A DNA stretch of 64,000 nucleotides from assembly GCF_004519405.1 (NCBI RefSeq), contig NZ_SGWI01000001.1:682001-746000 (forward strand), read 5' to 3'. This DNA is from Pseudomonas sp. BCA17 (GTDB lineage: Bacteria > Pseudomonadota > Gammaproteobacteria > Pseudomonadales > Pseudomonadaceae). The notes below the pieces were generated by a model, which ran no database searches, was not told the DNA's origin, and was given only the letters and a program-made list of their open reading frames with translations. The position numbers and the translations under genes are program-made. Position 1 is the first letter of the stretch. Each line of letters opens with the position of its first letter. Shown here in pieces: positions 1 to 64,000 of this stretch.

Positions 1-74
1 CCGGCAGGAACTTTGCCGGGAAATAACCGCCTGAATCCGGTAGGCTCACCCTTTTCATTCAAGGAGTTACTCCC

Positions 75-356
75 ATGGCCAAAGCCACCGCCCGTCACAT
101 CCTCGTGTCCACTGAAGACAAGTGCAACGAACTGAAGGCCCAAATCGAAGGCGGCGCTGATTTCGCAGAAATCGCCAAAGCCAACTCCAGCTGCCCCTCC
201 AGCCGCCAAGGGGGCGACCTGGGTTCGTTCGGTCCAGGCCAGATGGTCAAGGAATTCGACACTGTCGTGTTCAGCGCCCCGGTCAACACCGTGCAAGGCC
301 CGGTGAAGACCCAGTTCGGTTACCATCTGCTGGAAGTCACCAGCCGCCAGGACTGA
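75..356 (+). CDS. ppiC: Parvulin-type peptidyl-prolyl cis-trans isomerase (first of two)
   Basis: Accelerates cis-trans isomerisation of X-Pro peptide bonds during protein folding. The 93-residue protein is a single parvulin domain: RHILV at residues 7-11, the GGDLG loop at 46-50 and the closing strand FGYHLLEV near the C terminus. There is no signal peptide, so it should be cytosolic like E. coli PpiC (also 93 residues). A clear ribosome site AAGGAG lies at 61-66, eight bases before the ATG. The gene stands alone and is followed by a strong hairpin at 381-408. A 91-residue relative lies at 14745-15020. Confidence 0.93.
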   Translation: MAKATARHILVSTEDKCNELKAQIEGGADFAEIAKANSSCPSSRQGGDLGSFGPGQMVKEFDTVVFSAPVNTVQGPVKTQFGYHLLEVTSRQD

Positions 357-380
357 TCCCGTCCGCGCTGATGCTATGAA

Positions 381-408
381 CAACGGCCCGCCTTTTGGTG
401 GGCCGTTG
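381..408 (+). terminator. Hairpin terminator after ppiC
   Basis: CAACGGCCC (381-389) pairs perfectly with GGGCCGTTG (400-408) around a loop containing TTTT. It sits 25 bases after the ppiC stop. There is no long T run after the stem, so it is a probable but not textbook intrinsic terminator. Confidence 0.6.
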
Positions 409-486
409 TGCATGTGATGACTGGCGACACGGATGCCGTTAGCGTACAAATCCCTATTCTTCTTCACCCGGCGTTCAAGGCTGATA

Positions 487-2346
487 ATGCGATTGGCTTT
501 TTCCAGACTGCTCAGTACCTCCCTGGCCCTGCTGTTGGCCAGTAGCGCCGTGATCGCGGCTCCGCAGACCTACCTGACGGTGTACGGCGAACCGGCCAAG
601 TATCCCGCCGGCTTCAGCCATTTCGACTATGCCAACCCCGACGCGCCCAAGGGCGGCAGCCTGCGGCGCTCCGCCATCGAGATCGGGCGCTTCGACCATG
701 TGCTGCCGTATATCGACAAAGGCATCGGCGTCTCCCAGGTCGACGGCTGGCTCTATGCGCCCCTGGCTCAGCGCTCCCTGGATGAGCCCTATACGGTGTA
801 TGGCCTGGTGGCAGAGAAGATGGAGCGCGCCGATGACGGTTTGTCCCTGCGTTTCTACCTCAACCCCAAGGCACGCTTTGCCGATGGCAAGCTGATTACC
901 GCCGAAGACGTGCGCTACAGCTTCGACCTGCTGATGACCCAGGGCAGCCTGCGCTTTCGCACACTGTTCGCCGACGTCAAGCACGTTGAAGTCGAAGGCG
1001 AACGCCAGGTGCGCTTCGATTTTTCCAGCAATGAGAACCGCACCCTGCCCCTGGATATCGCCACCCTGCCGGTGTTCCCCGAACATTGGTGGAAGAGCCG
1101 CGACTTCGCCAACGGCGGCGGCTACGAAGCCCCACTGGGCAGCGGCCCGTACACCATCAGCAAGATCGACTCCGGCAGCACCATCACCTTTACCCGTGAC
1201 CCCGACTGGTGGGGCAAGGACCTCCCGGTCAGCCGCGGTCTGTACAACTTCGACCACCTGAGCCTGGAGTACTTCGGTGATACCGAAGTGGCGCGCCAGG
1301 TGCTGCGCGGTGGCGCCTATGACTTCAACCGCGAGTTTTCCGCCACCGGCTATTCCATCGGCTACAACGGGCCGGCACTGGACGATGGCCGCCTGCAACG
1401 TGCCCATTTGGCCAGGGAGATGCCACAACCGGCCCAAGGCTACGTGTTCAATGTGCAAAAGCCGATGTTCAAGGACCGCCGCGTACGCCAGGCCCTGGCG
1501 ATGCTGTGGGATTTCGAATGGGCCAACCGGCAGATGATGCGCAATATGTATATCCGCCAGCAGAGTTTCTTCTCCAACAGCCCATTGGCCGCCAGCCAAT
1601 TGCCGACGAAGGAAGAGCTGGCGATTCTCGAACCGTTGCGCGGGCAAGTGCCCGACGAGGTCTTCACCCAGGTGTTCAAGGCACCGGTTACCGATGGCAG
1701 CGGCATGATCCGCGACAAACAGCTGCAAGCGCTGGCCTTGCTGGAGGAAGCCGGCTGGAAACCAGACGGTGACAAGCTCGTCAACGCCGACGGCGAACCG
1801 CTGGAGTTTACCTTCCTCAACGCCCAGGCCGGACTGGAGCGCCTGCTGCTGCCGTACAAACGCAACCTGGCGCAGATCGGCATCACCCTGAACATTCGTC
1901 GGATCGACGCCTCGCAGTATGTGAACCGGGTGATGGCACGGGACTACGACATGATCGTCGCCGGCTTCCCGGTCACCACGTCCCCGGGCATGGAACTGTA
2001 CAACTTCTTCGGTTCGGCAGCCGCCCTGGACCCGGGCGCCAACAACTACATGGTGCTTAAGGACCCCGCCGTGGACAGTCTGATCAAGGGCCTGGTCAAG
2101 GCCGACACCCAGTCCCGGATGCTCACCTATGCCCATGCCCTGGACCGGGTGCTGCAATGGAATTACCTGTGGATTCCCAACTACTACCCGCCGGGTACCT
2201 CGGCGGCCTGGTGGAACCGTTTCGGCCGACCTGCCGTCGAGGCCAAAAATGATGAAGCCCTGGAAACCTGGTGGGAAATCAGCCCGACACCGTTGACCAA
2301 TGAGCAAATGAACGCCGAATTGAAAAAACGCGGAGGTACCCGCTGA
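487..2346 (+). CDS. yejA: Peptide ABC transporter periplasmic binding protein (YejA type)
   Basis: Periplasmic solute-binding protein (SBP family 5) that should deliver oligopeptides to the YejBEF importer; in enteric bacteria Yej imports peptides including microcin C. I place the start at ATG 487, not at an in-frame start at 433, because residues from 487 form a normal signal peptide: MRL, a hydrophobic leucine-rich core, then cleavage after AVIA. The mature part begins with the [13 protein letters not shown] region typical of YejA. Length from 487 is 619 residues, normal for the family. Its stop shares one base with the start of the permease gene (TGATG), so it is the first gene of a tight operon. 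Confidence 0.92.
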
Positions 2347-3407
2347 TGTTTGCCTACATCGTGCGGCGTCTGCTGCTGATCATCCCGACGCTGGTGATCA
2401 TCCTGCTGGTCAATTTCGTGATCGTACAGGCCGCGCCCGGCGGCCCGGTGGAACAGGCCATCGCCCACCTGCAAGGGATTGGCGGCGGCGCCGTCGGCGG
2501 CTCGTCCGGCGACAGCATCAGCAGCGGCTCCCGTGCCAGCCGTGGCCTGGACCCAAAGCTGATCAAGGACATCGAAAAACAGTACGGCTTCGACAAACCC
2601 GCACCGGAACGCCTGTGGCTGATGCTCAAGAACTACGCCCGGCTGGACTTCGGTAACAGCTTCTTTCGGGGCTCGACGGTGATCGACCTGATCCTGGAGA
2701 AAATGCCCGTCACGCTTTCGCTCGGCCTGTGGGCCACCTTGATCACCTATCTGGTGTCGATTCCCCTGGGGATTCGCAAGGCGGTGCGCCATGGCAGCAG
2801 CTTTGATGTGTGGAGCAGCACCGCCATCGTCATCGGTTATGCGATGCCGGCCTTCCTGTTCGCCATGTTCCTGATCGTGGTGTTCGCCGGTGGCACCTCG
2901 CTGAACTGGTTCCCGGTGCGCGGGCTGGTGTCGGAGAACTTCGCGCAATTGAGCCCCATCGGCAAGATTGCCGATTACTTCTGGCACCTGGTATTGCCCG
3001 TCACCTCATTGGTGATTGGCGGGTTTGCCACGCTGACCATACTCACCAAGAACTCGTTCCTCAATGAAATCACCCGCCAATACGTGGTCACCGCGCGCGC
3101 CAAGGGCTTGAGCGAACGCCGCGTGTTGTACGGCCATGTGTTCCGCAACGCCATGCTGCTGGTGATCTCGGGTATTCCCCAGGCATTCATCAGCGTGTTC
3201 TTCGCAGGCTCCTTGCTGATCGAGGTGATTTTCTCCCTCGACGGCCTCGGCCGCATGAGCTACGAGGCGGCCGTGTCCCGCGACTACCCGGTGGTGTTCG
3301 GCTCGCTGTTTATCTTCACCCTGTTCGGGCTTTTGATAAAACTCATCGGTGACCTCTGCTACACCTTGGTGGACCCGCGTATCGACTTCGCTGCGAGGAA
3401 CGCCTGA
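2346..3407 (+). CDS. yejB: Peptide ABC transporter permease (YejB type)
   Basis: Inner-membrane permease of the dipeptide/oligopeptide (DppB/OppB) family. The 353-residue protein opens with the family's first transmembrane helix ([16 protein letters not shown]), has a periplasmic insert rich in Gly/Ser at about residues 40-65, and then a block of helices with the binding-protein-dependent-transport motif around [20 protein letters not shown], where the ATPase docks. It overlaps yejA by one base and its stop overlaps the next start in the same way, indicating translational coupling. It should pair with YejE as the channel heterodimer. Confidence 0.93.
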
Positions 3408-4429
3408 TGTTGAATCTATCTCCGGTGGCCCGTCGGCGTTTCGAGCGGTTCAAGAAGAACCGTCGCGGCTGGTGGTCACTGTGGTTGTTTATCGGGCTGT
3501 TTTTACTGACGTTGGGCGGTGAGCTGATCGCCAACGACAAACCCCTGGTGCTCAGCTACAAGAACACGCTGTATTTCCCGGTGTTCAAGCGCTACACCGA
3601 ACAGCAGTTCGGCGGCCAGTTGCCGTTCCAGGCCGACTACCGCAGTGACTACGTGCAAAAGCTGATCAAGCAGGACGGTGGCTGGATGCTGTTCCCGCCG
3701 ATCCCGTTCAGCGACGACACGCCCAACTACGAACTGACCCGCCCTGCCCCCAGCCCACCGTCTTCGGTGAACTGGCTGGGCACCGATGACCAGGCGCGGG
3801 ATGTGCTGGCCCGGGTGATCTTCGGCGCACGGGTGTCGATCCTGTTCGCCCTGGCACTTACTGCCATCAGCGCCGCTATCGGCATTGCCGCCGGTGCGCT
3901 GCAAGGCTTCTACGGCGGCTGGGTCGACCTGCTCGGCCAGCGCATCCTCGAGGTGTGGTCCGGGCTGCCGGTGCTGTACCTGTTGATAATCCTGTCGGGC
4001 TTCGTCGAGCCGAATTTCTGGTGGCTGCTGGGAATCATGGCGCTGTTTTCCTGGCTGGCCCTGGTGGACGTGGTACGCGCCGAGTTCCTGCGCGGGCGCA
4101 ACCTGGAGTACGTCAAGGCCGCACGGGCATTGGGGCTGGGCGATGGCAAGATCATTCGCCGGCATATCCTGCCCAATGCCATGACCGCGACCTTGAGCTA
4201 CCTGCCATTTATTCTGACAGGGGCGATTTCCACCTTGAGCGCCCTGGACTTCCTCGGTTTCGGCATGCCTGCGGGCAGTGCGTCGCTGGGCGAGCTGATC
4301 GCCCAGGGCAAGCAGAACCTGCAGGCACCCTGGCTGGGCCTGACGGCGTTTTTCACCCTGGCGCTGATTTTGTCGCTGCTGGTATTTATCGGCGAGGCAT
4401 TACGTGATGCCTTCGACCCACGTTCATGA
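3407..4429 (+). CDS. yejE: Peptide ABC transporter permease (YejE type)
   Basis: Second inner-membrane permease of the importer (DppC/OppC family, 340 residues). The N terminus is basic and followed by one helix (residues about 22-38), then a periplasmic stretch of about 100 residues typical of YejE, then the core helices. The docking motif reads EYVKAARALGLGDGKIIRRH. It starts on the last base of the yejB stop codon and is followed ten bases later by the ATPase gene. Confidence 0.93.
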   Translation: MLNLSPVARRRFERFKKNRRGWWSLWLFIGLFLLTLGGELIANDKPLVLSYKNTLYFPVFKRYTEQQFGGQLPFQADYRSDYVQKLIKQDGGWMLFPPIPFSDDTPNYELTRPAPSPPSSVNWLGTDDQARDVLARVIFGARVSILFALALTAISAAIGIAAGALQGFYGGWVDLLGQRILEVWSGLPVLYLLIILSGFVEPNFWWLLGIMALFSWLALVDVVRAEFLRGRNLEYVKAARALGLGDGKIIRRHILPNAMTATLSYLPFILTGAISTLSALDFLGFGMPAGSASLGELIAQGKQNLQAPWLGLTAFFTLALILSLLVFIGEALRDAFDPRS

Positions 4430-4439
4430 GTGATTGCAT

Positions 4440-6011
4440 ATGAACCTGATCGAAATCCGCGACCTCAGCGTCGCCTTCAGCGGCCAGACCGTGGTGCGCA
4501 ACCTGAGCCTGGATGTACGCCCTGGCGAGTGCCTGGCGCTGGTGGGCGAATCGGGGTCGGGCAAGTCGGTGACGGCCCATTCGATCCTGCAACTGCTGCC
4601 CGAAGCCGGTACGCATACCACAGGTTCCGTAAAGTATCGCGGCCAGGAGTTGATCGGTGCGTCGGCGGCCACCCTGCAAAAGCTGCGAGGCAACCGCATC
4701 GCGATGATCTTCCAGGAGCCGATGACCTCCCTCAACCCGTTGCACAGCATCGAAAAGCAGATCGGCGAAACCCTGTTGTTGCACAAAGGCCTGGGAGGCA
4801 AGGCGGCACAGGCGCGCATCCTCGAATTGCTGGAACTGGTCGGCATCCAAAAGCCCCGGGAACGGCTCAAGGCCTACCCGCACCAGCTCTCCGGCGGCCA
4901 GCGCCAGCGGGTGATGATTGCCATGGCCCTGGCGTGTGAACCGGAACTGCTGATCGCCGACGAACCCACCACCGCGCTGGACGTCACCGTGCAACGCAAG
5001 ATCCTGCTGTTGCTCAAGTCCCTGCAGGAACGCCTGGGCATGTCGCTGCTATTGATCAGCCACGACCTCAACCTGGTACGCAGCATTGCCCAACGGGTGT
5101 GTGTGATGCGCGCCGGGGAAATTGTCGAGCAAGCCGACTGCCAGACCTTGTTCGACGCTCCCCGGCACCCTTACAGCCGTCTGCTGCTGGATGCCGAACC
5201 GGCCGGCGATGCGCTTTGCAGTGATGAGCGCGAAACGGTGCTGCAGGTCAACGACCTGAGCGTGCAGTTCCCTCTCGGCGGCGGCCTGTTCCGACGCAAG
5301 ACCTACCTGCGCGCAGTGGATGGCATCAGCCTCAGCGTACAGCGCGGCAAAACCTTGGGTATCGTCGGTGAGTCAGGCTCGGGCAAGTCCACTCTGGGCC
5401 AGGCGATCCTGCGCCTGCTGGACTCCACCGGCAGCATTCGCTTCCAGGGTGAAGCCCTCGACCCGCTGAATCCTCAGCAGATGCGCCCCTGGCGCAAGCA
5501 GATGCAGGTGGTGTTCCAGGACCCCTACGGCAGCCTCAGCCCACGCATGTCGGTGCAGCAGATCATCAGCGAGGGCCTGGAAGTGCACGCGCCGTGCAGC
5601 CTGGAAGATCGCGACGCCCAGGTGATCCAGGTGCTCAAGGATGTCGGCCTCGACCCTGAGAGCCGACATCGTTACCCCCATGAGTTTTCCGGTGGCCAGC
5701 GCCAACGCATTGCCATCGCCCGCGCCTTGGTGCTCAAGCCTGCGTTGATGCTGCTGGACGAACCCACCTCGGCCCTGGATCGGACAGTGCAGAAGCAGGT
5801 GGTGGCATTGCTGCGCGAGTTGCAGGAAAAATACGGCCTGACCTACCTGTTTATCAGCCATGACTTGGCCGTGGTACGCGCCATGGCCCATGACATGATT
5901 GTGATCAAGGACGGCAAAGTGGTGGAGCGCGGCGCGAGCCACGAAGTGTTCGATGCACCGCAGCATCCGTACACCAAAGAGCTGCTGGCAGCGGCGCACA
6001 TCCCCTTGTAG
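4440..6011 (+). CDS. yejF: Peptide ABC transporter ATPase with two nucleotide-binding domains (YejF type)
   Basis: Energises the Yej importer. The 523-residue protein is a tandem duplication of an ABC ATPase. The first half has Walker A GESGSGKS, signature LSGGQRQRV and Walker B LLIADEPT. The second half has [18 protein letters not shown] and LMLLDEPT. The two halves replace the separate DppD and DppF subunits of other peptide importers. I use ATG 4440; an upstream in-frame TTG at 4434 would add only two residues. It is the last gene of the yejABEF operon, and a REP-type inverted repeat follows the stop directly. Confidence 0.94.
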
Positions 6012-6108
6012 GAGCGAGCTTGCTTGCGAAGAACAGATAGGCGACACGGGGTATCTGGTAGCGCTGCGTTATCGTTGACGGTTTTTCGCGAGCACGCTCG
6101 CTCCTACA
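6007..6108. repeat. REP doublet (REPIN-like) between yejF and the sigma54 activator gene
   Basis: The left arm TGTAGGAGCGAGCTTGC starts inside the last codons of yejF. It is repeated in inverted orientation as GAGCACGCTCGCTCCTACA ending at 6108. The roughly 50-base spacer contains the ATAACG/CGTTATCGTTGACG-like filler often seen in P. fluorescens REP pairs. The element ends 13 bases before the next start codon. Confidence 0.8.
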
Positions 6109-6121
6109 GGATTCTGCACGC

Positions 6122-7513
6122 ATGAACACCAGCCTCAAGGATTACCAACAGGTTCGCGGCTTGGCTATCCAGTCGCTGTTCGAGATCATCGAACAGTCCA
6201 GCGAGGGCACGGTGATTGTCGATCGCGACGCGAATATCGTGTGGATGAATGAGCGCTACGCCAAGCGCTTCGGGCTCAACAGCGCTGACGAAGCCATCGG
6301 CCAGCCGTGTGAGAAGGTCATTTCCAACAGCCTGCTGCGCCAGGTGGTGCGCACCGATCTGCCGATTCTGCTGGATATCCAGGACACGCCCAAAGGCCCG
6401 CTGGTGGTGATGCGCCTGCCGATCCATGACGATGCCGGCGCGGTGATCGGGGCGATTGGCTTTGCATTGTTCGATGAACTGCGCAACCTGTCGCCACTGA
6501 TCGAACGCTACCTGAGCATGCAGCAGGAACTGGCGTCTACCCGTTCACTGCTGCGCAAACGCCAGAGCAAGTACAACTTCGCCCACTTTATCGGCACCAG
6601 CGCCGCCAGCCTGGAAGTCAAACGCCGCGCGCGCCGCAGTGCAAGTGCCGAGTCGCCGGTGTTACTGCTCGGCGAAACCGGTACCGGCAAGGAGCTGCTC
6701 GCCCAGGCGATTCACGGGGCTTCGAACCGGGCGAACAAGGCCTTTGTCAGTATCAACAGCGCGGCCATTCCCACGGATTTACTGGAGGCCGAATTCTTCG
6801 GCACCGCGCCCGGCGCGTTCACCGGTGCCGACCGCAAGGGCCGCCCCGGCAAACTACAGATCGCTCAGGGCGGCACGCTGTTTCTCGATGAAATCGGCGA
6901 TATGCCGCTGCCGCTGCAAAGCAAACTGTTGCGGGTACTGCAGGAAAAGGAATACGAGCCAGTCGGCTCCAACGAGATGCTGCACAGCGATGTACGGGTA
7001 ATCGCCGCCACCTCGCTGGACCTGGAAGCGGCGATCAAGCGCGGCGAATTTCGTGCGGATTTGTATTACCGGCTCAACGTGCTGCCGATCCAGGTGCCGC
7101 CCTTGCGCGAGCGCCTGGAGGACATCCCGGCGCTGAGCGAGGCGATTCTTGAAGAGTTGCTCAGCCGCCACGAACTCGAACCCGAGGCGCTGGGGTTGCT
7201 GGCGCAACATGCGTGGCCGGGGAACATCCGTGAGCTGCGCAATGTACTGGAGCGGGCGGCATTGTTGAGTGATGACCTGGTACTGAATGCTGAGGACATT
7301 CGCGCGGCAATCGGCACGTTCAGCCCGGTGGAGCGCAGTACGGTTCAAGCCATCGAGGGTGAGTCGTTCAGTGCTGCGCGGGAGCGATTCGATCGGCAGG
7401 TTATCGCGGCCGCCTTGAAAGCGTGTGAGGGCAATGTGGTGGACGCGGCCAGGCGGTTGGGGCTTGGGCGCTCGACGTTGTACAAGAAGATGATAGCGTT
7501 GGGGATCGCCTAG
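6122..7513 (+). CDS. hbcR: Sigma54-dependent activator of hydroxybutyrate catabolism (HbcR type)
   Basis: Enhancer-binding protein that should open the sigma54 promoter of the adjoining catabolic operon. It has 463 residues: an N-terminal PAS-like sensor (residues about 15-130) with NIVWMNERYAKRFG; an AAA+ core with Walker A GETGTGKE from residue 184 and the sigma54-contact loop GAFTGA at 231-236; and a Fis-type helix-turn-helix at the C terminus (VVDAARRLGLGRSTLYKK). The name comes from context: in P. aeruginosa the HbcR regulator sits beside the permease and 3-hydroxybutyrate dehydrogenase genes. The stop codon overlaps the first of three palindromes listed below. The identification as HbcR is inference; the family is certain. 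Confidence 0.85.
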   Translation: MNTSLKDYQQVRGLAIQSLFEIIEQSSEGTVIVDRDANIVWMNERYAKRFGLNSADEAIGQPCEKVISNSLLRQVVRTDLPILLDIQDTPKGPLVVMRLPIHDDAGAVIGAIGFALFDELRNLSPLIERYLSMQQELASTRSLLRKRQSKYNFAHFIGTSAASLEVKRRARRSASAESPVLLLGETGTGKELLAQAIHGASNRANKAFVSINSAAIPTDLLEAEFFGTAPGAFTGADRKGRPGKLQIAQGGTLFLDEIGDMPLPLQSKLLRVLQEKEYEPVGSNEMLHSDVRVIAATSLDLEAAIKRGEFRADLYYRLNVLPIQVPPLRERLEDIPALSEAILEELLSRHELEPEALGLLAQHAWPGNIRELRNVLERAALLSDDLVLNAEDIRAAIGTFSPVERSTVQAIEGESFSAARERFDRQVIAAALKACEGNVVDAARRLGLGRSTLYKKMIALGIA

Positions 7514-7528
7514 TCTCGATATAGAGAC
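7513..7528. promoter_or_regulatory. Palindrome 1: candidate activator-binding site
   Basis: GTCTC-N6-GAGAC, a perfect five-base inverted repeat overlapping the last base of the activator gene. It lies about 205 bases upstream of the -24/-12 promoter, a normal distance for a sigma54 enhancer. Confidence 0.6.
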
Positions 7529-7532
7529 TTAA

Positions 7533-7548
7533 ATCTCAATAATGAGAC
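7533..7548. promoter_or_regulatory. Palindrome 2: candidate activator-binding site
   Basis: TCTC-N6-GAGA with the same spacing as palindrome 1. Its centre is 20 bases further on, about two helical turns, so the two dimers would lie on the same face of the DNA. One outer base pair is lost (A instead of G). Confidence 0.55.
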
Positions 7549-7655
7549 GAGGTACTGTGAGTGCTGTTTTCCTCCCGACCGTGCTGTAGCAGGCGATTTG
7601 GGCGCTGACTAAACACAACCCCTGGCGCAAGCCCCTCCTACAGCGGTCCCAGCCT

Positions 7656-7671
7656 GTCTCAATTCAGAGAC
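7656..7671. promoter_or_regulatory. Palindrome 3: candidate activator-binding site
   Basis: A third GTCTC-N6-GAGAC, perfect, about 63 bases before the -24 element. A degenerate REP-like stretch (about 7580-7645) separates it from palindromes 1 and 2. Confidence 0.55.
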
Positions 7672-7733
7672 AAAATTCCAAATAACGGCTCAACAATCAA
7701 AAAATCCTCTTAAATATCAATAAGTTAGATTTA

Positions 7734-7750
7734 TGGCACATATCTCGCTA
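7734..7750 (+). promoter_or_regulatory. Sigma54 (-24/-12) promoter of the hydroxybutyrate operon
   Basis: TGGCAC (7734-7739), five bases, then TCGCTA (7745-7750). The -24 half is perfect and the -12 half differs from TTGC at one base. The start codon of the permease is about 50 bases downstream. The promoter fits the neighbouring sigma54 activator gene and the palindromes upstream. Confidence 0.75.
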
Positions 7751-7801
7751 TAGCCCTACTCCAAGCATTACCCCACAAAAATAACAATCTGGAGACACAC
7801 C

Positions 7802-9193
7802 ATGAGTGTGATCATTGCCCTGGCAGCCCTGGCGCTGTTGATGCTGGCTGCCTACCGTGGCTACAGCGTGATCCTGTTTGCCCCTATCGCCGCCCTCGGC
7901 GCGGTACTGCTCACTGACCCGTCCGCCGTCGCCCCTGCTTTTACCGGGGTGTTCATGGAAAAAATGGTCGGCTTCATCAAACTGTATTTCCCGGTGTTCC
8001 TGCTTGGCGCGGTGTTCGGCAAGTTGATCGAACTGTCGGGGTTCTCGCGTTCCATCGTGGCCGCCGCGATCCGCTTGCTCGGCACGCGCCAGGCCATGCT
8101 GGTGATCGTGCTGGTCTGTGCCCTGCTCACCTACGGCGGCGTGTCGCTGTTTGTGGTGGTGTTTGCGGTGTACCCGTTCGCCGCCGAGATGTTTCGCCAA
8201 AGCAATATCCCCAAGCGCCTGATTCCGGCGACCATTGCCCTCGGTGCGTTCTCGTTCACCATGGACGCCCTGCCCGGTACGCCGCAGATCCAGAACATCA
8301 TCCCCAGCACCTTTTTCAACACCACCGCATGGGCGGCGCCGTGGTTGGGTTTGATCGGCACGATTTTCGTATTCTGCGCCGGCATGCTCTACCTGGCGCG
8401 CCAGCGCAACAAGGCGCAGCGTGCCGGTGAAGGTTACGGCACCGAGTTGCGCAACGAACCGGAAACCGCCGAAAACCTCACACTGCCCAACCCGTGGGTC
8501 GCACTGTCGCCGCTGATTCTGGTGGGCGTGATGAACCTGCTGTTCACTCACTGGATCCCGCAGTGGTACGGCAAGACCCACAGCCTCAGCCTGCCGGGCA
8601 TGAGCGCGCCGGTGACCACCGAAATCGCCAAGCTCACAGCGATCTGGGCCGTGCAGGCGGCGCTGCTGGTGGGCATCCTGATGGTGCTGGCCTTCGGCTG
8701 GTCGGCGATCAAAAGCAAGCTCGCCGAGGGCAGCAAAAGCGCGGTCAGCGGCGCATTGCTGGCGGCGATGAACACCGCATCGGAATACGGCTTCGGCGCA
8801 GTGATCGCCTCGCTGCCGGGCTTCCTGGTGCTGGCGGACTGGCTGAAGGGCATCCCCAACCCGCTGGTCAACGAGGCCATTACCGTGACGCTGCTGGCCG
8901 GTATCACCGGCTCCGCGTCCGGTGGCATGAGCATCGCCCTGGCGGCAATGTCCGAGAGCTTTATTTCGGCGGCCCACGCGGCCAATATTCCCCTTGAAGT
9001 GCTGCACCGGGTCGCGGCCATGGCCAGCGGCGGCATGGACACCCTGCCCCACAACGGCGCGGTGATCACGTTGCTGGCGGTCACCGGGCTGACCCACCGC
9101 GAAGCCTACAAGGACATTTTCGGCATCACGATCATCAAGACCCTTGCGGTGTTCGTGGTGATCGGTACTTTCTATGCCACCGGCATTGTGTGA
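7802..9193 (+). CDS. GntP-family permease, probable 3-hydroxybutyrate transporter
   Basis: Inner-membrane carrier of 463 residues with about 12 hydrophobic segments and the gluconate-permease-family layout (start MSVIIALAALALLMLAAYRG, later a glycine-rich GSASGGMSIAL stretch). The family moves small hydroxy acids and gluconate by proton symport. The ribosome site CTGGAGA lies just before the ATG. First gene of a three-gene operon with a dehydrogenase 7 bases downstream, so 3-hydroxybutyrate is the likely substrate. That substrate is inference; the family is clear. Confidence 0.85.
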   Translation: MSVIIALAALALLMLAAYRGYSVILFAPIAALGAVLLTDPSAVAPAFTGVFMEKMVGFIKLYFPVFLLGAVFGKLIELSGFSRSIVAAAIRLLGTRQAMLVIVLVCALLTYGGVSLFVVVFAVYPFAAEMFRQSNIPKRLIPATIALGAFSFTMDALPGTPQIQNIIPSTFFNTTAWAAPWLGLIGTIFVFCAGMLYLARQRNKAQRAGEGYGTELRNEPETAENLTLPNPWVALSPLILVGVMNLLFTHWIPQWYGKTHSLSLPGMSAPVTTEIAKLTAIWAVQAALLVGILMVLAFGWSAIKSKLAEGSKSAVSGALLAAMNTASEYGFGAVIASLPGFLVLADWLKGIPNPLVNEAITVTLLAGITGSASGGMSIALAAMSESFISAAHAANIPLEVLHRVAAMASGGMDTLPHNGAVITLLAVTGLTHREAYKDIFGITIIKTLAVFVVIGTFYATGIV

Positions 9194-9200
9194 GGTTTTC

Positions 9201-9974
9201 ATGACGACTTTGAATGGCAAGACGGCCCTCGTTACCGGCTCCACCAGCGGCATTGGCCTGGGCATCGCACTGAGCCTGGCCAAGGCTGGCGCCAATCTGA
9301 TCCTCAATGGCTTCGGCGACGCCAGCGCGGTGATCGCCCAGGTGCAGGCGTTCGGCGGCAAGGTCGGCCACCACCCGGCCGATGTCAGCGACCCGGCGCA
9401 GATCGCCGATATGCTCGCCTATGCCGAGCGCGAGTTCGGCGGCGTCGATATCCTGGTCAACAACGCCGGCATCCAGCATGTGGCGGCGGTGGAAGACTTT
9501 CCGGTGGAGCGCTGGGATTCGATCATCGCGATCAACCTGTCCTCGGTGTTCCACAGCACGCGCCTGAGTTTGCCGGGGATGAAGGCCAAGGGCTGGGGGC
9601 GCATCGTCAACATCGCCTCGGTGCATGGCCAGGTCGGCTCAGTGGGCAAGGCGGCGTATGTGGCGGCCAAGCACGGCGTGATCGGCCTGACCAAGGTAGT
9701 GGGCCTGGAGACGGCCACCAGCAATGTCACCTGCAACGCTATCTGCCCGGGCTGGGTACTGACGCCGCTGGTGCAGAAGCAGATTGACGACCGCGCAGCT
9801 ACAGGTGTCGATCCGCAGCAGGCGCAGCATGATCTGCTGGCCGAGAAACAACCGTCACTGGAATTCGTCACGCCACCGCAATTGGGCGAACTGGTGCTGT
9901 TCCTGTGCAGCGAGGCCGGCAGCCAGGTGCGTGGCGCCGCCTGGAATATCGACGGCGGCTGGCTGGCCCAGTAA
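9201..9974 (+). CDS. bdhA: 3-hydroxybutyrate dehydrogenase (short-chain dehydrogenase)
   Basis: Should oxidise (R)-3-hydroxybutyrate to acetoacetate with NAD+. It has 257 residues: the Rossmann motif TGSTSGIG near residue 14, the NNAG motif after strand 4, and the catalytic YxxxK as AAYVAAKHG. The Ala-rich start MTTLNGKTALVTG and C-terminal WNIDGGWLAQ are characteristic of bacterial 3-hydroxybutyrate dehydrogenases. I use ATG 9201, which follows the permease stop by seven bases with GAGG upstream. The product feeds the ligase encoded downstream. Confidence 0.9.
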   Translation: MTTLNGKTALVTGSTSGIGLGIALSLAKAGANLILNGFGDASAVIAQVQAFGGKVGHHPADVSDPAQIADMLAYAEREFGGVDILVNNAGIQHVAAVEDFPVERWDSIIAINLSSVFHSTRLSLPGMKAKGWGRIVNIASVHGQVGSVGKAAYVAAKHGVIGLTKVVGLETATSNVTCNAICPGWVLTPLVQKQIDDRAATGVDPQQAQHDLLAEKQPSLEFVTPPQLGELVLFLCSEAGSQVRGAAWNIDGGWLAQ

Positions 9975-9988
9975 TGCAAATCTAATGG

Positions 9989-10008
9989 GGTGGGAGCAGG
10001 CCCCCACC
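9989..10008. repeat. Short palindrome between bdhA and the acetoacetate-CoA ligase gene
   Basis: GGTGGG-AGCAGGC-CCCCACC is a degenerate member of the GTGGGAGC...CCCAC repeat class seen elsewhere in the window. It could weaken or process the transcript between the second and third operon genes. Confidence 0.5.
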
Positions 10009-10058
10009 TTTGATTGATGTCGACTGGCCAATTCACACAAGAATAAGAGACTGTGCCG

Positions 10059-12014
<1,956 letters not shown>

Positions 12015-12089
12015 GGAAAAAAGGTTTCAGCCCTGACGCACTCATTTGAAGACAAACGCCCAATGCATGCTATTTTTCGAGGGGTAGTC

Positions 12090-12119
12090 AGCCGCTCCCG
12101 TCTCACGGGATAATCGGCT
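12090..12119 (+). terminator. Hairpin downstream of the acetoacetate-CoA ligase gene
   Basis: Nested inverted repeats: AGCCG (12090-12094) with CGGCT (12115-12119), and inside them TCCCGT-CTC-ACGGGA (12096-12110). A short TTTG follows. It sits 75 bases after the ligase stop and 37 bases before the next gene, so it probably closes the hydroxybutyrate operon. Confidence 0.45.
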
Positions 12120-12156
12120 TTGTCGTATTTCAAAGCGTTATGCGTAGGGCTTTTTC

Positions 12157-14694
12157 ATGAATGGAACATCCACCGACAGCGAAGCAGCAGTCTTGATCGC
12201 GCGGCTGGACTGGGCGCAAAGCCCACTCGGTGATGCCAGGGATTGGCCGCAAAGTCTGCGCACCGCCGTCGATATCGTCATCCACTCACCGATGCCGATG
12301 CTGCTGCTGTGGGGCAGCCAGCTCACTCAACTCTACAATGATGGCTTCGCCGCGCTCGCGGGCGACAAGCACCCCCAGGCATTGGGCCGACCGGCACATG
12401 AAACCTGGCCGGAGCTCGAGAGCTTCACCGCACCGATCTACGAGGCGGTCCTCGGCGGGCAGGCACGCACCTTCAGCGAACAGCGCTTCGTCTTGCAGCG
12501 CAACCATCGCGACACCGAAATCTGGCTCGACCTGACCTACAGCCCGGTACGCGATGAACGCGGCACGGTGGCCGGCATCCTGGTCACCGCCATTGAAACC
12601 AATGAACGCCGCAGCAAAGCCCTCGAACTGCAGCGGCGCTCCGAAGACAGCCTCAAGGCCCAACACAGCACCGAGCAACGCCTGCAGCTTGCGCTGGCCG
12701 CAACCGACGCCGTGGGCACCTGGGATTGGGATATCGGCGAAGACCGTTTTATCGCCGACGCGCATTTCGCCTACCTGCACGGCGTCGACCCGGAAGACGC
12801 CGACCTGTTGCCGATCAGCGCTTACCTGCAAGGCGTACACCCCGAAGACCGTGGCACGGTGGCGCGCAGCATCAAGCACTGCATCACCTTCGGCACCGAA
12901 TACGCCGAGGAATATCGCTTGTTGCAAGCCGACGGCCAGGTACGTTGGGTGTTTGCCCGGGGTCGTTGCTACAAGGATCATCAGGGCCGTCCGGCACGCT
13001 TCCTCGGTGCCGCACTGGACCTGACCGAACGCAAGCACACCGAACAGGCACTGCGTCAAAGCCAGACCGAGCTGCAACTGATCATCAACGCCATGCCGGT
13101 GCTGATCGGCTATGTCGACCACGAAGAGCGCTTTCGCCTGAACAACAGCGCCTACCTCGACTGGTACGGCCTGACGCCCCAGGAACTGTACGGTAAAAGC
13201 ATTCGTGAAGTGCTCGGCGACGATGTATACGCCGGGCGCGCGGACAAGATCGCCGCAGCGCTCAAGGGCAAGGCGTGCAGTTTCCTGACCGTCACCCCCC
13301 ATCGCGACGGCCGGCCGCGCCATGCCTTGATGAAGTACCTGCCGCGTTTCAGTAATGACGGTTCGGTAAACGGCTTCTACATTTTTGTGATCGACGAGAC
13401 CGAACGCATCCTCACCGAAGAGGCTTTGCGTCACCTCAACGAAAACCTTGAAGAGCGCGTGGCCCAGCGCACCCAGGCGCTGGCCGAGGCCAACCAGCGC
13501 CTGCAAAACGAAATGTTCGAGCGCGAGCGCGCCGAAGACGCGCTGCGCCATGCGCAGAAGATGGAAGCGGTAGGCCAGCTCACCGGCGGCATCGCCCACG
13601 ACTTCAACAATATGCTCACCGGCATCATCGGCAGCCTGGACCTGATGCAGCGCTATATCGCCGCCGGGCGCAGCGACGAAATTGGCCGGTTCACCGACGC
13701 GGCGGTGTCCTCCGCTCACCGCGCGGCCGCCCTCACCCACCGCTTGCTGGCGTTCTCGCGGCGCCAGTCGCTGGACCGTCGACCGATCGACCCCAACCAG
13801 TTGGTGGCGTCCCTGGAAGATCTGTTCCGCCGTACCAAAGGCGCGCATATCACGCTCAAGGTGCAATTGGGCAAGGACATCTGGCCCGTCAACACCGATG
13901 CCAGCCAACTGGAAAACGCCCTGCTCAACCTGGTAATCAACGCACGCGACGCCATGCCCGACGGCGGTGAATTGCTCATAGAAACCGCCAACAGCTACCT
14001 GGACGGTACCGATATCACCACACTGGAGCCGGTCAAGGCCGGTGACTACGTGATGCTCGGCGTGTGCGACAACGGCACCGGCATGGCGCCGAAAATCCTC
14101 GCCAAAGCCTTCGACCCGTTCTTCACCACCAAACCCATCGGCCAGGGCACGGGCCTGGGGTTGTCGATGATCTACGGCTTTGCCCAGCAGTCCGGCGGCC
14201 ATGTGACCATTCACAGCGAACCGGGCCAGGGCACCTGCGTGCGCCTGTACCTGCCGCGCCTGTATGGCACCGCGCTGGAAAGCAGCCAGCCCAGCAACTC
14301 GAGCGAAGCCCCGCTGGCATTGGCCGGTGAGTCCGTCGTGGTGGTCGAGGACGACCCCGCCGTGCGTATGCTGGTGGTCAATGTGCTGGGTGAACTGGGC
14401 TACACCGCGCATCAGGCAGCCGACGCACGCACGGCGCTGCCGTTGCTGGAGTCGGACCTGCGCGTGGACCTGCTGGTGACCGACGTCGGCCTGCCGGGCA
14501 TGAACGGCCGGCAACTGGCGGAAATCGCTCGCCAGCACCGCCCGGGCGTGCGCGTATTGTTCATGACCGGTTATGCCGAAAAAGCCGCCGAGCGCCAGGG
14601 TTTTCTGGAAGACGGCATGGACATGATCGCCAAACCCTTTTCCATCGAATTGCTGGCCACGAAAATCCGCAGCATGATCAGCGTTGACGCCTGA
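12157..14694 (+). CDS. PAS-containing hybrid sensor histidine kinase
   Basis: Signal-sensing kinase that autophosphorylates on His and passes phosphate to its own receiver. It has 845 residues and no transmembrane segment. Order: an N-terminal PAS-like domain (1-150, with [15 protein letters not shown]), two more PAS/PAC domains (about 175-300 and 300-420), a coiled coil (about 430-470), HisKA with His481 in GGIAHDFNN, HATPase (DNGTGM, GTGLGL), and a receiver with Asp776 in TDVGLPG. No DNA-binding output is present, so it needs a partner or a phosphotransfer protein. Its N-terminal domain resembles that of the kinase at 37939-39651. The signal is unknown. Confidence 0.88.
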
Positions 14695-14744
14695 GTTCAG
14701 GCATAATCGCGCGCCCTTACGTTCGACCGTTGCAAGGTAACAAG

Positions 14745-15020
14745 ATGAAAGCCCAAGCCCGTCATATCCTGGTGAAAACCAGTGAAGAAGCCGAACAGCT
14801 CAAGCAGCGCATTGCCAAGGGCGAAGCGTTTGATGTGCTGGCCAAGAAGTACTCCACCTGCCCGTCGGGCAAGCGCGGCGGTGACTTGGGCGAAGTACGG
14901 CCAGGGCAGATGGTCGGAGCGATTGATGCGGTGATCTTCAAGAAGCCGGTCAAGGTGGTTCACGGGCCGATCAAGAGCAAGTTCGGGTATCACCTGGTAC
15001 AGGTGTTCTACCGCGACTGA
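14745..15020 (+). CDS. Parvulin-type peptidyl-prolyl cis-trans isomerase (second copy)
   Basis: A 91-residue single-domain parvulin with KAQARHILVKT at the N terminus, KRGGDLGEVRPGQM in the middle and KFGYHLVQVFYRD at the end. It is clearly related to the ppiC product at 75-356 but diverged along its length. The ATG at 14745 is preceded by AAGGTAAC; an in-frame TTG at 14730 is less likely. No signal peptide. It stands alone between a sensor kinase gene and the convergent kdgK. Confidence 0.92.
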   Translation: MKAQARHILVKTSEEAEQLKQRIAKGEAFDVLAKKYSTCPSGKRGGDLGEVRPGQMVGAIDAVIFKKPVKVVHGPIKSKFGYHLVQVFYRD

Positions 15021-15053
15021 GTGTTTGGCTCTCGATCCGCCGACGTTGACCAT

Positions 15054-15962
15054 TCACCCAGGGATCAGTGCTCCTGGCACTTGAATCACGCGACTGGCCA
15101 ACCGATGCCCAGCCAAGGCCGCCGCCTCAGGCGCACCACCCTTGAGCCGGCTGGCCAGATACGCCGCACTGAACGAATCCCCCGCGGCCGTGGTATCCAC
15201 CACCGTCTCCACCTTCAACGCCGGCACGGCAAAGCGCTCACCGTCGCAACGAATCAAACACGCCTGCGCGCCGCGCTTGAGCACCACCTCGGCCAGCGTC
15301 GGATACGCGGCGAACACCTGCTCACTGTCGGCATAGCCGAACAACGCACGTTCGTCATCCTCGGTCAGCAAGGCGATATCCACGTCGGCCATGACCTGGT
15401 GATACGCCGCGCGCGCCGCCTCGACACTGGCCCATAGACGCGGCCGGTAGTTGTTGTCGAAGACCACCTTGCCACCGCGTCGACGGGTGTCGACCAGGGC
15501 TCGCAGCAGGTGCCGGCGCCCGACCTCACCGAGTACCGCCAGGGTGATGCCGCTGAAATACACCACATCGTAGCCCGGCAATGCCGCCAGGATCGGCTCG
15601 GCCGCCGGTGTGGTGAAGCAATCACGCACGGCGGCTTCGTTGCGCCAATACAGGAATTTACGCTCGCCCTTGGCGTCGGTCTGGATGCAGTACAAACCGG
15701 GCAGACGCCCGGGCAAGCGCTGGACCATGCCCAGGCCCACACCCTCTTGCGCCCATTGGGCACACATGGCATCGCTGAAACTGTCATCGCCCAGGGCGGT
15801 GACGTAGTCGACACTGCCGGTGTCGCCCAGCTCGCGGCGCAGGTACACCGCCGTGTTCAAGGTATCGCCACCGAAGCTCTGGTGCAGGCTGCCGTCGGCG
15901 CGGTGTTGCAGTTCGATCATGCATTCGCCGATCAGGGCGATGCGTGGGGTCTGGCGGGTCAT
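15054..15962 (-). CDS. kdgK: 2-dehydro-3-deoxygluconokinase (KDG kinase, PfkB family)
   Basis: Phosphorylates 2-keto-3-deoxy-D-gluconate to KDPG, the Entner-Doudoroff intermediate. The 302 residues match E. coli KdgK closely in the stretches I can recall: IGECMIEL at the start, FGGDTLNTAVYL, ERKFLYWRNEAAV, KVVFDNNYRPRLWAS, and the PfkB anion-hole motif DTTAAGDSFSAAYL. I start at ATG 15962 because the residues encoded upstream (to 16016) belong to the end of the neighbouring gene's region. It is the last gene of the minus-strand catabolic cluster, ten bases after the deaminase gene. That neighbour should supply its substrate. Confidence 0.95.
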   Translation of the reverse strand: MTRQTPRIALIGECMIELQHRADGSLHQSFGGDTLNTAVYLRRELGDTGSVDYVTALGDDSFSDAMCAQWAQEGVGLGMVQRLPGRLPGLYCIQTDAKGERKFLYWRNEAAVRDCFTTPAAEPILAALPGYDVVYFSGITLAVLGEVGRRHLLRALVDTRRRGGKVVFDNNYRPRLWASVEAARAAYHQVMADVDIALLTEDDERALFGYADSEQVFAAYPTLAEVVLKRGAQACLIRCDGERFAVPALKVETVVDTTAAGDSFSAAYLASRLKGGAPEAAALAGHRLASRVIQVPGALIPG

Positions 15963-15972
15963 GGCTTCACAC

Positions 15973-17181
15973 TCAGAAACGGGTTTGCAGGGACTCGACG
16001 ACCTGTAACTGCTCATCCACCAGGCAGCCGACCTGCCACTTGTCGAACGTCAGGCAGGGGTGCGAAGTCCCGAACGAAATAATGTCACCGATGCGCAGCT
16101 CGACTCCCGGCGCCACGCTCATGAACGCATGCTGGTCCATCACCGCCGTAACCTTGCACGCGCTCACATCATCGCCCTGTGCCGGCAAAATACCGGCCTG
16201 GTAGCGCTTGAGCGGCACCGGCAGGCCGGCGTCATAGGCCACGTCGCGCTTGCCCAGCGCGATCACCGCAAATCCGGGCTCAGGCAACGACTGCACGTGA
16301 GCCCAGACTTCCAGGGCCGGACGCAAGCCTTCGTTGAGGTCGCTGCGACGGTCGAGCACGCAGCACTGTGCCTCTTTGTAGATGCCGTGGTCATGGGCCA
16401 CATAGCTGCCCGGACGCAATACACTGAGGAAACGACCCGCGGCGTTCTGGGTTTCGAAAGACTCGGCGATCAGGTCGTACCAGGCCGAACCGGAAGCCGT
16501 CACGATAGGCTTGGGCAGGTCGAAAAAACCGTTGTCCTGCAGGTCCACCGCCAAGCGCACCAGGCTGGCGGCGAACTCGCGGATGCCGCTGATAGCGTGC
16601 TCGCCGTGGATCACGCCTTCGTAACCTTCGATACCGGTAAGTGCCAGCGCTGGTTGGGCCTTGATCGCCTTGGCCAGGTCACGCACCTCCTGCTCGCTGC
16701 GGCAACCGCAACGGCCGCCGACCACGCCGTACTCGATCATCACGTTCAGGCGCAGGCCGCGCGCGGCGAAGAACAGGCCCAGGTCGGCGACACTGTCCGG
16801 ATGATCGACCATGCAGTGGAAGTCGAAATCCTTATCGGCCAACAGGTCGGCGATCAGCGCCATGTTCGGCGCGCCCACCAGTTGGTTGGCCATCAACACA
16901 CGACGCACGCCACCGGCATAGGCGGCACGGGTTTGCACGGCGTTGGCCAGGGTGATGCCCCAGGCGCCTGCCTCGATCTGGCGCTGGAACAGCGCGGGCA
17001 TCATGCTGGTTTTGCCATGGGGCGCAAGCTCGGCGCCGCTGTTGCTGACAAACGCCTGCATCCAGCGGATGTTGTGCGCCAGGGCGTCGCGATGCAGCAC
17101 CAGGGCCGGCAGGCTGACGTCACGGACCAGGTGGGCACCCACCGCGGCGGCGCCCTTTTCAACAGCGTTGATGGCAGACAT
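15973..17181 (-). CDS. Fold-III PLP amino-acid deaminase (DSD1/D-threonine-aldolase family), candidate D-glucosaminate dehydratase
   Basis: A 402-residue PLP enzyme of the alanine-racemase fold with the C-terminal metal-binding domain of the D-serine dehydratase/D-threonine aldolase family. Near the N terminus APHGKTSMMP carries the PLP lysine. Near the C terminus DQHAFM and SHPCLTFD supply the His and Cys metal ligands. The general annotation would be D-serine-type deaminase. The directly following KDG kinase suggests instead D-glucosaminate dehydratase, which removes ammonia from 2-amino-2-deoxy-gluconate to give KDG; a Mn2+-dependent PLP enzyme with this activity was purified from P. fluorescens, as I recall. 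Family certain, substrate inferred. Confidence 0.85.
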   Translation of the reverse strand: MSAINAVEKGAAAVGAHLVRDVSLPALVLHRDALAHNIRWMQAFVSNSGAELAPHGKTSMMPALFQRQIEAGAWGITLANAVQTRAAYAGGVRRVLMANQLVGAPNMALIADLLADKDFDFHCMVDHPDSVADLGLFFAARGLRLNVMIEYGVVGGRCGCRSEQEVRDLAKAIKAQPALALTGIEGYEGVIHGEHAISGIREFAASLVRLAVDLQDNGFFDLPKPIVTASGSAWYDLIAESFETQNAAGRFLSVLRPGSYVAHDHGIYKEAQCCVLDRRSDLNEGLRPALEVWAHVQSLPEPGFAVIALGKRDVAYDAGLPVPLKRYQAGILPAQGDDVSACKVTAVMDQHAFMSVAPGVELRIGDIISFGTSHPCLTFDKWQVGCLVDEQLQVVESLQTRF

Positions 17182-17190
17182 GAAATGCTC

Positions 17191-17955
17191 CTATTCGTTG
17201 ATGCGACGGGCCAGGTTGTTGGCGCTTTCGATCAGCACCCGGCGATAGTCGTTGTAATGGGTGATGGCATCGGCACGCGGTGCGACGATGCACAGCGTCG
17301 CGATACTGACGCCCTGCGCGTCCCTGACCGGGGCGGCAAAGCAATGCGTAAAGGTGTCGGCGACACTATCGAAAGAAAAGAAACCGTCGAGGGTGGCCTG
17401 ACGGATTTGTGCCAGGAACGTCTCCAGCGGCAGGCGCTGGCCGTCCGGCAGGATGAAGTCGTCGTGGTCGATCAAGTCGATGATCTGCTGGTCGCTCAGG
17501 TGCCCGAGCAACAGACGCCCGGACGCGGTCCATGGAATCGGCGCGTTTTCCCCGATGTCCGATGAAATACGAAAATGCCGCTCGCCTTCGCGCATCAGCG
17601 CCACGGTGTATTTGCGCCCGTTGAGCAGGCACATCTGCGCAGTTTCGTGGGTCTGCCTGACGATCTCCTGCAAGGCATGGTCAGCCTCGCGGGTCAGGTC
17701 AAAATGACGCAGGTGCGCCTGGCCGAGAAAATACAGCTGGCGACCCAGGTAGACGTGCCCATCCTTGCCCACGGTCTCCAGGATGCGCCGCTCAAGCAAG
17801 GACGCGACCAACTCGTAGACGGTGGACTTGGGGCTGCCGATGCCGTTGGCAATATCATTCGGACGCAGGGGCTGGCCGACTTCCTTGAGAAAATCGAGGA
17901 TATCGAATGCACGGTCCAGGCCTTTGGCGCGGCGTTTGATGGTGTCTTCGGTCAT
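17191..17955 (-). CDS. IclR-family transcriptional regulator
   Basis: Probable repressor of the surrounding catabolic cluster. It has 254 residues from ATG 17955: an N-terminal winged helix (GLDRAFDILDFLKEVGQPLRPNDIANGIG-type region, residues about 8-70) and the C-terminal IclR effector domain (MCLLNGRKYTVAL, then a SFDSVADTFTHCFAAPVRD stretch). A longer reading frame upstream to 18219 runs through the intergenic REP and into ridA and is rejected. The gene is 9 bases upstream of the deaminase gene and probably cotranscribed with it. KDG-pathway genes in other bacteria are often IclR/KdgR controlled. Confidence 0.92.
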   Translation of the reverse strand: MTEDTIKRRAKGLDRAFDILDFLKEVGQPLRPNDIANGIGSPKSTVYELVASLLERRILETVGKDGHVYLGRQLYFLGQAHLRHFDLTREADHALQEIVRQTHETAQMCLLNGRKYTVALMREGERHFRISSDIGENAPIPWTASGRLLLGHLSDQQIIDLIDHDDFILPDGQRLPLETFLAQIRQATLDGFFSFDSVADTFTHCFAAPVRDAQGVSIATLCIVAPRADAITHYNDYRRVLIESANNLARRINE

Positions 17956-18002
17956 GGCGGTAATCGGTCCCGATAAAGATGTTGCTATCAACACAGTTCC
18001 CC

Positions 18003-18028
18003 GTGGGAGGGGGCTTGCTCCCTCCCAC
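18003..18028. repeat. REP palindrome between ridA and the IclR gene
   Basis: GTGGGAGGG...CCCTCCCAC, a 26-base palindrome of the common fluorescent-pseudomonad type. It lies between ridA (ends 18063) and the regulator (starts 17955) and may lower expression of the distal genes. Confidence 0.7.
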
Positions 18029-18062
18029 GTTGGATTTACGGTGTTCTTTAGAGTCGGGGCAT

Positions 18063-18452
18063 TTAGCCTTTTTTCTTGTACGCCACGCAATCGATCTCGA
18101 CCTTGCAGTCGACCATCATGTTGGCCTGCACACAGGCACGCGCCGGAGCGTGTTCCGGGGTGAAGTACTCGCCGAATACCTTGTTGAAACTCCAGAAATC
18201 GCGCGGGTCTTCCAGCCATACGCCAACCCGCACCACATCCTTGAGCTCGTAACCGGCCTCCTCAAGAATTGCCACCACGTTACGCATGGTCTGGCGGGTC
18301 TGTTCGACGATGCCGCCCGTGATGATTTCACCGTCCACCGCCGGCACCTGGCCCGAGACGTAGAGCCAGCCGTCCGCTTCCACCGCACGCGCAAAAGGAC
18401 GTGGCTGGCCGCCGCCGGCGGTGCTGCCGGTGCCGTAACGAGTAATGCTCAT
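18063..18452 (-). CDS. RidA/YjgF/Rid-family enamine/imine deaminase
   Basis: Hydrolyses reactive enamines and imines released by PLP dehydratases. It has 129 residues with the Rid fold landmarks: WLYVSGQVPAVDG, then VAILEEAGYELKDVVRVGVWL, then PARACVQANMMVDCKVEID, in which the conserved carboxylate-binding Arg is present. It lies in the same cluster as a fold-III deaminase whose mechanism passes through such an intermediate, so the pairing makes sense. It follows the ABC ATPase gene by 15 bases. Confidence 0.92.
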   Translation of the reverse strand: MSITRYGTGSTAGGGQPRPFARAVEADGWLYVSGQVPAVDGEIITGGIVEQTRQTMRNVVAILEEAGYELKDVVRVGVWLEDPRDFWSFNKVFGEYFTPEHAPARACVQANMMVDCKVEIDCVAYKKKG

Positions 18453-18467
18453 AAAAATAACTCCTGA

Positions 18468-19250
18468 TTAAAAACGGATGTTCTTCAAAAATTCGGCCAG
18501 GCGCGGCGATTGCGGGCGTTCGAAGATGTCCTTCGACGACCCCTGTTCCTCTATGCGGCCCTGGTTCATGAATACGATCTTGTCGGACACTTCATAGGCG
18601 AAGCGCATTTCGTGGGTGACCAGCAACATGGTCATGCCCTCTTCCGCCAAGCCCTTGATCACGCTGAGCACCTCACCGACCAGCTCCGGGTCGAGGGCCG
18701 AGGTGACTTCATCGAACAACATCAAGCTGGGGTTCATGGCAATCGCGCGGGCAATCGCCACCCGCTGCTGCTGGCCGCCCGACAATTGTCCGGGGAAGTG
18801 GTTGCGCCGTTCCAGCAGGCCGACGCGGTCCAGCCATTTTTCGGCCAGGGCCACGGCTTCGTCCTTGCCCATCTTCTTGACCTTGAGCAGGCCAAGGGTG
18901 ACGTTCTGCAACGCCGTCAGGTGCGGGAACAGGTTGAATTGCTGGAATGCCATGCCGGTCATCGCCCGGTGCTGGGCGATGACGCGCTCGGGGTGGCGCA
19001 CACGCTTGCCGGCGACTTCGCTGTAGCCGATAGACTCGCCGTCCAGGGTGATCTGCCCGCCCTGGAACTCTTCCAGCAGGTTGACGCAGCGCAACAGCGT
19101 GGTCTTGCCCGAACCGCTGGAGCCGATCAACGTCACCACGTTACCGCGCTGCATGGACAGGTCGACGCCCTTGAGCACTTCCACCTGGCCGTATTGTTTG
19201 CGCAGGCCACGAATGTCCAGCAGCGGTTGGTTGGTTTGAGGTTGGTTCAT
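18468..19250 (-). CDS. Polar amino-acid ABC transporter ATP-binding protein
   Basis: ATPase of a PAAT-family importer (GlnQ/HisP type), 260 residues. Walker A is GSSGSGKTT near residue 42, the signature [14 protein letters not shown], and Walker [15 protein letters not shown], with the H-loop in LLVTHEM. The insert [19 protein letters not shown] between Walker A and the Q-loop resembles HisP/OccP rather than GlnQ. It overlaps the permease gene by four bases. Confidence 0.93.
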
Positions 19251-19909
19251 GGCAAGGCCACCCGCTTTTCAATGTAGCGCCCGAATAACTCGATGGCGTA
19301 GTTGATGACAAAGAACAGAAATCCCGCGAACAGGTAGAACTCCAGGGTCATGAAGGTGCGTGCGATGACCTGCTGGGTGCTGAGCAGCAACTCGGCCACG
19401 CCGATCACCGACAGCAAGGTCGAGGCCTTGACGATTTCCGTGGAGGAATTGACCCAGGTCGGCAGGATCTGGCGCAGCGCCTGAGGTAGCAGCACGTAGC
19501 CCAGGGACTGGTAGAACGTCAGGCCGATCGCCCTGCCCGCTTCCAGTTGCCCACGAGGAATGGCTTGCAGCGCGCCGCGCACGATTTCCGAGACGTGAGA
19601 ACCGCAAAACAGCGTCAGCCCGACCGCACCGGCCTGGAACGCGGTGATTTGCCAGCCGAGGGCCGGCAGCATGTAGAAACACGCCAGCACCAGCACGAAC
19701 ACCGGCGTACCGCGGATCAGGTCGACATACAGACGAAACGGCGCACGCATCCAGAACTTGCCGTAGGTCAGGACCAACCCGGCGACGATGCCGATCAGCG
19801 TGCCGAAAATAATCGCCAGCGCCGAGCAATACACGCTGGTTTCAAACCCCGCCCAGAGGGTGTCCCGGGCGATCCACAACTCATGCAACCAGCTGGGAGA
19901 CTCGTACAT
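19247..19909 (-). CDS. Amino-acid ABC transporter permease
   Basis: Inner-membrane subunit of 220 residues (HisM/GlnP type) with about five helices and the ATPase-docking EAA loop [22 protein letters not shown] start at ATG 19909 ([12 protein letters not shown]), which has AGGAGG just upstream; a longer frame to 19969 overlaps the other permease gene. Four-base overlap with the ATPase gene downstream. Confidence 0.92.
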
Positions 19910-19919
19910 GGAAACCTCC

Positions 19920-20582
19920 TTAACGACGGATCGCCAGACGCTGTTCCAGATAACGGAGCAGCATGGCAATGAGGTAACAGGCCGCCACGTAGAGCGCGGT
20001 CGTGACCAGCCAGGTTTCGATCACCCGGTAGCTTTCGACGTTGATCTTGCGGGCGTAGTAAGTCAGCTCGGGTACCGCGATGGCGGCGGCGAGCGAGGTG
20101 TCCTTGAACAGCGAAATGAAGTTGTTCGACAGCGCCGGCAGCACGTTACGCAGCATTACCGGCACAGTGATGTACGCACGGATGCGCCACTCACCCAGAC
20201 CAATGGCCAACCCGGCTTCACGCAAGCCCTTGGGTATATTCAACAACCCCGCGCGAAATACTTCGGTGAGGTAGGCACCTGCGTACAACGACAGCGTGAT
20301 GATGAAGGACGGGATTTTATCCAGGCGTATCCCGAGCGTGGGCAGTGCAAAGTAGATCAACAGGATCAGCACGAGGATCGGCGTATTGCGAATCACCGTG
20401 ACGTACACCGAGGCGAAGATACGCAACGCACGGTGCCGGGACAGCATGGCAAACGCCATCATCAGGCCGATCACGCAGCCGATGGCGATCGACAGCAGCG
20501 CCAGCTCGAGGCCCAGGCCGAGCCCCGCCAGCAAGCTGGGGAAGTCGCGCCACACGGCGGCAAAGTTCAACTGATAGTTCAT
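19920..20582 (-). CDS. Amino-acid ABC transporter permease
   Basis: Partner permease, 220 residues, with the docking motif NIPKGLREAGLAIGLGEWRIRAYI. It pairs with the 19247-19909 product to form the channel. The gap to the next gene is ten bases, so both are read from one transcript. Confidence 0.92.
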   Translation of the reverse strand: MNYQLNFAAVWRDFPSLLAGLGLGLELALLSIAIGCVIGLMMAFAMLSRHRALRIFASVYVTVIRNTPILVLILLIYFALPTLGIRLDKIPSFIITLSLYAGAYLTEVFRAGLLNIPKGLREAGLAIGLGEWRIRAYITVPVMLRNVLPALSNNFISLFKDTSLAAAIAVPELTYYARKINVESYRVIETWLVTTALYVAACYLIAMLLRYLEQRLAIRR

Positions 20583-20634
20583 GGTCGGCAGTACCTGAAA
20601 CGGGGTGCCGTGGACGGCACCCCCGGTTTACACA

Positions 20635-21483
20635 TCACTTGAATTCAACAGGGAAACCAATCGCCGGCTCTGGCAGGTCTACGCCGAACCACTGCTTGAA
20701 CGAGGCTTTGTAGGCCGGGAACTCCACGCCGGTCATGGCCTCATGCAGCGCGGTGTTGACGAAGTTCAGCCAGTCCTGGTCGCCACGCTTGACGGCGCAC
20801 GCATAGGTTTGCGGGCTCCAGGCGTAGGTCGGGCTGCGATAACGACCCGGGTTCTGCACCATCAGGTACTTGACCGAAGACTGGTCGGTGGCGGCGGCAT
20901 CGGCGCGACCGGAGTTCACGGCCTGGTACATCAGGTCGACGCTGTCGTACTGGTCGACCTTGGCCTTGGGCAGTGCCTGGTGCACCAGCTCTTCGGCATA
21001 CACGTTTTGCAGCACGGCCACGGTGACGCCGTCGCCGGCGGCCTGTAGGTCTTCGATCTCTTTGTACTTGCTGTTGTTGGGCAACAGCAGGCCCACGCCC
21101 TCGCGGTAGTACGGCAAGGTGAAGGCAACCTGCTGTGCACGGCTGGCGGTGACGGTGATGAACTGGCAACTCATATCGACCTTGTCGGTCAGCAGGTTGG
21201 GAATACGGGCATCGGACGACTGCACCACAAACTCAACCTTGCTCGGGTCGTTGAACAATCCCTTGGCCACAATGCGACCGATGTCGATATCAAAACCTTG
21301 CAACTTGCCATCCGCTCCCTGGAAGTGCCACGGCGCATTGGTACTGCCTGTACCCACGATGAGATGCCCACGCTTGAGCACCCCATCGAGCTTGCTGTCC
21401 GCCGCCTGCACTTGGCTTGCGAGGGAAGCCGATGCGGCGAAGAGAAAAACACACGCTTTGAACACGGAAGGTCGGTGATGCAT
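20635..21483 (-). CDS. Amino-acid ABC transporter periplasmic binding protein
   Basis: SBP family 3 protein of 282 residues with an N-terminal signal peptide (MHHRPSVFKACVFLF, cleavage near SQVQA). It keeps the features that hold an alpha-amino and alpha-carboxyl group: the Arg in SSDARIPNLLTDKVDM and the Asp in SGRADAAATDQSS. The ligand is therefore an alpha-amino acid or an amino acid-like sugar acid. ATG 21483 is preferred to a GTG at 21492 because CTGGAG lies eight bases before it. First gene of the minus-strand cluster. Confidence 0.92.
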   Translation of the reverse strand: MHHRPSVFKACVFLFAASASLASQVQAADSKLDGVLKRGHLIVGTGSTNAPWHFQGADGKLQGFDIDIGRIVAKGLFNDPSKVEFVVQSSDARIPNLLTDKVDMSCQFITVTASRAQQVAFTLPYYREGVGLLLPNNSKYKEIEDLQAAGDGVTVAVLQNVYAEELVHQALPKAKVDQYDSVDLMYQAVNSGRADAAATDQSSVKYLMVQNPGRYRSPTYAWSPQTYACAVKRGDQDWLNFVNTALHEAMTGVEFPAYKASFKQWFGVDLPEPAIGFPVEFK

Positions 21484-21507
21484 GACAAGCACTCCAGGGG
21501 TTGTGTA

Positions 21508-21523
21508 TTCCGCTATACCGGAA
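21508..21523. promoter_or_regulatory. Palindrome, candidate IclR operator
   Basis: TTCCG-CTATAC-CGGAA is a perfect five-base inverted repeat with six-base spacer. It lies 25 bases before the binding-protein start and about 15 bases downstream of the expected start point of the sigma54-like promoter, where a repressor would block transcription. The IclR regulator encoded in the cluster is the natural candidate. Confidence 0.4.
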
Positions 21524-21549
21524 CTTGGTTTGTAACAACGGAATAGACA

Positions 21550-21564
21550 GCAGAAAGTGTGCCA
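21550..21564 (-). promoter_or_regulatory. Possible sigma54 promoter for the importer/deaminase cluster
   Basis: On the minus strand TGGCAC, five bases (ACTTT), then CTGC. The -24 half is perfect; the -12 half has C for the first T of TTGC. It points toward the binding-protein gene, 67 bases away. No activator is encoded in the cluster, so one from elsewhere would be needed. Confidence 0.4.
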
Positions 21565-21814
21565 TACGCGATAACAGAAACCTATGATCGGGATAAATCC
21601 TTTATAAATCAGCGCGCTGGTTGAATAGCGATAGAAGGCGTTGCGCCAGCACCCAGGATCTTCTTGCTACCCAATGCCCCACAACGCAGTGATTGCTCCA
21701 ACCGAGTGCGTCACCAGCGTGTTACCGCGCACCCTTCGAGTGCGCCCACACCGGTGCAAAAAACCCTGCGCTGGACTAGCCTTGGCAGATTCCCGCCCCA
21801 CAAGGACCGCAGTG

Positions 21815-22063
21815 ATGAAGCTCAGCCTTATTCTGGTTCTGCTCAGCTTTCTGGCCGCCGGCAGCGTTTCAGCCGCCAGCGACCGCCACGAATGCACGCA
21901 AGAACTGCAAAAACTCAAGGAAGCCTTCGACACCAACTACACCAGCCAGAATCACCACGGCTATCGCAAGGCAAAGGCCTCTCGGGACAATGAGGAATAC
22001 CGCAAATGTGCGAGCCAGGCCCGCAAGGAACGCGAGCGACTGGAGCGCGACCGCGACGTGTGA
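21815..22063 (+). CDS. Small secreted charged protein of unknown function
   Basis: An 82-residue protein with a convincing signal peptide (MKLSLILVLLSFLAAGSVSA) and a mature part of about 62 residues rich in Arg, Lys, Glu and Asn, ending in a run of alternating charges (ARKERERLERDRDV) likely to be helical. It has two cysteines (in HECTQ and KCASQ) that could form a disulfide in the periplasm. A longer frame from 21641 is rejected because the signal peptide begins at ATG 21815. I do not recognise the family. The thioredoxin-like gene follows 91 bases downstream. Confidence 0.7.
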   Translation: MKLSLILVLLSFLAAGSVSAASDRHECTQELQKLKEAFDTNYTSQNHHGYRKAKASRDNEEYRKCASQARKERERLERDRDV

Positions 22064-22074
22064 GACGCAGGTAC

Positions 22075-22090
22075 CTGTCAAGGTTGACAG
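22075..22090. promoter_or_regulatory. Perfect inverted repeat upstream of the thioredoxin-like gene
   Basis: CTGTCAA-GG-TTGACAG is a perfect seven-base dyad 65 bases before the start codon. Its right half contains TTGACA, a consensus -35 hexamer, as in MerR-family promoters. I could not place a good -10 at normal spacing, so it may instead be an RNA hairpin. Confidence 0.35.
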
Positions 22091-22154
22091 TAGACGCGGC
22101 AAATCCCTCGGCTTAGCGTTGGTCCGAAAACCATCCGCCGACAGGGACATCATC

Positions 22155-22511
22155 ATGGGAATCGCTAAAGGCGTCATTCGCAGCAATGAGGACTATCAAT
22201 CGGTACTGGCCGCGAACCGAACGGTGTTCCTGCTGTTTGTCTCAGAGACTTGCCCGGCGTGCTCGAGCGCCGTGCAGCTTTTTGAGCCCATCGCCAAAGC
22301 GTATGAGCGCAGGGTGAAGAGCCTGGTGCTTGATACGGCAACCACCCCGCGGCTTGAGCAGGTGACGGGCACCCCGACCCTGGTCACTCATGTGGATGGC
22401 AAACTCAAGGAAGTCGTCAAGGGGTTTGGCCCCTGGGAAACCCAGGAGCAAACCATCGAAGCGATATTCAGCCGCTATGCCCAACCAGGGGTATCAGGCG
22501 AACCTGCGTAA
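22155..22511 (+). CDS. Thioredoxin-fold protein with CPAC motif
   Basis: A 118-residue protein without signal peptide. Its core is a thioredoxin fold: [15 protein letters not shown] carries the redox pair Cys-Pro-Ala-Cys, VKSLVLDTA a central strand, and [14 protein letters not shown] the cis-Pro loop. It would act as a cytosolic disulfide reductase; the partner is unknown. I start at ATG 22155. Its 3' end overlaps the convergent terC gene by 44 bases. Confidence 0.85.
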
Positions 22512-24036
22512 CCCGGCGCTCCTCCACCGCCGCCACCGTCAAGCGCCAGCCTGCATGCTCCAGGCTGTCCCCCACCGCAGGCAAGCGGTCGAGCAGGCTC
22601 ATCATCAGGCCGGCCAGGGTCTGATAATCCTCGGTCGCCACGGCATTGAAGCCGGTGCGCTGACGCACCAGGCTCAGGGTCAACGCGCCATTGGCCCGAA
22701 AGCTATCACCTTCCTCGACGATGTCCGGCCCTTCGATTTCGCTGGCATCGGGCAATTCGCCGGCAATGGACTCCAGAATGTCGGTCATGCTCAACACCCC
22801 CATGAAATCGCCGAATTCGTTGATCACGAAGGCAATGTGGGTCGATTCCTGACGCATCTGCTCCAGGGCGTTGAGGATCGAAAAACTCTCCAGCAAGTTG
22901 ATCGCACGGCGTGCCAGGTGCTCAAGGTCAGGTTGGTTGCCGGCCAGGTATTCCTTGAGCAACTCCTTCTTGTGCACAAAGCCCAGCGGTTCATCCACAG
23001 CACCGTGGCGGATCAACGGCAAGCGCGAGTAGGACGAATGCATCAATTTCAGGCGAGTCGTGTCGGGATCGTCCGCCAGGTCTATACAGTCGACCTTGGC
23101 CCGAGGCGTCATCAACGTGCGGATCGGCCGCTCGGCCAGTTGCAGCACACCGCTGATCATCACGCGCTCGCGTCGGTCAAACAACGGACCTTGGGTAGCG
23201 TCCGACTCCCCCAACAAATCAGCCACATCGTCATCCATGCCTTCTACGGCCAGGCTGCGGCCACCCAACAAGCGCATGACCGCATGGGCGGTACGCTGAC
23301 GAACCGGCAGCGTGCCTTGCGCCGACTTCTTGCGACGGGCACGGGCAATCTGGTTGAACAGTTCGATCAGGATCGAGAAACCGATCGCCGCATACAGGTA
23401 ACCTTTCGGAATATGGAAGCCCAAACCCTCGGCCGTCAGGGCAAACCCAATCATCATCAAGAAGCCCAGGCACAACATGATCACGGTGGGGTGCGTGTTG
23501 ACGAAGCGGGTCAGCGGTTTGCTCGCCACAATCATCAGCCCGATGGAGACGATCACCGCGATCATCATCACGGCCAATTCGTCAACCATGCCCACGGCGG
23601 TAATCACCGCGTCGAGGGAGAACACCGCGTCGAGCACCACAATCTGCGCCACGATCGGCCAGAACATCGCATAGGCGGCATTGCCCGTGCGCTGGGCCAC
23701 ATGGCCTTCCAGGCGTTCGTGCAATTCCATGGTGGCCTTGAACAACAGGAACACGCCTCCCAACAGCATGATCAGGTCACGGCCCGAGAAGCTCTTGCCG
23801 AACACCTCGAACAGCGGCTGGGTGAGGGTCACCAACCAGGAAATACTCGCCAGCAAGCCCAAGCGCATCAGCAACGCCAGGGACAGGCCGATCAATCGTG
23901 CACGGTCGCGTTGCTCCGGCGGCAGCTTGTCGGCCAGGATCGCGATAAACACCAGGTTGTCGATACCCAGCACCAGTTCCAGCACAATCAACGTCAACAG
24001 GCCGAGCCAGGCCGTGGGGTCCGCTAACCATTCCAT
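22468..24036 (-). CDS. TerC-family membrane protein with CBS pair and CorC/HlyC domain (YoaE type)
   Basis: A 522-residue inner-membrane protein. Residues about 10-230 are the TerC helices, with the conserved acidic [16 protein letters not shown] and [14 protein letters not shown] motifs. Two CBS domains follow (about 300-420), then the transporter-associated CorC_HlyC domain at the C terminus. TerC relatives export manganese or other metals and some act at the Sec translocon; CBS domains often sense adenine nucleotides. The transported ion here is unknown. A small reading frame ends directly before its ATG, and the 3' end overlaps the convergent thioredoxin-like gene. Confidence 0.9.
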
Positions 24037-24195
24037 TTACAGAGTCTCTTGAGCATGTTCAGAAGGCCGGGCACGGCAATACGCGGTCGATGGACCGGGC
24101 AAGGTCAAGAGGCGGAATACGGGGTGCTTCAGCGGGAACAGCGGCAGCGGTTGTCTTGGGGAAAGACGACTGGGGGGCTCCGAGAGGGTGTTCAT
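24037..24195 (-). CDS. Possible 52-residue leader reading frame directly upstream of the terC-like gene
   Basis: ATG at 24195 opens a 52-residue frame (starts MNTLSEPPSRLSPRQPLPL, ends RPSEHAQETL) whose TAA touches the terC ATG with no base between. It is rich in proline and leucine and resembles nothing I know. The candidate ribosome site AGGAC lies inside a perfect eight-base stem (24197-24223). Its position suggests translational control of terC rather than a functional protein, but it may also be chance. Confidence 0.35.
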   Translation of the reverse strand: MNTLSEPPSRLSPRQPLPLFPLKHPVFRLLTLPGPSTAYCRARPSEHAQETL

Positions 24196-24196
24196 G

Positions 24197-24223
24197 CAAG
24201 TCCTGAAATAACAAAAGGACTTG
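24197..24223 (-). promoter_or_regulatory. Hairpin covering the ribosome site of the terC leader frame
   Basis: On the minus strand CAAGTCCT, eleven bases, AGGACTTG: a perfect eight-base stem whose 3' arm holds the AGGAC that would bind the ribosome, one base before the ATG of the small frame. The arrangement resembles SD-sequestering thermosensors or leader switches. It does not look like the yybP-ykoY manganese riboswitch often found before TerC genes. Confidence 0.45.
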
Positions 24224-24344
24224 AATCGTACATTCGGAGCGCAAAATTCCTACAACGCAAAACTATTACAAGATCTGTAATGGCGGCTCAGCGACAACCA
24301 TGACGACGCTTCGCAGCCCTGTAACGCAATCACCACCCACCCAA

Positions 24345-24368
24345 TGAGGGAGCAGGCTTGCTCCCTCA
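24345..24368. repeat. REP palindrome downstream of sohB
   Basis: TGAGGGAGCAGGCTTGCTCCCTCA, a 24-base near-perfect palindrome of the GAGGGAGC class, 28 bases past the sohB stop. It probably also acts as a transcription stop. Confidence 0.7.
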
Positions 24369-24395
24369 ACGTACCGTCTGCAGGCTCAGAACACG

Positions 24396-25421
24396 TTACC
24401 AGAACCGCTGCTGGGTCAACCGGTTCCACCAGGTCAGCAGCACTCGGTCTACCGAGCCGCTGGCCGCCAGGCCCACACGTTCCTGCAGGCTTTTACGCTC
24501 GGCATAGTGCAAATGGAACACCTCGGCGGTCTTGGCCTTGGTAGCCAGGTATTCGTCGCTGGTCTGCAGCTCGTCGACCAGTTGCTTGTCGAGGGCTGCG
24601 ACACCCAACCACACTTCTCCGGTCGCCACTTCATCAATCGCCAGCTGTGGGCGGTAACGCGAGACGAAGTTCTTGAACAACTGATGGGTGATGTCCAGGT
24701 CTTCCTGGAACTTCTCTCGACCCTTTTCGGTGTTTTCGCCAAACACCGTCAAGGTGCGCTTGTACTCGCCGGCCGTCAGCACTTCAAAGTCGATATCGTG
24801 CTTCTTGAGCAGGCGGTTGACGTTGGGTAATTGCGCCACCACCCCGATGGAGCCCAGGATGGCGAAGGGTGCACTGATGATCTTCTCGCCGATGCACGCC
24901 ATCATGTAGCCGCCGCTGGCCGCAACCTTGTCGATACACACGGTCAACGGCACGCCCGCCTGACGAATACGCGCCAATTGCGACGATGCCAGACCATAGC
25001 TGTGCACCATGCCGCCACCGCTTTCCAGGCGCAGCACCACTTCGTCCTTGGGCGTGGCCAGGCTCAGCAGCGCAGTGATTTCATTGCGCAGGCTCTCGGT
25101 GGCCGAGGCTTTGATATCGCCGTCGAAATCCAGCACAAACACCCGCGGCTTGGCCTCGGGCTTCTTCTTGCTGGTTTTCTTTTCGGTTTTGCTTTCGGAT
25201 TTGCGCAGGGCCTTGAGCTGGTCTTTGTCGAGCACGCTCGACTCCAGGCGCTCACGCAAGCCCTTGTAGAACTCGTTGAGCTTGCTGACCTGTAAGTGGC
25301 CGGCGGACTTGCGACGGCCTTTGCTGCGCAGGGCCGCAAAACTGATCAGTACCACCAGAATAGCGACCACCAGGGTGACGGTCTTTGCCAGGAAACTCGC
25401 GTATTCAGCCAGAAAATCCAT
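24396..25421 (-). CDS. sohB: Inner-membrane signal-peptide-peptidase-like serine protease SohB
   Basis: Membrane-anchored protease of the SppA/SohB S49 family, 341 residues. It has an N-terminal transmembrane helix (about residues 8-28), a basic linker rich in Lys (about 60-85), and the protease domain: DFDGDIKAS at the start, catalytic Ser in the ASGGYMMACIG segment, and a Lys in the region that completes the Ser-Lys dyad. Length is close to E. coli SohB (349). Active site faces the periplasm. Single gene, divergent from the phosphatase gene. Confidence 0.93.
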   Translation of the reverse strand: MDFLAEYASFLAKTVTLVVAILVVLISFAALRSKGRRKSAGHLQVSKLNEFYKGLRERLESSVLDKDQLKALRKSESKTEKKTSKKKPEAKPRVFVLDFDGDIKASATESLRNEITALLSLATPKDEVVLRLESGGGMVHSYGLASSQLARIRQAGVPLTVCIDKVAASGGYMMACIGEKIISAPFAILGSIGVVAQLPNVNRLLKKHDIDFEVLTAGEYKRTLTVFGENTEKGREKFQEDLDITHQLFKNFVSRYRPQLAIDEVATGEVWLGVAALDKQLVDELQTSDEYLATKAKTAEVFHLHYAERKSLQERVGLAASGSVDRVLLTWWNRLTQQRFW

Positions 25422-25637
25422 GTCGCTCCTTCAAGGACAATTATCAAGGACGATTAATTGAATGTGCGCCAAGCGCAGATGCCCTCAGCATACCGACGGC
25501 ACCGCCTTCGGGCCAGTGCTCAAACCGCCAGCAATGGCCCTCTAACGCACTTTTAAAACAAGCGTATGTTTTTTCATTGACAGCTCGCAGGCATCCTCAT
25601 AACCTCGCCAGACTTTCAACGTACCGGGAAAACGGAC

Positions 25638-26348
25638 GTGGGCAGCATCTACCTGATTCGACATGGCCAAGCCTCCTTCGGTGCAGACGACTACGACGTC
25701 CTGTCGCCCGTCGGGGTGGAACAAGCTCAAGTGCTCGGTCGTCACCTGGCCGACCTGGGCCTGACATTCGACCGCTGCATCGCCGGCGACCTGCGTCGCC
25801 AGCAGCACACCGCCCGCGCCACCTTCGAACAGTACGACGCCCTCGGCCTGCCGGTGCCGGCGCTTGAAATCGACAGCGCCTTCAACGAGTTCGACGCCGA
25901 CGCAATCATCCGCGCCCTGCTTCCCGATCTTCTCGACGCCGAACCCCACGCCCTCGACATCCTGCGCAATGCCGCGCAGAACCGCGGCGAATTCCAGCGC
26001 ATCTTCGCGTTGATCATCGAACGTTGGCTGGCCGGCACCTACGACCCACCGGGGCTGGAAAGCTGGCTGGGATTTGTCGAGCGCGTCCAGGGTGGGCTGC
26101 AGCGCATCCTTGAAGCAGCCGACAACACTCACAAGATCGCCGTGTTTACCTCCGGCGGCACCATCACCGCCCTGCTCCACCTGATTACCCGAATGCCTGC
26201 CGCCCAGGCCTTCGAATTGAACTGGCAAATTGTTAACACCTCGCTCAACCAGCTGAAATTCCGCGGTCGCGAGGTGGCACTGGCTTCCTTCAACAGTCAT
26301 ACCCACTTGCAATTGTTGAAGGCGCCGCAGCTCATCACTTTCCGATGA
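25638..26348 (+). CDS. Histidine phosphatase family protein (phosphoglycerate-mutase-like)
   Basis: A 236-residue cytosolic protein with the family's phosphohistidine motif LIRHGQASFG at residues 6-15, the second-Arg region GDLRRQQHTA, and a late TSGGTITALLH stretch that carries the second catalytic position. The start is GTG at 25638; no good ATG lies upstream. The substrate is unknown. The SCP2 gene follows 55 bases downstream and the two may form an operon. Confidence 0.88.
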   Translation: MGSIYLIRHGQASFGADDYDVLSPVGVEQAQVLGRHLADLGLTFDRCIAGDLRRQQHTARATFEQYDALGLPVPALEIDSAFNEFDADAIIRALLPDLLDAEPHALDILRNAAQNRGEFQRIFALIIERWLAGTYDPPGLESWLGFVERVQGGLQRILEAADNTHKIAVFTSGGTITALLHLITRMPAAQAFELNWQIVNTSLNQLKFRGREVALASFNSHTHLQLLKAPQLITFR

Positions 26349-26403
26349 ACTGCGGCCAACCGTGACCCCAAGGTCACTGGACTCACCCTAAAGGATCGAA
26401 ACC

Positions 26404-26718
26404 ATGACTGACGTAGCTAAAGCCGTAGAAGCAATGAAGGCCAAATTCAACCCAGCTGCCGCCGACGGCCTGGACCTGGTGTTCGGTTTCCGTATCGATG
26501 ACACCCAGAACTTCTCGCTGGTGGTTAAAAACAACACCTGCGAACTGCTGGAAGGCGAAAACCCAGACGCCCAAGTGACCCTGGTCATGGACGGCGACAC
26601 CATGAAAGGCATCGTCAGCGGCGAGACCGACGGCATGCAGGCATTCATGGGCGGCAAACTGCGCACTGAAGGCGACATGATGCTGGCCATGAAGCTGAGC
26701 GAACTGTTCCCTTCCTGA
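26404..26718 (+). CDS. SCP2 sterol-binding-fold protein
   Basis: A 104-residue protein made entirely of an SCP2-like lipid-binding domain: FRIDDTQNFSLVVKN, then ENPDAQVTLVMDGDTMKGIVSGE, then a helix with AFMGGKLRTEGDMMLAMKLSELF. These proteins bind fatty-acid-like ligands in a hydrophobic tunnel; the bacterial role is poorly known. GGATCG lies before the ATG. A palindrome follows the stop at 26736. Confidence 0.9.
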   Translation: MTDVAKAVEAMKAKFNPAAADGLDLVFGFRIDDTQNFSLVVKNNTCELLEGENPDAQVTLVMDGDTMKGIVSGETDGMQAFMGGKLRTEGDMMLAMKLSELFPS

Positions 26719-26735
26719 GTGCACTGAAGCGCTAT

Positions 26736-26757
26736 TGTGGGAGGCCCCCCTCCCACA
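26736..26757. repeat. Palindrome between the convergent SCP2 and glycosidase genes
   Basis: TGTGGGAGG-CCCC-CCTCCCACA, a perfect nine-base stem with a four-base loop, filling the 40-base gap between two convergent genes. It is a shortened REP that probably serves as a two-way terminator. Confidence 0.7.
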
Positions 26758-26758
26758 T

Positions 26759-29398
26759 TCAGCCGGTGTTCGGCTGCAGCAGCAACGCCACCAACGCACT
26801 CCATCCCGTCTGATGGGATGCGCCCAACCCCCGCCCCGTTTCTCCATGAAAATACTCATGGAACAACACCAGATCCCGGCTGGCCGGATCTGCCTCCAGC
26901 TGCGCATACCCCGCCATCGACGGCCGCAGGCCATTTTCATCCCTCAGGAACAGACGGGTCAGGCGCTGACTCAGGCTGTCGGCTACTTCATCCAGGGATG
27001 ACAGGTAACCACTTCCCGTCGGGTACTCCACCGAGAAGTTATCCGCGTAGTAGCGATGAAACTCGCGCAGCGACTCAATCAGCATGTAGTTCACCGGCAT
27101 CCACAACGGCCCGCGCCAATTGGAGTTGCCGCCGTAAAGGCGTGAATCGGATTCGCCAGGCTGGTAGCGCGCGCAAAGGGTGTCGCCATTCATCTTCAGC
27201 GCCAGCGGCTGTTCGGCAAATGCCTTGGACAGAGAACGCACGCCAAACGCCGAGAGGAACTCATCGTCATCGAGCATGCGTCGCAACAGATCCTTGGTGC
27301 GTTCCCCACGCAACAACGCCAGCAACAAGCGGTTGCCCTGCCCCGGTTCATTCCAGCGTGACACCAGCCTGGCCAGGTCCGGCCGATGCTTCATGAACCC
27401 CAGCAAGCGCTCGCGCAAACCTTGCAAGCCTTCATGCTCACGCTGCTCCAGCACCAGCACCGCAAACAGCGGCATCAAGCCGACGATGGAGCGCAGGCGC
27501 ACCGGTTCGTTCTGGCCGTCGGGGCGGTGCAGCACGTCGTAGAAAAACTGGTCCTGCTCATCCCACAAGCCTTCGGCGCTGTCGTCGACGCGGTTGATCG
27601 CGCCGGCGATATACAGGAAGTGCTCGAAAAACTTCACGGCGATGTCCACGTACACCGCATTGCGCTTGGCCAACTCCAGACCGATGCGCATCAGGTCCAA
27701 GGCATAGGCGGCCACCCAGGCCGTACCGTCGGCCTGGTCCAATTGGTAACCCGGCGGCAGTGCAGCGGAGCGGTCGAACAAGGCGATGTTGTCCAGGCCG
27801 AGGAATCCCCCCTGGAACAGGTTGCGCCCCTCGGCGTCCTTGCGGTTGACCCACCAGGAAAAATTCAACAGGAGCTTGTGGAAAATCCGCTCGAGAAAGT
27901 CCATGTCGCCCACGCCGGTCAACGCTTTTTCCTGCTGATAGACCCGCCAACTGGCCCATGCGTGCACCGGCGGGTTGGCGTCGTCGAAGCGCCACTCATA
28001 GGCAGGCAATTGGCCGTTGGGGTGCATGAAGCGGTCTTTCACCAACAGCAGCAGCTGTTGCTTGGCGTACCCAGGGTCGATCAGCGCGATCGCCACCGCC
28101 TGGAAGCCTTGGTCCCAGGAGGCGTACCACGGGTATTCCCAGGTGTCGGGCATGGACAGGATGTCGAAGTTGGACAGGTGCCGCCAATGGGTATTGCGGA
28201 TATGCAGGCGCTCGGGCGGCGGCGCGGGTTGGGCCGGGTCACCGTCGAGCCATTGGTTCACGTCGAAATAGTAGAGCTGTTTGGACCACAGCAGACCGGC
28301 CAGGGCCTGGCGTTGCACATTACGCGCATCCTCATCGGCGATGCCGCGCTGCAAGGCCCCATAGAAGTCATCAGCCTCCTGACGACGCTGTTCGAAGAGC
28401 TTGCGCGCATTGACCTCGGGCGCGTCGGTGGGGGCAAAACGCAGGTACAGGACCTTGCTTTCCAGACCCGCTAACTCAAGGACAAATCGCGCCGCGACTT
28501 TGGTCCCGCTGTCACGGCGAATCGCCGATTGCAGCGCACCCACCACGTAATCGTTGATGCCATCCTTGAACGGCCCCGAGGCCGCCAGCCCATCCAGCTT
28601 GGGGTAGTTGGTCTCGTTTTCGCAGAACAGCCATTCCACGCCCTCCTGGCCCCAGGCGCTGAGGTGGCGATCGGGCAGTTCGCGGTGACAAGCCAGCACC
28701 TGCTCACCGGTCAGGGTCAATCGTGGCTTGGGTGCATCCTCGGTCCAGCTCCAGTCATTGCGCGCCCAGAGCTGGGGCAACACCTGCAAGCGCGTCGGCT
28801 GGTCCGAACGGTTGTGTACCGTGACGCGCATGAAGATATCGTCGGGTTGGTGCTTGGCGTATTCGACACTGACGTCACAGTAGCGGTTGTCTTCGAACAC
28901 GCCGGTATCGAGCACTTCGTACTCGGCATCCTCCAAACCGCGCCGGGCGTTTTCGCTGATCAGATCGTCGTAAGGAAAGGCCCCGTGGGGGTATTTGTAG
29001 AGCATGCGCATATAGGCATGGCTCGGCACGCCGTCGACGAAAAAGTACAGTTCCTTGACGTCTTCACCGTGGTTGCCCTCGGCATTGTTCAGGCCGAACA
29101 GGCGCTCCTTGATGATCGCGTCCCGCTCGTTCCACAGGGCCAGGCCCAGGCACCAGCGTTGCGCCTTGTCGCTGAACCCGGCCAGGCCGTCTTCGCCCCA
29201 GCGATAGGCACGACTGCGGGCATGCTCGTGGGGAAAGTAGGCCCAGGCATCACCGTCGGCGCTGTAGTCTTCACGCACAGTGCCCCATTGGCGCTCACTG
29301 AGATAAGGGCCCCATTCGCGCCAACGCTCGGCATCCGGGGTCGCCAGGCGCTGGCCTTCCAGGGTTTCAAGGATGTGGGTTGCGGGCATGGCCGTCAT
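26759..29398 (-). CDS. Large glycoside hydrolase, MGH1/GH63-like (alpha/alpha barrel glucosidase)
   Basis: An 879-residue cytosolic protein. The N-terminal part begins ATPDAERWREWGPYLSERQWG and carries YFPHEHARSRAYRWGEDG; the C-terminal half is the (alpha/alpha)6 barrel with SWDQGFQAVAIALIDPGYAK, SWWVNRKDAEGRNLFQGGFLGLDN, GNSNWRGPLWMPVNY and FHEYFHGETGRGLGASHQTGWSAL. These are landmarks of mannosyl-oligosaccharide-glucosidase (GH63) relatives. The bacterial substrate is unknown. I choose ATG 29398 because GGAGG lies six bases upstream; frames to 29410 or 29485 are possible. No transporter or regulator is next to it. Confidence 0.85.
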   Translation of the reverse strand: MTAMPATHILETLEGQRLATPDAERWREWGPYLSERQWGTVREDYSADGDAWAYFPHEHARSRAYRWGEDGLAGFSDKAQRWCLGLALWNERDAIIKERLFGLNNAEGNHGEDVKELYFFVDGVPSHAYMRMLYKYPHGAFPYDDLISENARRGLEDAEYEVLDTGVFEDNRYCDVSVEYAKHQPDDIFMRVTVHNRSDQPTRLQVLPQLWARNDWSWTEDAPKPRLTLTGEQVLACHRELPDRHLSAWGQEGVEWLFCENETNYPKLDGLAASGPFKDGINDYVVGALQSAIRRDSGTKVAARFVLELAGLESKVLYLRFAPTDAPEVNARKLFEQRRQEADDFYGALQRGIADEDARNVQRQALAGLLWSKQLYYFDVNQWLDGDPAQPAPPPERLHIRNTHWRHLSNFDILSMPDTWEYPWYASWDQGFQAVAIALIDPGYAKQQLLLLVKDRFMHPNGQLPAYEWRFDDANPPVHAWASWRVYQQEKALTGVGDMDFLERIFHKLLLNFSWWVNRKDAEGRNLFQGGFLGLDNIALFDRSAALPPGYQLDQADGTAWVAAYALDLMRIGLELAKRNAVYVDIAVKFFEHFLYIAGAINRVDDSAEGLWDEQDQFFYDVLHRPDGQNEPVRLRSIVGLMPLFAVLVLEQREHEGLQGLRERLLGFMKHRPDLARLVSRWNEPGQGNRLLLALLRGERTKDLLRRMLDDDEFLSAFGVRSLSKAFAEQPLALKMNGDTLCARYQPGESDSRLYGGNSNWRGPLWMPVNYMLIESLREFHRYYADNFSVEYPTGSGYLSSLDEVADSLSQRLTRLFLRDENGLRPSMAGYAQLEADPASRDLVLFHEYFHGETGRGLGASHQTGWSALVALLLQPNTG

Positions 29399-29483
29399 TG
29401 AATCCTCCATCACTGACACAGTGAGGGGCAGTGTAGAGCCCAGCCGCGCCCGGATGCACATGAAGTCTGGTTTTATGACCGCC

Positions 29484-29513
29484 AAAAAAAGAGGCCGCTT
29501 ATCAAGCGGCCTC
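29484..29513 (-). terminator. Intrinsic terminator of the oprD-family gene
   Basis: GAGGCCGCTT-ATC-AAGCGGCCTC, a perfect ten-base stem with a three-base loop (29491-29513). On the minus strand a run of seven T follows (A7 at 29484-29490), which gives a textbook terminator 18 bases after the porin stop. Confidence 0.9.
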
Positions 29514-29531
29514 TGTTTTCCCAGCGCGTTC

Positions 29532-30941
29532 TTAGAAGATCGCGTACGTATAGTTGAAGATCAGCCGCGTCTGGTCCTGATCCGGCGTACCGGTGTTGTG
29601 CCCGTGGTAAGTACCGGTGCGCAAGGTGGTGCCAAAGCCTTTCAGCGGGCCTTCCTGTACCACGTAGTCCAGGCGCAGGTCCGTTTCGTTTTCCTTCTGG
29701 TCGGCGCCGCCGGCGACTTTGGACTTGATGCCGGTACCGTCCAGATAAGCCACGGACGCTTTCAGGCCAGGCACGAGGGCCTTGAAGTCATAGGAGTACT
29801 GACCGAAGTTGACCTGTTCGCCGGCACGGGAAAACTGGCCGACCACGGCGTCGGTGAACAGGTAGAAGTCGCTGCCGCCCGCGCCCTGTGGGTTCGGGTC
29901 GGCGATGCTGCCCTGGTTGACCCAGACAAAGCCACCATCATCGCTCACGCCAATGTGGCCGAGCATCAGGCTGCTGCCGCCCAACTGGTAGGTGAACGCG
30001 GCGCTGTAGGTTTTGTTGTCCACTTCGCCGGCGTGCCTGGCGTAGCCGCCATTGTTGTTGAACGCGTAGCCGGCCTCACCGTTCTTGCCGTCGCTGCTGC
30101 TGTCGAAATAGCGCAGGTCAGTCTTGAACGATTGATCGTTGCCAATGGGCAGCACGTGGACCAGACCGAAATAGTTCTGTTTGTAGAAGTTTTCCAAGTT
30201 GGCGTAGTAGTACTGCAACGTCAGGTTTTTAGCGATGGCGTTGTCGGAGGAGCCAAACGGCTTGTAGTCAAACCCGCCGAATTTGAAGCTGTCACTGTCA
30301 CGCGTGCCACCGGCCACGCTCAGGCCGGTGGAGTTGCTCGACGCCCGCCCCTCGGCCTTGTTCAACTCACCGGCGGTGATGCTCACGTTCGGGATATCGT
30401 TGGAGGTGAGGATGCCGCCGTCAAAGGTCTGCGGCGCCACGCGACTGTCGTTGGAGACCAGGATAGGCAACACCGGCGCCAAGCCGCCACCCACATGCAA
30501 CTCGGTCTGGGAAATGCGGAACTTCACATTGCCCGCGGCACGACTGAAGGCGTCGGCCGGTTCGGTACCGTTGTTCTTGGTTGGGAAAAAGCTGTTGCCG
30601 TTACCCGCCAGGCCTGGGCCCGCGGCGTGGCCATCGCCACCGTCCAGGCGCAACGCGCCGAAGGCCATCACGTCGAAACCGACGCCGAGGGTGCCTTGCG
30701 TGTAGCCGGATTTGTAGTCAAAACGCAGTAATGTCGCGGCTTCGCGCAGATCGTTGCTGGTCCCCGAGCGGTTATCGGCGCTGTAGTACATGGTCCGCGA
30801 ACTGACGGACGCATGGCTGTCTTCAAGGAAGCCACTGTGCCCGTTGCCTGTACCCAGAGAGCCAAGACCAAAATCATCGGCGCTCGCTTGCTGTGCCAGC
30901 AACGCGGCGGTGATGGATAACGCCAGTGTAGAAATTTTCAT
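29532..30941 (-). CDS. OprD-family outer-membrane porin
   Basis: Substrate-selective outer-membrane channel, 469 residues. A signal peptide (MKISTLALSITAALLAQQASA) precedes the N-terminal strand block FLEDSHASVSSRTMYYSADN typical of the family; the middle has GGTRDSDSFKFGGFDYKPFG and the chain ends in the aromatic strand NYTYAIF needed for BAM insertion. OprD channels import small carboxylates or basic amino acids; this member's substrate is not evident. A strong terminator follows. It is divergent from the hglS-like gene with 286 bases between. Confidence 0.92.
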   Translation of the reverse strand: MKISTLALSITAALLAQQASADDFGLGSLGTGNGHSGFLEDSHASVSSRTMYYSADNRSGTSNDLREAATLLRFDYKSGYTQGTLGVGFDVMAFGALRLDGGDGHAAGPGLAGNGNSFFPTKNNGTEPADAFSRAAGNVKFRISQTELHVGGGLAPVLPILVSNDSRVAPQTFDGGILTSNDIPNVSITAGELNKAEGRASSNSTGLSVAGGTRDSDSFKFGGFDYKPFGSSDNAIAKNLTLQYYYANLENFYKQNYFGLVHVLPIGNDQSFKTDLRYFDSSSDGKNGEAGYAFNNNGGYARHAGEVDNKTYSAAFTYQLGGSSLMLGHIGVSDDGGFVWVNQGSIADPNPQGAGGSDFYLFTDAVVGQFSRAGEQVNFGQYSYDFKALVPGLKASVAYLDGTGIKSKVAGGADQKENETDLRLDYVVQEGPLKGFGTTLRTGTYHGHNTGTPDQDQTRLIFNYTYAIF

Positions 30942-31227
30942 GAATGATGGCCCCTAAATCTATTTTTAATTATCCGGCGTGCAGAACAGCTTTCATCCCT
31001 ACAAACGTGACGATTGTTTCATGAGGCCACGAGCGCACCTCGTGAAGAATTTGTTAGAAAAGTCGGCGGAAAATGAAATTTCGCTGATGCCATTTTTGTA
31101 ATATTTACGTCACGTCATTCATTCGCAGAATGAAGTCCTGAAGATTCTTCGTTTGCGCGCCAGCACCCAGCCCAACAAAATCCAGGCAAAGGCCACGCCC
31201 CTCTCCATCGTGTTCAGGAATTTTTTT
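30942..31227. other. Divergent control region between the porin and hglS-like genes
   Basis: A 286-base region without a gene, notably AT-rich between about 30960 and 31110. It contains the palindrome at 31118-31134, listed separately. I could not assign a convincing promoter in either direction by eye. Confidence 0.5.
31118..31134. promoter_or_regulatory. Palindrome upstream of the hglS-like gene
   Basis: TTCATTC-GCA-GAATGAA, a perfect seven-base inverted repeat 94 bases before the start codon in the divergent region. The size fits a dimeric regulator's operator. No regulator gene is adjacent. Confidence 0.4.
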
Positions 31228-32604
31228 ATGCCCAGCGCCGTGCATGTCAGCCCAGACGAGATCCGCAAGGGTTTTTCCAAAGCCATGTCGGACATGTACC
31301 GAGATGAAGTTCCGCTGTACGGCGCCTTGATGGCGCTGGTGGCCGAGACCAACAGCCGGGTGTTGAACAACGATTCGGACCTGGCCCGGCAGTTACGCCG
31401 CACCGCAGAAATTGACCGCCTGGACATGGAACGCCACGGTGCTATTCGCCTGGGCACTGCCGAAGAATTGGCAACCATCAGCCGCCTGTTTGCAGTGATG
31501 GGCATGCAACCCGTGGGGTATTACGACCTGACGCCCGCCGGTGTGCCGGTGCATTCCACCGCCTTTCGCGCTGTGCATGAACGCTCGCTGCAAACCAGCC
31601 CGTTCCGCGTCTTTACCTCGCTGCTACGCCTGGAACTGATTGAAGACCTCGACCTGCGCGCCTTCGCTGAAAGCGCCCTGGCCAAACGCTCGATCTTCAC
31701 CCCAGGCGCCCTGGCGCTGATTGAACAATCTGAACAGGACGGTGGGCTCAACGCTCAGGACGCCGATGAATTTATCCGCCAGGCCCTGGAAACCTTCCGC
31801 TGGCACCACACCGCCACGGTCACCGCTGCGCAATACCAGCAATTGAGCGACCAGCACCGGCTGATCGCCGATGTCGTGGCGTTCAAAGGCCCGCATATCA
31901 ATCACCTGACACCGCGCACGCTGGATATCGATCAGGTGCAGGCCGCCATGCCTGGCAAAGGCATCACCCCCAAGGCCGTGATCGAAGGCCCGCCCCGCCG
32001 CCGCTGCCCGATACTGCTGCGCCAGACCAGCTTCAAGGCGCTCGACGAACCCATCGCCTTCACCGATGCCCAGGGCAGCCACAGCGCACGCTTCGGTGAA
32101 ATCGAACAACGCGGTGTCGCCCTGACGCCCAAAGGCCGCGCCCTGTACGACCAGCTGCTGAATGCCGCCCGCGACGCGTTGGGCGCGTTCCCCAATGAAG
32201 GCAACGCCGCGCGTTATGTCGCGTTGATGGAGCAGCACTTCCAGGCGTTCCCCGACGACCATGAACAGATGCGTGAACAAGGCCTGGCGTATTTTCGCTA
32301 CTTCGCCACCGAACAGGGCTTGGCGGCCCGCGGCCACGCCGATCAACCGCAGGCGCTGGACGCATTGATCGCAGCCGGCCATGTGGCCGTGGAACCGTTG
32401 GTATATGAAGATTTTCTACCGGTGAGTGCGGCAGGGATTTTCCAGTCGAATCTGGGGGACGCAGCGCAAAGTCACTACGCTGCGAATTCCAACCGGGCGC
32501 AGTTCGAACAGGCGCTGGGGCGTGAGACGATTGATGAATTGAAGCTCTATGAAGCGACGCAGCAGCGTTCCATCGACGAATGCCTGAAAACACTACTGGA
32601 TTGA
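31228..32604 (+). CDS. hglS: 2-oxoadipate dioxygenase/decarboxylase family protein (DUF1338, YdcJ/HglS)
   Basis: Predicted iron-dependent enzyme of the family that in P. putida converts 2-oxoadipate to D-2-hydroxyglutarate in D-lysine catabolism. It has 458 residues from ATG 31228; E. coli YdcJ and P. putida HglS are close to this length. Visible landmarks are DEVPLYGALMALVAETN, FKGPHINHLTPRTLDIDQVQ (with a conserved His) and the late VEPLVYEDFLPVSAAGIFQSNL block. A longer frame from 31153 has no ribosome site. No other lysine-catabolism gene is adjacent, so the assignment rests on family alone. Confidence 0.85.
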   Translation: MPSAVHVSPDEIRKGFSKAMSDMYRDEVPLYGALMALVAETNSRVLNNDSDLARQLRRTAEIDRLDMERHGAIRLGTAEELATISRLFAVMGMQPVGYYDLTPAGVPVHSTAFRAVHERSLQTSPFRVFTSLLRLELIEDLDLRAFAESALAKRSIFTPGALALIEQSEQDGGLNAQDADEFIRQALETFRWHHTATVTAAQYQQLSDQHRLIADVVAFKGPHINHLTPRTLDIDQVQAAMPGKGITPKAVIEGPPRRRCPILLRQTSFKALDEPIAFTDAQGSHSARFGEIEQRGVALTPKGRALYDQLLNAARDALGAFPNEGNAARYVALMEQHFQAFPDDHEQMREQGLAYFRYFATEQGLAARGHADQPQALDALIAAGHVAVEPLVYEDFLPVSAAGIFQSNLGDAAQSHYAANSNRAQFEQALGRETIDELKLYEATQQRSIDECLKTLLD

Positions 32605-32605
32605 A

Positions 32606-32690
32606 AGGGGGGTGCCCGCCCGGCTCAGCTGCGCATTCCATGCGCTGCAAGAATCCCCAGAGCCGGGAGGACGGGGGGCATCATAGGCAG
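32606..32690. other. GC-rich structured intergenic segment
   Basis: CCCGGCTC (32619-32626) pairs with GAGCCGGG (32660-32667), enclosing a second stem GCGCA-TTCCA-TGCGC (32631-32645). Poly-G blocks (GGGGGG at about 32607 and 32674) flank it. It lies between convergent hglS-like and DUF465 genes, so it may be a terminator structure; an RNA gene is possible but I see no promoter. Confidence 0.4.
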
Positions 32691-32741
32691 TAAAACGCCG
32701 TCTGTCCCTGAGACAATTCTGAATAAATATTGCCGTCGTTC

Positions 32742-32966
32742 CTACGCCAGCCGTTGCGCAATTTCGTCTTTGATCAACAACCGCTTCTTCTTCAGCACCT
32801 CCACCTGCTCATCGCTGGCACTGGCCGATTCCGCTTTCAGCACCGCCTCGTCGGCAACGTCATATTGGCTGAACAGCACGTCCAGGCGCTTATCGCTCGC
32901 CCTACGTTGGTGAACCTCTTCCTTGCTTTTACCCAAGTCCTGAATCAAGTCGTGTTTCACTGGCAT
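32742..32966 (-). CDS. DUF465/YdcH-family small coiled-coil protein
   Basis: A 74-residue protein beginning MPVKHDLIQDLGKSKEEVHQ and ending in a Lys-rich helix (LKKKRLLIKDEIAQRL). The family (DUF465, YdcH) forms small helical hairpins; function unknown. The ATG at 32966 is preferred over an in-frame codon at 32990 because the family start MPVKHDL matches. Single gene; divergent from the transketolase gene. Confidence 0.85.
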   Translation of the reverse strand: MPVKHDLIQDLGKSKEEVHQRRASDKRLDVLFSQYDVADEAVLKAESASASDEQVEVLKKKRLLIKDEIAQRLA

Positions 32967-33140
32967 GGCGTACCTCTGCACGTTGATCAATGGCCTACGC
33001 TCTTGAAACTAGCCCATTGCGCAGGGTCTTGTCATGCTCGAGATCAATATGGCCCCGTTCGTCGCAAGACGGGCAATGCAATCAAACCTTTGCCAAGCCC
33101 TGCCCTCCACTTTAGATCGCTACCCGAGGGAGACCGGTTC

Positions 33141-35195
33141 ATGAATCACGCTGCCACCACTGTCGACACCCAGTGCATCAACACGATTCGCACCCTGGCC
33201 ATGGACGCTGTACAGAAGGCCAATTCCGGCCACCCCGGCACGCCGATGGGCCTGGCCCCGGTGGGCTATACCTTGTGGAGTCGCTTCCTGCGTTATCACC
33301 CGGAGCAACCCGACTGGCCCAACCGTGACCGGTTTGTGTTGTCGGTGGGGCATGCGTCGATGTTGCTGTATTCGCTGCTGCACCTGGCCGGTGTGGTCGA
33401 GATCGATGCCCACGGCCAACGCTCCGGGGCGCCGGCGATCAGCCTGGACGATATCAAGCAGTTCCGGCAGATGAGCTCCAAGACCCCAGGGCACCCCGAA
33501 TACCGCATGACCACCGGTGTGGAAACCACCACCGGCCCGCTCGGCCAGGGCTGCGCCAACAGCGTGGGCATGGCCATGGCCGAACGCTGGCTGGCCAAGC
33601 GTTTCAATCGTGACGGCCAGGTGCTGTTCGATTACAACGTCTACACCCTGTGTGGTGACGGCGACATGATGGAGGGCATCAGCGGCGAAGCGGCGTCGCT
33701 GGCCGGACACTTGAAGCTGGATAACCTGTGCTGGATCTACGACAACAACACCATCAGCATCGAGGGCCACACTGAGCTGGCGTTCAGCGAGGATGTGATC
33801 AAGCGCTTCCAGGCGTATGGGTGGCACACCCTGCACGTCACCGATGCCAATGATCTGCAGGCACTGAGTACGGCGTTGGCGACCTTCCAGGCCAACACCG
33901 GCGCGCCGACCCTGATCGTGGTCGACAGCGTGATCGGCTATGGCTCGCCCCACAAACACAACACGGCCGCCGCCCATGGCGAACCATTGGGTGAAGAAGA
34001 AATCCGCCTGACCAAGGCCGCCTATGGCTGGCCGCAGGACTCCAGCTTCCTGGTGCCCGATGAAGCGCGTACGGCGTTGCGCGACGCGCTGCTCGAACGC
34101 GCCGAACCTTTGTTCAGCCAATGGAACCAGACCCTGTCCCAGCTTGACCCGCAGTTGGCCGACGAACTCAAACGCATGCGCGCCGGGGAAATGCCCGCAC
34201 AGTGGCAGGCCGACCTGCCGGACTTCGCGGCGGATGCCAAGGGCGTCGCCAGCCGGGCGTCGGGCGGCGAGGTGCTGAACGCTTTTGCCCAACACATCCC
34301 TTGGCTGCTCGGCGGTTCGGCGGATTTGTCGCCCTCGACCAAGACCAACCTCACCTTTGACGGCGCCGGGCGTTTCAGCGCCGCCGACTACAGCGGGCGC
34401 AACCTGCATTTTGGTATTCGTGAACACGCCATGGGCGCCATCGCCAACGGCATGGCGCTCTCGTACCTGCGGCCCTACACCTCGACGTTCCTGGTGTTCA
34501 GCGATTACATGAAACCGCCGATCCGTCTGGCGGCGATCATGGAGTTGCCGGTGGTGTTCGTGTTTACCCACGACTCGATCGGCGTGGGCGAAGACGGGCC
34601 GACGCACCAGCCCATCGAGCACCTCACGCAATTGCGGGCCACGCCGGGCTTGCTGACCCTGCGCCCCGGCGACGCCAATGAAACCCTGGAACTGTGGAAG
34701 GTTGCCCTGGCGCAAACCCACAGGCCCAGCTGCGTGGTGCTGTCGCGCCAGGCCCTGCCGACCCTGGACCGTACGCAGTATGCAAGCGCCTCGGGCGCGG
34801 CCAAGGGCGCTTATGTGCTGGCGGGCGCAGACCATCCCGAAGTCCTGCTATTGGCGACCGGCAGTGAAGTCAGCCTTGCGGTGGCGGCCTATGAGCAGTT
34901 GAAAAGCGAAGGCATTGCCGCGCAGGTGGTTTCAATGCCCAGCTGGGAACTGTTTGAAGAACAGGACCAACGCTATCGCGACTCTGTGTTGCCACCCGCG
35001 GTGAAGGCTCGGGTAGCGATGGAACAGGCAGGCCCCCTGGGTTGGGACCGCTATGTCGGGCAGACCGGGGCCAAAGTGGTGATGAACAGCTTCGGGGCTT
35101 CGGCGCCGTTGGCCAAGTTGCAGGAGAAGTTCGGGTTTACGGTGGAGAATGTGGTGAAACTGGCCAAGCAGCAGATCCAACTGGCGCAACGCTGA
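33141..35195 (+). CDS. tkt: Transketolase
   Basis: Transfers two-carbon units in the pentose phosphate pathway using thiamine diphosphate. The 684 residues contain the N-terminal IRTLAMDAVQKANSGHPGTPMG motif, the cofactor-binding GDGDMMEGISGEA with its later NNT, and DSIGVGEDGPTHQPIEHL in the pyrimidine domain. It is about 20 residues longer than E. coli transketolase. I start at ATG 33141, which follows GAGGGAGACC. It has no gapdh or pgk neighbour, so it is probably a second copy beside the usual Calvin/ED-linked tktA. That is inference. Confidence 0.94.
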   Translation: MNHAATTVDTQCINTIRTLAMDAVQKANSGHPGTPMGLAPVGYTLWSRFLRYHPEQPDWPNRDRFVLSVGHASMLLYSLLHLAGVVEIDAHGQRSGAPAISLDDIKQFRQMSSKTPGHPEYRMTTGVETTTGPLGQGCANSVGMAMAERWLAKRFNRDGQVLFDYNVYTLCGDGDMMEGISGEAASLAGHLKLDNLCWIYDNNTISIEGHTELAFSEDVIKRFQAYGWHTLHVTDANDLQALSTALATFQANTGAPTLIVVDSVIGYGSPHKHNTAAAHGEPLGEEEIRLTKAAYGWPQDSSFLVPDEARTALRDALLERAEPLFSQWNQTLSQLDPQLADELKRMRAGEMPAQWQADLPDFAADAKGVASRASGGEVLNAFAQHIPWLLGGSADLSPSTKTNLTFDGAGRFSAADYSGRNLHFGIREHAMGAIANGMALSYLRPYTSTFLVFSDYMKPPIRLAAIMELPVVFVFTHDSIGVGEDGPTHQPIEHLTQLRATPGLLTLRPGDANETLELWKVALAQTHRPSCVVLSRQALPTLDRTQYASASGAAKGAYVLAGADHPEVLLLATGSEVSLAVAAYEQLKSEGIAAQVVSMPSWELFEEQDQRYRDSVLPPAVKARVAMEQAGPLGWDRYVGQTGAKVVMNSFGASAPLAKLQEKFGFTVENVVKLAKQQIQLAQR

Positions 35196-35216
35196 AATTG
35201 GGCGGGACACCGCCTG

Positions 35217-35393
35217 ATGCCAGTCAGTTAAGAAGAAGAAAGGCTAAAAAGTAACCTGTGGCGAGGGAGCTTGCTCCCGTTGGACTGCGCAGCAGTCCCA
35301 TTCTTTGTAAACAAAGAGCGGGGCCGCTTCGCGGCCCAACGGGAGCAAGCTCCCTCGCCACACATACAGCGTTCACCCCTAACTGACTGGCAT
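35217..35393. repeat. Flanking inverted repeat around the cloverleaf repeat
   Basis: ATGCCAGTCAGTTA (35217-35230) and its exact complement TAACTGACTGGCAT (35380-35393) bracket the element at 35257-35362. The core GCCAGTCAGTTA occurs a third time at 55578-55589. The 14-base arms are perfect. Confidence 0.7.
35257..35362. repeat. Cloverleaf-shaped intergenic repeat, copy 1
   Basis: Perfect 25-base inverted arms (35257-35281 and 35338-35362) enclose three perfect hairpins: GGACTGC-GCA-GCAGTCC (35282-35298), TCTTTGT-AA-ACAAAGA (35302-35317) and GGGCCGC-TTC-GCGGCCC (35321-35337). The arms belong to the GAGGGAGC repeat class. It lies between the convergent transketolase and uvrA-like genes. A diverged copy is at 52811-52919. 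Similar intergenic families were described in P. fluorescens genomes. Confidence 0.85.
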
Positions 35394-35422
35394 TAGGGAC
35401 ACCGCTCCTACAGACGGCGACG

Positions 35423-37942
35423 TCAGGCGAGTTCCCGTGCCAGGAAAGGTGCGGTACGGCTGGTCTTGCTCCTGGCGACTTTCTGCGGCGTACCGCAAGC
35501 CACCACACGCCCACCTTGATCCCCCGCCCCTGGTCCGATATCGATCACCCAATCACTCTGGGCCACCACGCGCATTTCATGTTCCACCACAACTACTGTG
35601 TGCCCTGCATCCACCAACTGATTCAGTTGGCTGAGCAACCGGTCGACATCCCGCGGATGCAGCCCGGTGGTCGGCTCATCCAGCACATACAAGGTGGCGC
35701 CCCGGGCATTGCGTTGCAACTCGGTCGCCAGTTTGATGCGTTGCGCTTCGCCGCCCGATAACTCCGTCGCCGGCTGGCCCAGGCGCAAATAGCCCAGGCC
35801 GATATCCCGCAGCACCTGCAAGGAACGCAACACCCCTGGCTGCTCGGCAAACACGTCCACCGCCTGCTCCACCGTCAGCCCCAGCACCTGGGCGATGTTC
35901 AAGCCCTGCCACTGAATCGCCAGGGTCTCCGGGTTGTAGCGTGCGCCATGGCACGTCGGGCACGGCGCGTATACGCTGGGCATGAACAACAACTCGACGC
36001 TGACAAAGCCTTCGCCTTCGCAGTTCGGGCAGCGGCCCTTGGCGACGTTGAAGGAAAACTGTCCGGCATCGTAATGACGCTTCTTCGCGGCCGGCGTGGC
36101 AGCGAAGAGTTTGCGCACGTTGTCGAACAGCCCGGTGTAGGTCGCCAGGTTGGAACGCGGGGTGCGACCGATAGGTTTCTGATCCACCTGCACCAGGCGG
36201 CGAATGTGTTCCAGCCCGCCGGCAATGCGGCCGCCGCTCGCTTGCGGTGTGTCATCTTCCAGGCTCGGTTCTTCGTCGTTTTCCACCACGCGGCCCAGGC
36301 CCATGCCCACCAGTTCCAGCAGCGCCTGGCTGACCAGGCTGGATTTACCCGAGCCGGAAATACCGGTCACCGCCGTGAAGCAGCCCAGGGGGAAATCCAC
36401 GTCCAGCTCGTTGAGGTTGTTGCGTGTCACACCTTCGAGTTTCAGCCAGCCGCTGGGCTCACGGCGCGGCTGACTCGGCGCGCGCCGTTCGGCGAACAGA
36501 TACTCACGGGTCTGCGACGCCTGCACCTCGGCCAAACCGGCAGGCGGCCCGCTGTACAGCACCTGCCCACCGTGTTCGCCGGCCGCCGGGCCTACGTCGA
36601 TCAACCAGTCGGCGCGGCGCATGGTTTCCAGGTCGTGCTCCACCACGAACAACGAATTGCCCGCGGCCTTCAAGCGCTCCAATGCGGTGAACAATGCTTC
36701 GCCATCCGCCGGGTGCAAGCCGGCCGAAGGCTCATCCAGCACATAGATCACACCGAACAACTGCGAACCCAATTGAGTCGCCAGGCGCAGGCGCTGCAAC
36801 TCACCGGACGACAGGGTCGGTGTGCTGCGCTCCAGGGACAGATAGCCCAGGCCCAATTCGATCAAGGTGCTGACCCGCTCCAGCAGATCCTCGGCGATGC
36901 GCTGGGCAGCCAGGCGCTTTTCCACCGACAGTTTCATCTTGTCCTGCCCCGCCGCTACCGGGCGCAACAGCTCGGCCAACCGGGACAACGACAACTGCGA
37001 CAACTCACCGATATCCACCCCGGCAAACTTCACCGACAGCGCCGCCTGGTTCAGCCGTTTGCCATCGCACGATGGGCAGGCGCTGCCCTGCATGAACTGC
37101 GAGACGCGCTTTTTCATCAGCGCGCTTTGGGTGTGGGTGAAGGTATGCAGAATGTAGCGCCGCGCACCACTGAAGGTGCCCTGATAGCTCGGCTCCAGCT
37201 TGCGCTTGAGGGCATCGCGGGTCTGTTCGGGGGTGAAGCCGGCGTACACCGGTACGGTCGGGGTTTCCTCGGTGAACAAAATCCAGTCGCGCTGTTTTTT
37301 CGGCAGGTCACGCCAGGGAATATCGACGTCGTAGCCCAGCGTCACCAGGATGTCGCGCAGGTTCTGGCCCTGCCACGCCAGCGGCCAGGACGCTACCGCA
37401 CGCTGGCGGATGGTCAGCGAGGGATCGGGCACCATCAGCGCCTCGGTCACCTCATACACGCGGCCCAGGCCGTGGCATTGCGGGCAGGCACCCTGGGGCA
37501 GGTTCGGCGAAAAGTCTTCGGCGTACAGCATTGCCTGCCCGGGCGGGTAGCTGCCGGCGCGGGAGTACAACATGCGGATCAGGCTCGACAGCGTGGTCAC
37601 GCTGCCCACCGATGAACGCGCACTCGGCGTGCCACGTTGCTGTTGCAGGGCCACGGCCGGGGGCAGGCCCTCGATGCTGTCCACATCCGGTACGCCGACC
37701 TGATCAATCAGGCGCCGTGCATACGGTGCCACTGACTCGAAGTAGCGGCGCTGAGCCTCGGCATACACCGTGGAAAATGCCAGGGACGACTTGCCGGAGC
37801 CGGATACGCCCGTGAACACCACCAGGGCGTCCCGGGGAATGTCCACATCGACATTGCGCAGGTTATGTTCGCGAGCGCCACGCACCCGGACGAAGCCAAC
37901 CTGTTCGGCAAAAAGCCTGGGAGTCTTGTGCTGTGACGTCAT
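35423..37942 (-). CDS. UvrA-like ABC ATPase (UvrA2-type excinuclease subunit)
   Basis: DNA-damage-binding ATPase related to UvrA, 839 residues, about 100 shorter than canonical UvrA. It has two ABC modules: Walker A GVSGSGKSS (about residue 45) and GISGSGKSS (about 530), two signatures ending in LSSGELQRL and LSGGEAQRI, and zinc cysteines in CPQCHGLG, CPNCEGEG and CPTCHGAR. The size and the ALQQQRGTPSARSS sequence fit the UvrA2/drug-resistance subfamily that lacks part of the UvrB-binding region. Its ATG overlaps the stop of the hybrid kinase gene by four bases (ATGA), so the two are translationally coupled. Confidence 0.9.
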   Translation of the reverse strand: MTSQHKTPRLFAEQVGFVRVRGAREHNLRNVDVDIPRDALVVFTGVSGSGKSSLAFSTVYAEAQRRYFESVAPYARRLIDQVGVPDVDSIEGLPPAVALQQQRGTPSARSSVGSVTTLSSLIRMLYSRAGSYPPGQAMLYAEDFSPNLPQGACPQCHGLGRVYEVTEALMVPDPSLTIRQRAVASWPLAWQGQNLRDILVTLGYDVDIPWRDLPKKQRDWILFTEETPTVPVYAGFTPEQTRDALKRKLEPSYQGTFSGARRYILHTFTHTQSALMKKRVSQFMQGSACPSCDGKRLNQAALSVKFAGVDIGELSQLSLSRLAELLRPVAAGQDKMKLSVEKRLAAQRIAEDLLERVSTLIELGLGYLSLERSTPTLSSGELQRLRLATQLGSQLFGVIYVLDEPSAGLHPADGEALFTALERLKAAGNSLFVVEHDLETMRRADWLIDVGPAAGEHGGQVLYSGPPAGLAEVQASQTREYLFAERRAPSQPRREPSGWLKLEGVTRNNLNELDVDFPLGCFTAVTGISGSGKSSLVSQALLELVGMGLGRVVENDEEPSLEDDTPQASGGRIAGGLEHIRRLVQVDQKPIGRTPRSNLATYTGLFDNVRKLFAATPAAKKRHYDAGQFSFNVAKGRCPNCEGEGFVSVELLFMPSVYAPCPTCHGARYNPETLAIQWQGLNIAQVLGLTVEQAVDVFAEQPGVLRSLQVLRDIGLGYLRLGQPATELSGGEAQRIKLATELQRNARGATLYVLDEPTTGLHPRDVDRLLSQLNQLVDAGHTVVVVEHEMRVVAQSDWVIDIGPGAGDQGGRVVACGTPQKVARSKTSRTAPFLARELA

Positions 37943-39651
37943 GGACAACCTTGTCGGGTGGTGAGCACCGTGCGCACCCGTTGCGTCAGGGCATCGGGGC
38001 TGTAGGGTTTGCTCAGCAGGTGAATGTCGGGGCTCAGCAAATGATTGCTGGAGAGGATGTCGCGGGTGTGGCCGGAGGTGAACAGCACCGGCACCGGAGG
38101 CTGCTGCGCCTTGGCCCAGTCGGCCAGGTCGGTACTTTTGACCCGACCGGGCATCACCACGTCAGTGAAAATCAGGTCCGGCTGCACACCGCTCTGCAAT
38201 GCCTGCATCGCCCGGTCACCGTCTTCGGCCGTCAGCACGGTGTAGCCCGATTGCTCGAGCAATTCGACGACCGTCAGGCGCACGCCTTCATTGTCTTCCA
38301 CCACCAGGATGGTCTCCTGCCCGCCGTCGTGCAGCACCAGCTCATCGTGTGTATCCAGGCTTTCCGGCTCAAGGCTATGGGGAAAATACATCTGCACCAC
38401 CGAGCCCTTGCCCTCCTCGCTCCACATCTCCACATGGCCACCGCTTTGACGCACGAAGCCGAACACCATGCTCAATCCCAGCCCAGTGCCCTGGCCTTCG
38501 CGCTTGGTGGTGAAAAACGGTTCGAAGACGCGCTTGAGCACTTCCGGGGGCATGCCCACGCCGGTGTCGCTGACCGCCAGGCGCACATACTCGCCGGGCT
38601 TGATGCTTTTGCCGGCGCAGTCGGCGGGGTTGAGGATGATGTTCTCGCCGGTGATGCGGATCACACCCTCGCCTTGCATGGCATCCCGGGCATTGATTGC
38701 CAGGTTGAGCAGCGCATTTTCCAGCTGGTTGCGGTCGACGTTGATGAACCAGGCATCCCGGGGCATCTGCACATCAATATGGATGGTTTCGCCGAGCGCC
38801 CGTTGCAGCAGTTCGCCCAAGCCGGCGTAGATACGCTGTGGGTTGTACACCGCCGGCGACAACGGCTGGCGACGGGCGAAGGCCAGCAGTTGCGCCGACA
38901 GCTTGGCGCCGCGCTCTACGGCGGCAATGGCCGCATTGACGCGGCGTTGCACATGGGCATTATCCGGCTCATGCCGGGCCAGCAGGTGCAGGTTGCCGGC
39001 GATCACCTGCAGCAAGTTATTGAAGTCATGGGCCACGCCGCCGGTCAGGCCACCAATGGCTTCGAGTTTCTGCGACTGGCGCAGTTGCTCCTCGGCGGCG
39101 GAGCGTGCCTGCACTTCAGCAGCTACGCGCTGTTCCAGGTTGTGGGTGAGTTCCTGGCGCACCTGCTCGGACTTCACCAGTTCGGTGGTCTCCACCACAA
39201 TCGCCAGCACGCCGGCCGGTTGCTGGTTATCGCCGGCAACCGGGCTGTAATACAGGTCCAGCCAGACCGTCTCCGGTTTACCATTGCGCAGCAACACCAG
39301 GTCCTTGTTGTTGAATGACAAGGTCCCGCCCGCCAGGCAGGTGTCCACCACATGCCGGTTGAAATCAGCGACTTCCGGCCAACCCAACTCCACGGGCGTG
39401 CCCAGCAGGTACGGATGGCGGCCACCGGCAAATACCGAATAGCTGTCGTTGTAGATCATGTACCCCGCCCGCCCCCACAGCATCACCATCGGCACCGGCG
39501 AGGCCAACATCATTTGCACGGTGCAGGCCAGGCTGGTGGACCAAGAGTCTATGGGGCCCAGGTCGGTGGTTGACCAGTCAAACAGGCGAATCCGCCGTGC
39601 CATTTCACCGGCCCAGCCATCGCAGCCATGAGGGTTGGATAAAAATTGCAT
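37939..39651 (-). CDS. PAS-containing hybrid sensor histidine kinase
   Basis: A 570-residue cytosolic kinase without membrane segments. Order: N-terminal PAS-like domain (about 10-150, with FDWSTTDLGPIDSWSTSLA and MLWGRAGYMIYNDSYSVF), a short coiled coil, HisKA with His208 in GGVAHDFNNLL, HATPase ([18 protein letters not shown]), and a receiver with Asp497 in IFTDVVMPG. The start ATG 39651 is chosen because the PAS landmarks begin soon after it. It lies 109 bases after dnaE2 on the same strand and overlaps the downstream uvrA-like gene. Signal and output partner are unknown. Confidence 0.88.
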   Translation of the reverse strand: MQFLSNPHGCDGWAGEMARRIRLFDWSTTDLGPIDSWSTSLACTVQMMLASPVPMVMLWGRAGYMIYNDSYSVFAGGRHPYLLGTPVELGWPEVADFNRHVVDTCLAGGTLSFNNKDLVLLRNGKPETVWLDLYYSPVAGDNQQPAGVLAIVVETTELVKSEQVRQELTHNLEQRVAAEVQARSAAEEQLRQSQKLEAIGGLTGGVAHDFNNLLQVIAGNLHLLARHEPDNAHVQRRVNAAIAAVERGAKLSAQLLAFARRQPLSPAVYNPQRIYAGLGELLQRALGETIHIDVQMPRDAWFINVDRNQLENALLNLAINARDAMQGEGVIRITGENIILNPADCAGKSIKPGEYVRLAVSDTGVGMPPEVLKRVFEPFFTTKREGQGTGLGLSMVFGFVRQSGGHVEMWSEEGKGSVVQMYFPHSLEPESLDTHDELVLHDGGQETILVVEDNEGVRLTVVELLEQSGYTVLTAEDGDRAMQALQSGVQPDLIFTDVVMPGRVKSTDLADWAKAQQPPVPVLFTSGHTRDILSSNHLLSPDIHLLSKPYSPDALTQRVRTVLTTRQGCP

Positions 39652-39760
39652 GGGTTGACTCAGTACGAAAAGAGAACATCGACCAGGTTTGGAGCGCGCC
39701 AACGGCAGATCGTTTCACTGCCTTTACACCAAGCGCTAAATGCAACCCACATCGACGGTT

Positions 39761-42700
39761 TCAGTGAAAATCCCGGCTGCGCACATTGATCCCCTCCAAC
39801 AACGGCGTCAAGTCGGTCAAACGCCCGGCAATCAAGTGCCGCACGTCACCTACCGCTTCCCAGCGCCCGTCTACCTTGAGCAGCCGCGAGCCCACCAGCG
39901 CTTGGCGCTGGCGCTCAGCCAGGTCACGCCAGACCACCACGTTGAGGTTGCCGAACTCATCCTCCAGCGTGACGAAGGTGACGCCGCTGGCCGTGCCGGG
40001 TCGCTGCCGCCCCGTGACCAGCCCGGCAACGCTCACGTTACGACCATGTTCGACCACCATAAGCTCATAGGAACTGCGGCAGCGGCGTTTGCGCAACTCA
40101 TCCCGCAACAAGGCCAAAGGGTGCGGGCCAAGGGTAGTGCCCACGGTGGCGTAATCAGCGTGCAGGTCTTCGCCGATCGAGGGCGCGGGCAATTCCACCA
40201 CCGCTTCGTCGGGGCTGGGCAAACCGGCGAACAGGCCCAGTTGCTTATGCACCCCAGCCACCTCCCAGCGCGCCTTGTGCCGGTGACCGGCCAACGCGCG
40301 CAAGGCTCCGGCATCCGCCAACAACGCCTGGGCCCGCGCGTCCAGCCCGGCGCGTGCGTCCAGATCGGCAATATCGCTGAACGCCTGGCGTTGGCGGGCG
40401 GCCTCGATACGGCGCGCATCCTCCTCACGAAACCCCGCGACCATGCGCAAGCCCATGCGAATCGCCGGTTGCGCACCGTCGACAGGTTCCAGGCTGCAAT
40501 CCCAATCGCTGGCCTGCACATCCACCGGACGGATCTGCAACCAATGGCGCCGCGCATCCTGCAGGATCTGGTCCGGGCTGTAGAAGCCCATGGGCCAACT
40601 GTTGATCAGCGCGCAAGCGAAGGCTGCCGGTTCATGACATTTGAGCCAGCAACTGGCATAGGTCAGCAGGGCGAAACTGGCCGCGTGGGATTCGGGGAAA
40701 CCATAGCTGCCAAAGCCCTTGATCTGCTCGAAAATCTGCGCGGCGAAGGCTTCGCTGTAGCCGTTTTTCAGCATGCCGTCGCGCAGGCGCTTCTGGTGCG
40801 GCTCCAGCCCGCCGTGGCGTTTCCAGGCGGCCATCGAGCGACGCAACTGGTCGGCCTCGCCGGGGCTGTAGTCGGCAGCGACCATGGCGATCTGCATTAC
40901 CTGTTCCTGGAACAGTGGAATGCCCAAGGTGCGCTCCAGCACCTTTTTCAATTTCGGCGAAGGGTAAGTGGCTTCTTCTTCGTTGTTCCGACGACGCAGA
41001 TAAGGATGCACCATGCCGCCCTGGATCGGCCCAGGTCGCACAATCGCCACCTCGATCACCAAGTCGTAGAAATTCTTTGGCTTGAGCCTCGGCAACATCG
41101 ACATCTGCGCCCGCGACTCGATCTGGAACACGCCGATGGTGTCGGCCTTGCTGATCATCGCGTAGGTCGCCGCATCCTCCTTGGGGATCGTCGCCAGGGC
41201 CAGGTCAATACCACGGTGGCGGCGCAACAGGTCGAAGCAGCGACGAATCGCACTGAGCATGCCCAGGGCCAGAATATCCACCTTGAGCAGGCCGACAGCG
41301 TCGAGGTCGTCCTTGTCCCACTGGATGATGGTGCGCTCGGCCATGGCGGCGTTTTCCACCGGTACCAGGGTGTCCAGTGGGTATTCGGAAATCACGAAGC
41401 CGCCGGGGTGCTGGGACAGATGGCGGGGAAAGCCGATCAGTTGCTGGGTCAACGCCAGCACCCGGCGCAGGGTCGGGCTTTGCGGGTCAAAGCCGCTTTC
41501 ACGCAGGCGCTCCAGGGGTGGTGCATCGTCACTCCAGCGCCCGCAACATTCGGCCAGGGCGTTGATCTGGTCCGGCGGCAGCCCCAAGGCCTTGGCCACA
41601 TCGCGCACCGCGCCGGCCGCGTGATAACAACTGACCACCGCCGTCAGCGCCGCGCGCGTGCGGCCGTAGCGTTGGAACACGTACTGCAACACCTCCTCGC
41701 GGCGGTCGTGCTCAAAGTCCACATCGATATCTGGCGGTTCATTGCGTTCCTTGGACAGGAAGCGCTCGAACAGCATATCCGTCAGGCTTGGGTCGATCTC
41801 GGTAATGCCCAAGGCAAAACAGACGGCTGAGTTGGCCGCCGAACCCCGCCCCTGGCACAGGATCGAACGGCTGCGGGCGAAGCGCACGATGTCGTGGACC
41901 GTGAGGAAATAGCTTTCATAACCGAGGGTGCCGATCACCTCCAATTCCTTGTTGATCTGCTGCAAGGTCTTGCTATCAACCCCCTTTGGCCAGCGCCGGG
42001 CGATGCCTTCTTGCGTCACGGCATGCAGCCAGGACGTTGCATCATGCCCCTCAGGTACCAGCTCGCGCGGGTAGTGGTAACGCAACTGGCTCAGGTCAAA
42101 AGTGCAACGGCGTGCAATGGCCTGGGTCTCGTCGAGCAACGCTTGGGGGTACAGCGCGGCCAGGGCGCCGAGGTCACGCAAGTGCCGCTCGCCATTGGGG
42201 TGCAGCCGCATGCCGGCCTCGGCCACCGGCACGTGATGACGGATAGCGGTCATGGTGTCTTGCAGGGCACGGCGGCCGCGAACGTGCATATGCACATCGC
42301 CACAGGCCACCGCCTTGATATTCAGGCTGGCGGCCAGGTGCAGGCGTTGCTCCAGATAGCGCGCATCGCCCTGACCGCAGTGCAGGTGCACCGCCAGCCA
42401 GAGGCGTTCGGCGAAGGTGTGGCGCAACCATTGAATCGAAACCTGGGTGTCGCTGTCTTCGGCCATCCACAAGGCCAAAAGGCCCGGCAACGGTTGCTCG
42501 AAGTCTTCTTGCAGCAGGCTATAACGGCCCTTTTCGGCCCGACGGCGAGCCAGGGTAATCAAGCGGCACAGGTGCTGGTAGCCGCTCAGGTCTTCCACCA
42601 GCAGCACCAGTTTCGGACCGTTTTCGATGCGCACCTCACTGCCGATAATCAACGGCAACTCCACCGCCTTCGCCGCCTGCCAGGCACGTACGATACCTGC

Positions 42701-42832
42701 CAGCGAGCATTCGTCGGTGATCGCCAGGGCGCTGTAGCCTTGAGCTTTGGCCCGTTCGAACAACTCCAGCGCACTGGAGGCGCCACGCTGGAAACTGAAG
42801 TTGGACAGGCAATGCAGCTCGGCGTAACTCAT
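39761..42832 (-). CDS. dnaE2: Error-prone DNA polymerase III alpha subunit DnaE2
   Basis: Catalytic polymerase of the ImuA-ImuB-DnaE2 mutasome that copies past DNA lesions. It has 1023 residues, the normal DnaE2 length. The N terminus [19 protein letters not shown] is the PHP domain; [20 protein letters not shown] and [18 protein letters not shown] supply the polymerase acidic residues; an OB-fold domain with [15 protein letters not shown] closes the chain. I use ATG 42832; longer upstream frames run into imuB. The imuB stop overlaps its start by four bases (ATGA). Confidence 0.96.
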
Positions 42833-44241
42833 GCAAACCACCCCTGCAACCACAGCCCATCGTGTTCCCCGACGGTACGATAGGCCCAGCCTTGCTGGCC
42901 GGCGCGGGTGCGAATCAGGTAATAGTCGCGACGGATATCGGCACCATCCCACCAGCCGGACTCGATGCGTTCCGGGCCCATGAGGATCTGCACGCCCTGC
43001 TCGGCCAGCAGGGTCGGCTCGTTCAGCAGCCAACCGGGGCGATGCACGGTGCCCAGGGGCTGGCACGGGTGCTTATCGGCCGCCGCTTGCCAGGCGCATT
43101 CGGGACGATGGTCGGCATGAAAGCGCAGACTCTGCACCGCGTCATCCCCAAGGCGCGCACGCAGGCGTTCGCGCAGTTGCTCCCAGGGCAGGGTCTGTTG
43201 CGGACGGTCGTCGAACAGGTCCTGGCGCTGCGGTACGAACACCGGCAAGTCCTGGGCGACAAGGCGCACGCCGCGTACCGGCGCGGTGACTTGCACCTGT
43301 TCCAGGCGCCCGCGGGCCAGTTCGAACAACATCGAAGGCTCGCGCTCGGCGCTGAGCAGGCCGACCTTGATCACACTGTCGGGCTGCTGGGCGTGCTCCA
43401 GGTGCAGGTCAAAGCGCTGCACCCCGCTGTCGCGACCGCAGAGGAAAGCGGACAGGTCGCCGGTCAAACGTCGCAAGGGGAATAGCAGCGCCTGGTGGGA
43501 TTGCACGTCGAAATTCAACTCGATGCGCGCCTCGAACTGATCCGGCGGCTGATAGAACGCCAAGGCCAAGGGCCGTTGCCCGATCAGTGTGTCCAGGTGC
43601 TTGAGCAGGCCCGCCTCAAAACGCCGCGCCAGGGTGTGCCGGGGCAACGCCTGCACCTGGGCCAGTGTGCGCAGGCCCATGCGCGACAACGCGATGGCGG
43701 CCTGCGGGTCGAGGCCGGCGCGGTCGATGGGCAGCGGCGCCAGGGCCTGGTTCAAGGCGTCGTCATCCACCGCCAGGCCATCGTGGATGTTCGCCAACAC
43801 CCGCGCCGCCACAGGGTTGGGCGCGGCAACAATACGGTGGCGAAAACCCAACTCGGTCAGCTCCTTGCGCAAACGCGCTTCGAACTGCGGCCACGGCCCG
43901 AACAACCCCAGGCTCGACTCGATCTCGAACAACAAGGCACGTGGGTAGTACAGGCTGACCTGGGAACTGAAACGGTAGGCCCAGGCCGCGAGAAACTGTT
44001 GCCAACGCTCGATTTCGGCGGGGTCGTACTCGGCGCAGGCAAAGCTCTTGGTCAGGGCATGGGCCGCCGTCAGGGATTGCCCAGGGCGCAGGCCCAAGGC
44101 ACGCGCCGCTGCGTTGACGGTTTGCACCACGCGGCGTTGTGGCGTGCCGGCCAGTAGCGCGAGGGGTTGGGCTGGCTCGGGGTGCGCACGCAGCACCCCG
44201 TCCAGCGCCAATTGCGGAAAGACAATAGACACCCAACGCAT
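42829..44241 (-). CDS. imuB: ImuB, catalytically inactive Y-family polymerase-like mutasome subunit
   Basis: Connects DnaE2 and ImuA to the beta clamp. The 470 residues show a Y-polymerase-like N half ([15 protein letters not shown], then [20 protein letters not shown]) and a C-terminal tail; ImuB proteins as a family lack the catalytic acidic pair of active Y polymerases. I start at ATG 44241, seven bases after imuA. The gene overlaps dnaE2 by four bases. Confidence 0.93.
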
Positions 44242-44248
44242 GGCAACC

Positions 44249-44863
44249 TCAGTGCCCCGCCAACGCAATCGGCGCCGGATGGGCCAACCCGCCCCGGCAC
44301 TTGAGCACCCGTACTTGCGCAGGCCTTGCCTCAACCGCCAGGCGCAAAGCCGCAGGCGACGCATTGACCGCCTCGCTCAGGGCGCGCCAGGCAAAGGCCA
44401 GGGTCTGCCCGGTTTCCGCCGCCACCTGCAAGCGGCGCAACGCTCGATCATCGGCCTTGCGCGGCCAGCACAACACCGCGCCGCAACTGCCGGAACGCAG
44501 GCATTGCTCCACCGCCCACAGCGCATCGCGCTCCTCGGCCCGGATCACTGAAAGCTGGCGGACATCCACCCCGGCGTTCTGCCAGGCGTGGGGGTATGGC
44601 GTGTAAGGCGGCGCGACCAACACAATACGTTCCCCCGCCGCCGACAAGCGCGCCAGGGTCGGCAGCACCAATTGCAACTCGCCGATACCTTCTTTGGCCA
44701 TCAGGATTTCGCTCAGGGCCGATTCCGGCCAGCCGCCCGTCGGCAACACCGCATCCAGCGTCGCCAACCCCGTGGGGTGCACGCTGGCCGGTGGCGCAAC
44801 GGGCCGGCCCTTCCACACGCGCCCGCCATTGAACAGCGCGTCCAGGGCAACCACGGCGCCCAT
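44249..44863 (-). CDS. imuA: ImuA, RecA-like mutasome accessory protein
   Basis: A 204-residue protein related to RecA and to SulA-type proteins, part of the damage-induced mutasome. Landmarks: ATLDAVLPTGGWPESALSEIL, ERIVLVAPPYTPYPHAW, and a LRRLQVAAETGQTLAFAWR segment. In the pseudomonad cassette it is always between lexA2 and imuB, as here. Its ATG shares one base with the lexA2 stop (TGATG), so translation is coupled. Confidence 0.93.
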   Translation of the reverse strand: MGAVVALDALFNGGRVWKGRPVAPPASVHPTGLATLDAVLPTGGWPESALSEILMAKEGIGELQLVLPTLARLSAAGERIVLVAPPYTPYPHAWQNAGVDVRQLSVIRAEERDALWAVEQCLRSGSCGAVLCWPRKADDRALRRLQVAAETGQTLAFAWRALSEAVNASPAALRLAVEARPAQVRVLKCRGGLAHPAPIALAGH

Positions 44864-45480
44864 CAGCCTTGCCTCACCAGGCCGCAGAACACCCCTTCAA
44901 TGGCCAGGTCCTGGTCGGCCCCGACCACGATGGGTTGGTACGCGGGGTTGCGCGGCAACAGGCGTACGCGGTCGCCACTGCGCTCGAAACGCTTGATGGT
45001 GACTTCGCCGTCCAGGCGCGCCACTACAATTTGCCCATTCACCGCCTCGGCACTGCGACGCACGCCCACCAGGTCGCCGTCGAGAATGCCGTCTTCGATC
45101 ATCGAATCGCCTTGCACACGCAGCAAATAATCCGGGGTTTTCGTAAAGGTGGCAGGGTCCAGTTGCAGGCGGCTGTGCACATCGGCATCGGCGCCGATGG
45201 GCATGCCTGCGGCCACTCGGCCGAGCACCGGTACATCCAGCCATTCGGCGCGCGCCGGCTGGTTGAGCAGGCGAATGCCCCGGGCCTGGTTGGCATTGAC
45301 CTCGATAAAACCGGCTTCGGTCAGGGCCACCACGTGTTTGCGCGCAACACTGCGTGAGGCGAAGCCGAACGCCTCGGCGATCTCGGCGAGGCTGGGGGGC
45401 TGACCTTGCTGCGCGATGCGGTCGCGGATGAAAGTCAGGATGGCGGTACGGCGAGGAGTGAGAGTCGTCATGGAGTACAT
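44863..45480 (-). CDS. lexA: LexA2 repressor of the mutasome operon
   Basis: SOS repressor that self-cleaves when RecA is activated. It has 205 residues: a winged helix-turn-helix (residues about 10-70, with LAEIAEAFGFASRSVARKHV), the Ala-Gly cleavage site in RVAAGMPIG, catalytic Ser in GDSMIEDG, and catalytic Lys in VTIKRF. Pseudomonads carry a second LexA with the imuAB-dnaE2 cassette; the recognition helix here (RSVARKHV) differs from that of LexA1. Start may be ATG 45480 or ATG 45471; see the promoter entry. Confidence 0.93.
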   Translation of the reverse strand: MYSMTTLTPRRTAILTFIRDRIAQQGQPPSLAEIAEAFGFASRSVARKHVVALTEAGFIEVNANQARGIRLLNQPARAEWLDVPVLGRVAAGMPIGADADVHSRLQLDPATFTKTPDYLLRVQGDSMIEDGILDGDLVGVRRSAEAVNGQIVVARLDGEVTIKRFERSGDRVRLLPRNPAYQPIVVGADQDLAIEGVFCGLVRQG

Positions 45481-45489
45481 TTGTACTCC
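45472..45489. promoter_or_regulatory. LexA2 operator
   Basis: GGAGTAC-ATTT-GTACTCC, a perfect seven-base dyad with a four-base centre. Its core GTAC-N4-GTAC matches the GTAC-N4-GTGC type of box bound by P. putida LexA2, not the CTGT-N8-ACAG box of LexA1. It covers the -10 region and the first possible start codon of lexA2. Confidence 0.85.
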
Positions 45490-45508
45490 TGCGGGGAATT
45501 TCTGACAA
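45480..45508 (-). promoter_or_regulatory. Sigma70 promoter of the lexA2-imuA-imuB-dnaE2 operon
   Basis: On the minus strand -35 TTGTCA (45503-45508), a 17-base spacer, -10 TACAAA (45480-45485). The -35 matches five of six consensus bases and the -10 four of six, and the spacing is ideal. Transcription would begin near 45473, downstream of ATG 45480, so translation would start at ATG 45471 with almost no leader, unless another promoter lies upstream. Confidence 0.6.
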
Positions 45509-45528
45509 TAACCACCAGTCGGGAGGGC

Positions 45529-46116
45529 TCACCAGCCCTCTTTCAACATCCGCAACTCCAGATACTGCAACAGCATGATGGTCTTGCCATCCACGATCTC
45601 ACCGTCGCGCACCATCGTCAGTGCCTGTTCAAAGCCCAGCTCCAGCACTTCGATGTCCTCGCCCTCTTCCTCCAGGCCACCGCCCGTACCGACCCGGTCT
45701 GCCGGTTGGTATTCGCCGATAAAGAAGTGAATGCGCTCAGTCACCGAGCCGGGGCTCATGAACGCCGAGTAGATTTTTTCCACGTGGCCGACGCGATAGC
45801 CGGTCTCTTCTTCGGCTTCCAGGCGAATGCGTTCTTCGGGGCTGGCGTTGTCGAGCAAACCCGCCGCCGCCTCGATCAGATAGCCGTGGTAGTCGTTGAC
45901 GAAGGTGGGCATGCGGAACTGGCGGATCAGCAACACCGTACGTTGCGTACGGTTGTACAACAGGATGGTCGCGCCATTGCCGCGGTCATACACCTCACGG
46001 GTCTGGGCTTGCCAACTGCCGTCCTGGCGGCGCAAGTCGAAACTGTATTTTTTCAGCAGGTACCAGTTTTTCGAGAGGGTTTCTTCGGCAGTAATGCGAA
46101 CGGGGCTGTTGTCCAT
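45529..46116 (-). CDS. nudK: Nudix hydrolase, GDP-mannose pyrophosphatase NudK type
   Basis: A 195-residue cytosolic Nudix enzyme that should hydrolyse GDP-mannose or ADP-ribose-like sugar nucleotides. The Nudix box runs from GLLDNASPEERIRLEAEEET (residues about 109-128), with the pattern G(5x)E(7x)RE-EE-G. The N terminus ILSKNWYLLKKYSF-like segment and C-terminal EVLELGFEQAL match the NudK subgroup (191 residues in E. coli). ATG 46116 is used; a frame to 46263 overlaps the divergent gene. It ends 48 bases before the lexA2 region. Confidence 0.88.
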   Translation of the reverse strand: MDNSPVRITAEETLSKNWYLLKKYSFDLRRQDGSWQAQTREVYDRGNGATILLYNRTQRTVLLIRQFRMPTFVNDYHGYLIEAAAGLLDNASPEERIRLEAEEETGYRVGHVEKIYSAFMSPGSVTERIHFFIGEYQPADRVGTGGGLEEEGEDIEVLELGFEQALTMVRDGEIVDGKTIMLLQYLELRMLKEGW

Positions 46117-46251
46117 GATCGGGCCTCTGTACGTGGGAGCGCGAGCATGTTCCCGCGCGCCGGCCAACGTCAAGGTGGCGCAGACGTCACGGCTTGCCGC
46201 GGATACCGCTACAATCGCGCTCCAAGAAGGATCTCTCTCCAGGTCAAGGAA

Positions 46252-47403
46252 ATGATGCTGCACATCCCGACGCTACTGATAGTCGCCGTGTTCGTGTTCG
46301 GCCTGATGGGCCTGCTCACGGTGCATGCCTGGAACCGTGGCCGCGAACCGACCCTGGGTTACCTGGGCATCATGCTGCTGCTCGCCTCCCTCGGCACCGG
46401 GCTGATCGTGGTACGTGGCGTGGGCATGGACTTTGTCGCGCTGATCCTGGGCAATGTAGTGTTACTGCTCAGCGCGGCGATGAACTGGACCGCCATGCGC
46501 ACGTTCGCGCAACGCACACCCAGCATGCCCGGCATCTTTGCCGGGGCCGGCGCGTGGTTGATGATGTGCCTGGTGCCGCAGTTCTACGGGTCGCTGTCGG
46601 CACGGGTCACCCTGTATTCACTGCTGGCCGCCAGTTACGGCGTGCTGTCGGCCATGGAATTGTGGCGTCGGCGCGACAGCCTGGAGGTCGCCTATACACC
46701 CGCGTTGGTGCTGACCCTGTTGCACACGACTTTCTATTGTTTCCGCGCCTTCATCGACCCTGGCCTGCCCCTCAAAAGCGCCCAGGCTCCGGGCGGTGAA
46801 GGCGTGCCGTTTTTCTCGTTCATGTTGTTTGAATCGATGCTGTATGCCATCGGCATTGCCTACGTCACCCTGGCGATGGTCAAGGAGCGTGCCGAGTTGC
46901 GCTTCAAGGCCGCCGCCCTCAGTGACGCACTGACCGGCATCGATAATCGGCGCGCTTTTATGCTCAAGGGTGAAAAACTGCTGGCCAACAGCGCCCGTCG
47001 ACACCAGGGCGTAGCGCTGCTGCTGTGCGACCTGGACCACTTCAAGCGTTTGAACGACAGCTTCGGCCACCCCATGGGCGACCAAGCGCTGATCGCCTTC
47101 AGCCAAGTGACCCTGGCCGCATTGCGCAAAGGCGATGTGTTCGCACGCATTGGCGGCGAAGAATTTGCCTGCCTGCTGGCTGACAGCGATGAAGCGCAGG
47201 CGTTTCAAGTCGCCGAGCGGATTCGCCAGGCGTTTGCCCGGCTCGATCTGTTGGCGCCCGGGTTCCTGAGTGTCAGCATCGGCATTGTCACCACTGACGA
47301 GGCCGGCCATGACCTCTCGCACTTGCTGTCACAGGCTGACCAGGCGCTGTACCTGGCCAAGGCGCAGGGGCGTAACCGGGTTCAGGTTGTGGTCGCGGTG
47401 TAA
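46252..47403 (+). CDS. Membrane-anchored diguanylate cyclase (GGDEF)
   Basis: Makes the second messenger cyclic di-GMP. It has 383 residues: six or seven N-terminal transmembrane helices (residues about 1-205) with no recognisable sensor domain, and a GGDEF domain. The active site reads GGEEF in ARIGGEEFACLL, so it is likely active, and RKGD five residues before it forms a product-inhibition (I) site. AAGGA precedes the ATG; a second ATG follows directly. Confidence 0.92.
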   Translation: MMLHIPTLLIVAVFVFGLMGLLTVHAWNRGREPTLGYLGIMLLLASLGTGLIVVRGVGMDFVALILGNVVLLLSAAMNWTAMRTFAQRTPSMPGIFAGAGAWLMMCLVPQFYGSLSARVTLYSLLAASYGVLSAMELWRRRDSLEVAYTPALVLTLLHTTFYCFRAFIDPGLPLKSAQAPGGEGVPFFSFMLFESMLYAIGIAYVTLAMVKERAELRFKAAALSDALTGIDNRRAFMLKGEKLLANSARRHQGVALLLCDLDHFKRLNDSFGHPMGDQALIAFSQVTLAALRKGDVFARIGGEEFACLLADSDEAQAFQVAERIRQAFARLDLLAPGFLSVSIGIVTTDEAGHDLSHLLSQADQALYLAKAQGRNRVQVVVAV

Positions 47404-47501
47404 CACTTTGCAAGCAATGCCCACTCACGGCTGTCGAATTAATTCCTTGCCGGGTTAGCCATCTGGTAAAACCCCAGCTTCGTTTTTGTCCTGGAACCTT
47501 C

Positions 47502-48428
47502 ATGTCCTCTCGTTTTCTGTCTCACCTCGGCCTGCGGTGGTTTCCCTTGCTGTGCATGGCGCTGTTGATCGTCGGCCTGCCGGTGGGTTGTGCCGTGCTG
47601 CAACACAAAGAGCGCGAGTTGGTGTTTCGCATCGAGCCGGGCACCGCCGGCTGGTATACCGGGCTGCCCAAAGCGGTGCAGGAGTTCGACCTCAAGCCGG
47701 CCAGCCTCAAGTCGGGACAGAACATTCACGGCTGGTGGTACCCGGCGGACAAGAAGAATGCCCCGGCGATCCTCTACCTGCACGGCGTGCGCTGGAACCT
47801 CACCGGCCAGCTGTTTCGCATCGAGCAATTGCACGCCCTGGGCTATTCGGTGCTGGCCATCGACTATCGTGGCTTCGGCCAGAGCCACGGCGACCTGCCG
47901 TCGGAAACCAGCGTATACGCCGACGCCCGCATCGCCTGGGAGCGCTTCCAGGTGCTGCAGCCCGACCCGAGCAAACGCCTGATCTACGGCCACTCCCTGG
48001 GCGGTGCGGTGGCGATCGACCTGGCGGCCGAACTGAGCCGGCAAACGCCGATACCCGTGCGTGGATTGGTGATCGAATCTACGTTCACGTCCCTGGGAGA
48101 TGCGGCGACCGCCGTGGCCAACACCTCACTGCCGGTGCGCTGGTTGCTCTCGCAGAAGTTCGACTCCATCGACAAGATCGCTGACGTCCACATGCCGCTG
48201 CTGGTGGTTCACGGCCTTGCCGACCAGTACGTGCCGCCGCGTTTCAGCAAGCAATTATTCGACGCCGCCCGGGAGCCCAAGCGACTGCTGCTGGTGCCCG
48301 GCGCCACCCACAACAACAGCATGAGCCTGGCCGGTCGCAGTTATGGCCAGGCGCTGGACAAGCTGATGCAAGCGCAGGCGCCATCCCAGGTCGTCACACA
48401 CTCCACAGCAGCCAATGGCGACTCTTGA
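47502..48428 (+). CDS. Lipoprotein alpha/beta hydrolase
   Basis: A 308-residue secreted, lipid-anchored esterase/lipase-like protein. The N terminus has a basic start, a hydrophobic core and the lipobox LPVGC (Cys at about 30). The fold shows the oxyanion His-Gly region YLHGVRWN, the nucleophile elbow GHSLGG, and an Asp/His pair in HGLADQYVPP and PGATHNNS. In E. coli the similar YfhR and YjiE-neighbour proteins are of unknown substrate. Single gene. Confidence 0.88.
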   Translation: MSSRFLSHLGLRWFPLLCMALLIVGLPVGCAVLQHKERELVFRIEPGTAGWYTGLPKAVQEFDLKPASLKSGQNIHGWWYPADKKNAPAILYLHGVRWNLTGQLFRIEQLHALGYSVLAIDYRGFGQSHGDLPSETSVYADARIAWERFQVLQPDPSKRLIYGHSLGGAVAIDLAAELSRQTPIPVRGLVIESTFTSLGDAATAVANTSLPVRWLLSQKFDSIDKIADVHMPLLVVHGLADQYVPPRFSKQLFDAAREPKRLLLVPGATHNNSMSLAGRSYGQALDKLMQAQAPSQVVTHSTAANGDS

Positions 48429-48511
48429 AGCACATTTCGGCACTGAATTCGCGCTTGCGTGTCAAGCGCAAACCCTGCCCATACTGGCCCGCGCCGAAAG
48501 TTGATCAAATA

Positions 48512-48526
48512 TTAACCGCAGGTTAA
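48512..48526. promoter_or_regulatory. Palindrome downstream of the lipoprotein gene
   Basis: TTAACC-GCA-GGTTAA, a perfect six-base dyad in an AT-rich gap between two convergent genes. It could be an operator-like sequence or a structural remnant; there is no start codon within range. Confidence 0.25.
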
Positions 48527-48571
48527 ATCGCCAACCCAGCCGGGTCTTCGCAAAGTTATCCACAGAGATAC

Positions 48572-48600
48572 CCACGGTTTTCGTGGACAACTCTTTTTAC
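48572..48600 (+). terminator. Hairpin with T-rich tail between convergent genes
   Basis: CCACG-GTTTT-CGTGG (48572-48586) followed by ACAACTCTTTTTACTTTTTT. The stem is short but the T-rich tail is strong. It would stop the lipoprotein transcript just before the convergent oxidase gene. Confidence 0.55.
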
Positions 48601-48604
48601 TTTT

Positions 48605-49780
48605 TTACGATTTTTTTGCTCGGTAATTCCCTTCGGGAAAGGTTCCAGGCAGCAAAATCTCGCGGTTCACATCGCGTATATCGTTATAGCCACAGAGTGC
48701 CATCGATACATCCAGCTCGCGGGCGATGATGTCGAGGGCCTTGGCCACGCCCGCCTCCCCCATGGCACCCAAACCGTACAGATGCGGGCGGCCGATCATC
48801 GTGCCCCTGGCACCGAGCGCGACCGCCTTGAGCACATCCTGGCCGGAGCGAATACCGCCGTCGAGCCACACCTCAATCCGATTGCCCACCGCTTCGACAA
48901 TCGCCGGCAATTGGCTGATGCTCGACGGCGCACCGTCAAGTTGACGCCCACCGTGGTTACTCACCACCAGCGCATCGGCACCGGCGTCTGCCGCCAGGCG
49001 CGCATCGTCCACATCGAGGATGCCCTTGATGATCAACTTGCCGCCCCAGCACCGCTTGATCCACTCCACGTCGTCCCAGCTCAGGCGCGGATCGAATTGC
49101 TGGGCGGTCCATGACGACAGTGAACTCATGTCCGCCACGCCTTTTACGTGCCCGACAATGTTGCCGAAACCCCGACGCTTAGTGCCGAGCATTCCCATGA
49201 CCCAACGCGGCTTGGTTGCCATATTGAGGATATTGGTCAGGGTCAACCTGGGCGGCGCCGACAGGCCATTGACCAAGTCCTTGTGGCGTTGCCCAAGGAT
49301 CTGCAAGTCGAGCGTGAGCACCAGCGCATCCACACCGGCAGCCTTGGCACGCTCGATCAACTGTTCGATAAACCCGCGATCACGCATGACATACAGTTGG
49401 AACCAGAATGGCTGGCCGACATGCTCGGCAATGTCCTCCAGCGAACAGATGCTCATGGTCGACAGGGTGTAGCGCAGGCCGAATGCGGCAGCGGCACGGG
49501 CGGTGAGAATCTCGCCGTCGGCATGCTGCATGCCCGCCAGGCCGGTCGGGGCCAGAGCCACCGGCATGGCCATGTCCTGGCCGATCATCGTCGTGCGGAT
49601 CGAGCGCTGGTCGATATTGCGCGCCACGCGCTGGCGGAATTTGATCTGGGCAAAATCGCTTTCGTTGGCCCGATAGGTGCTTTCAGTCCAGGAGCCGGAG
49701 TCCGCGTAATCATAGAACATCCGTGGGACACGTTTTTGCGCCAGCTTCCGTAAGTCTTCGATGGTTGTGATCAACGTCAT
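48605..49780 (-). CDS. FMN-dependent alpha-hydroxy-acid dehydrogenase (L-lactate dehydrogenase-like)
   Basis: Oxidises an (S)-2-hydroxy acid, probably L-lactate or a close relative, with FMN. The 391-residue barrel carries the catalytic His in SNHGGRQLDGAPSS, the FMN-phosphate region in WLDGGIRSGQDVLKA, and PTGLAGMQHADGE near the N terminus. The length fits LldD. It is divergent from a DeoR gene and no lactate permease is adjacent, so the substrate is uncertain. Confidence 0.88.
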   Translation of the reverse strand: MTLITTIEDLRKLAQKRVPRMFYDYADSGSWTESTYRANESDFAQIKFRQRVARNIDQRSIRTTMIGQDMAMPVALAPTGLAGMQHADGEILTARAAAAFGLRYTLSTMSICSLEDIAEHVGQPFWFQLYVMRDRGFIEQLIERAKAAGVDALVLTLDLQILGQRHKDLVNGLSAPPRLTLTNILNMATKPRWVMGMLGTKRRGFGNIVGHVKGVADMSSLSSWTAQQFDPRLSWDDVEWIKRCWGGKLIIKGILDVDDARLAADAGADALVVSNHGGRQLDGAPSSISQLPAIVEAVGNRIEVWLDGGIRSGQDVLKAVALGARGTMIGRPHLYGLGAMGEAGVAKALDIIARELDVSMALCGYNDIRDVNREILLPGTFPEGNYRAKKS

Positions 49781-49901
49781 CTAGGTCACCTCTCCCTGAA
49801 CTGAGCATGCAGAGTAACCGTGCGTCGGCCGCGCAACCAGCCATTGCGTTTACATCGGCCTGGGAATAATCTCGCATAAACCAGCAAAAAGACGCACAAA
49901 C

Positions 49902-50687
49902 ATGCATAACAATCATCAAGCCATTGACCTGCCTTCTTTGCGCAAACAGAAGATTCTGCTGCTATTGGAGCGCGACGGAAAAGTCACCGCAGCGGAACTG
50001 GTCGAGCATTTCGCCGTGTCCCAGGACACCATCCGCCGTGACCTCGGCGAACTGGCCGCCGCCGGCTTGTTGCAGCGTGTACACGGTGGCGCCCTGCCCC
50101 GGCCCAAGGACACCGGCAAAGATTTTTTTACGCGTGTCAGCGAGAGCAATGAGGCCAAGCGCCAGCTTGCACAATTGGCGGCGCAACGTGTGGAAGATGG
50201 TCAGATCGTGCTGTTCGATTCCGGCTCGACCACCTTGCAGATTGCCCAAGCACTGCCGCGCTCGATTCGCCTGACCGTGGTCACGCCGTCACCGATGATC
50301 GCCATCGCCCTGGCCGACCATCCCCATGTGAAAGTGATTCTGGCCGGTGGGCAACTCAACCCGGCCACCCTTTCCACCGGCGGCCACGATGCCGTGCGCC
50401 TGATCCAGAGCGTCAAGGCCGACCTGTTGTTCACTGGCGTGTGCGCCCTGCATCCGCAAATAGGCATCACCTCGCTGCACTTCGATGAAGTGGTGGTCAA
50501 ACAGGCGCTGCTCGACAGCGCCTCCCACGTGGTAGCGGTGACCATGGCCGACAAGCTCGGCGCCGTGGAACCCTTTGTGGTGGCGCCGTGCAACCGTATT
50601 CACACGCTGATTACCGAGTGGCATGTGCCGAGTGTCGAGGCTTATGAACAGCTAGGTTTGGAAGTGATGCGAGTGGAGGTCGAGTAG
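49902..50687 (+). CDS. DeoR-family transcriptional regulator
   Basis: A 261-residue repressor: N-terminal helix-turn-helix (QKILLLLERDGKVTAAELVEHFAVSQDTIRRDL), then the DeoR-type sugar-phosphate-sensing domain (ILFDSGSTTLQ-like and GGHDAVRLI segments). The family mostly senses phosphorylated sugars. It is divergent from the oxidase gene, which may be its target. Its 3' end overlaps the convergent DUF72 gene by 36 bases. Confidence 0.9.
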   Translation: MHNNHQAIDLPSLRKQKILLLLERDGKVTAAELVEHFAVSQDTIRRDLGELAAAGLLQRVHGGALPRPKDTGKDFFTRVSESNEAKRQLAQLAAQRVEDGQIVLFDSGSTTLQIAQALPRSIRLTVVTPSPMIAIALADHPHVKVILAGGQLNPATLSTGGHDAVRLIQSVKADLLFTGVCALHPQIGITSLHFDEVVVKQALLDSASHVVAVTMADKLGAVEPFVVAPCNRIHTLITEWHVPSVEAYEQLGLEVMRVEVE

Positions 50688-51380
50688 GCACAAGGCATCG
50701 GCCGTCGCATGCCCACTGGCGGTGTTATCGAAAATGCACCACGTGGGCACGCCTGCCATAACCGACAGGTTCAGCCCTTGCGCGAACGCTTTCACGCGTT
50801 CCGGCCCATAGGCACTGTAGTAGATGCGCGGAGAGCCATGCAGGCGCAAGTAGTGCACGCCTGGCCAACCTGCGCCCATCTCGATGACAGGTGGGTCGGC
50901 AATGACCCGGCCTATGTGCAAATCCAGCAGCAGCGACTCGGCATCGCGCCAGCTGGCATGCCGCGGCTCCAACACCACCGCGCCGGAAAAACGCTGGCGC
51001 AGCGCAGTGAAAAAAATCGACGCAGCGACCGGGTCATAGCTCAGTGAGGGAGGCAACTGAACCAGCAGGCAGCCGAGCTTTTCACCCAGTTGCAGGCACT
51101 GCTCCAGAAATTCATCCAGGGCCGTCTCGCAACGCTGCAAGCGCAGTTCATGGGTGATGCGCTTGGGCATCTTCACCGAAAAACGAAAGCTTGCAGGCAC
51201 CGATTGTGCCCAGCGTTCGTAGGTCTTGGGCTGATGCGGCCGATAAAACGAACTATTGATTTCCACCGCATTGAAGCGCGATGCATAACGCTGCAAATGG
51301 GTGCCCTCGCATGCAAACACCGGCCAGTGTTCACGGGGCAGACTCCACCCCGCACACCCCAGGTACAACGATGCCGTCAA
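50652..51380 (-). CDS. DUF72-family protein (YecE type)
   Basis: A 242-residue TIM-barrel-like protein. It starts LYLGCAGWSLPREHWP and has NAVEINSSFYRPHQPKTYERWA and a late VPTWCIFDNTASGHATADAL block, all typical of DUF72/YecE. Function unknown; a nuclease-like role has been guessed from fold. Its ATG overlaps the stop of the upstream HhH gene by four bases. Confidence 0.88.
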   Translation of the reverse strand: MTASLYLGCAGWSLPREHWPVFACEGTHLQRYASRFNAVEINSSFYRPHQPKTYERWAQSVPASFRFSVKMPKRITHELRLQRCETALDEFLEQCLQLGEKLGCLLVQLPPSLSYDPVAASIFFTALRQRFSGAVVLEPRHASWRDAESLLLDLHIGRVIADPPVIEMGAGWPGVHYLRLHGSPRIYYSAYGPERVKAFAQGLNLSVMAGVPTWCIFDNTASGHATADALCLLDLHSHHFQT

Positions 51381-51808
51381 AACAACACCTTAGCGGCATC
51401 GCGCATGAAAATCTCTATGGTTTTGGGCCCTACCCCTTCGAACTCACCCAAGCGTTTTTCGAAAGCCGAACGGTTGCCACTGGCGTCCCTTATCTGCGTG
51501 ATCCTGCCTGCATACTCGGCGTTCAACTTGGCGCTAAGGTCCAATAGCCGCTGCGCGGTGGTTTCGTCATAGCGCACGTAGTGGGCACGCCCCAACATAG
51601 TGACCAATTCGCGGGAGGTGCAATGCTGCAATTTGCGCGCAGTATCTCGCCCCTCTTGCTCGACGATCACCCGGTAAGCCTGCGCGGCAATCGGCGCCTG
51701 GATACGTTTGCCCATCAGGAAGCTGGCAATGAACCACTTGAACAGGCTGGCATCGTCTTCGGGCGCAAGATCGATACCCAGTTCGGAAGCCGTGATCGAC
51801 TTGGCCAT
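51377..51808 (-). CDS. Helix-hairpin-helix (HhH-GPD-like) small protein
   Basis: A 143-residue protein beginning MAKSITASELGID and ending with the DNA-binding hairpin LGEFEGVGPKTIEIFMRDA, as in base-excision glycosylases. It is much shorter than endonuclease III and I see no Fe-S cysteine set, so it may be a DNA-binding or partial glycosylase domain. It is the middle gene of a three-gene minus-strand unit and overlaps DUF72 by four bases. Confidence 0.75.
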   Translation of the reverse strand: MAKSITASELGIDLAPEDDASLFKWFIASFLMGKRIQAPIAAQAYRVIVEQEGRDTARKLQHCTSRELVTMLGRAHYVRYDETTAQRLLDLSAKLNAEYAGRITQIRDASGNRSAFEKRLGEFEGVGPKTIEIFMRDAAKVLF

Positions 51809-51810
51809 GC

Positions 51811-52023
51811 TCAGTTGTCCAACCTGCGCTCGGCCTTGTCGGCCTGCTCGTTGATAGCCTCGGCCTGACGTTCGTTGTCCTTGATCGAGGTCGGCGTGAG
51901 CACTTTGTCGATGGTTTCGGTCTTCGGATTCGGATGTTCCAGCGTCTGGCCTTTCGCCGGTTTTTCCGCACCCTTCTGGGCTTGTTCGGAACTGATCGGG
52001 TCAGGGGTTTTATCGGCAGTCAT
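51811..52023 (-). CDS. Small hydrophilic protein of unknown function
   Basis: A 70-residue protein without signal peptide or hydrophobic segment, rich in Lys, Glu, Gln and Pro; the second half is a likely helix (NERQAEAINEQADKAERRLDN). It looks intrinsically disordered. I use ATG 52023. It ends two bases before the HhH gene start, so they are cotranscribed. No family recognised. Confidence 0.7.
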   Translation of the reverse strand: MTADKTPDPISSEQAQKGAEKPAKGQTLEHPNPKTETIDKVLTPTSIKDNERQAEAINEQADKAERRLDN

Positions 52024-52224
52024 GGTCTGTCTCCAGGCTTTTTGAACGCCCGCAATAAAGGCGAGCACTTATGCAGCAGAGCCCGACACATTTCGATAGT
52101 TCAAGGAAACTGCCACGCAAAACCACCCAGCCAATAAGCGCAAATTAATTTAAACCTTTAGCGCCCTGCCTTGATCAACTCTCCATATCGACGTTTTAAC
52201 CCATCCAACAGGAGACTCTCGATC

Positions 52225-52785
52225 ATGAGTTCACAACTGAACGGCAAGAAGATTCTGGTCATCACCTCCAACACCGGCATCGAGCGCGATGAACTGCTCA
52301 AGCCACTGGAGGCCTTGCGCGGCTACGGCGCGACCGTGACCCACGGTTCCAGCGAAGGCGGCACCACGCAGACGTTCGTCGGCGACACTGAGAAAGACAA
52401 AACCGTGGAGTCCGACGTGAAGCTGTCGGATGTATTGAGCAGCGATTTCGACGCCCTGGTGATCCCGGGTGGCACCGTCAATGCCGACACCCTGCGCCAG
52501 GACGCCAGTGCGTTGAAGTTGATCAACGATTTCGTCAAGGCCGGCAAGACCGTGGCAGCGATCTGCCATGGACCATGGACATTGATCGACGCAGGCGTGA
52601 TCAAGGGTAAGACGCTGACCTCGTATAAAAGCGTGCGTATCGACCTGGAAAATGCCGGAGCCGCCGGTTGGGTCGACGCCGAGGTCAAGGAATGCAAGGC
52701 CAACGGCTGGACCTTGATTACCTCGCGCACGCCCGATGACTTGCCGGCGTTCAATGACGCGATTGCCAAGGCGATTGCTGGATAA
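52225..52785 (+). CDS. PfpI/DJ-1 superfamily protein (type 1 glutamine amidotransferase-like)
   Basis: A 186-residue protein of the PfpI/YhbO group. The nucleophile-elbow Cys is in AAICHGPWTLIDAG, and DALVIPGGTVNADTLR and SYKSVRIDLENAGA are typical flanking motifs. Members act as stress-linked proteases, glyoxalases or deglycases; which applies here is not clear. I use ATG 52225, with CAGGAG before it. Single gene. Confidence 0.9.
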   Translation: MSSQLNGKKILVITSNTGIERDELLKPLEALRGYGATVTHGSSEGGTTQTFVGDTEKDKTVESDVKLSDVLSSDFDALVIPGGTVNADTLRQDASALKLINDFVKAGKTVAAICHGPWTLIDAGVIKGKTLTSYKSVRIDLENAGAAGWVDAEVKECKANGWTLITSRTPDDLPAFNDAIAKAIAG

Positions 52786-52810
52786 CGCTCATCTACGGAC
52801 AGCGAGCGAC

Positions 52811-52919
52811 CTGTGACGAGGGAGCGTGCTCCCGCTGGACTGCGTAGCAGTCCCATTCTTTGCAAAGCAAAAGCCGGGGCCGCTTCGCGACCCGGCGGGA
52901 GCAAGCTCCCTCGCCACAG
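52811..52919. repeat. Cloverleaf-shaped intergenic repeat, copy 2
   Basis: Same order of parts as the element at 35257-35362: outer arms of the GAGGGAGC class, GGACTGC-GTA-GCAGTCC, a TCTTTGCAAAGCAAAAG segment, and GGGGCCGC-TTC-GCGACCC. The arms carry a few substitutions and some pairs in the third hairpin are changed. It follows the pfpI-like gene. Confidence 0.8.
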
Positions 52920-52973
52920 TAACTATGTTTCTCATGAGCTGATTGCAGGCGCCTCAAGGGCGCCTGTTCTGCT

Positions 52974-53180
52974 TCAGCTTCTGCGTTGGTCAGGCATTTC
53001 GCGTTTTGGCCCGAACATCGCCCAGGCAATCAGCCCAAACAGCGGCACAAATATCAAAATCACCAGCCAGAAGCCCTTGCTCTCCCACCCCCCGGTACTG
53101 CGCAACACGGTATTAATCGCCCACAACTCCACTAGCAACAGAATCACGGCCAGGCCGATCCAGATGTATTCGATTTGCAT
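52974..53180 (-). CDS. Small membrane protein with PLDc_N domain
   Basis: A 68-residue protein of two transmembrane helices (about residues 4-24 and 36-55) ending in a basic tail. WESKGFWLVILIFVPLFGLIAW is the phospholipase D N-terminal-type signature. No catalytic domain is attached, which is common for this family. ATG 53180 follows AGGAGG. Role unknown. Confidence 0.85.
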   Translation of the reverse strand: MQIEYIWIGLAVILLLVELWAINTVLRSTGGWESKGFWLVILIFVPLFGLIAWAMFGPKREMPDQRRS

Positions 53181-53268
53181 GTTCACCTCCTAGGTCGTAT
53201 GCGTTAGGTCAAGCAGACGCCCCAAGGGTTCATTAAAAATTGCGCGGCTGCCGCAGCGCGTCGCCGTC

Positions 53269-53814
53269 TCAGGGCACCGGCCGCCAAGCGCTGAATTCAC
53301 CCTGCGCGTTCAGCGGGCTCCAGGCAAAGTCACCGGCAAGCGCCGGCAACGCCTGGTGCTCCGCGCCTTTGATCGGAGCGCCCTTCCAGTCGAACACCGT
53401 CGTCCCTTGCCAGCCCAGGACGATGCCTCGCGCCCGGCTGTTGTCCACATGGATCCAACAGGCCGCCGCTGCCGCCATGAACGCTTCGATCGGCTCTTCA
53501 TCGATCTGCGCACGGTATGTGGAACCCAACAGCCAGCGGCACACATTCAGGTGATAGGTCCAATCCAACGGCGGCTGGTGGTGATACGCCCAGGTCATGA
53601 AGCTGCGGAACAGGTTCAAGCCCTCGGGCGGGTCGAGCTTGAGTAACGTCGGGCAGATGTCGAACAAGGTGTGCCAATGAGGCAGCAGGCGCGCATCCAG
53701 GTGCACGAAACAACGGGAATTACTCGGGTATTGCGGCAACACCGGTTCCGCACGCAGGCAACGGGACGCCTTGCTGACCAGGCGGCTGGCGCCTGCAGGC
53801 AATAAGGAAGTCAT
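53269..53814 (-). CDS. Protein of unknown function
   Basis: A 181-residue soluble protein with no signal peptide or membrane helix. It is rich in Trp (for example TWAYHHQPPLDWTYHLN) and has several Cys. It ends QGEFSAWRPVP. I recognise no domain. It begins 62 bases before the DUF2946 gene stop region and could be in one minus-strand unit with it. Confidence 0.65.
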   Translation of the reverse strand: MTSLLPAGASRLVSKASRCLRAEPVLPQYPSNSRCFVHLDARLLPHWHTLFDICPTLLKLDPPEGLNLFRSFMTWAYHHQPPLDWTYHLNVCRWLLGSTYRAQIDEEPIEAFMAAAAACWIHVDNSRARGIVLGWQGTTVFDWKGAPIKGAEHQALPALAGDFAWSPLNAQGEFSAWRPVP

Positions 53815-53876
53815 CAGATGGACTCACAGTCGTGACGATAGAACGCCTCCTGATCACAGGAAGCCCAAGGCACACG

Positions 53877-54260
53877 TCAGGCTGCGGGAGAAGCGCGCGG
53901 GTTGGCCGAGGGCCAGGAATAACGTGGCGGCGCCTTGCTGCGTCGCTCGTGGGCCGGGCGCGGGGTTTGCTGAAGGCTCAGCAACCAGGCCAGGCCGATA
54001 AGAAACACGATGGCCACGGTGATCGCGCTGCACACCGGGCAAGCAAAGTAGTTCGAGATGTTGCTGGACGACGGAACGCCCAACCCTTTATCGGAAAGTG
54101 GCGCCTGGCTACCGTCCACCGAGCAGAACGCGCCACCGATGCCGTTGAGCTGCTGGCCCAACATTTGCCCATGGCCCAAACCGCACACGAACACGTTCAT
54201 CAGCACGCAGAAGTACAGGATCCAGGCGATCAGCGAACGGTCAGAGTGGCTCGATTTCAT
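53877..54260 (-). CDS. DUF2946-family membrane protein
   Basis: A 127-residue protein with two membrane segments (about residues 10-30 and 80-98). It has Cys pairs in FCVLMNVFVCG and FACPVC and a His-rich LGHGQM, suggestive of metal binding. DUF2946 genes commonly neighbour copper systems. It is divergent from the SCO-PCuAC pair, which supports a copper role. Confidence 0.75.
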   Translation of the reverse strand: MKSSHSDRSLIAWILYFCVLMNVFVCGLGHGQMLGQQLNGIGGAFCSVDGSQAPLSDKGLGVPSSSNISNYFACPVCSAITVAIVFLIGLAWLLSLQQTPRPAHERRSKAPPRYSWPSANPRASPAA

Positions 54261-54450
54261 GGCGGCGACTCTACCACCGAAGCCACAAAAGGATGAAGCG
54301 CGGCGCGCCCCTGTGGCAGAACGTCGCAGATTACGCGGGCAGCCCCGGGTTGGTAGACTGTGCGCCCTCCTCGTTTCTACGTTTCAAAGCCTTTCAAAGC
54401 CTGATGTGTAGATCCAGAGCCATGCAGGCGCTTCACAGGACGCACAGTTG

Positions 54451-55059
54451 ATGAGTACGTTATTCACCCGCCGCAAAGTGCTGACCGGCATGGGCCTTTT
54501 GGGCCTGGGCAGCCTGCTGGGCGGCTGTGACTACAGCCCCAAGCTGAACTTCAAGTACGGCAAGGACCTCAGTGACAAGATCATGGGCCGCACTTTCAAG
54601 CTCAAGAATACCGACGGCGAAACCGTCACCCTGAGCTCGTTCCGTGGCCTGATGCCGGTGGTGTTCTTCGGTTTCACCCAATGCCCGGCCGTGTGCCCCA
54701 CCACGCTGGCACGCGCCGCCCAGGCCAAGAAGCTGATGGGCCGCGATGGCGAGATCATGCAGGTGGTGTTCATCACGCTCGACCCAGAGCGCGACACACC
54801 GGAACTGCTCGATCGCTACGTGAAGGCCTTCGACCCCAGCTTCGAAGCGTTGTACGGCACCCCGGAAGAAATCGCCGTGGCCGCCAAGGAATTCGGGATC
54901 TTCTATGAAAAGATCCCCGCCGGTGACACCTACACCCTGTCCCACACTTCCACCAGTTTCGTCTTCGACACCCGTGGCAACCTGCGCCTGGGCCTGTCGG
55001 CATCCCTTACCGCTAAAGAGTGCGCAGAAGACCTGCTCACCGTCATGGAGGTCTGCTAA
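54451..55059 (+). CDS. SCO1/SenC-family copper chaperone
   Basis: Delivers copper to cytochrome oxidase or maintains thiols. The 202 residues include an N-terminal TRRKVLTGMGLLGLGSLLGGC signal that combines a twin-arginine-like start and a lipobox Cys. The thioredoxin fold carries the copper pair in FTQCPAVCPT and a distal His in SHTSTSFVFD. ATG 54451 is used. Its stop shares one base with the PCuAC start (TAATG). Confidence 0.92.
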   Translation: MSTLFTRRKVLTGMGLLGLGSLLGGCDYSPKLNFKYGKDLSDKIMGRTFKLKNTDGETVTLSSFRGLMPVVFFGFTQCPAVCPTTLARAAQAKKLMGRDGEIMQVVFITLDPERDTPELLDRYVKAFDPSFEALYGTPEEIAVAAKEFGIFYEKIPAGDTYTLSHTSTSFVFDTRGNLRLGLSASLTAKECAEDLLTVMEVC

Positions 55060-55541
55060 TGACTGCCGTTCAACACCTCAAACGCGTTGCCTTCGGCCTC
55101 ACCCTGCTGGGCCTGGCCGCCCACGCCAGCGCCCAGGTACAAGTGACCGATGCCTGGGTGCGTGCCACGGTGCCGGGCCAGCCGTCCAGCGGCGCGTTCA
55201 TGACGATCACCGCCGACAGCGACAGCCAGTTGCTCAGCGTGGCATCGCCGGTGGCCAAGGACGTGCAGATCCATGAGATGAGCATGAAGGACGACGTGAT
55301 GAAAATGGGCCCGGTGGATTCGGTCGCCCTGCCCGCCGGCAAAGCCGTCAAGCTCGACCCGGACGGCTACCACGTAATGCTGATGGGCCTCACCGGCCAG
55401 ATCAAGGAAGGCGACCAGGTGCCGCTGACCCTGACCGTCAAGGACGCCAAGGGTGTTGAACAAAAAGTTGAAGTGAAGGCTGCAACACGCGGTCTGGATG
55501 GGATGGACCATAGCCATATGGACCACAGCAAGATGCACTGA
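55059..55541 (+). CDS. Periplasmic copper chaperone PCu(A)C
   Basis: Accepts Cu(I) in the periplasm and passes it to SCO or cytochrome oxidase. It has 160 residues: a signal peptide (ending near ASAQ), the core with the methionine/histidine copper set (IHEMSM, MKMG, and HVMLM), and a C-terminal His/Met-rich tail with repeats of DHS-M. It is coupled to the SCO gene. Confidence 0.92.
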   Translation: MTAVQHLKRVAFGLTLLGLAAHASAQVQVTDAWVRATVPGQPSSGAFMTITADSDSQLLSVASPVAKDVQIHEMSMKDDVMKMGPVDSVALPAGKAVKLDPDGYHVMLMGLTGQIKEGDQVPLTLTVKDAKGVEQKVEVKAATRGLDGMDHSHMDHSKMH

Positions 55542-55603
55542 CCTGATGCAGCCTATGTGGGAGGGAGCTTGCCCTAAGCCAGTCAGTTAGCCGCAAGTGC
55601 CGT

Positions 55604-55633
55604 CTGTAGGAGCGAGCAAGCTCGCTCCTACAG
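55604..55633. repeat. Perfect REP hairpin between convergent genes
   Basis: CTGTAGGAGCGAGC-AA-GCTCGCTCCTACAG: a perfect 14-base stem with a two-base loop, filling the gap between PCu(A)C and the cupin gene. It likely acts as a two-way terminator. The unit GCCAGTCAGTTAG lies 14 bases before it. Confidence 0.8.
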
Positions 55634-55635
55634 GT

Positions 55636-55965
55636 TCAGTCGACAATGAAGAGTTTGGCGCCAATGGCCGTCGAGGAGCGATGCCCCTCCATGTCATTGC
55701 CCACCTGATAACTCATCCCGGCCGTCAGAGTGAACCGGCGACCATCTTCCAGCTCCGTGTGCAACTCGCCTTCAAGGCACAACAGCACATGCCCTCTCCA
55801 GCACCAATGATCCGCCAGGTAACCGGGCGTGTACTCCACCAGGCGCACGCGGGTGGTGCCGAAATGGCAAGTACGCCATAAGGCATTGCCGGTAACGCCA
55901 GGATGGGCTGTGGGTTCGAGGGTAGCCCAATCCGTGGTGCCAAACGGGACAGCGGTAAGATCCAT
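55636..55965 (-). CDS. DHCW-motif cupin-fold protein
   Basis: A 109-residue single-domain cupin. Its signature is DHWCWRGHVLLCLEGEL at about residues 50-66, which gives the family name, and EDGRRFTLTAGMSYQVG forms the second barrel motif. A metal site is likely; the reaction is unknown. Single gene. Confidence 0.85.
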   Translation of the reverse strand: MDLTAVPFGTTDWATLEPTAHPGVTGNALWRTCHFGTTRVRLVEYTPGYLADHWCWRGHVLLCLEGELHTELEDGRRFTLTAGMSYQVGNDMEGHRSSTAIGAKLFIVD

Positions 55966-56101
55966 GGGACACTCGGTCGTCAGTTAGCGTGGCATGAAAC
56001 TACCGGGCCGAGGCCGTTGGCGATAGACACAGACCCGACGGTTTTGCGGGATACAGGTGCCTTCGCTTGTCAGGCAATCAAGTGCGGAGATTCCGTAGGG
56101 T

Positions 56102-56572
56102 TTAAACCGCAGCCAGCCGCTTCACCATCGGCACACACGCCAGCGTCAACCCCGACGGCGAGTGATACACCGCCTGCTCCTCGCCCACATACCCGCACGC
56201 ACGGTAGAAGCTTGCCGCGTTCAACGTGGCGTCCAGCACCACTTCTTCAATGGCCAGTTCCCGTGCCACTTTCTCCAGATGGTCGAGCATCGCCTTGCCG
56301 TACCCGCGCCCGGTGAAGGCCGGCAGCACGAACAGCGCGCCGACTTCATTTTTATCGAGGTCGAGCATACCGGTGGCGACCGGCTCACCGTTTACCCAAC
56401 CCAGGTAAAATGGCTTGTCCATCAACGCGCTGTAGCCGTCTTCGGCCGTGCCGCGTGTCCATAAGGCCATCTGCTCGGCACTGTAGGCTCCGATGCATTG
56501 ACCGCGAATGGCCTCGCGGCGAATCTCAAACGCGCGCTCGGCGTCGTCTGGCGTGGCTCGTTTTATTTCCAA
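56102..56572 (-). CDS. GNAT-family N-acetyltransferase
   Basis: A 156-residue acetyltransferase. Acetyl-CoA contacts are in LFVLPAFTGRGYGKAMLDHL (R/Q-x-x-G-x-G/A type) and a late NAASFYRACGYVGEE helix-strand. The acceptor substrate is unknown. Single gene. Confidence 0.88.
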   Translation of the reverse strand: MEIKRATPDDAERAFEIRREAIRGQCIGAYSAEQMALWTRGTAEDGYSALMDKPFYLGWVNGEPVATGMLDLDKNEVGALFVLPAFTGRGYGKAMLDHLEKVARELAIEEVVLDATLNAASFYRACGYVGEEQAVYHSPSGLTLACVPMVKRLAAV

Positions 56573-56749
56573 CCGTACACACTCCTTCCATGCCCCTAAA
56601 CGGCTATTAGCCCATTTGTGCTAATCGACCCTGTCTGCTCGCAGCGCTATATTCCGCAGCACTTCCAACGCTCTGCCAACACCGTGCCGTCAATGCGCGA
56701 GGGGTCGTTGCGCGTTGGAAAACCACAACAACCCCAAGGAAGACCTACC

Positions 56750-57082
56750 ATGAAACTCTACCCTCCCACGACTCGCTTCGCCCTGCTGGGTGCCTTGATC
56801 ATCGGCATCGCCGGTTGCAGCAACATCAAGCCAACCGAAGACCATCTCAAGACGCTGTCGGAAACCAATCTGGGTGAACCGGTCAAGCGTATTTCTAATG
56901 TGCGCAACGACTCCATGACGACCTATTACATCGCCAGCACCGCTAGCGGCGATTACAACTGCTCCGTGCCCAGCGGTGCCAGCGGCGGCATGTTTGCCGT
57001 GGCCAGCTTTGGCATGATGAAACCGGCCGCTTATTGCCAACCAAAAGGCGCTCGCGGCAATGGCTTGACGCCGTTTAACTAG
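56750..57082 (+). CDS. Small lipoprotein of unknown function
   Basis: A 110-residue protein with a lipoprotein signal: basic start, hydrophobic segment ending LIIGIAGC with the acylation Cys at residue 23. The mature part carries three more Cys-containing segments (YNCSVPSGASGG, YCQPKG) that could form a disulfide. No family recognised. ATG 56750 follows AAGGAAGA. Its 3' end overlaps the convergent kinase gene by eight bases. Confidence 0.8.
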   Translation: MKLYPPTTRFALLGALIIGIAGCSNIKPTEDHLKTLSETNLGEPVKRISNVRNDSMTTYYIASTASGDYNCSVPSGASGGMFAVASFGMMKPAAYCQPKGARGNGLTPFN

Positions 57083-58688
57083 TCACAGTCTGCTGGCTGA
57101 GGTCACGCAGGGCGCCGCGCAGTTCCGCCGGGCGTACCGGCTTGGAAAGAATCGCAATCTGGCGGTCGTGCAACGCGGCCTGGATTTTTTCCACATCATG
57201 CCCGGTGAGGATCAGCGCCGGGACTGCCCAGCCGCGCTGCGCCCGCAGGGCATCGATGCACTCGATACCCGTGGCATGGTTACCCAGGTCGTAGTCGGCG
57301 ACGATGATGTCGCAATCGCTGACCAAGTCGCGCCCTGACAATCGGGCCTGTACCTCGCACCCCCAGCGCTCCAGCAGGGCCTGGGTAGCGAGCAGCACGT
57401 TCTGATCATCTTCCACCAGGCAAACTTTCAAACCGGTCAGCAAGCCGACCTGTCGCGCTTCGTCGCGTGGTGCCGTCGCGTACGGCGCGGTTGCCACGGT
57501 CAGGCCATAAAGGCTCACGGAGGTGCCATGGCCAACCCGGGAACGCAGACTCACTTGTACCCCCATCAGTTGCCCCAGGCGCTTGACGATGGACAGCCCC
57601 AGGCCCACCCCTTCGACGTCTTTGTCACGCTGGTGGCGCACCCGGTAAAACTCTTCGAAGACCTTGGCAAGATGTTCCTCGGCAATCCCCCGGCCCCGAT
57701 CATGAATCTCCACCGCCAAGCCGCCTTCACGAATGCGCACGCCGATCAGTACAGGCCGATGCGCGCCGTATTTGAAGCAGTTGGACAGAACGTTCTGCAC
57801 CATCGTCGCCAACAGCGCCGGATCGACCAGCACCCAGTGATCGCAAGGTCGCAGTCGCAACTCCACACCGGCCCAACGCGCGGCCTCGGCATTCTGGCGC
57901 ACCAGGTCGGCAAGCAACTCGCCCAGGTTCACCGGCTGGTACTTGGGCAGCAGGCGGCCGTTGTCGAGCGTGTAGAGATCGAGAATCGAACGAAACAATT
58001 GCGAGACGTTGAGCAGCGAGCGGTCGATGTTATCCACCAGCCGCCGCTCTTCATCGCCCAGGCGGGATTCGCGCAGGCACGCCGTGAACAGGCCGATGGA
58101 GTGGATCGGCTGGCGCAAGTCGTGACTGGCCTGGGCGAGGAAGCGGGACTTTTCCAGATTGGCGGCGATGGCTTGCTCAGACGCCTTGCGTGTGCGCTCC
58201 AGCAGGATATGCGCGTAAACCGGGATCACTGTGCTGGTGATCATCAGCATCATCACCATGAAGGGCTGTGCCTGCCACACCGGCGTGAGCCGATACACGA
58301 TCAGCAGCGCCAGCAACGCCAATGCCGTGGCAATCGCCAGGTAGCGCGAGCCATAGCGCATGCCATTGCCCAGGTTGACCCACACCATCACGGCGTATAG
58401 CGGCAACGCCGCCTCGCCTCCCACCACCATGCCGAACGAGGTGCCGGTGTAGTCGTGAATCATGCCGAAAATCCGCCGCGCCGGGTAATGCCCCGGCCAC
58501 CGTGCGATCACTTGGCGCAAGGCAATGGAAGCCAGCAGGAACACCAGTATGTAGAGAATCACCGGCAGGTAGGTGTCCACCGACTGACCGGGCAGGAAGC
58601 CCAGCGCGCCGATGTACACGATAGCGATGCTGGCAACCACGATCCGCAGGTTGGCCTGGTCGAGTTCGGAGTTGGTCTCGGCACCCAT
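57075..58688 (-). CDS. Membrane hybrid sensor histidine kinase
   Basis: A 537-residue kinase with five or six N-terminal transmembrane helices (residues about 12-155) and no separate periplasmic sensor domain. Then HisKA with His189 in AQASHDLRQPIHSIG, HATPase (DRGRGI, GVGLGLSIV), and a C-terminal receiver with its Asp in IIVADYDLG. It is divergent from a NarL-type regulator gene, which is the likely partner. The adjacent amine-catabolism genes may be its targets. Confidence 0.9.
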   Translation of the reverse strand: MGAETNSELDQANLRIVVASIAIVYIGALGFLPGQSVDTYLPVILYILVFLLASIALRQVIARWPGHYPARRIFGMIHDYTGTSFGMVVGGEAALPLYAVMVWVNLGNGMRYGSRYLAIATALALLALLIVYRLTPVWQAQPFMVMMLMITSTVIPVYAHILLERTRKASEQAIAANLEKSRFLAQASHDLRQPIHSIGLFTACLRESRLGDEERRLVDNIDRSLLNVSQLFRSILDLYTLDNGRLLPKYQPVNLGELLADLVRQNAEAARWAGVELRLRPCDHWVLVDPALLATMVQNVLSNCFKYGAHRPVLIGVRIREGGLAVEIHDRGRGIAEEHLAKVFEEFYRVRHQRDKDVEGVGLGLSIVKRLGQLMGVQVSLRSRVGHGTSVSLYGLTVATAPYATAPRDEARQVGLLTGLKVCLVEDDQNVLLATQALLERWGCEVQARLSGRDLVSDCDIIVADYDLGNHATGIECIDALRAQRGWAVPALILTGHDVEKIQAALHDRQIAILSKPVRPAELRGALRDLSQQTVTS

Positions 58689-58802
58689 GGTTTACGTCCT
58701 TGTGCGGCAATCATCAAATCCAGCGGACACCCCAGGCAAGCCTCGGGCACGGTGGTAAGGTAGCATGCAACCGCACAACCTTGTTCCAGGCAGGAGCCTC
58801 TC

Positions 58803-59405
58803 ATGACCGCTCGCATCATCATCGCCGATGACCACCCGATGTTTCGCGAAGGCATGCTGCGCACCGTACAGCGCCTGCTGCCCGAGGCAATCGTGCAGGA
58901 AGCTGGCGACATGGAGGCCGTGCACAGGTTGACCCTCGAAGACGGCGACATCGATACCCTGATCCTCGACCTGCGTTTTCCGGGCCTGACCTGCCTGAGC
59001 CAGTTGGCCGACCTGCGTCAACAACTGCGTCGCACCACGTTGATCGTGGTGTCGATGGTGGACGACCCGGCGCTGATCGATCAGGTCATGGCGCTGGGTG
59101 CGGACGGTTTTATCGGCAAGAATATCGCCCCCGATGAGATCGGCCAGGCGCTGCTGGCGATCCGCGAAGGCGAGGTGCTGGTCAAGTTCGCACCTTCGGG
59201 GCTGTTGCCCCTCGACACCCATACCCTCACCGCCCGCCAGCAGGACGTACTGCGCCTGATCGCCCAGGGCAAGACCAACAAGGAAATCGCCAAAGCCCTG
59301 GCTATCTCGCCGTTTACCGTGCGTATCCATGTGTCGTCGCTGCTGCGCAGGCTGGATGTGCCCTCCCGTGCGGCCGCAGCGGTGAAGTACTCCGGGGAGT
59401 TCTAG
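58803..59405 (+). CDS. NarL/FixJ-family response regulator
   Basis: A 200-residue DNA-binding regulator. The receiver has the acidic pair D9-D10 and phospho-acceptor Asp56 in LILDLRFPG; the Lys of the switch region is in GFIGKN. The C-terminal LuxR helix-turn-helix reads LTARQQDVLRLIAQGKTNKE, then AISPFTVRIHVSSLLRRL. It starts 114 bases from the divergent kinase and ends 11 bases before the convergent aldehyde dehydrogenase gene. Confidence 0.92.
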   Translation: MTARIIIADDHPMFREGMLRTVQRLLPEAIVQEAGDMEAVHRLTLEDGDIDTLILDLRFPGLTCLSQLADLRQQLRRTTLIVVSMVDDPALIDQVMALGADGFIGKNIAPDEIGQALLAIREGEVLVKFAPSGLLPLDTHTLTARQQDVLRLIAQGKTNKEIAKALAISPFTVRIHVSSLLRRLDVPSRAAAAVKYSGEF

Positions 59406-59416
59406 GACAGCTTGAA

Positions 59417-60907
59417 CTACCGCAGCTGGAACCAGGTGGTTTTCAGCTGCGTATACTTGTCAAAAGCATGCAGGGACAGATCACGCCCAAACCCCGACTG
59501 CTTACCCCCACCGAACGGCACCGTGACATCCAGGGCGTCGACCGTATTGACCGACACCGTACCGGCATTCAAGGCCCGGGCCACACGGTGCGCGCGGTTG
59601 AGGTCATCACTCCATACCGAGGCGGCCAGACCGTAGAGGCTGTCGTTGGCTTGCTGTACCGCCTCCTCTTCAGTATCGAAAGCGGTGATGGCCAGCACCG
59701 GGCCGAACACTTCATCACGGGAGAGCGCCATGTGTCGGGTCACATCGGCAAAAATGGTCGGCTGGATAAAGTTGGAGGCCCCATTGATGATCATCTGTTC
59801 GCCACCGCACAGCAACCTGGCACCCTCGCCGTGGGCCTGGCTGATGGCTTTCATGATGCGCGCGGTCTGCTCGCCGTCAACGATGGCGCCGGCTGCGCTG
59901 CGGGGGTTCAGCGGATCACCCGGCATCCAGGCGCGCGATTTGGCAATCACACGTTCAACGAACTCGTCATGGATGGAACGTTGTACGAACAACCGGGAGT
60001 TGGCCGAACACACCTCACCCTGGTTGAAGAAAATGCCAAAGGCGGCCTTCTGCGCCGCCAAGTCCAGATCCTGGCAGTCGTCGAACACCAGGTTCGGGCT
60101 CTTGCCACCGCACTCCAGCCACACCTGCTTGAGGTTGGATTGAGCGGAATATTGCATGAAGTATTTGCCGACCTGCGTCGACCCGGTGAACACCAGGCCG
60201 TCCACGTCCGGGTGCAGCCCCAAAGCCTTGCCGGCGCTTTCGCCGAGGCCCGGCACCACGTTCAACACACCTTCAGGAATACCCGCCTCCAGCGCCAGTT
60301 GGGCCAGGCGCAGAGCGGAAAACGGCGATTGCTCAGCGGGTTTAAGTACCACGCTGTTACCGGCAGCCAACGCCGGCGCCAGCTTCCAGGCCGCCATGTC
60401 CAAGGGAAAATTCCACGGCACCACCGCCGCAATCACGCCCAGTGCTTCGCGGGTAATGGTCGCCAGCGCATTGTGTGCCGTGGGCGCGACTTGGTCGTAG
60501 AGCTTGTCGAGGGCTTCGCCGTACCAGGCGAACACATTGGCTGCGCCAGGCACATCCACGTTGTAGGCATCCATCACCGGCTTACCCATGTTCAACGAAT
60601 CGAGCAGCGCCAACTCTTCGCGGTGGGTCATCAGCAACTCGGAAAGCCTGATCATGATTTTTTTGCGCTCCCCCGGTGACATGCGCCGCCAAGGCCCGCG
60701 GTCGAAGGTCTGGCGTGCACTGTGCACAGCCTGATCAACCTCCGCTTCGCCACAGGCCGCCACACGTGCCAACAACTGGTTCGTGGCTGGGTTGATGCAG
60801 TCGAAGGTAGCTCCGCAGGCTGCGCTTACGGCCCGGCCTGCGATCAAGGCGGTATCGATGAACGTCTGGCGGGCAACACGCTGTTGCCAGTAGTTAAGAT
60901 CAAGCAC
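59417..60907 (-). CDS. Aldehyde dehydrogenase (amine-catabolism type, PuuC-like)
   Basis: NAD(P)+-dependent oxidation of an aldehyde made by the aminotransferase encoded in the same cluster. The 496 residues have the catalytic Glu in LECGGKSPN (about residue 265) and catalytic Cys in NQGEVCSANSR (about 300). The overall look (DLNYWQQRVARQTFIDTAL start) resembles gamma-glutamyl-aminobutyraldehyde dehydrogenase. It is followed by the permease gene 36 bases upstream, so cotranscribed. Confidence 0.9.
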   Translation of the reverse strand: MLDLNYWQQRVARQTFIDTALIAGRAVSAACGATFDCINPATNQLLARVAACGEAEVDQAVHSARQTFDRGPWRRMSPGERKKIMIRLSELLMTHREELALLDSLNMGKPVMDAYNVDVPGAANVFAWYGEALDKLYDQVAPTAHNALATITREALGVIAAVVPWNFPLDMAAWKLAPALAAGNSVVLKPAEQSPFSALRLAQLALEAGIPEGVLNVVPGLGESAGKALGLHPDVDGLVFTGSTQVGKYFMQYSAQSNLKQVWLECGGKSPNLVFDDCQDLDLAAQKAAFGIFFNQGEVCSANSRLFVQRSIHDEFVERVIAKSRAWMPGDPLNPRSAAGAIVDGEQTARIMKAISQAHGEGARLLCGGEQMIINGASNFIQPTIFADVTRHMALSRDEVFGPVLAITAFDTEEEAVQQANDSLYGLAASVWSDDLNRAHRVARALNAGTVSVNTVDALDVTVPFGGGKQSGFGRDLSLHAFDKYTQLKTTWFQLR

Positions 60908-60943
60908 GGTGTACTCCCGATGAAGGTCTAGGGATAAGAAGGG

Positions 60944-62323
60944 TTATTCAGCGATCTGCAGTTCCGGCATCTTCACACTCAGGCCCCGCGTAATACCGAG
61001 CAAACACACGAGCCCAAGCCCCATCCAGCACAAACCGATGGTCAAGGACAGGCCCGACAGGCTGGTCCACAACCACAACGTGCTGAGGAACCCCAGGGCC
61101 GGCAGCGCGGCGTATAGCAGGTAGTTCCGAGCGCCGCGCAACTTCTGGTCAATCAGGTAATGCTTGATCACTGCCAGGTTCACCGCCGAAAACGCGAACA
61201 ACGCCCCGAAGCTGATCATGTTGGCCACAGTGTCCAGCGTGATGAACAGGGCAATCAACGAGAACAGGCTGACCAGCATGATCGCCGTGGCAGGCACACG
61301 CTTTTTCGTCACCAGTTTGCCGAGTACCCGGGGCAGCGCGCCGTCGCGGCCCATGGCGAACAACACCCGCGACACGCTGGCCTGGGAAACCATCGCCGAG
61401 GCAAAACAGCCGGCCACGTAGGTGGCGGTAAAAGCGGTCACCAGCAGCTCGCCCCCCACGCGACGCATGACGTCCACCGAGGCGGAATCCGGATCGACGA
61501 AGCTGTTCCATTCGGGAAAAACCATTTGGGCAAAATACGAAACCAGCAGGAACAACAGGCCGCCGAATAGCGACACCACCATAATCGCGAGCGGAATAGT
61601 GCGTCGCGGGTCGGGGGTTTCCTCAGCCATGGTCGACACGGCATCGAAGCCGAGAAACGACAGGCACAGCACCGCCGCGCCCGCCATGATCAATGGCGCG
61701 CTGAAGCCGTCGTGGTGGAACGGCGCGAGCAACGCAACAGGTGCGGACTGCTCGTTGAGGGTGCGCACCGACAACGCCACGAACACCACAATGAACACTA
61801 ACTGAGCCACAATCAGTATCCAGTTGACCCGGGTGATGGATTCGATACCGACCAGGTTAAGGGCGGTCACCAGGGCAATGGAGCCGAGCACCCATACGGC
61901 CGTAGGCACCCCGGGGAAGTATTCGGTCAGGTAGATACCAATCAGCAAGTAACTGAGCAGCGGCAAGAAGATGTAGTCGAGCAACAAGGTCCAGCCGGCG
62001 ATGAAGCCGAAATAAGCGCCAAACGCTTTGCGTGTATAGGAATAAACCGAGCCGGAATACGGATGCGCCTGGACCATACGCCCATAGCTGTACGCCGTGA
62101 GCAGCATCGCGGCTAGGGTCAGCATATAGGCGGTCGGCAAATGGCCCTTGGTCATCTGGGTCACAAGCCCATAGGTGGTAAACACCGCCAGCGGCACCAT
62201 ATACGCGAGCCCGAAAAGCACCAGCCCGACCAGGCCCAGGGGCTGGCGAAAGCGGCGGGACGATGCGGATTTGGCTGAGGCGTGGTGGGCGGGTGTATCG
62301 GTCACGTTTGTTATTGTATTCAT
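60944..62323 (-). CDS. APC-superfamily amino-acid/polyamine permease
   Basis: A 459-residue inner-membrane carrier with about 12 helices. FRQPLGLVGLVLFGLAYMVPLAV is the APC start; GFDAVSTMAEETPDPRRTIP is the conserved helix 6-7 region. It should import the amine substrate of this cluster, by analogy with PuuP/PotE-type permeases. It lies between the aldehyde dehydrogenase and aminotransferase genes. Confidence 0.9.
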   Translation of the reverse strand: MNTITNVTDTPAHHASAKSASSRRFRQPLGLVGLVLFGLAYMVPLAVFTTYGLVTQMTKGHLPTAYMLTLAAMLLTAYSYGRMVQAHPYSGSVYSYTRKAFGAYFGFIAGWTLLLDYIFLPLLSYLLIGIYLTEYFPGVPTAVWVLGSIALVTALNLVGIESITRVNWILIVAQLVFIVVFVALSVRTLNEQSAPVALLAPFHHDGFSAPLIMAGAAVLCLSFLGFDAVSTMAEETPDPRRTIPLAIMVVSLFGGLLFLLVSYFAQMVFPEWNSFVDPDSASVDVMRRVGGELLVTAFTATYVAGCFASAMVSQASVSRVLFAMGRDGALPRVLGKLVTKKRVPATAIMLVSLFSLIALFITLDTVANMISFGALFAFSAVNLAVIKHYLIDQKLRGARNYLLYAALPALGFLSTLWLWTSLSGLSLTIGLCWMGLGLVCLLGITRGLSVKMPELQIAE

Positions 62324-62440
62324 GGGTGACTCCTGGAAATGGATGCAGGGCGTCGCGGCAAGCGATCACGTCGCTACCGTTCAGGCCTTGTCTGATGGAG
62401 GTTGCCCGCCACCCCGGCCCGGGGTAGTGGGCAGGTCACT

Positions 62441-63823
62441 TCACAGTTTTCCCGCGATCCTTGCGGTGCGGTCGACCGCGATACGGGTCTTGTCGACCAA
62501 CTCGTCCAACTCCGCGCGCGTGGCTACCAGGGCCGGCGCCATGATCATGCGCCCGAGGGTCGAGCGAATGATCACGCCCTCTTCAAAACCAAAGGTGCGG
62601 CATTGCCAGGCCAGATCGTTTTCATTGTCGAAGCGTTTGCGCGTGCCTTTGTCCTCGGCAAACTGCAAGGCCGCGAGCAGGCCCGTGCCCTGGATCTCGC
62701 CAATCAGTGGATGGTTGCCGAACGCCTCGCGCAGGATCTTCTGCAAATACGGCCCGGTGTCGTCCTTCACCTGGCGCACGATGCCTTCATCCCGCAGCGC
62801 CTTGAGATTGGCCAACGCCACCGCCGCCGCCACCGGATGCCCGGAATAGGTCAGGCCGTGGGCAAACACGCCACCGCGCTCCACCAAGGCGTCGGCAATG
62901 CGTTTGCTCAATACCAGGCCGCCCATGGGCAGGTAACCGGAGGTCAGGCCCTTGGCAATCGCCAACGTATCCGGCTCGAAACCAAAGTGTTGATGGGCGA
63001 ACCACTCGCCGGTGCGGCCAAACCCACCAATCACCTCATCAGCGCAGAGCAGCACATCGTATTGCCGGCAAATGCGCTGGATCTCGGGCCAGTAGCTTTG
63101 CGGCGGGAAAATCATGCCACCTGCGCCCTGGAACGGTTCGGCGACAAAACCCGCAACGTTCTCAGCACCCAGCTCCAGAATTTTTTCTTCCAGTTGCAAG
63201 GCACAGCGACGGCCGAATTCGGTCGGCGTCAGGTCGCCGCCATAGGCGTACCAATAGGGTTCGTCGATGTGCGCCACGTCAGGCACCAGACCGCCCATCT
63301 CGTGCATGAACTTCATACCGCCCAATGCCGACGCTGCCAGGGTGGAGCCGTGATAACCGTTCCAGCGCCCAATCATGATCTTTTTCTGCGGCTGACCGAC
63401 CACTTGCCAGTAGCGGCGCACGGTCCGGATCAATACCTCGTTGGCCTCGGAACCCGAGTTGGTGTAGATCACGTGGCTGTAGTGTCCAGGCAGCAGGCTG
63501 AACAGCAGTTCCGACAGCTCGATCACCGCCGGGTGGGTGGTATGAAAGAACATGTTGTAGTACGCCAGTTGATCCATCTGCGTGGCAGCGGCAGCTGTCA
63601 GATCCTTGCGGCCATAGCCCAACTGGGTGCACCACAAACCAGACATGCCGTCCAGGTAACGCTGGCCTTCACTGTCCCACAAATACAGGCCTTCACCGCG
63701 CACCATCACACGCGGGCCTTCGGCATTCAGCGTCTTCTGGTCGACAAAGGCATGAATATGATGGGCCGCATCCGCCTTCTGATAGTCCTCGGTTCGGCGT
63801 TGCAGCTGTGCGGATAGGTTCAT
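62441..63823 (-). CDS. Class III (omega) aminotransferase, probable putrescine/amine-pyruvate transaminase
   Basis: PLP enzyme of 460 residues that transfers the amino group of an amine to an oxo acid. The PLP lysine lies in LAIAKGLTSGYLPMGG, and LCADEVIGGFGRTGEWFAHQ is the cofactor-binding Asp motif. YNMFFHTTHPAVIELSELL and GRWNGYHGSTLAASALGG are typical of the SpuC-like group. With the aldehyde dehydrogenase and APC permease it forms a complete short amine-degradation route. The exact amine (putrescine, cadaverine or other) is not visible. Confidence 0.9.
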   Translation of the reverse strand: MNLSAQLQRRTEDYQKADAAHHIHAFVDQKTLNAEGPRVMVRGEGLYLWDSEGQRYLDGMSGLWCTQLGYGRKDLTAAAATQMDQLAYYNMFFHTTHPAVIELSELLFSLLPGHYSHVIYTNSGSEANEVLIRTVRRYWQVVGQPQKKIMIGRWNGYHGSTLAASALGGMKFMHEMGGLVPDVAHIDEPYWYAYGGDLTPTEFGRRCALQLEEKILELGAENVAGFVAEPFQGAGGMIFPPQSYWPEIQRICRQYDVLLCADEVIGGFGRTGEWFAHQHFGFEPDTLAIAKGLTSGYLPMGGLVLSKRIADALVERGGVFAHGLTYSGHPVAAAVALANLKALRDEGIVRQVKDDTGPYLQKILREAFGNHPLIGEIQGTGLLAALQFAEDKGTRKRFDNENDLAWQCRTFGFEEGVIIRSTLGRMIMAPALVATRAELDELVDKTRIAVDRTARIAGKL

Positions 63824-63869
63824 GGTTTTTCTCTCTTATTAGTGATAACGCAAGGGGGAGCAATGCCGC

Positions 63870-64000
63870 TCAGCGGCGCTTGCTCAGGTAACTTTCCAAA
63901 GGATCTTTGCTCAGCACGCCCTGGGCTACGGCCAGCGAGTCGATAAACAAGGCAAACAGCTCTGACTGCGCGCCGATATCGAGCTTGGTGTAAATGTGTT
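63870..64000 (-). CDS. LuxR-family regulator, C-terminal end only (cut by window edge)
   Basis: The minus-strand frame reads IYTKLDIGAQSELFALFIDSL and ends at a TGA at 63870-63872. This is the last helix of a LuxR/NarL helix-turn-helix followed by a short tail. The gene runs beyond 64000, so length and N-terminal domain are unknown. It lies directly before the aminotransferase gene and may control the amine cluster. Confidence 0.8.
   Translation of the reverse strand, partial: HIYTKLDIGAQSELFALFIDSLAVAQGVLSKDPLESYLSKRR

Follow-up and report, generated by a model that had tools for sequence, protein, structure and literature searches.

The closest described relatives of the element reported here are the GIII REPINs of Pseudomonas fluorescens SBW25, which likewise carry the 16-mer GAGGGAGCTTGCTCCC, form inverted doublets, are present in many extragenic copies and have a RAYT near REPIN clusters (Bertels and Rainey 2011, PMC3116915). 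That study gives an alignment and a structure for GI and is not known to describe GNA tips, covariation in GIII arms or a link to a RAYT clade. The legend of its figure S11 proposes that a stable hairpin escapes the RAYT and that a less stable "clover" is processed; the shape described here is compared with the clover through this legend, and the two may differ in detail. The REP of the present element is identical to that of the PF17 class of Nunvar et al. (2013, PMC3686654), given there as GTGGCGAGGGAGCTTGCTCCCG(CT), whose cognate RAYT was defined by its flanking REPs. Overabundant REPs without their RAYT were already described in the same paper, which concerns the REP rather than the spacer arms.

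Two further systems are informative. The CGTC-3 dimers of A. tumefaciens (GTAG/CGTC paper, BMC Genomics 2013, PMC3733652) also have two stem-loops at the ends of the spacer, but they belong to another repeat family and the text on them contains neither a covariation test nor GNA tips; a preference for heterodimers is discussed there. The TnpAREP/REP systems of E. coli, S. maltophilia and Marinomonas display single-stranded, strand-specific recognition of GTAG and a hairpin together with cleavage at CT, and the substrates described for them, unlike the REPIN studied here, have no second hairpin (PMC8266576). The REPIN class GIII/PF17 and the hairpin-versus-clover proposal of 2011 are thus already known. 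A search of titles and abstracts (many subscription papers and the supplements were outside its scope) found no paper that connects REPINs with GNA mini-hairpins or with covariation of arms, and the literature searched contained no test of the two folds proposed in 2011. To the extent searched, novelty lies in the evidence of covariation, in the GNA tips and in the association of arms with a RAYT clade. The preferred reading, to which a probability of roughly 70% is assigned, is that the locus is a GIII/PF17 REPIN with self-folding arms that would form a cloverleaf or a row of hairpins in single-stranded DNA and hold the element open for the RAYT.

A GIII/PF17 REPIN in Pseudomonas sp. BCA17

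The window, that is, the whole stretch of 64,000 nucleotides that was analysed, contains two copies of the element in the BCA17 genome with the following features (positions are those of the window).

35257-35362, no strand: REPIN copy 1 (GIII/PF17 class), whole element, assigned from sequence, folding, copy count and published class
35256-35257, plus strand: CT dinucleotide just 5' of GTGG, a putative RAYT cleavage/insertion junction; the far end is GT
35258-35279, plus strand: REP 1, GTGGCGAGGGAGCTTGCTCCCG (PF17)
35340-35361, minus strand: REP 2, inverted
35257-35281, plus strand: outer stem (25 bp), 5' side
35338-35362, plus strand: outer stem (25 bp), 3' side
35282-35298, plus strand: arm H1, stem of 7 bp, loop GCA, tip GCGCAGC
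about 35302-35317, no strand: arm H2, central hairpin, from folding
35321-35337, minus strand: arm H3, stem of 7 bp; read on the minus strand, loop GAA and tip GCGAAGC
52811-52919, no strand: REPIN copy 2, diverged, with CT at each end
52837-52853, plus strand: arm H1 of copy 2, tip GCGTAGC
52877-52893, minus strand: arm H3 of copy 2, in which a single pair departs from Watson-Crick pairing (C.A as read on the plus strand, G.T as read on the minus strand)

Copy 1 belongs by its sequence to a published REPIN class, GIII/PF17: it combines the GTGG tetranucleotide with a palindrome and the 16-mer, and two inverted REPs enclose a short spacer able to fold. Positions 35257-35281 pair with 35338-35362 and the hairpins H1, H2 and H3 lie inside, so that the reading in the initial annotation of an entirely self-complementary stretch with a 25-bp stem and three hairpins is confirmed by sequence and folding. 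Its judgement that the structure goes beyond a simple REP is borne out as well, though the element belongs to a published class. The central hairpin H2 is not a general feature because the length of the centre between the arms varies from 5 to 44 nt across 159 REPINs. The diverged copy 2, also recognized in the initial annotation, has the same order of arms. Compared with copy 1, a T-A pair close to the junction is replaced by C-G, a compensated change, and one loop reads GTA in place of GCA. Changes without compensation are T.G adjoining the junction, C.A in H3 as read on the plus strand, A.C within the outer stem and an altered REP loop. The RNA folding z-scores of the two copies are -13.8 and -9.9, with none of 200 shuffles folding equally well.

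The initial annotation had proposed counting the copies in the genome. The 16-mer is found 210 times as an exact copy in the BCA17 genome, and its reversed control is found 0 times. Within the window, 16 matches to the REP 16-mer were identified at up to three mismatches (0.98 expected). A total of 66 places in the genome match one REPIN pattern and near-identical REPIN copies are present among the genomic copies. The high-copy element is extragenic as judged from the two window copies, both of which lie outside the neighbouring genes. The full REPIN pattern occurs in 28 out of 149 genomes of the genus (BCA17 is among the 149), and a search of genome contigs for the exact BCA17-type core returned 0 stretches, the BCA17 genome itself possibly being outside that search.

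Several arrangements of REPs and REPINs were observed in addition. Tandem arrays of REPIN plus flank with a period of about 193 bp are present on BCA17 contigs C3 (28771-29911 and 56516-57380) and C1 (1169738-1170408), and REPIN pairs about 430-440 bp apart are found at three places (C25:350855/351292, C25:330718/331159 and C12:411198/411627). Three BCA17 contigs (C1, C2 and C12) have a REP within their first 45 bases. The window also contains a REPIN of another, PF8-like kind (6011-6104, 94 nt) without a GNA tip near its REPs, and single or degraded REP-like palindromes at 18007-18024, 24348-24365 and 55561-55627.

Copy 1 is located between converging transketolase and uvrA-like genes. A search with the transketolase end gave matches in 6 out of 38 genomes, BCA17 being one of the six, and a PF17-like REP (up to three mismatches) is absent from all five other transketolase loci (about 3.3 kb each). 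Two of these loci (L249 and L250, 82% identity) carry a GI/PF1-type REPIN between the same transketolase and uvrA-like genes, each consisting of one good and one altered PF1 REP, and their genomes contain 162 and 47 matches to the GI pattern per strand, respectively. The remaining three loci (73-74% identity) have a different sequence 3' of transketolase. Judged from this comparison of sequences among relatives, copy 1 was likely inserted in the BCA17 lineage, at a place that tolerates REPINs.

Covariation within the spacer arms

A set of 159 distinct REPINs with exact REP cores was analysed for covariation. It consists of 29 REPINs from BCA17 (exact cores in the window and in the fetched loci of this genome, a subset of all copies) and 130 from relatives (from 100 loci in eight genomes, taken among the matches listed, and 30 loci of the search itself). 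Alignment was unnecessary because the arms stand at a fixed distance from the REP. The search pattern fixed GNTGG beside one REP, which by construction puts G at stem positions 1 and 2 of the arm concerned.

The initial annotation had made its reading depend on whether copies in related genomes preserve pairing in the arms, and the reading survived. Among 160 distinct arms, 1050 out of 1120 local pairs are formed (G-T counted), compared with a mean of 863.2 (sd 9.3) when the halves are partnered anew, and none of 2000 shuffles, which ignore relatedness among the copies, reached as high a value. At the four variable pairs, Watson-Crick pairing is found in 80% of cases within the arm (511/640) versus 37% for the same positions across arms (466/1272), and G-T accounts for 74 of these 640 local pairs. 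The outermost pair of the arm is G-C 100 times, C-G 33 times, T-A 12 times and A-T three times. All seven pairs are present (G-T counted) in 107 of the 160 arms, and 19 distinct 7-bp stems with perfect Watson-Crick pairing were identified. The BCA17 copies alone follow the same trend with less variation (127 out of 133 local pairs, 116.9 expected).

Outside the arms, position 18 of the outer stem agrees across the two halves more often than expected (119/159 versus 93.0; 102/130 versus 96.0 in the relatives), which fits a shared outer stem and may be explained by descent within subfamilies. A locally compensated pair was found in the REP palindromes of 6 out of 27 kinds of unequal REP pairs, too few to tell separate folding of the REPs from joint folding.

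The two arms of a REPIN rarely carry the same stem. This occurs in one of the 130 REPINs of relatives (13.1 expected) and in none of the 29 of BCA17 (10.0 expected), and 0 of 2000 shuffles were as low in each of the two sets. An ancestor whose arms were already unequal accounts for part of this scarcity. That REPs tend to have unequal partners was noted earlier, with protection from degradation as a suggested reason (PMC3733652).

The tip of the arm is constant. The motif GCGNAGC occupies positions 25-31 in 286 out of 318 arms (54/58 in BCA17 and 232/260 in relatives) and its middle base is free. It shares its GC-GNA-GC sequence with the oligonucleotide d(GCGNAGC), in which two or more G-C pairs closing a GNA loop give an unusually stable, nuclease-resistant DNA mini-hairpin, with a Tm of 78 C for GCGAAGC (PMC4686876). 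The published molecule is an oligonucleotide added to aptamers, whereas here the motif is the tip of longer natural arms that may be similarly stable; if the tip is kept under a pairing constraint, the arms would represent a natural use, in a mobile DNA element, of a mini-hairpin that has been described as an oligonucleotide tool (PMC4686876). The strand bearing the motif is the one in which GTGG, REP and arm follow each other 5' to 3', and the opposite arm carries it on the other strand.

Selection is one source of paired arms and mutation is another. Template switching in palindromes can yield compensated changes without selection, when one half of a stem is copied into its partner, and the many perfect or near-perfect palindromes among the arms are what such a process would leave behind. 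Template switching predicts neither the GNA loop nor its strand, and it leaves out the inequality of the two arms and the restriction of arms to one RAYT clade described below. As the sole source of the pairing it is therefore considered unlikely, but it could work jointly with selection.

REPIN classes with arms and their RAYT transposases

The presence of arms was compared among REPIN classes. A local hairpin of at least 6 bp was found in 106 out of 145 PF17 arms, 0 out of 35 GI arms and 1 out of 61 PF8 arms, with 1 to 5% in shuffled arms. Among REPIN-like pairs in the fetched loci, GCGNAGC near the REP is present in 28/30 arms for PF5, 10/10 for PF7 and 22/22 for PF22, and in 0/18 arms of PF8 pairs; in this count, the PF6 and PF1 rows repeat the PF7 pairs and the PF8, PF9 and PF18 rows overlap. 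PF13-like pairs carry the motif in two out of six arms, both belonging to one pair that adjoins a RAYT of the clade with arms.

REP transposases recognize the REP strand but do not bind the complementary strand (PMC8266576). Both RAYTs tested with NCBIfam are REP-associated tyrosine transposases, the sequence search turned up a single relative of known structure (4er8, a TnpArep), and 79 out of 80 loci found with one RAYT protein are labelled Pseudomonas. One of the loci (L267) lies on a metagenome-assembled contig labelled Formivibrio and its RAYT is identical to a Pseudomonas RAYT over the stretch compared; the label is probably a binning error. Exact PF17 REPs are present in the flanks (on one or both sides) of 9 out of 30 RAYT loci of relatives, and all nine rank among the 12 loci closest to the query. 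The three remaining loci of these 12 comprise two with PF22-like REPs and one without a REP of any tested class.

For phylogenetic analysis, RAYTs were selected by similarity to one PF17 RAYT or as the best Pfam matches. In a tree of 47 RAYTs, arms occur in the flanks of 26 out of 28 members of one clade (support 98/98) and of 0 out of 19 outside it. In a second tree of 79 mostly named RAYTs, a branch with support 91/92 separates 61 RAYTs, 58 of which are flanked by arms, from 18 RAYTs of which 0 are, and the arm label requires four changes on the tree versus 18.9 when shuffled, with 0 of 500 shuffles as low. The two sets are not independent because some genomes are common to both. The tree of 47 excludes 27 of 80 loci that had no open reading frame by the rule applied (their flanks are unscored) and six duplicates, and the tree of 79 excludes two of 81 loci. 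An earlier tree of 17 RAYTs, for which 43 of 60 loci were dropped by open reading frame or arm detection, showed no clustering of arms. The rules for arms were then changed to include both strands, to allow G-T pairs and one mismatch and to require a REP-like palindrome, and the arm labels on the two larger trees are consequently not blind. In the second RAYT set, distinct GNA stems that adjoin a REP-like palindrome have all five further pairs in 31 out of 47 cases, compared with 13 out of 189 for those that do not. The residues that differ between the two sides of the RAYT tree are few and mostly conservative, and none is put forward as a recognition residue.

Common descent alone predicts that the cases seen should stem from one RAYT clade, and the arm might accordingly be an inherited passenger of a single REPIN lineage that plays no role in movement. 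Against this, the stems have changed repeatedly with pairing and tip kept, and arms occur with PF5, PF7, PF17 and PF22 REPs, so that a mere passenger is doubtful. A tentative interpretation, which may well prove wrong, is that one RAYT clade uses a substrate of two hairpins (GTGG-REP and a GNA-tipped arm with a drifting, paired stem), with the cloverleaf as the processed state. Cloverleaf REPINs would in that case be a structural class of their own, and the choice between the folds of 2011 would be settled. If the arm does belong to the substrate, REPIN families would need to be defined by REP plus arm. The many natural copies with their drifting, paired arms already amount to a collection of mutants, and the RAYT clade points to the enzyme.

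The initial annotation suggested a search for a linked RAYT transposase. RAYTs flanked by the same REPs are present in relatives, but no PF17-type RAYT was found in the draft assembly of BCA17 (28 contigs). The sole BCA17 RAYT was rejected as the cognate enzyme; it is 58% identical, its flanks lack a PF17 REP and it is placed outside the clade with arms. The cognate RAYT may have been lost from the BCA17 lineage, or its absence may reflect a gap in the assembly because there are 28 contigs, three of which begin with a REP. Two other genomes rich in PF17 REPINs fit less simply: in G049 (20 and 27 pattern matches) the RAYT inspected is accompanied by PF7 REPs, and in G005 (18 and 16 pattern matches) the one RAYT inspected has no PF17 REP beside it.

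Alternative folds, junctions and a proposed mechanism

REPINs have been published as hairpins with compensatory changes (PMC3116915), and the element could be an ordinary REPIN of which the conserved shape is one long hairpin, local arms being a by-product of GC-rich palindromic words within an inverted repeat. Folding energies give this explanation some weight. With RNA parameters the long hairpin is preferred for the whole of copy 1, and for its 94-nt core it is better than the four-arm shape (-76.7 versus -70.2 kcal/mol). With DNA parameters the four-arm shape is the minimum for the same core (-42.3 versus -40.0 kcal/mol for the long hairpin), as it is for 17 of the 29 BCA17 REPINs (long hairpin 7, mixed 5). 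Among the 130 REPINs of relatives the cloverleaf is the DNA minimum in only 39, with 63 long and 28 mixed, and local arms are energetically better with DNA parameters in 56 of these 130 and in 19 of the 29 from BCA17. At 74% of arm positions the two arms could pair with each other, which also speaks against the cloverleaf.

The covariation points in the other direction. The variable arm positions pair within the arm far more often than across arms, cross-arm pairs are below the number obtained by random re-partnering (1989 versus 2120.7, sd 16.2) and near random or slightly below it within classes of equal first letter, identical arms are nearly absent, and GI and PF8 REPINs have no local arms. 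The cross-pairing test gave z = -1.1 for GI (18 REPINs) and z = -2.4 for PF8 (32 REPINs), and it has no positive control because GI, taken as a long hairpin, is not above random. The PF17 REPINs do not behave as a GI-like long-hairpin class with cross-paired halves and no local hairpins, although cross pairing is often the computed minimum nonetheless. Energy alone is thus indecisive and local covariation decides for self-paired arms; the long hairpin as the conserved shape is improbable. The data favour a clover-type fold for the GIII/PF17 class, and that the RAYT needs the clover is a conjecture. The initial annotation placed the four-arm shape in DNA or RNA; it is the minimum with DNA parameters only, and the shape therefore belongs to DNA more than to RNA.

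A role of the arms in RNA, as terminators or stabilizers of 3' ends between convergent genes, would agree with the position of copy 1 between two converging genes, with the terminator-like scores of H1 and H3 (2 versus 0.6 in shuffles), with a T-run after an arm in 17 out of 29 BCA17 copies (3.0 expected) and with the bias towards placement between gene tails in P. fluorescens (PMC2718517). Yet T-runs are not clearly enriched in relatives (53/130 versus 45.8), tail-to-tail placement is also compatible with insertion where it is least harmful, a terminator would have no need of a GNA triloop, which is likely to be special in DNA, and the RAYT-clade link is left unexplained; this role is accordingly quite unlikely. 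RNA function in general, as raised in the initial annotation, is unsupported given the RNA folding preference, 0 Rfam matches above the gathering score in the window and 0 tRNA genes predicted by ARAGORN at 35000-35600, and "tRNA-like" holds for the general outline but not for tRNA identity.

The preferred reading of self-folding arms suggests the following course of events. The two inverted REPs would constitute a non-autonomous element that is copied in trans by the RAYT, a single-strand tyrosine transposase, and each half is a module of GTGG, REP hairpin and an arm whose 7-bp stem varies with compensation and ends in a GC-GNA-GC tip. When the DNA is single-stranded, as on the lagging strand, an arm would pair internally and not with its partner, giving a cloverleaf if the REPs pair together or a row of hairpins if they fold separately. 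The arms would snap into mini-hairpins and prevent closure into one long hairpin, keeping the element open and strand-specific, so that the GTGG-REP hairpins are offered to the RAYT, which would cut at CT and transfer the strand, possibly in contact with the arms or in dependence on them. The self-folding arms might also keep the inverted repeat of about 100 nt from becoming a perfect palindrome.

TnpAREP enzymes cleave at CT in vitro (PMC8266576). CT is located directly 5' of GTGG at 44 out of 70 BCA17 REPIN ends and 40 out of 80 others, and T is in the last place before GTGG at 68/70 and 65/80 ends, respectively, counts that are not all independent because array copies share flanks. Copy 2 has CT at both ends and copy 1 at one. 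The mobilisation suspected in the initial annotation is supported indirectly by these junctions together with the copy number, the near-identical copies, the REPIN class, the RAYTs with matching REPs in relatives and the other REPIN at the insertion site in two relatives.

A further CT junction was observed in relatives. Examples of PF17-clade RAYTs are that of P. yamanorum, with an open frame of 164 codons, and PFLU2165 of SBW25. The REPINs beside the PF17 RAYT of P. yamanorum (genome G048, locus L099, at about 413-545 and 1140-1450) have tails of GTGGNGAGGGAGCTTGCT, 18-bp head-to-tail units that correspond to the 5' part of the REP up to the inner CT and are joined with CT directly followed by GTGG. 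A 25-base pattern that spans the tail junction has 61, 47 and 13 matches in the three genomes (G048, G059 and G095) whose PF17 RAYTs are the closest; elsewhere it occurs once in each of four genomes and in none of the other 142 out of 149, BCA17 being among the 142. The GTGGNGAGGGAGCTTGCT tails look like the footprint of repeated RAYT cleavage at CT.
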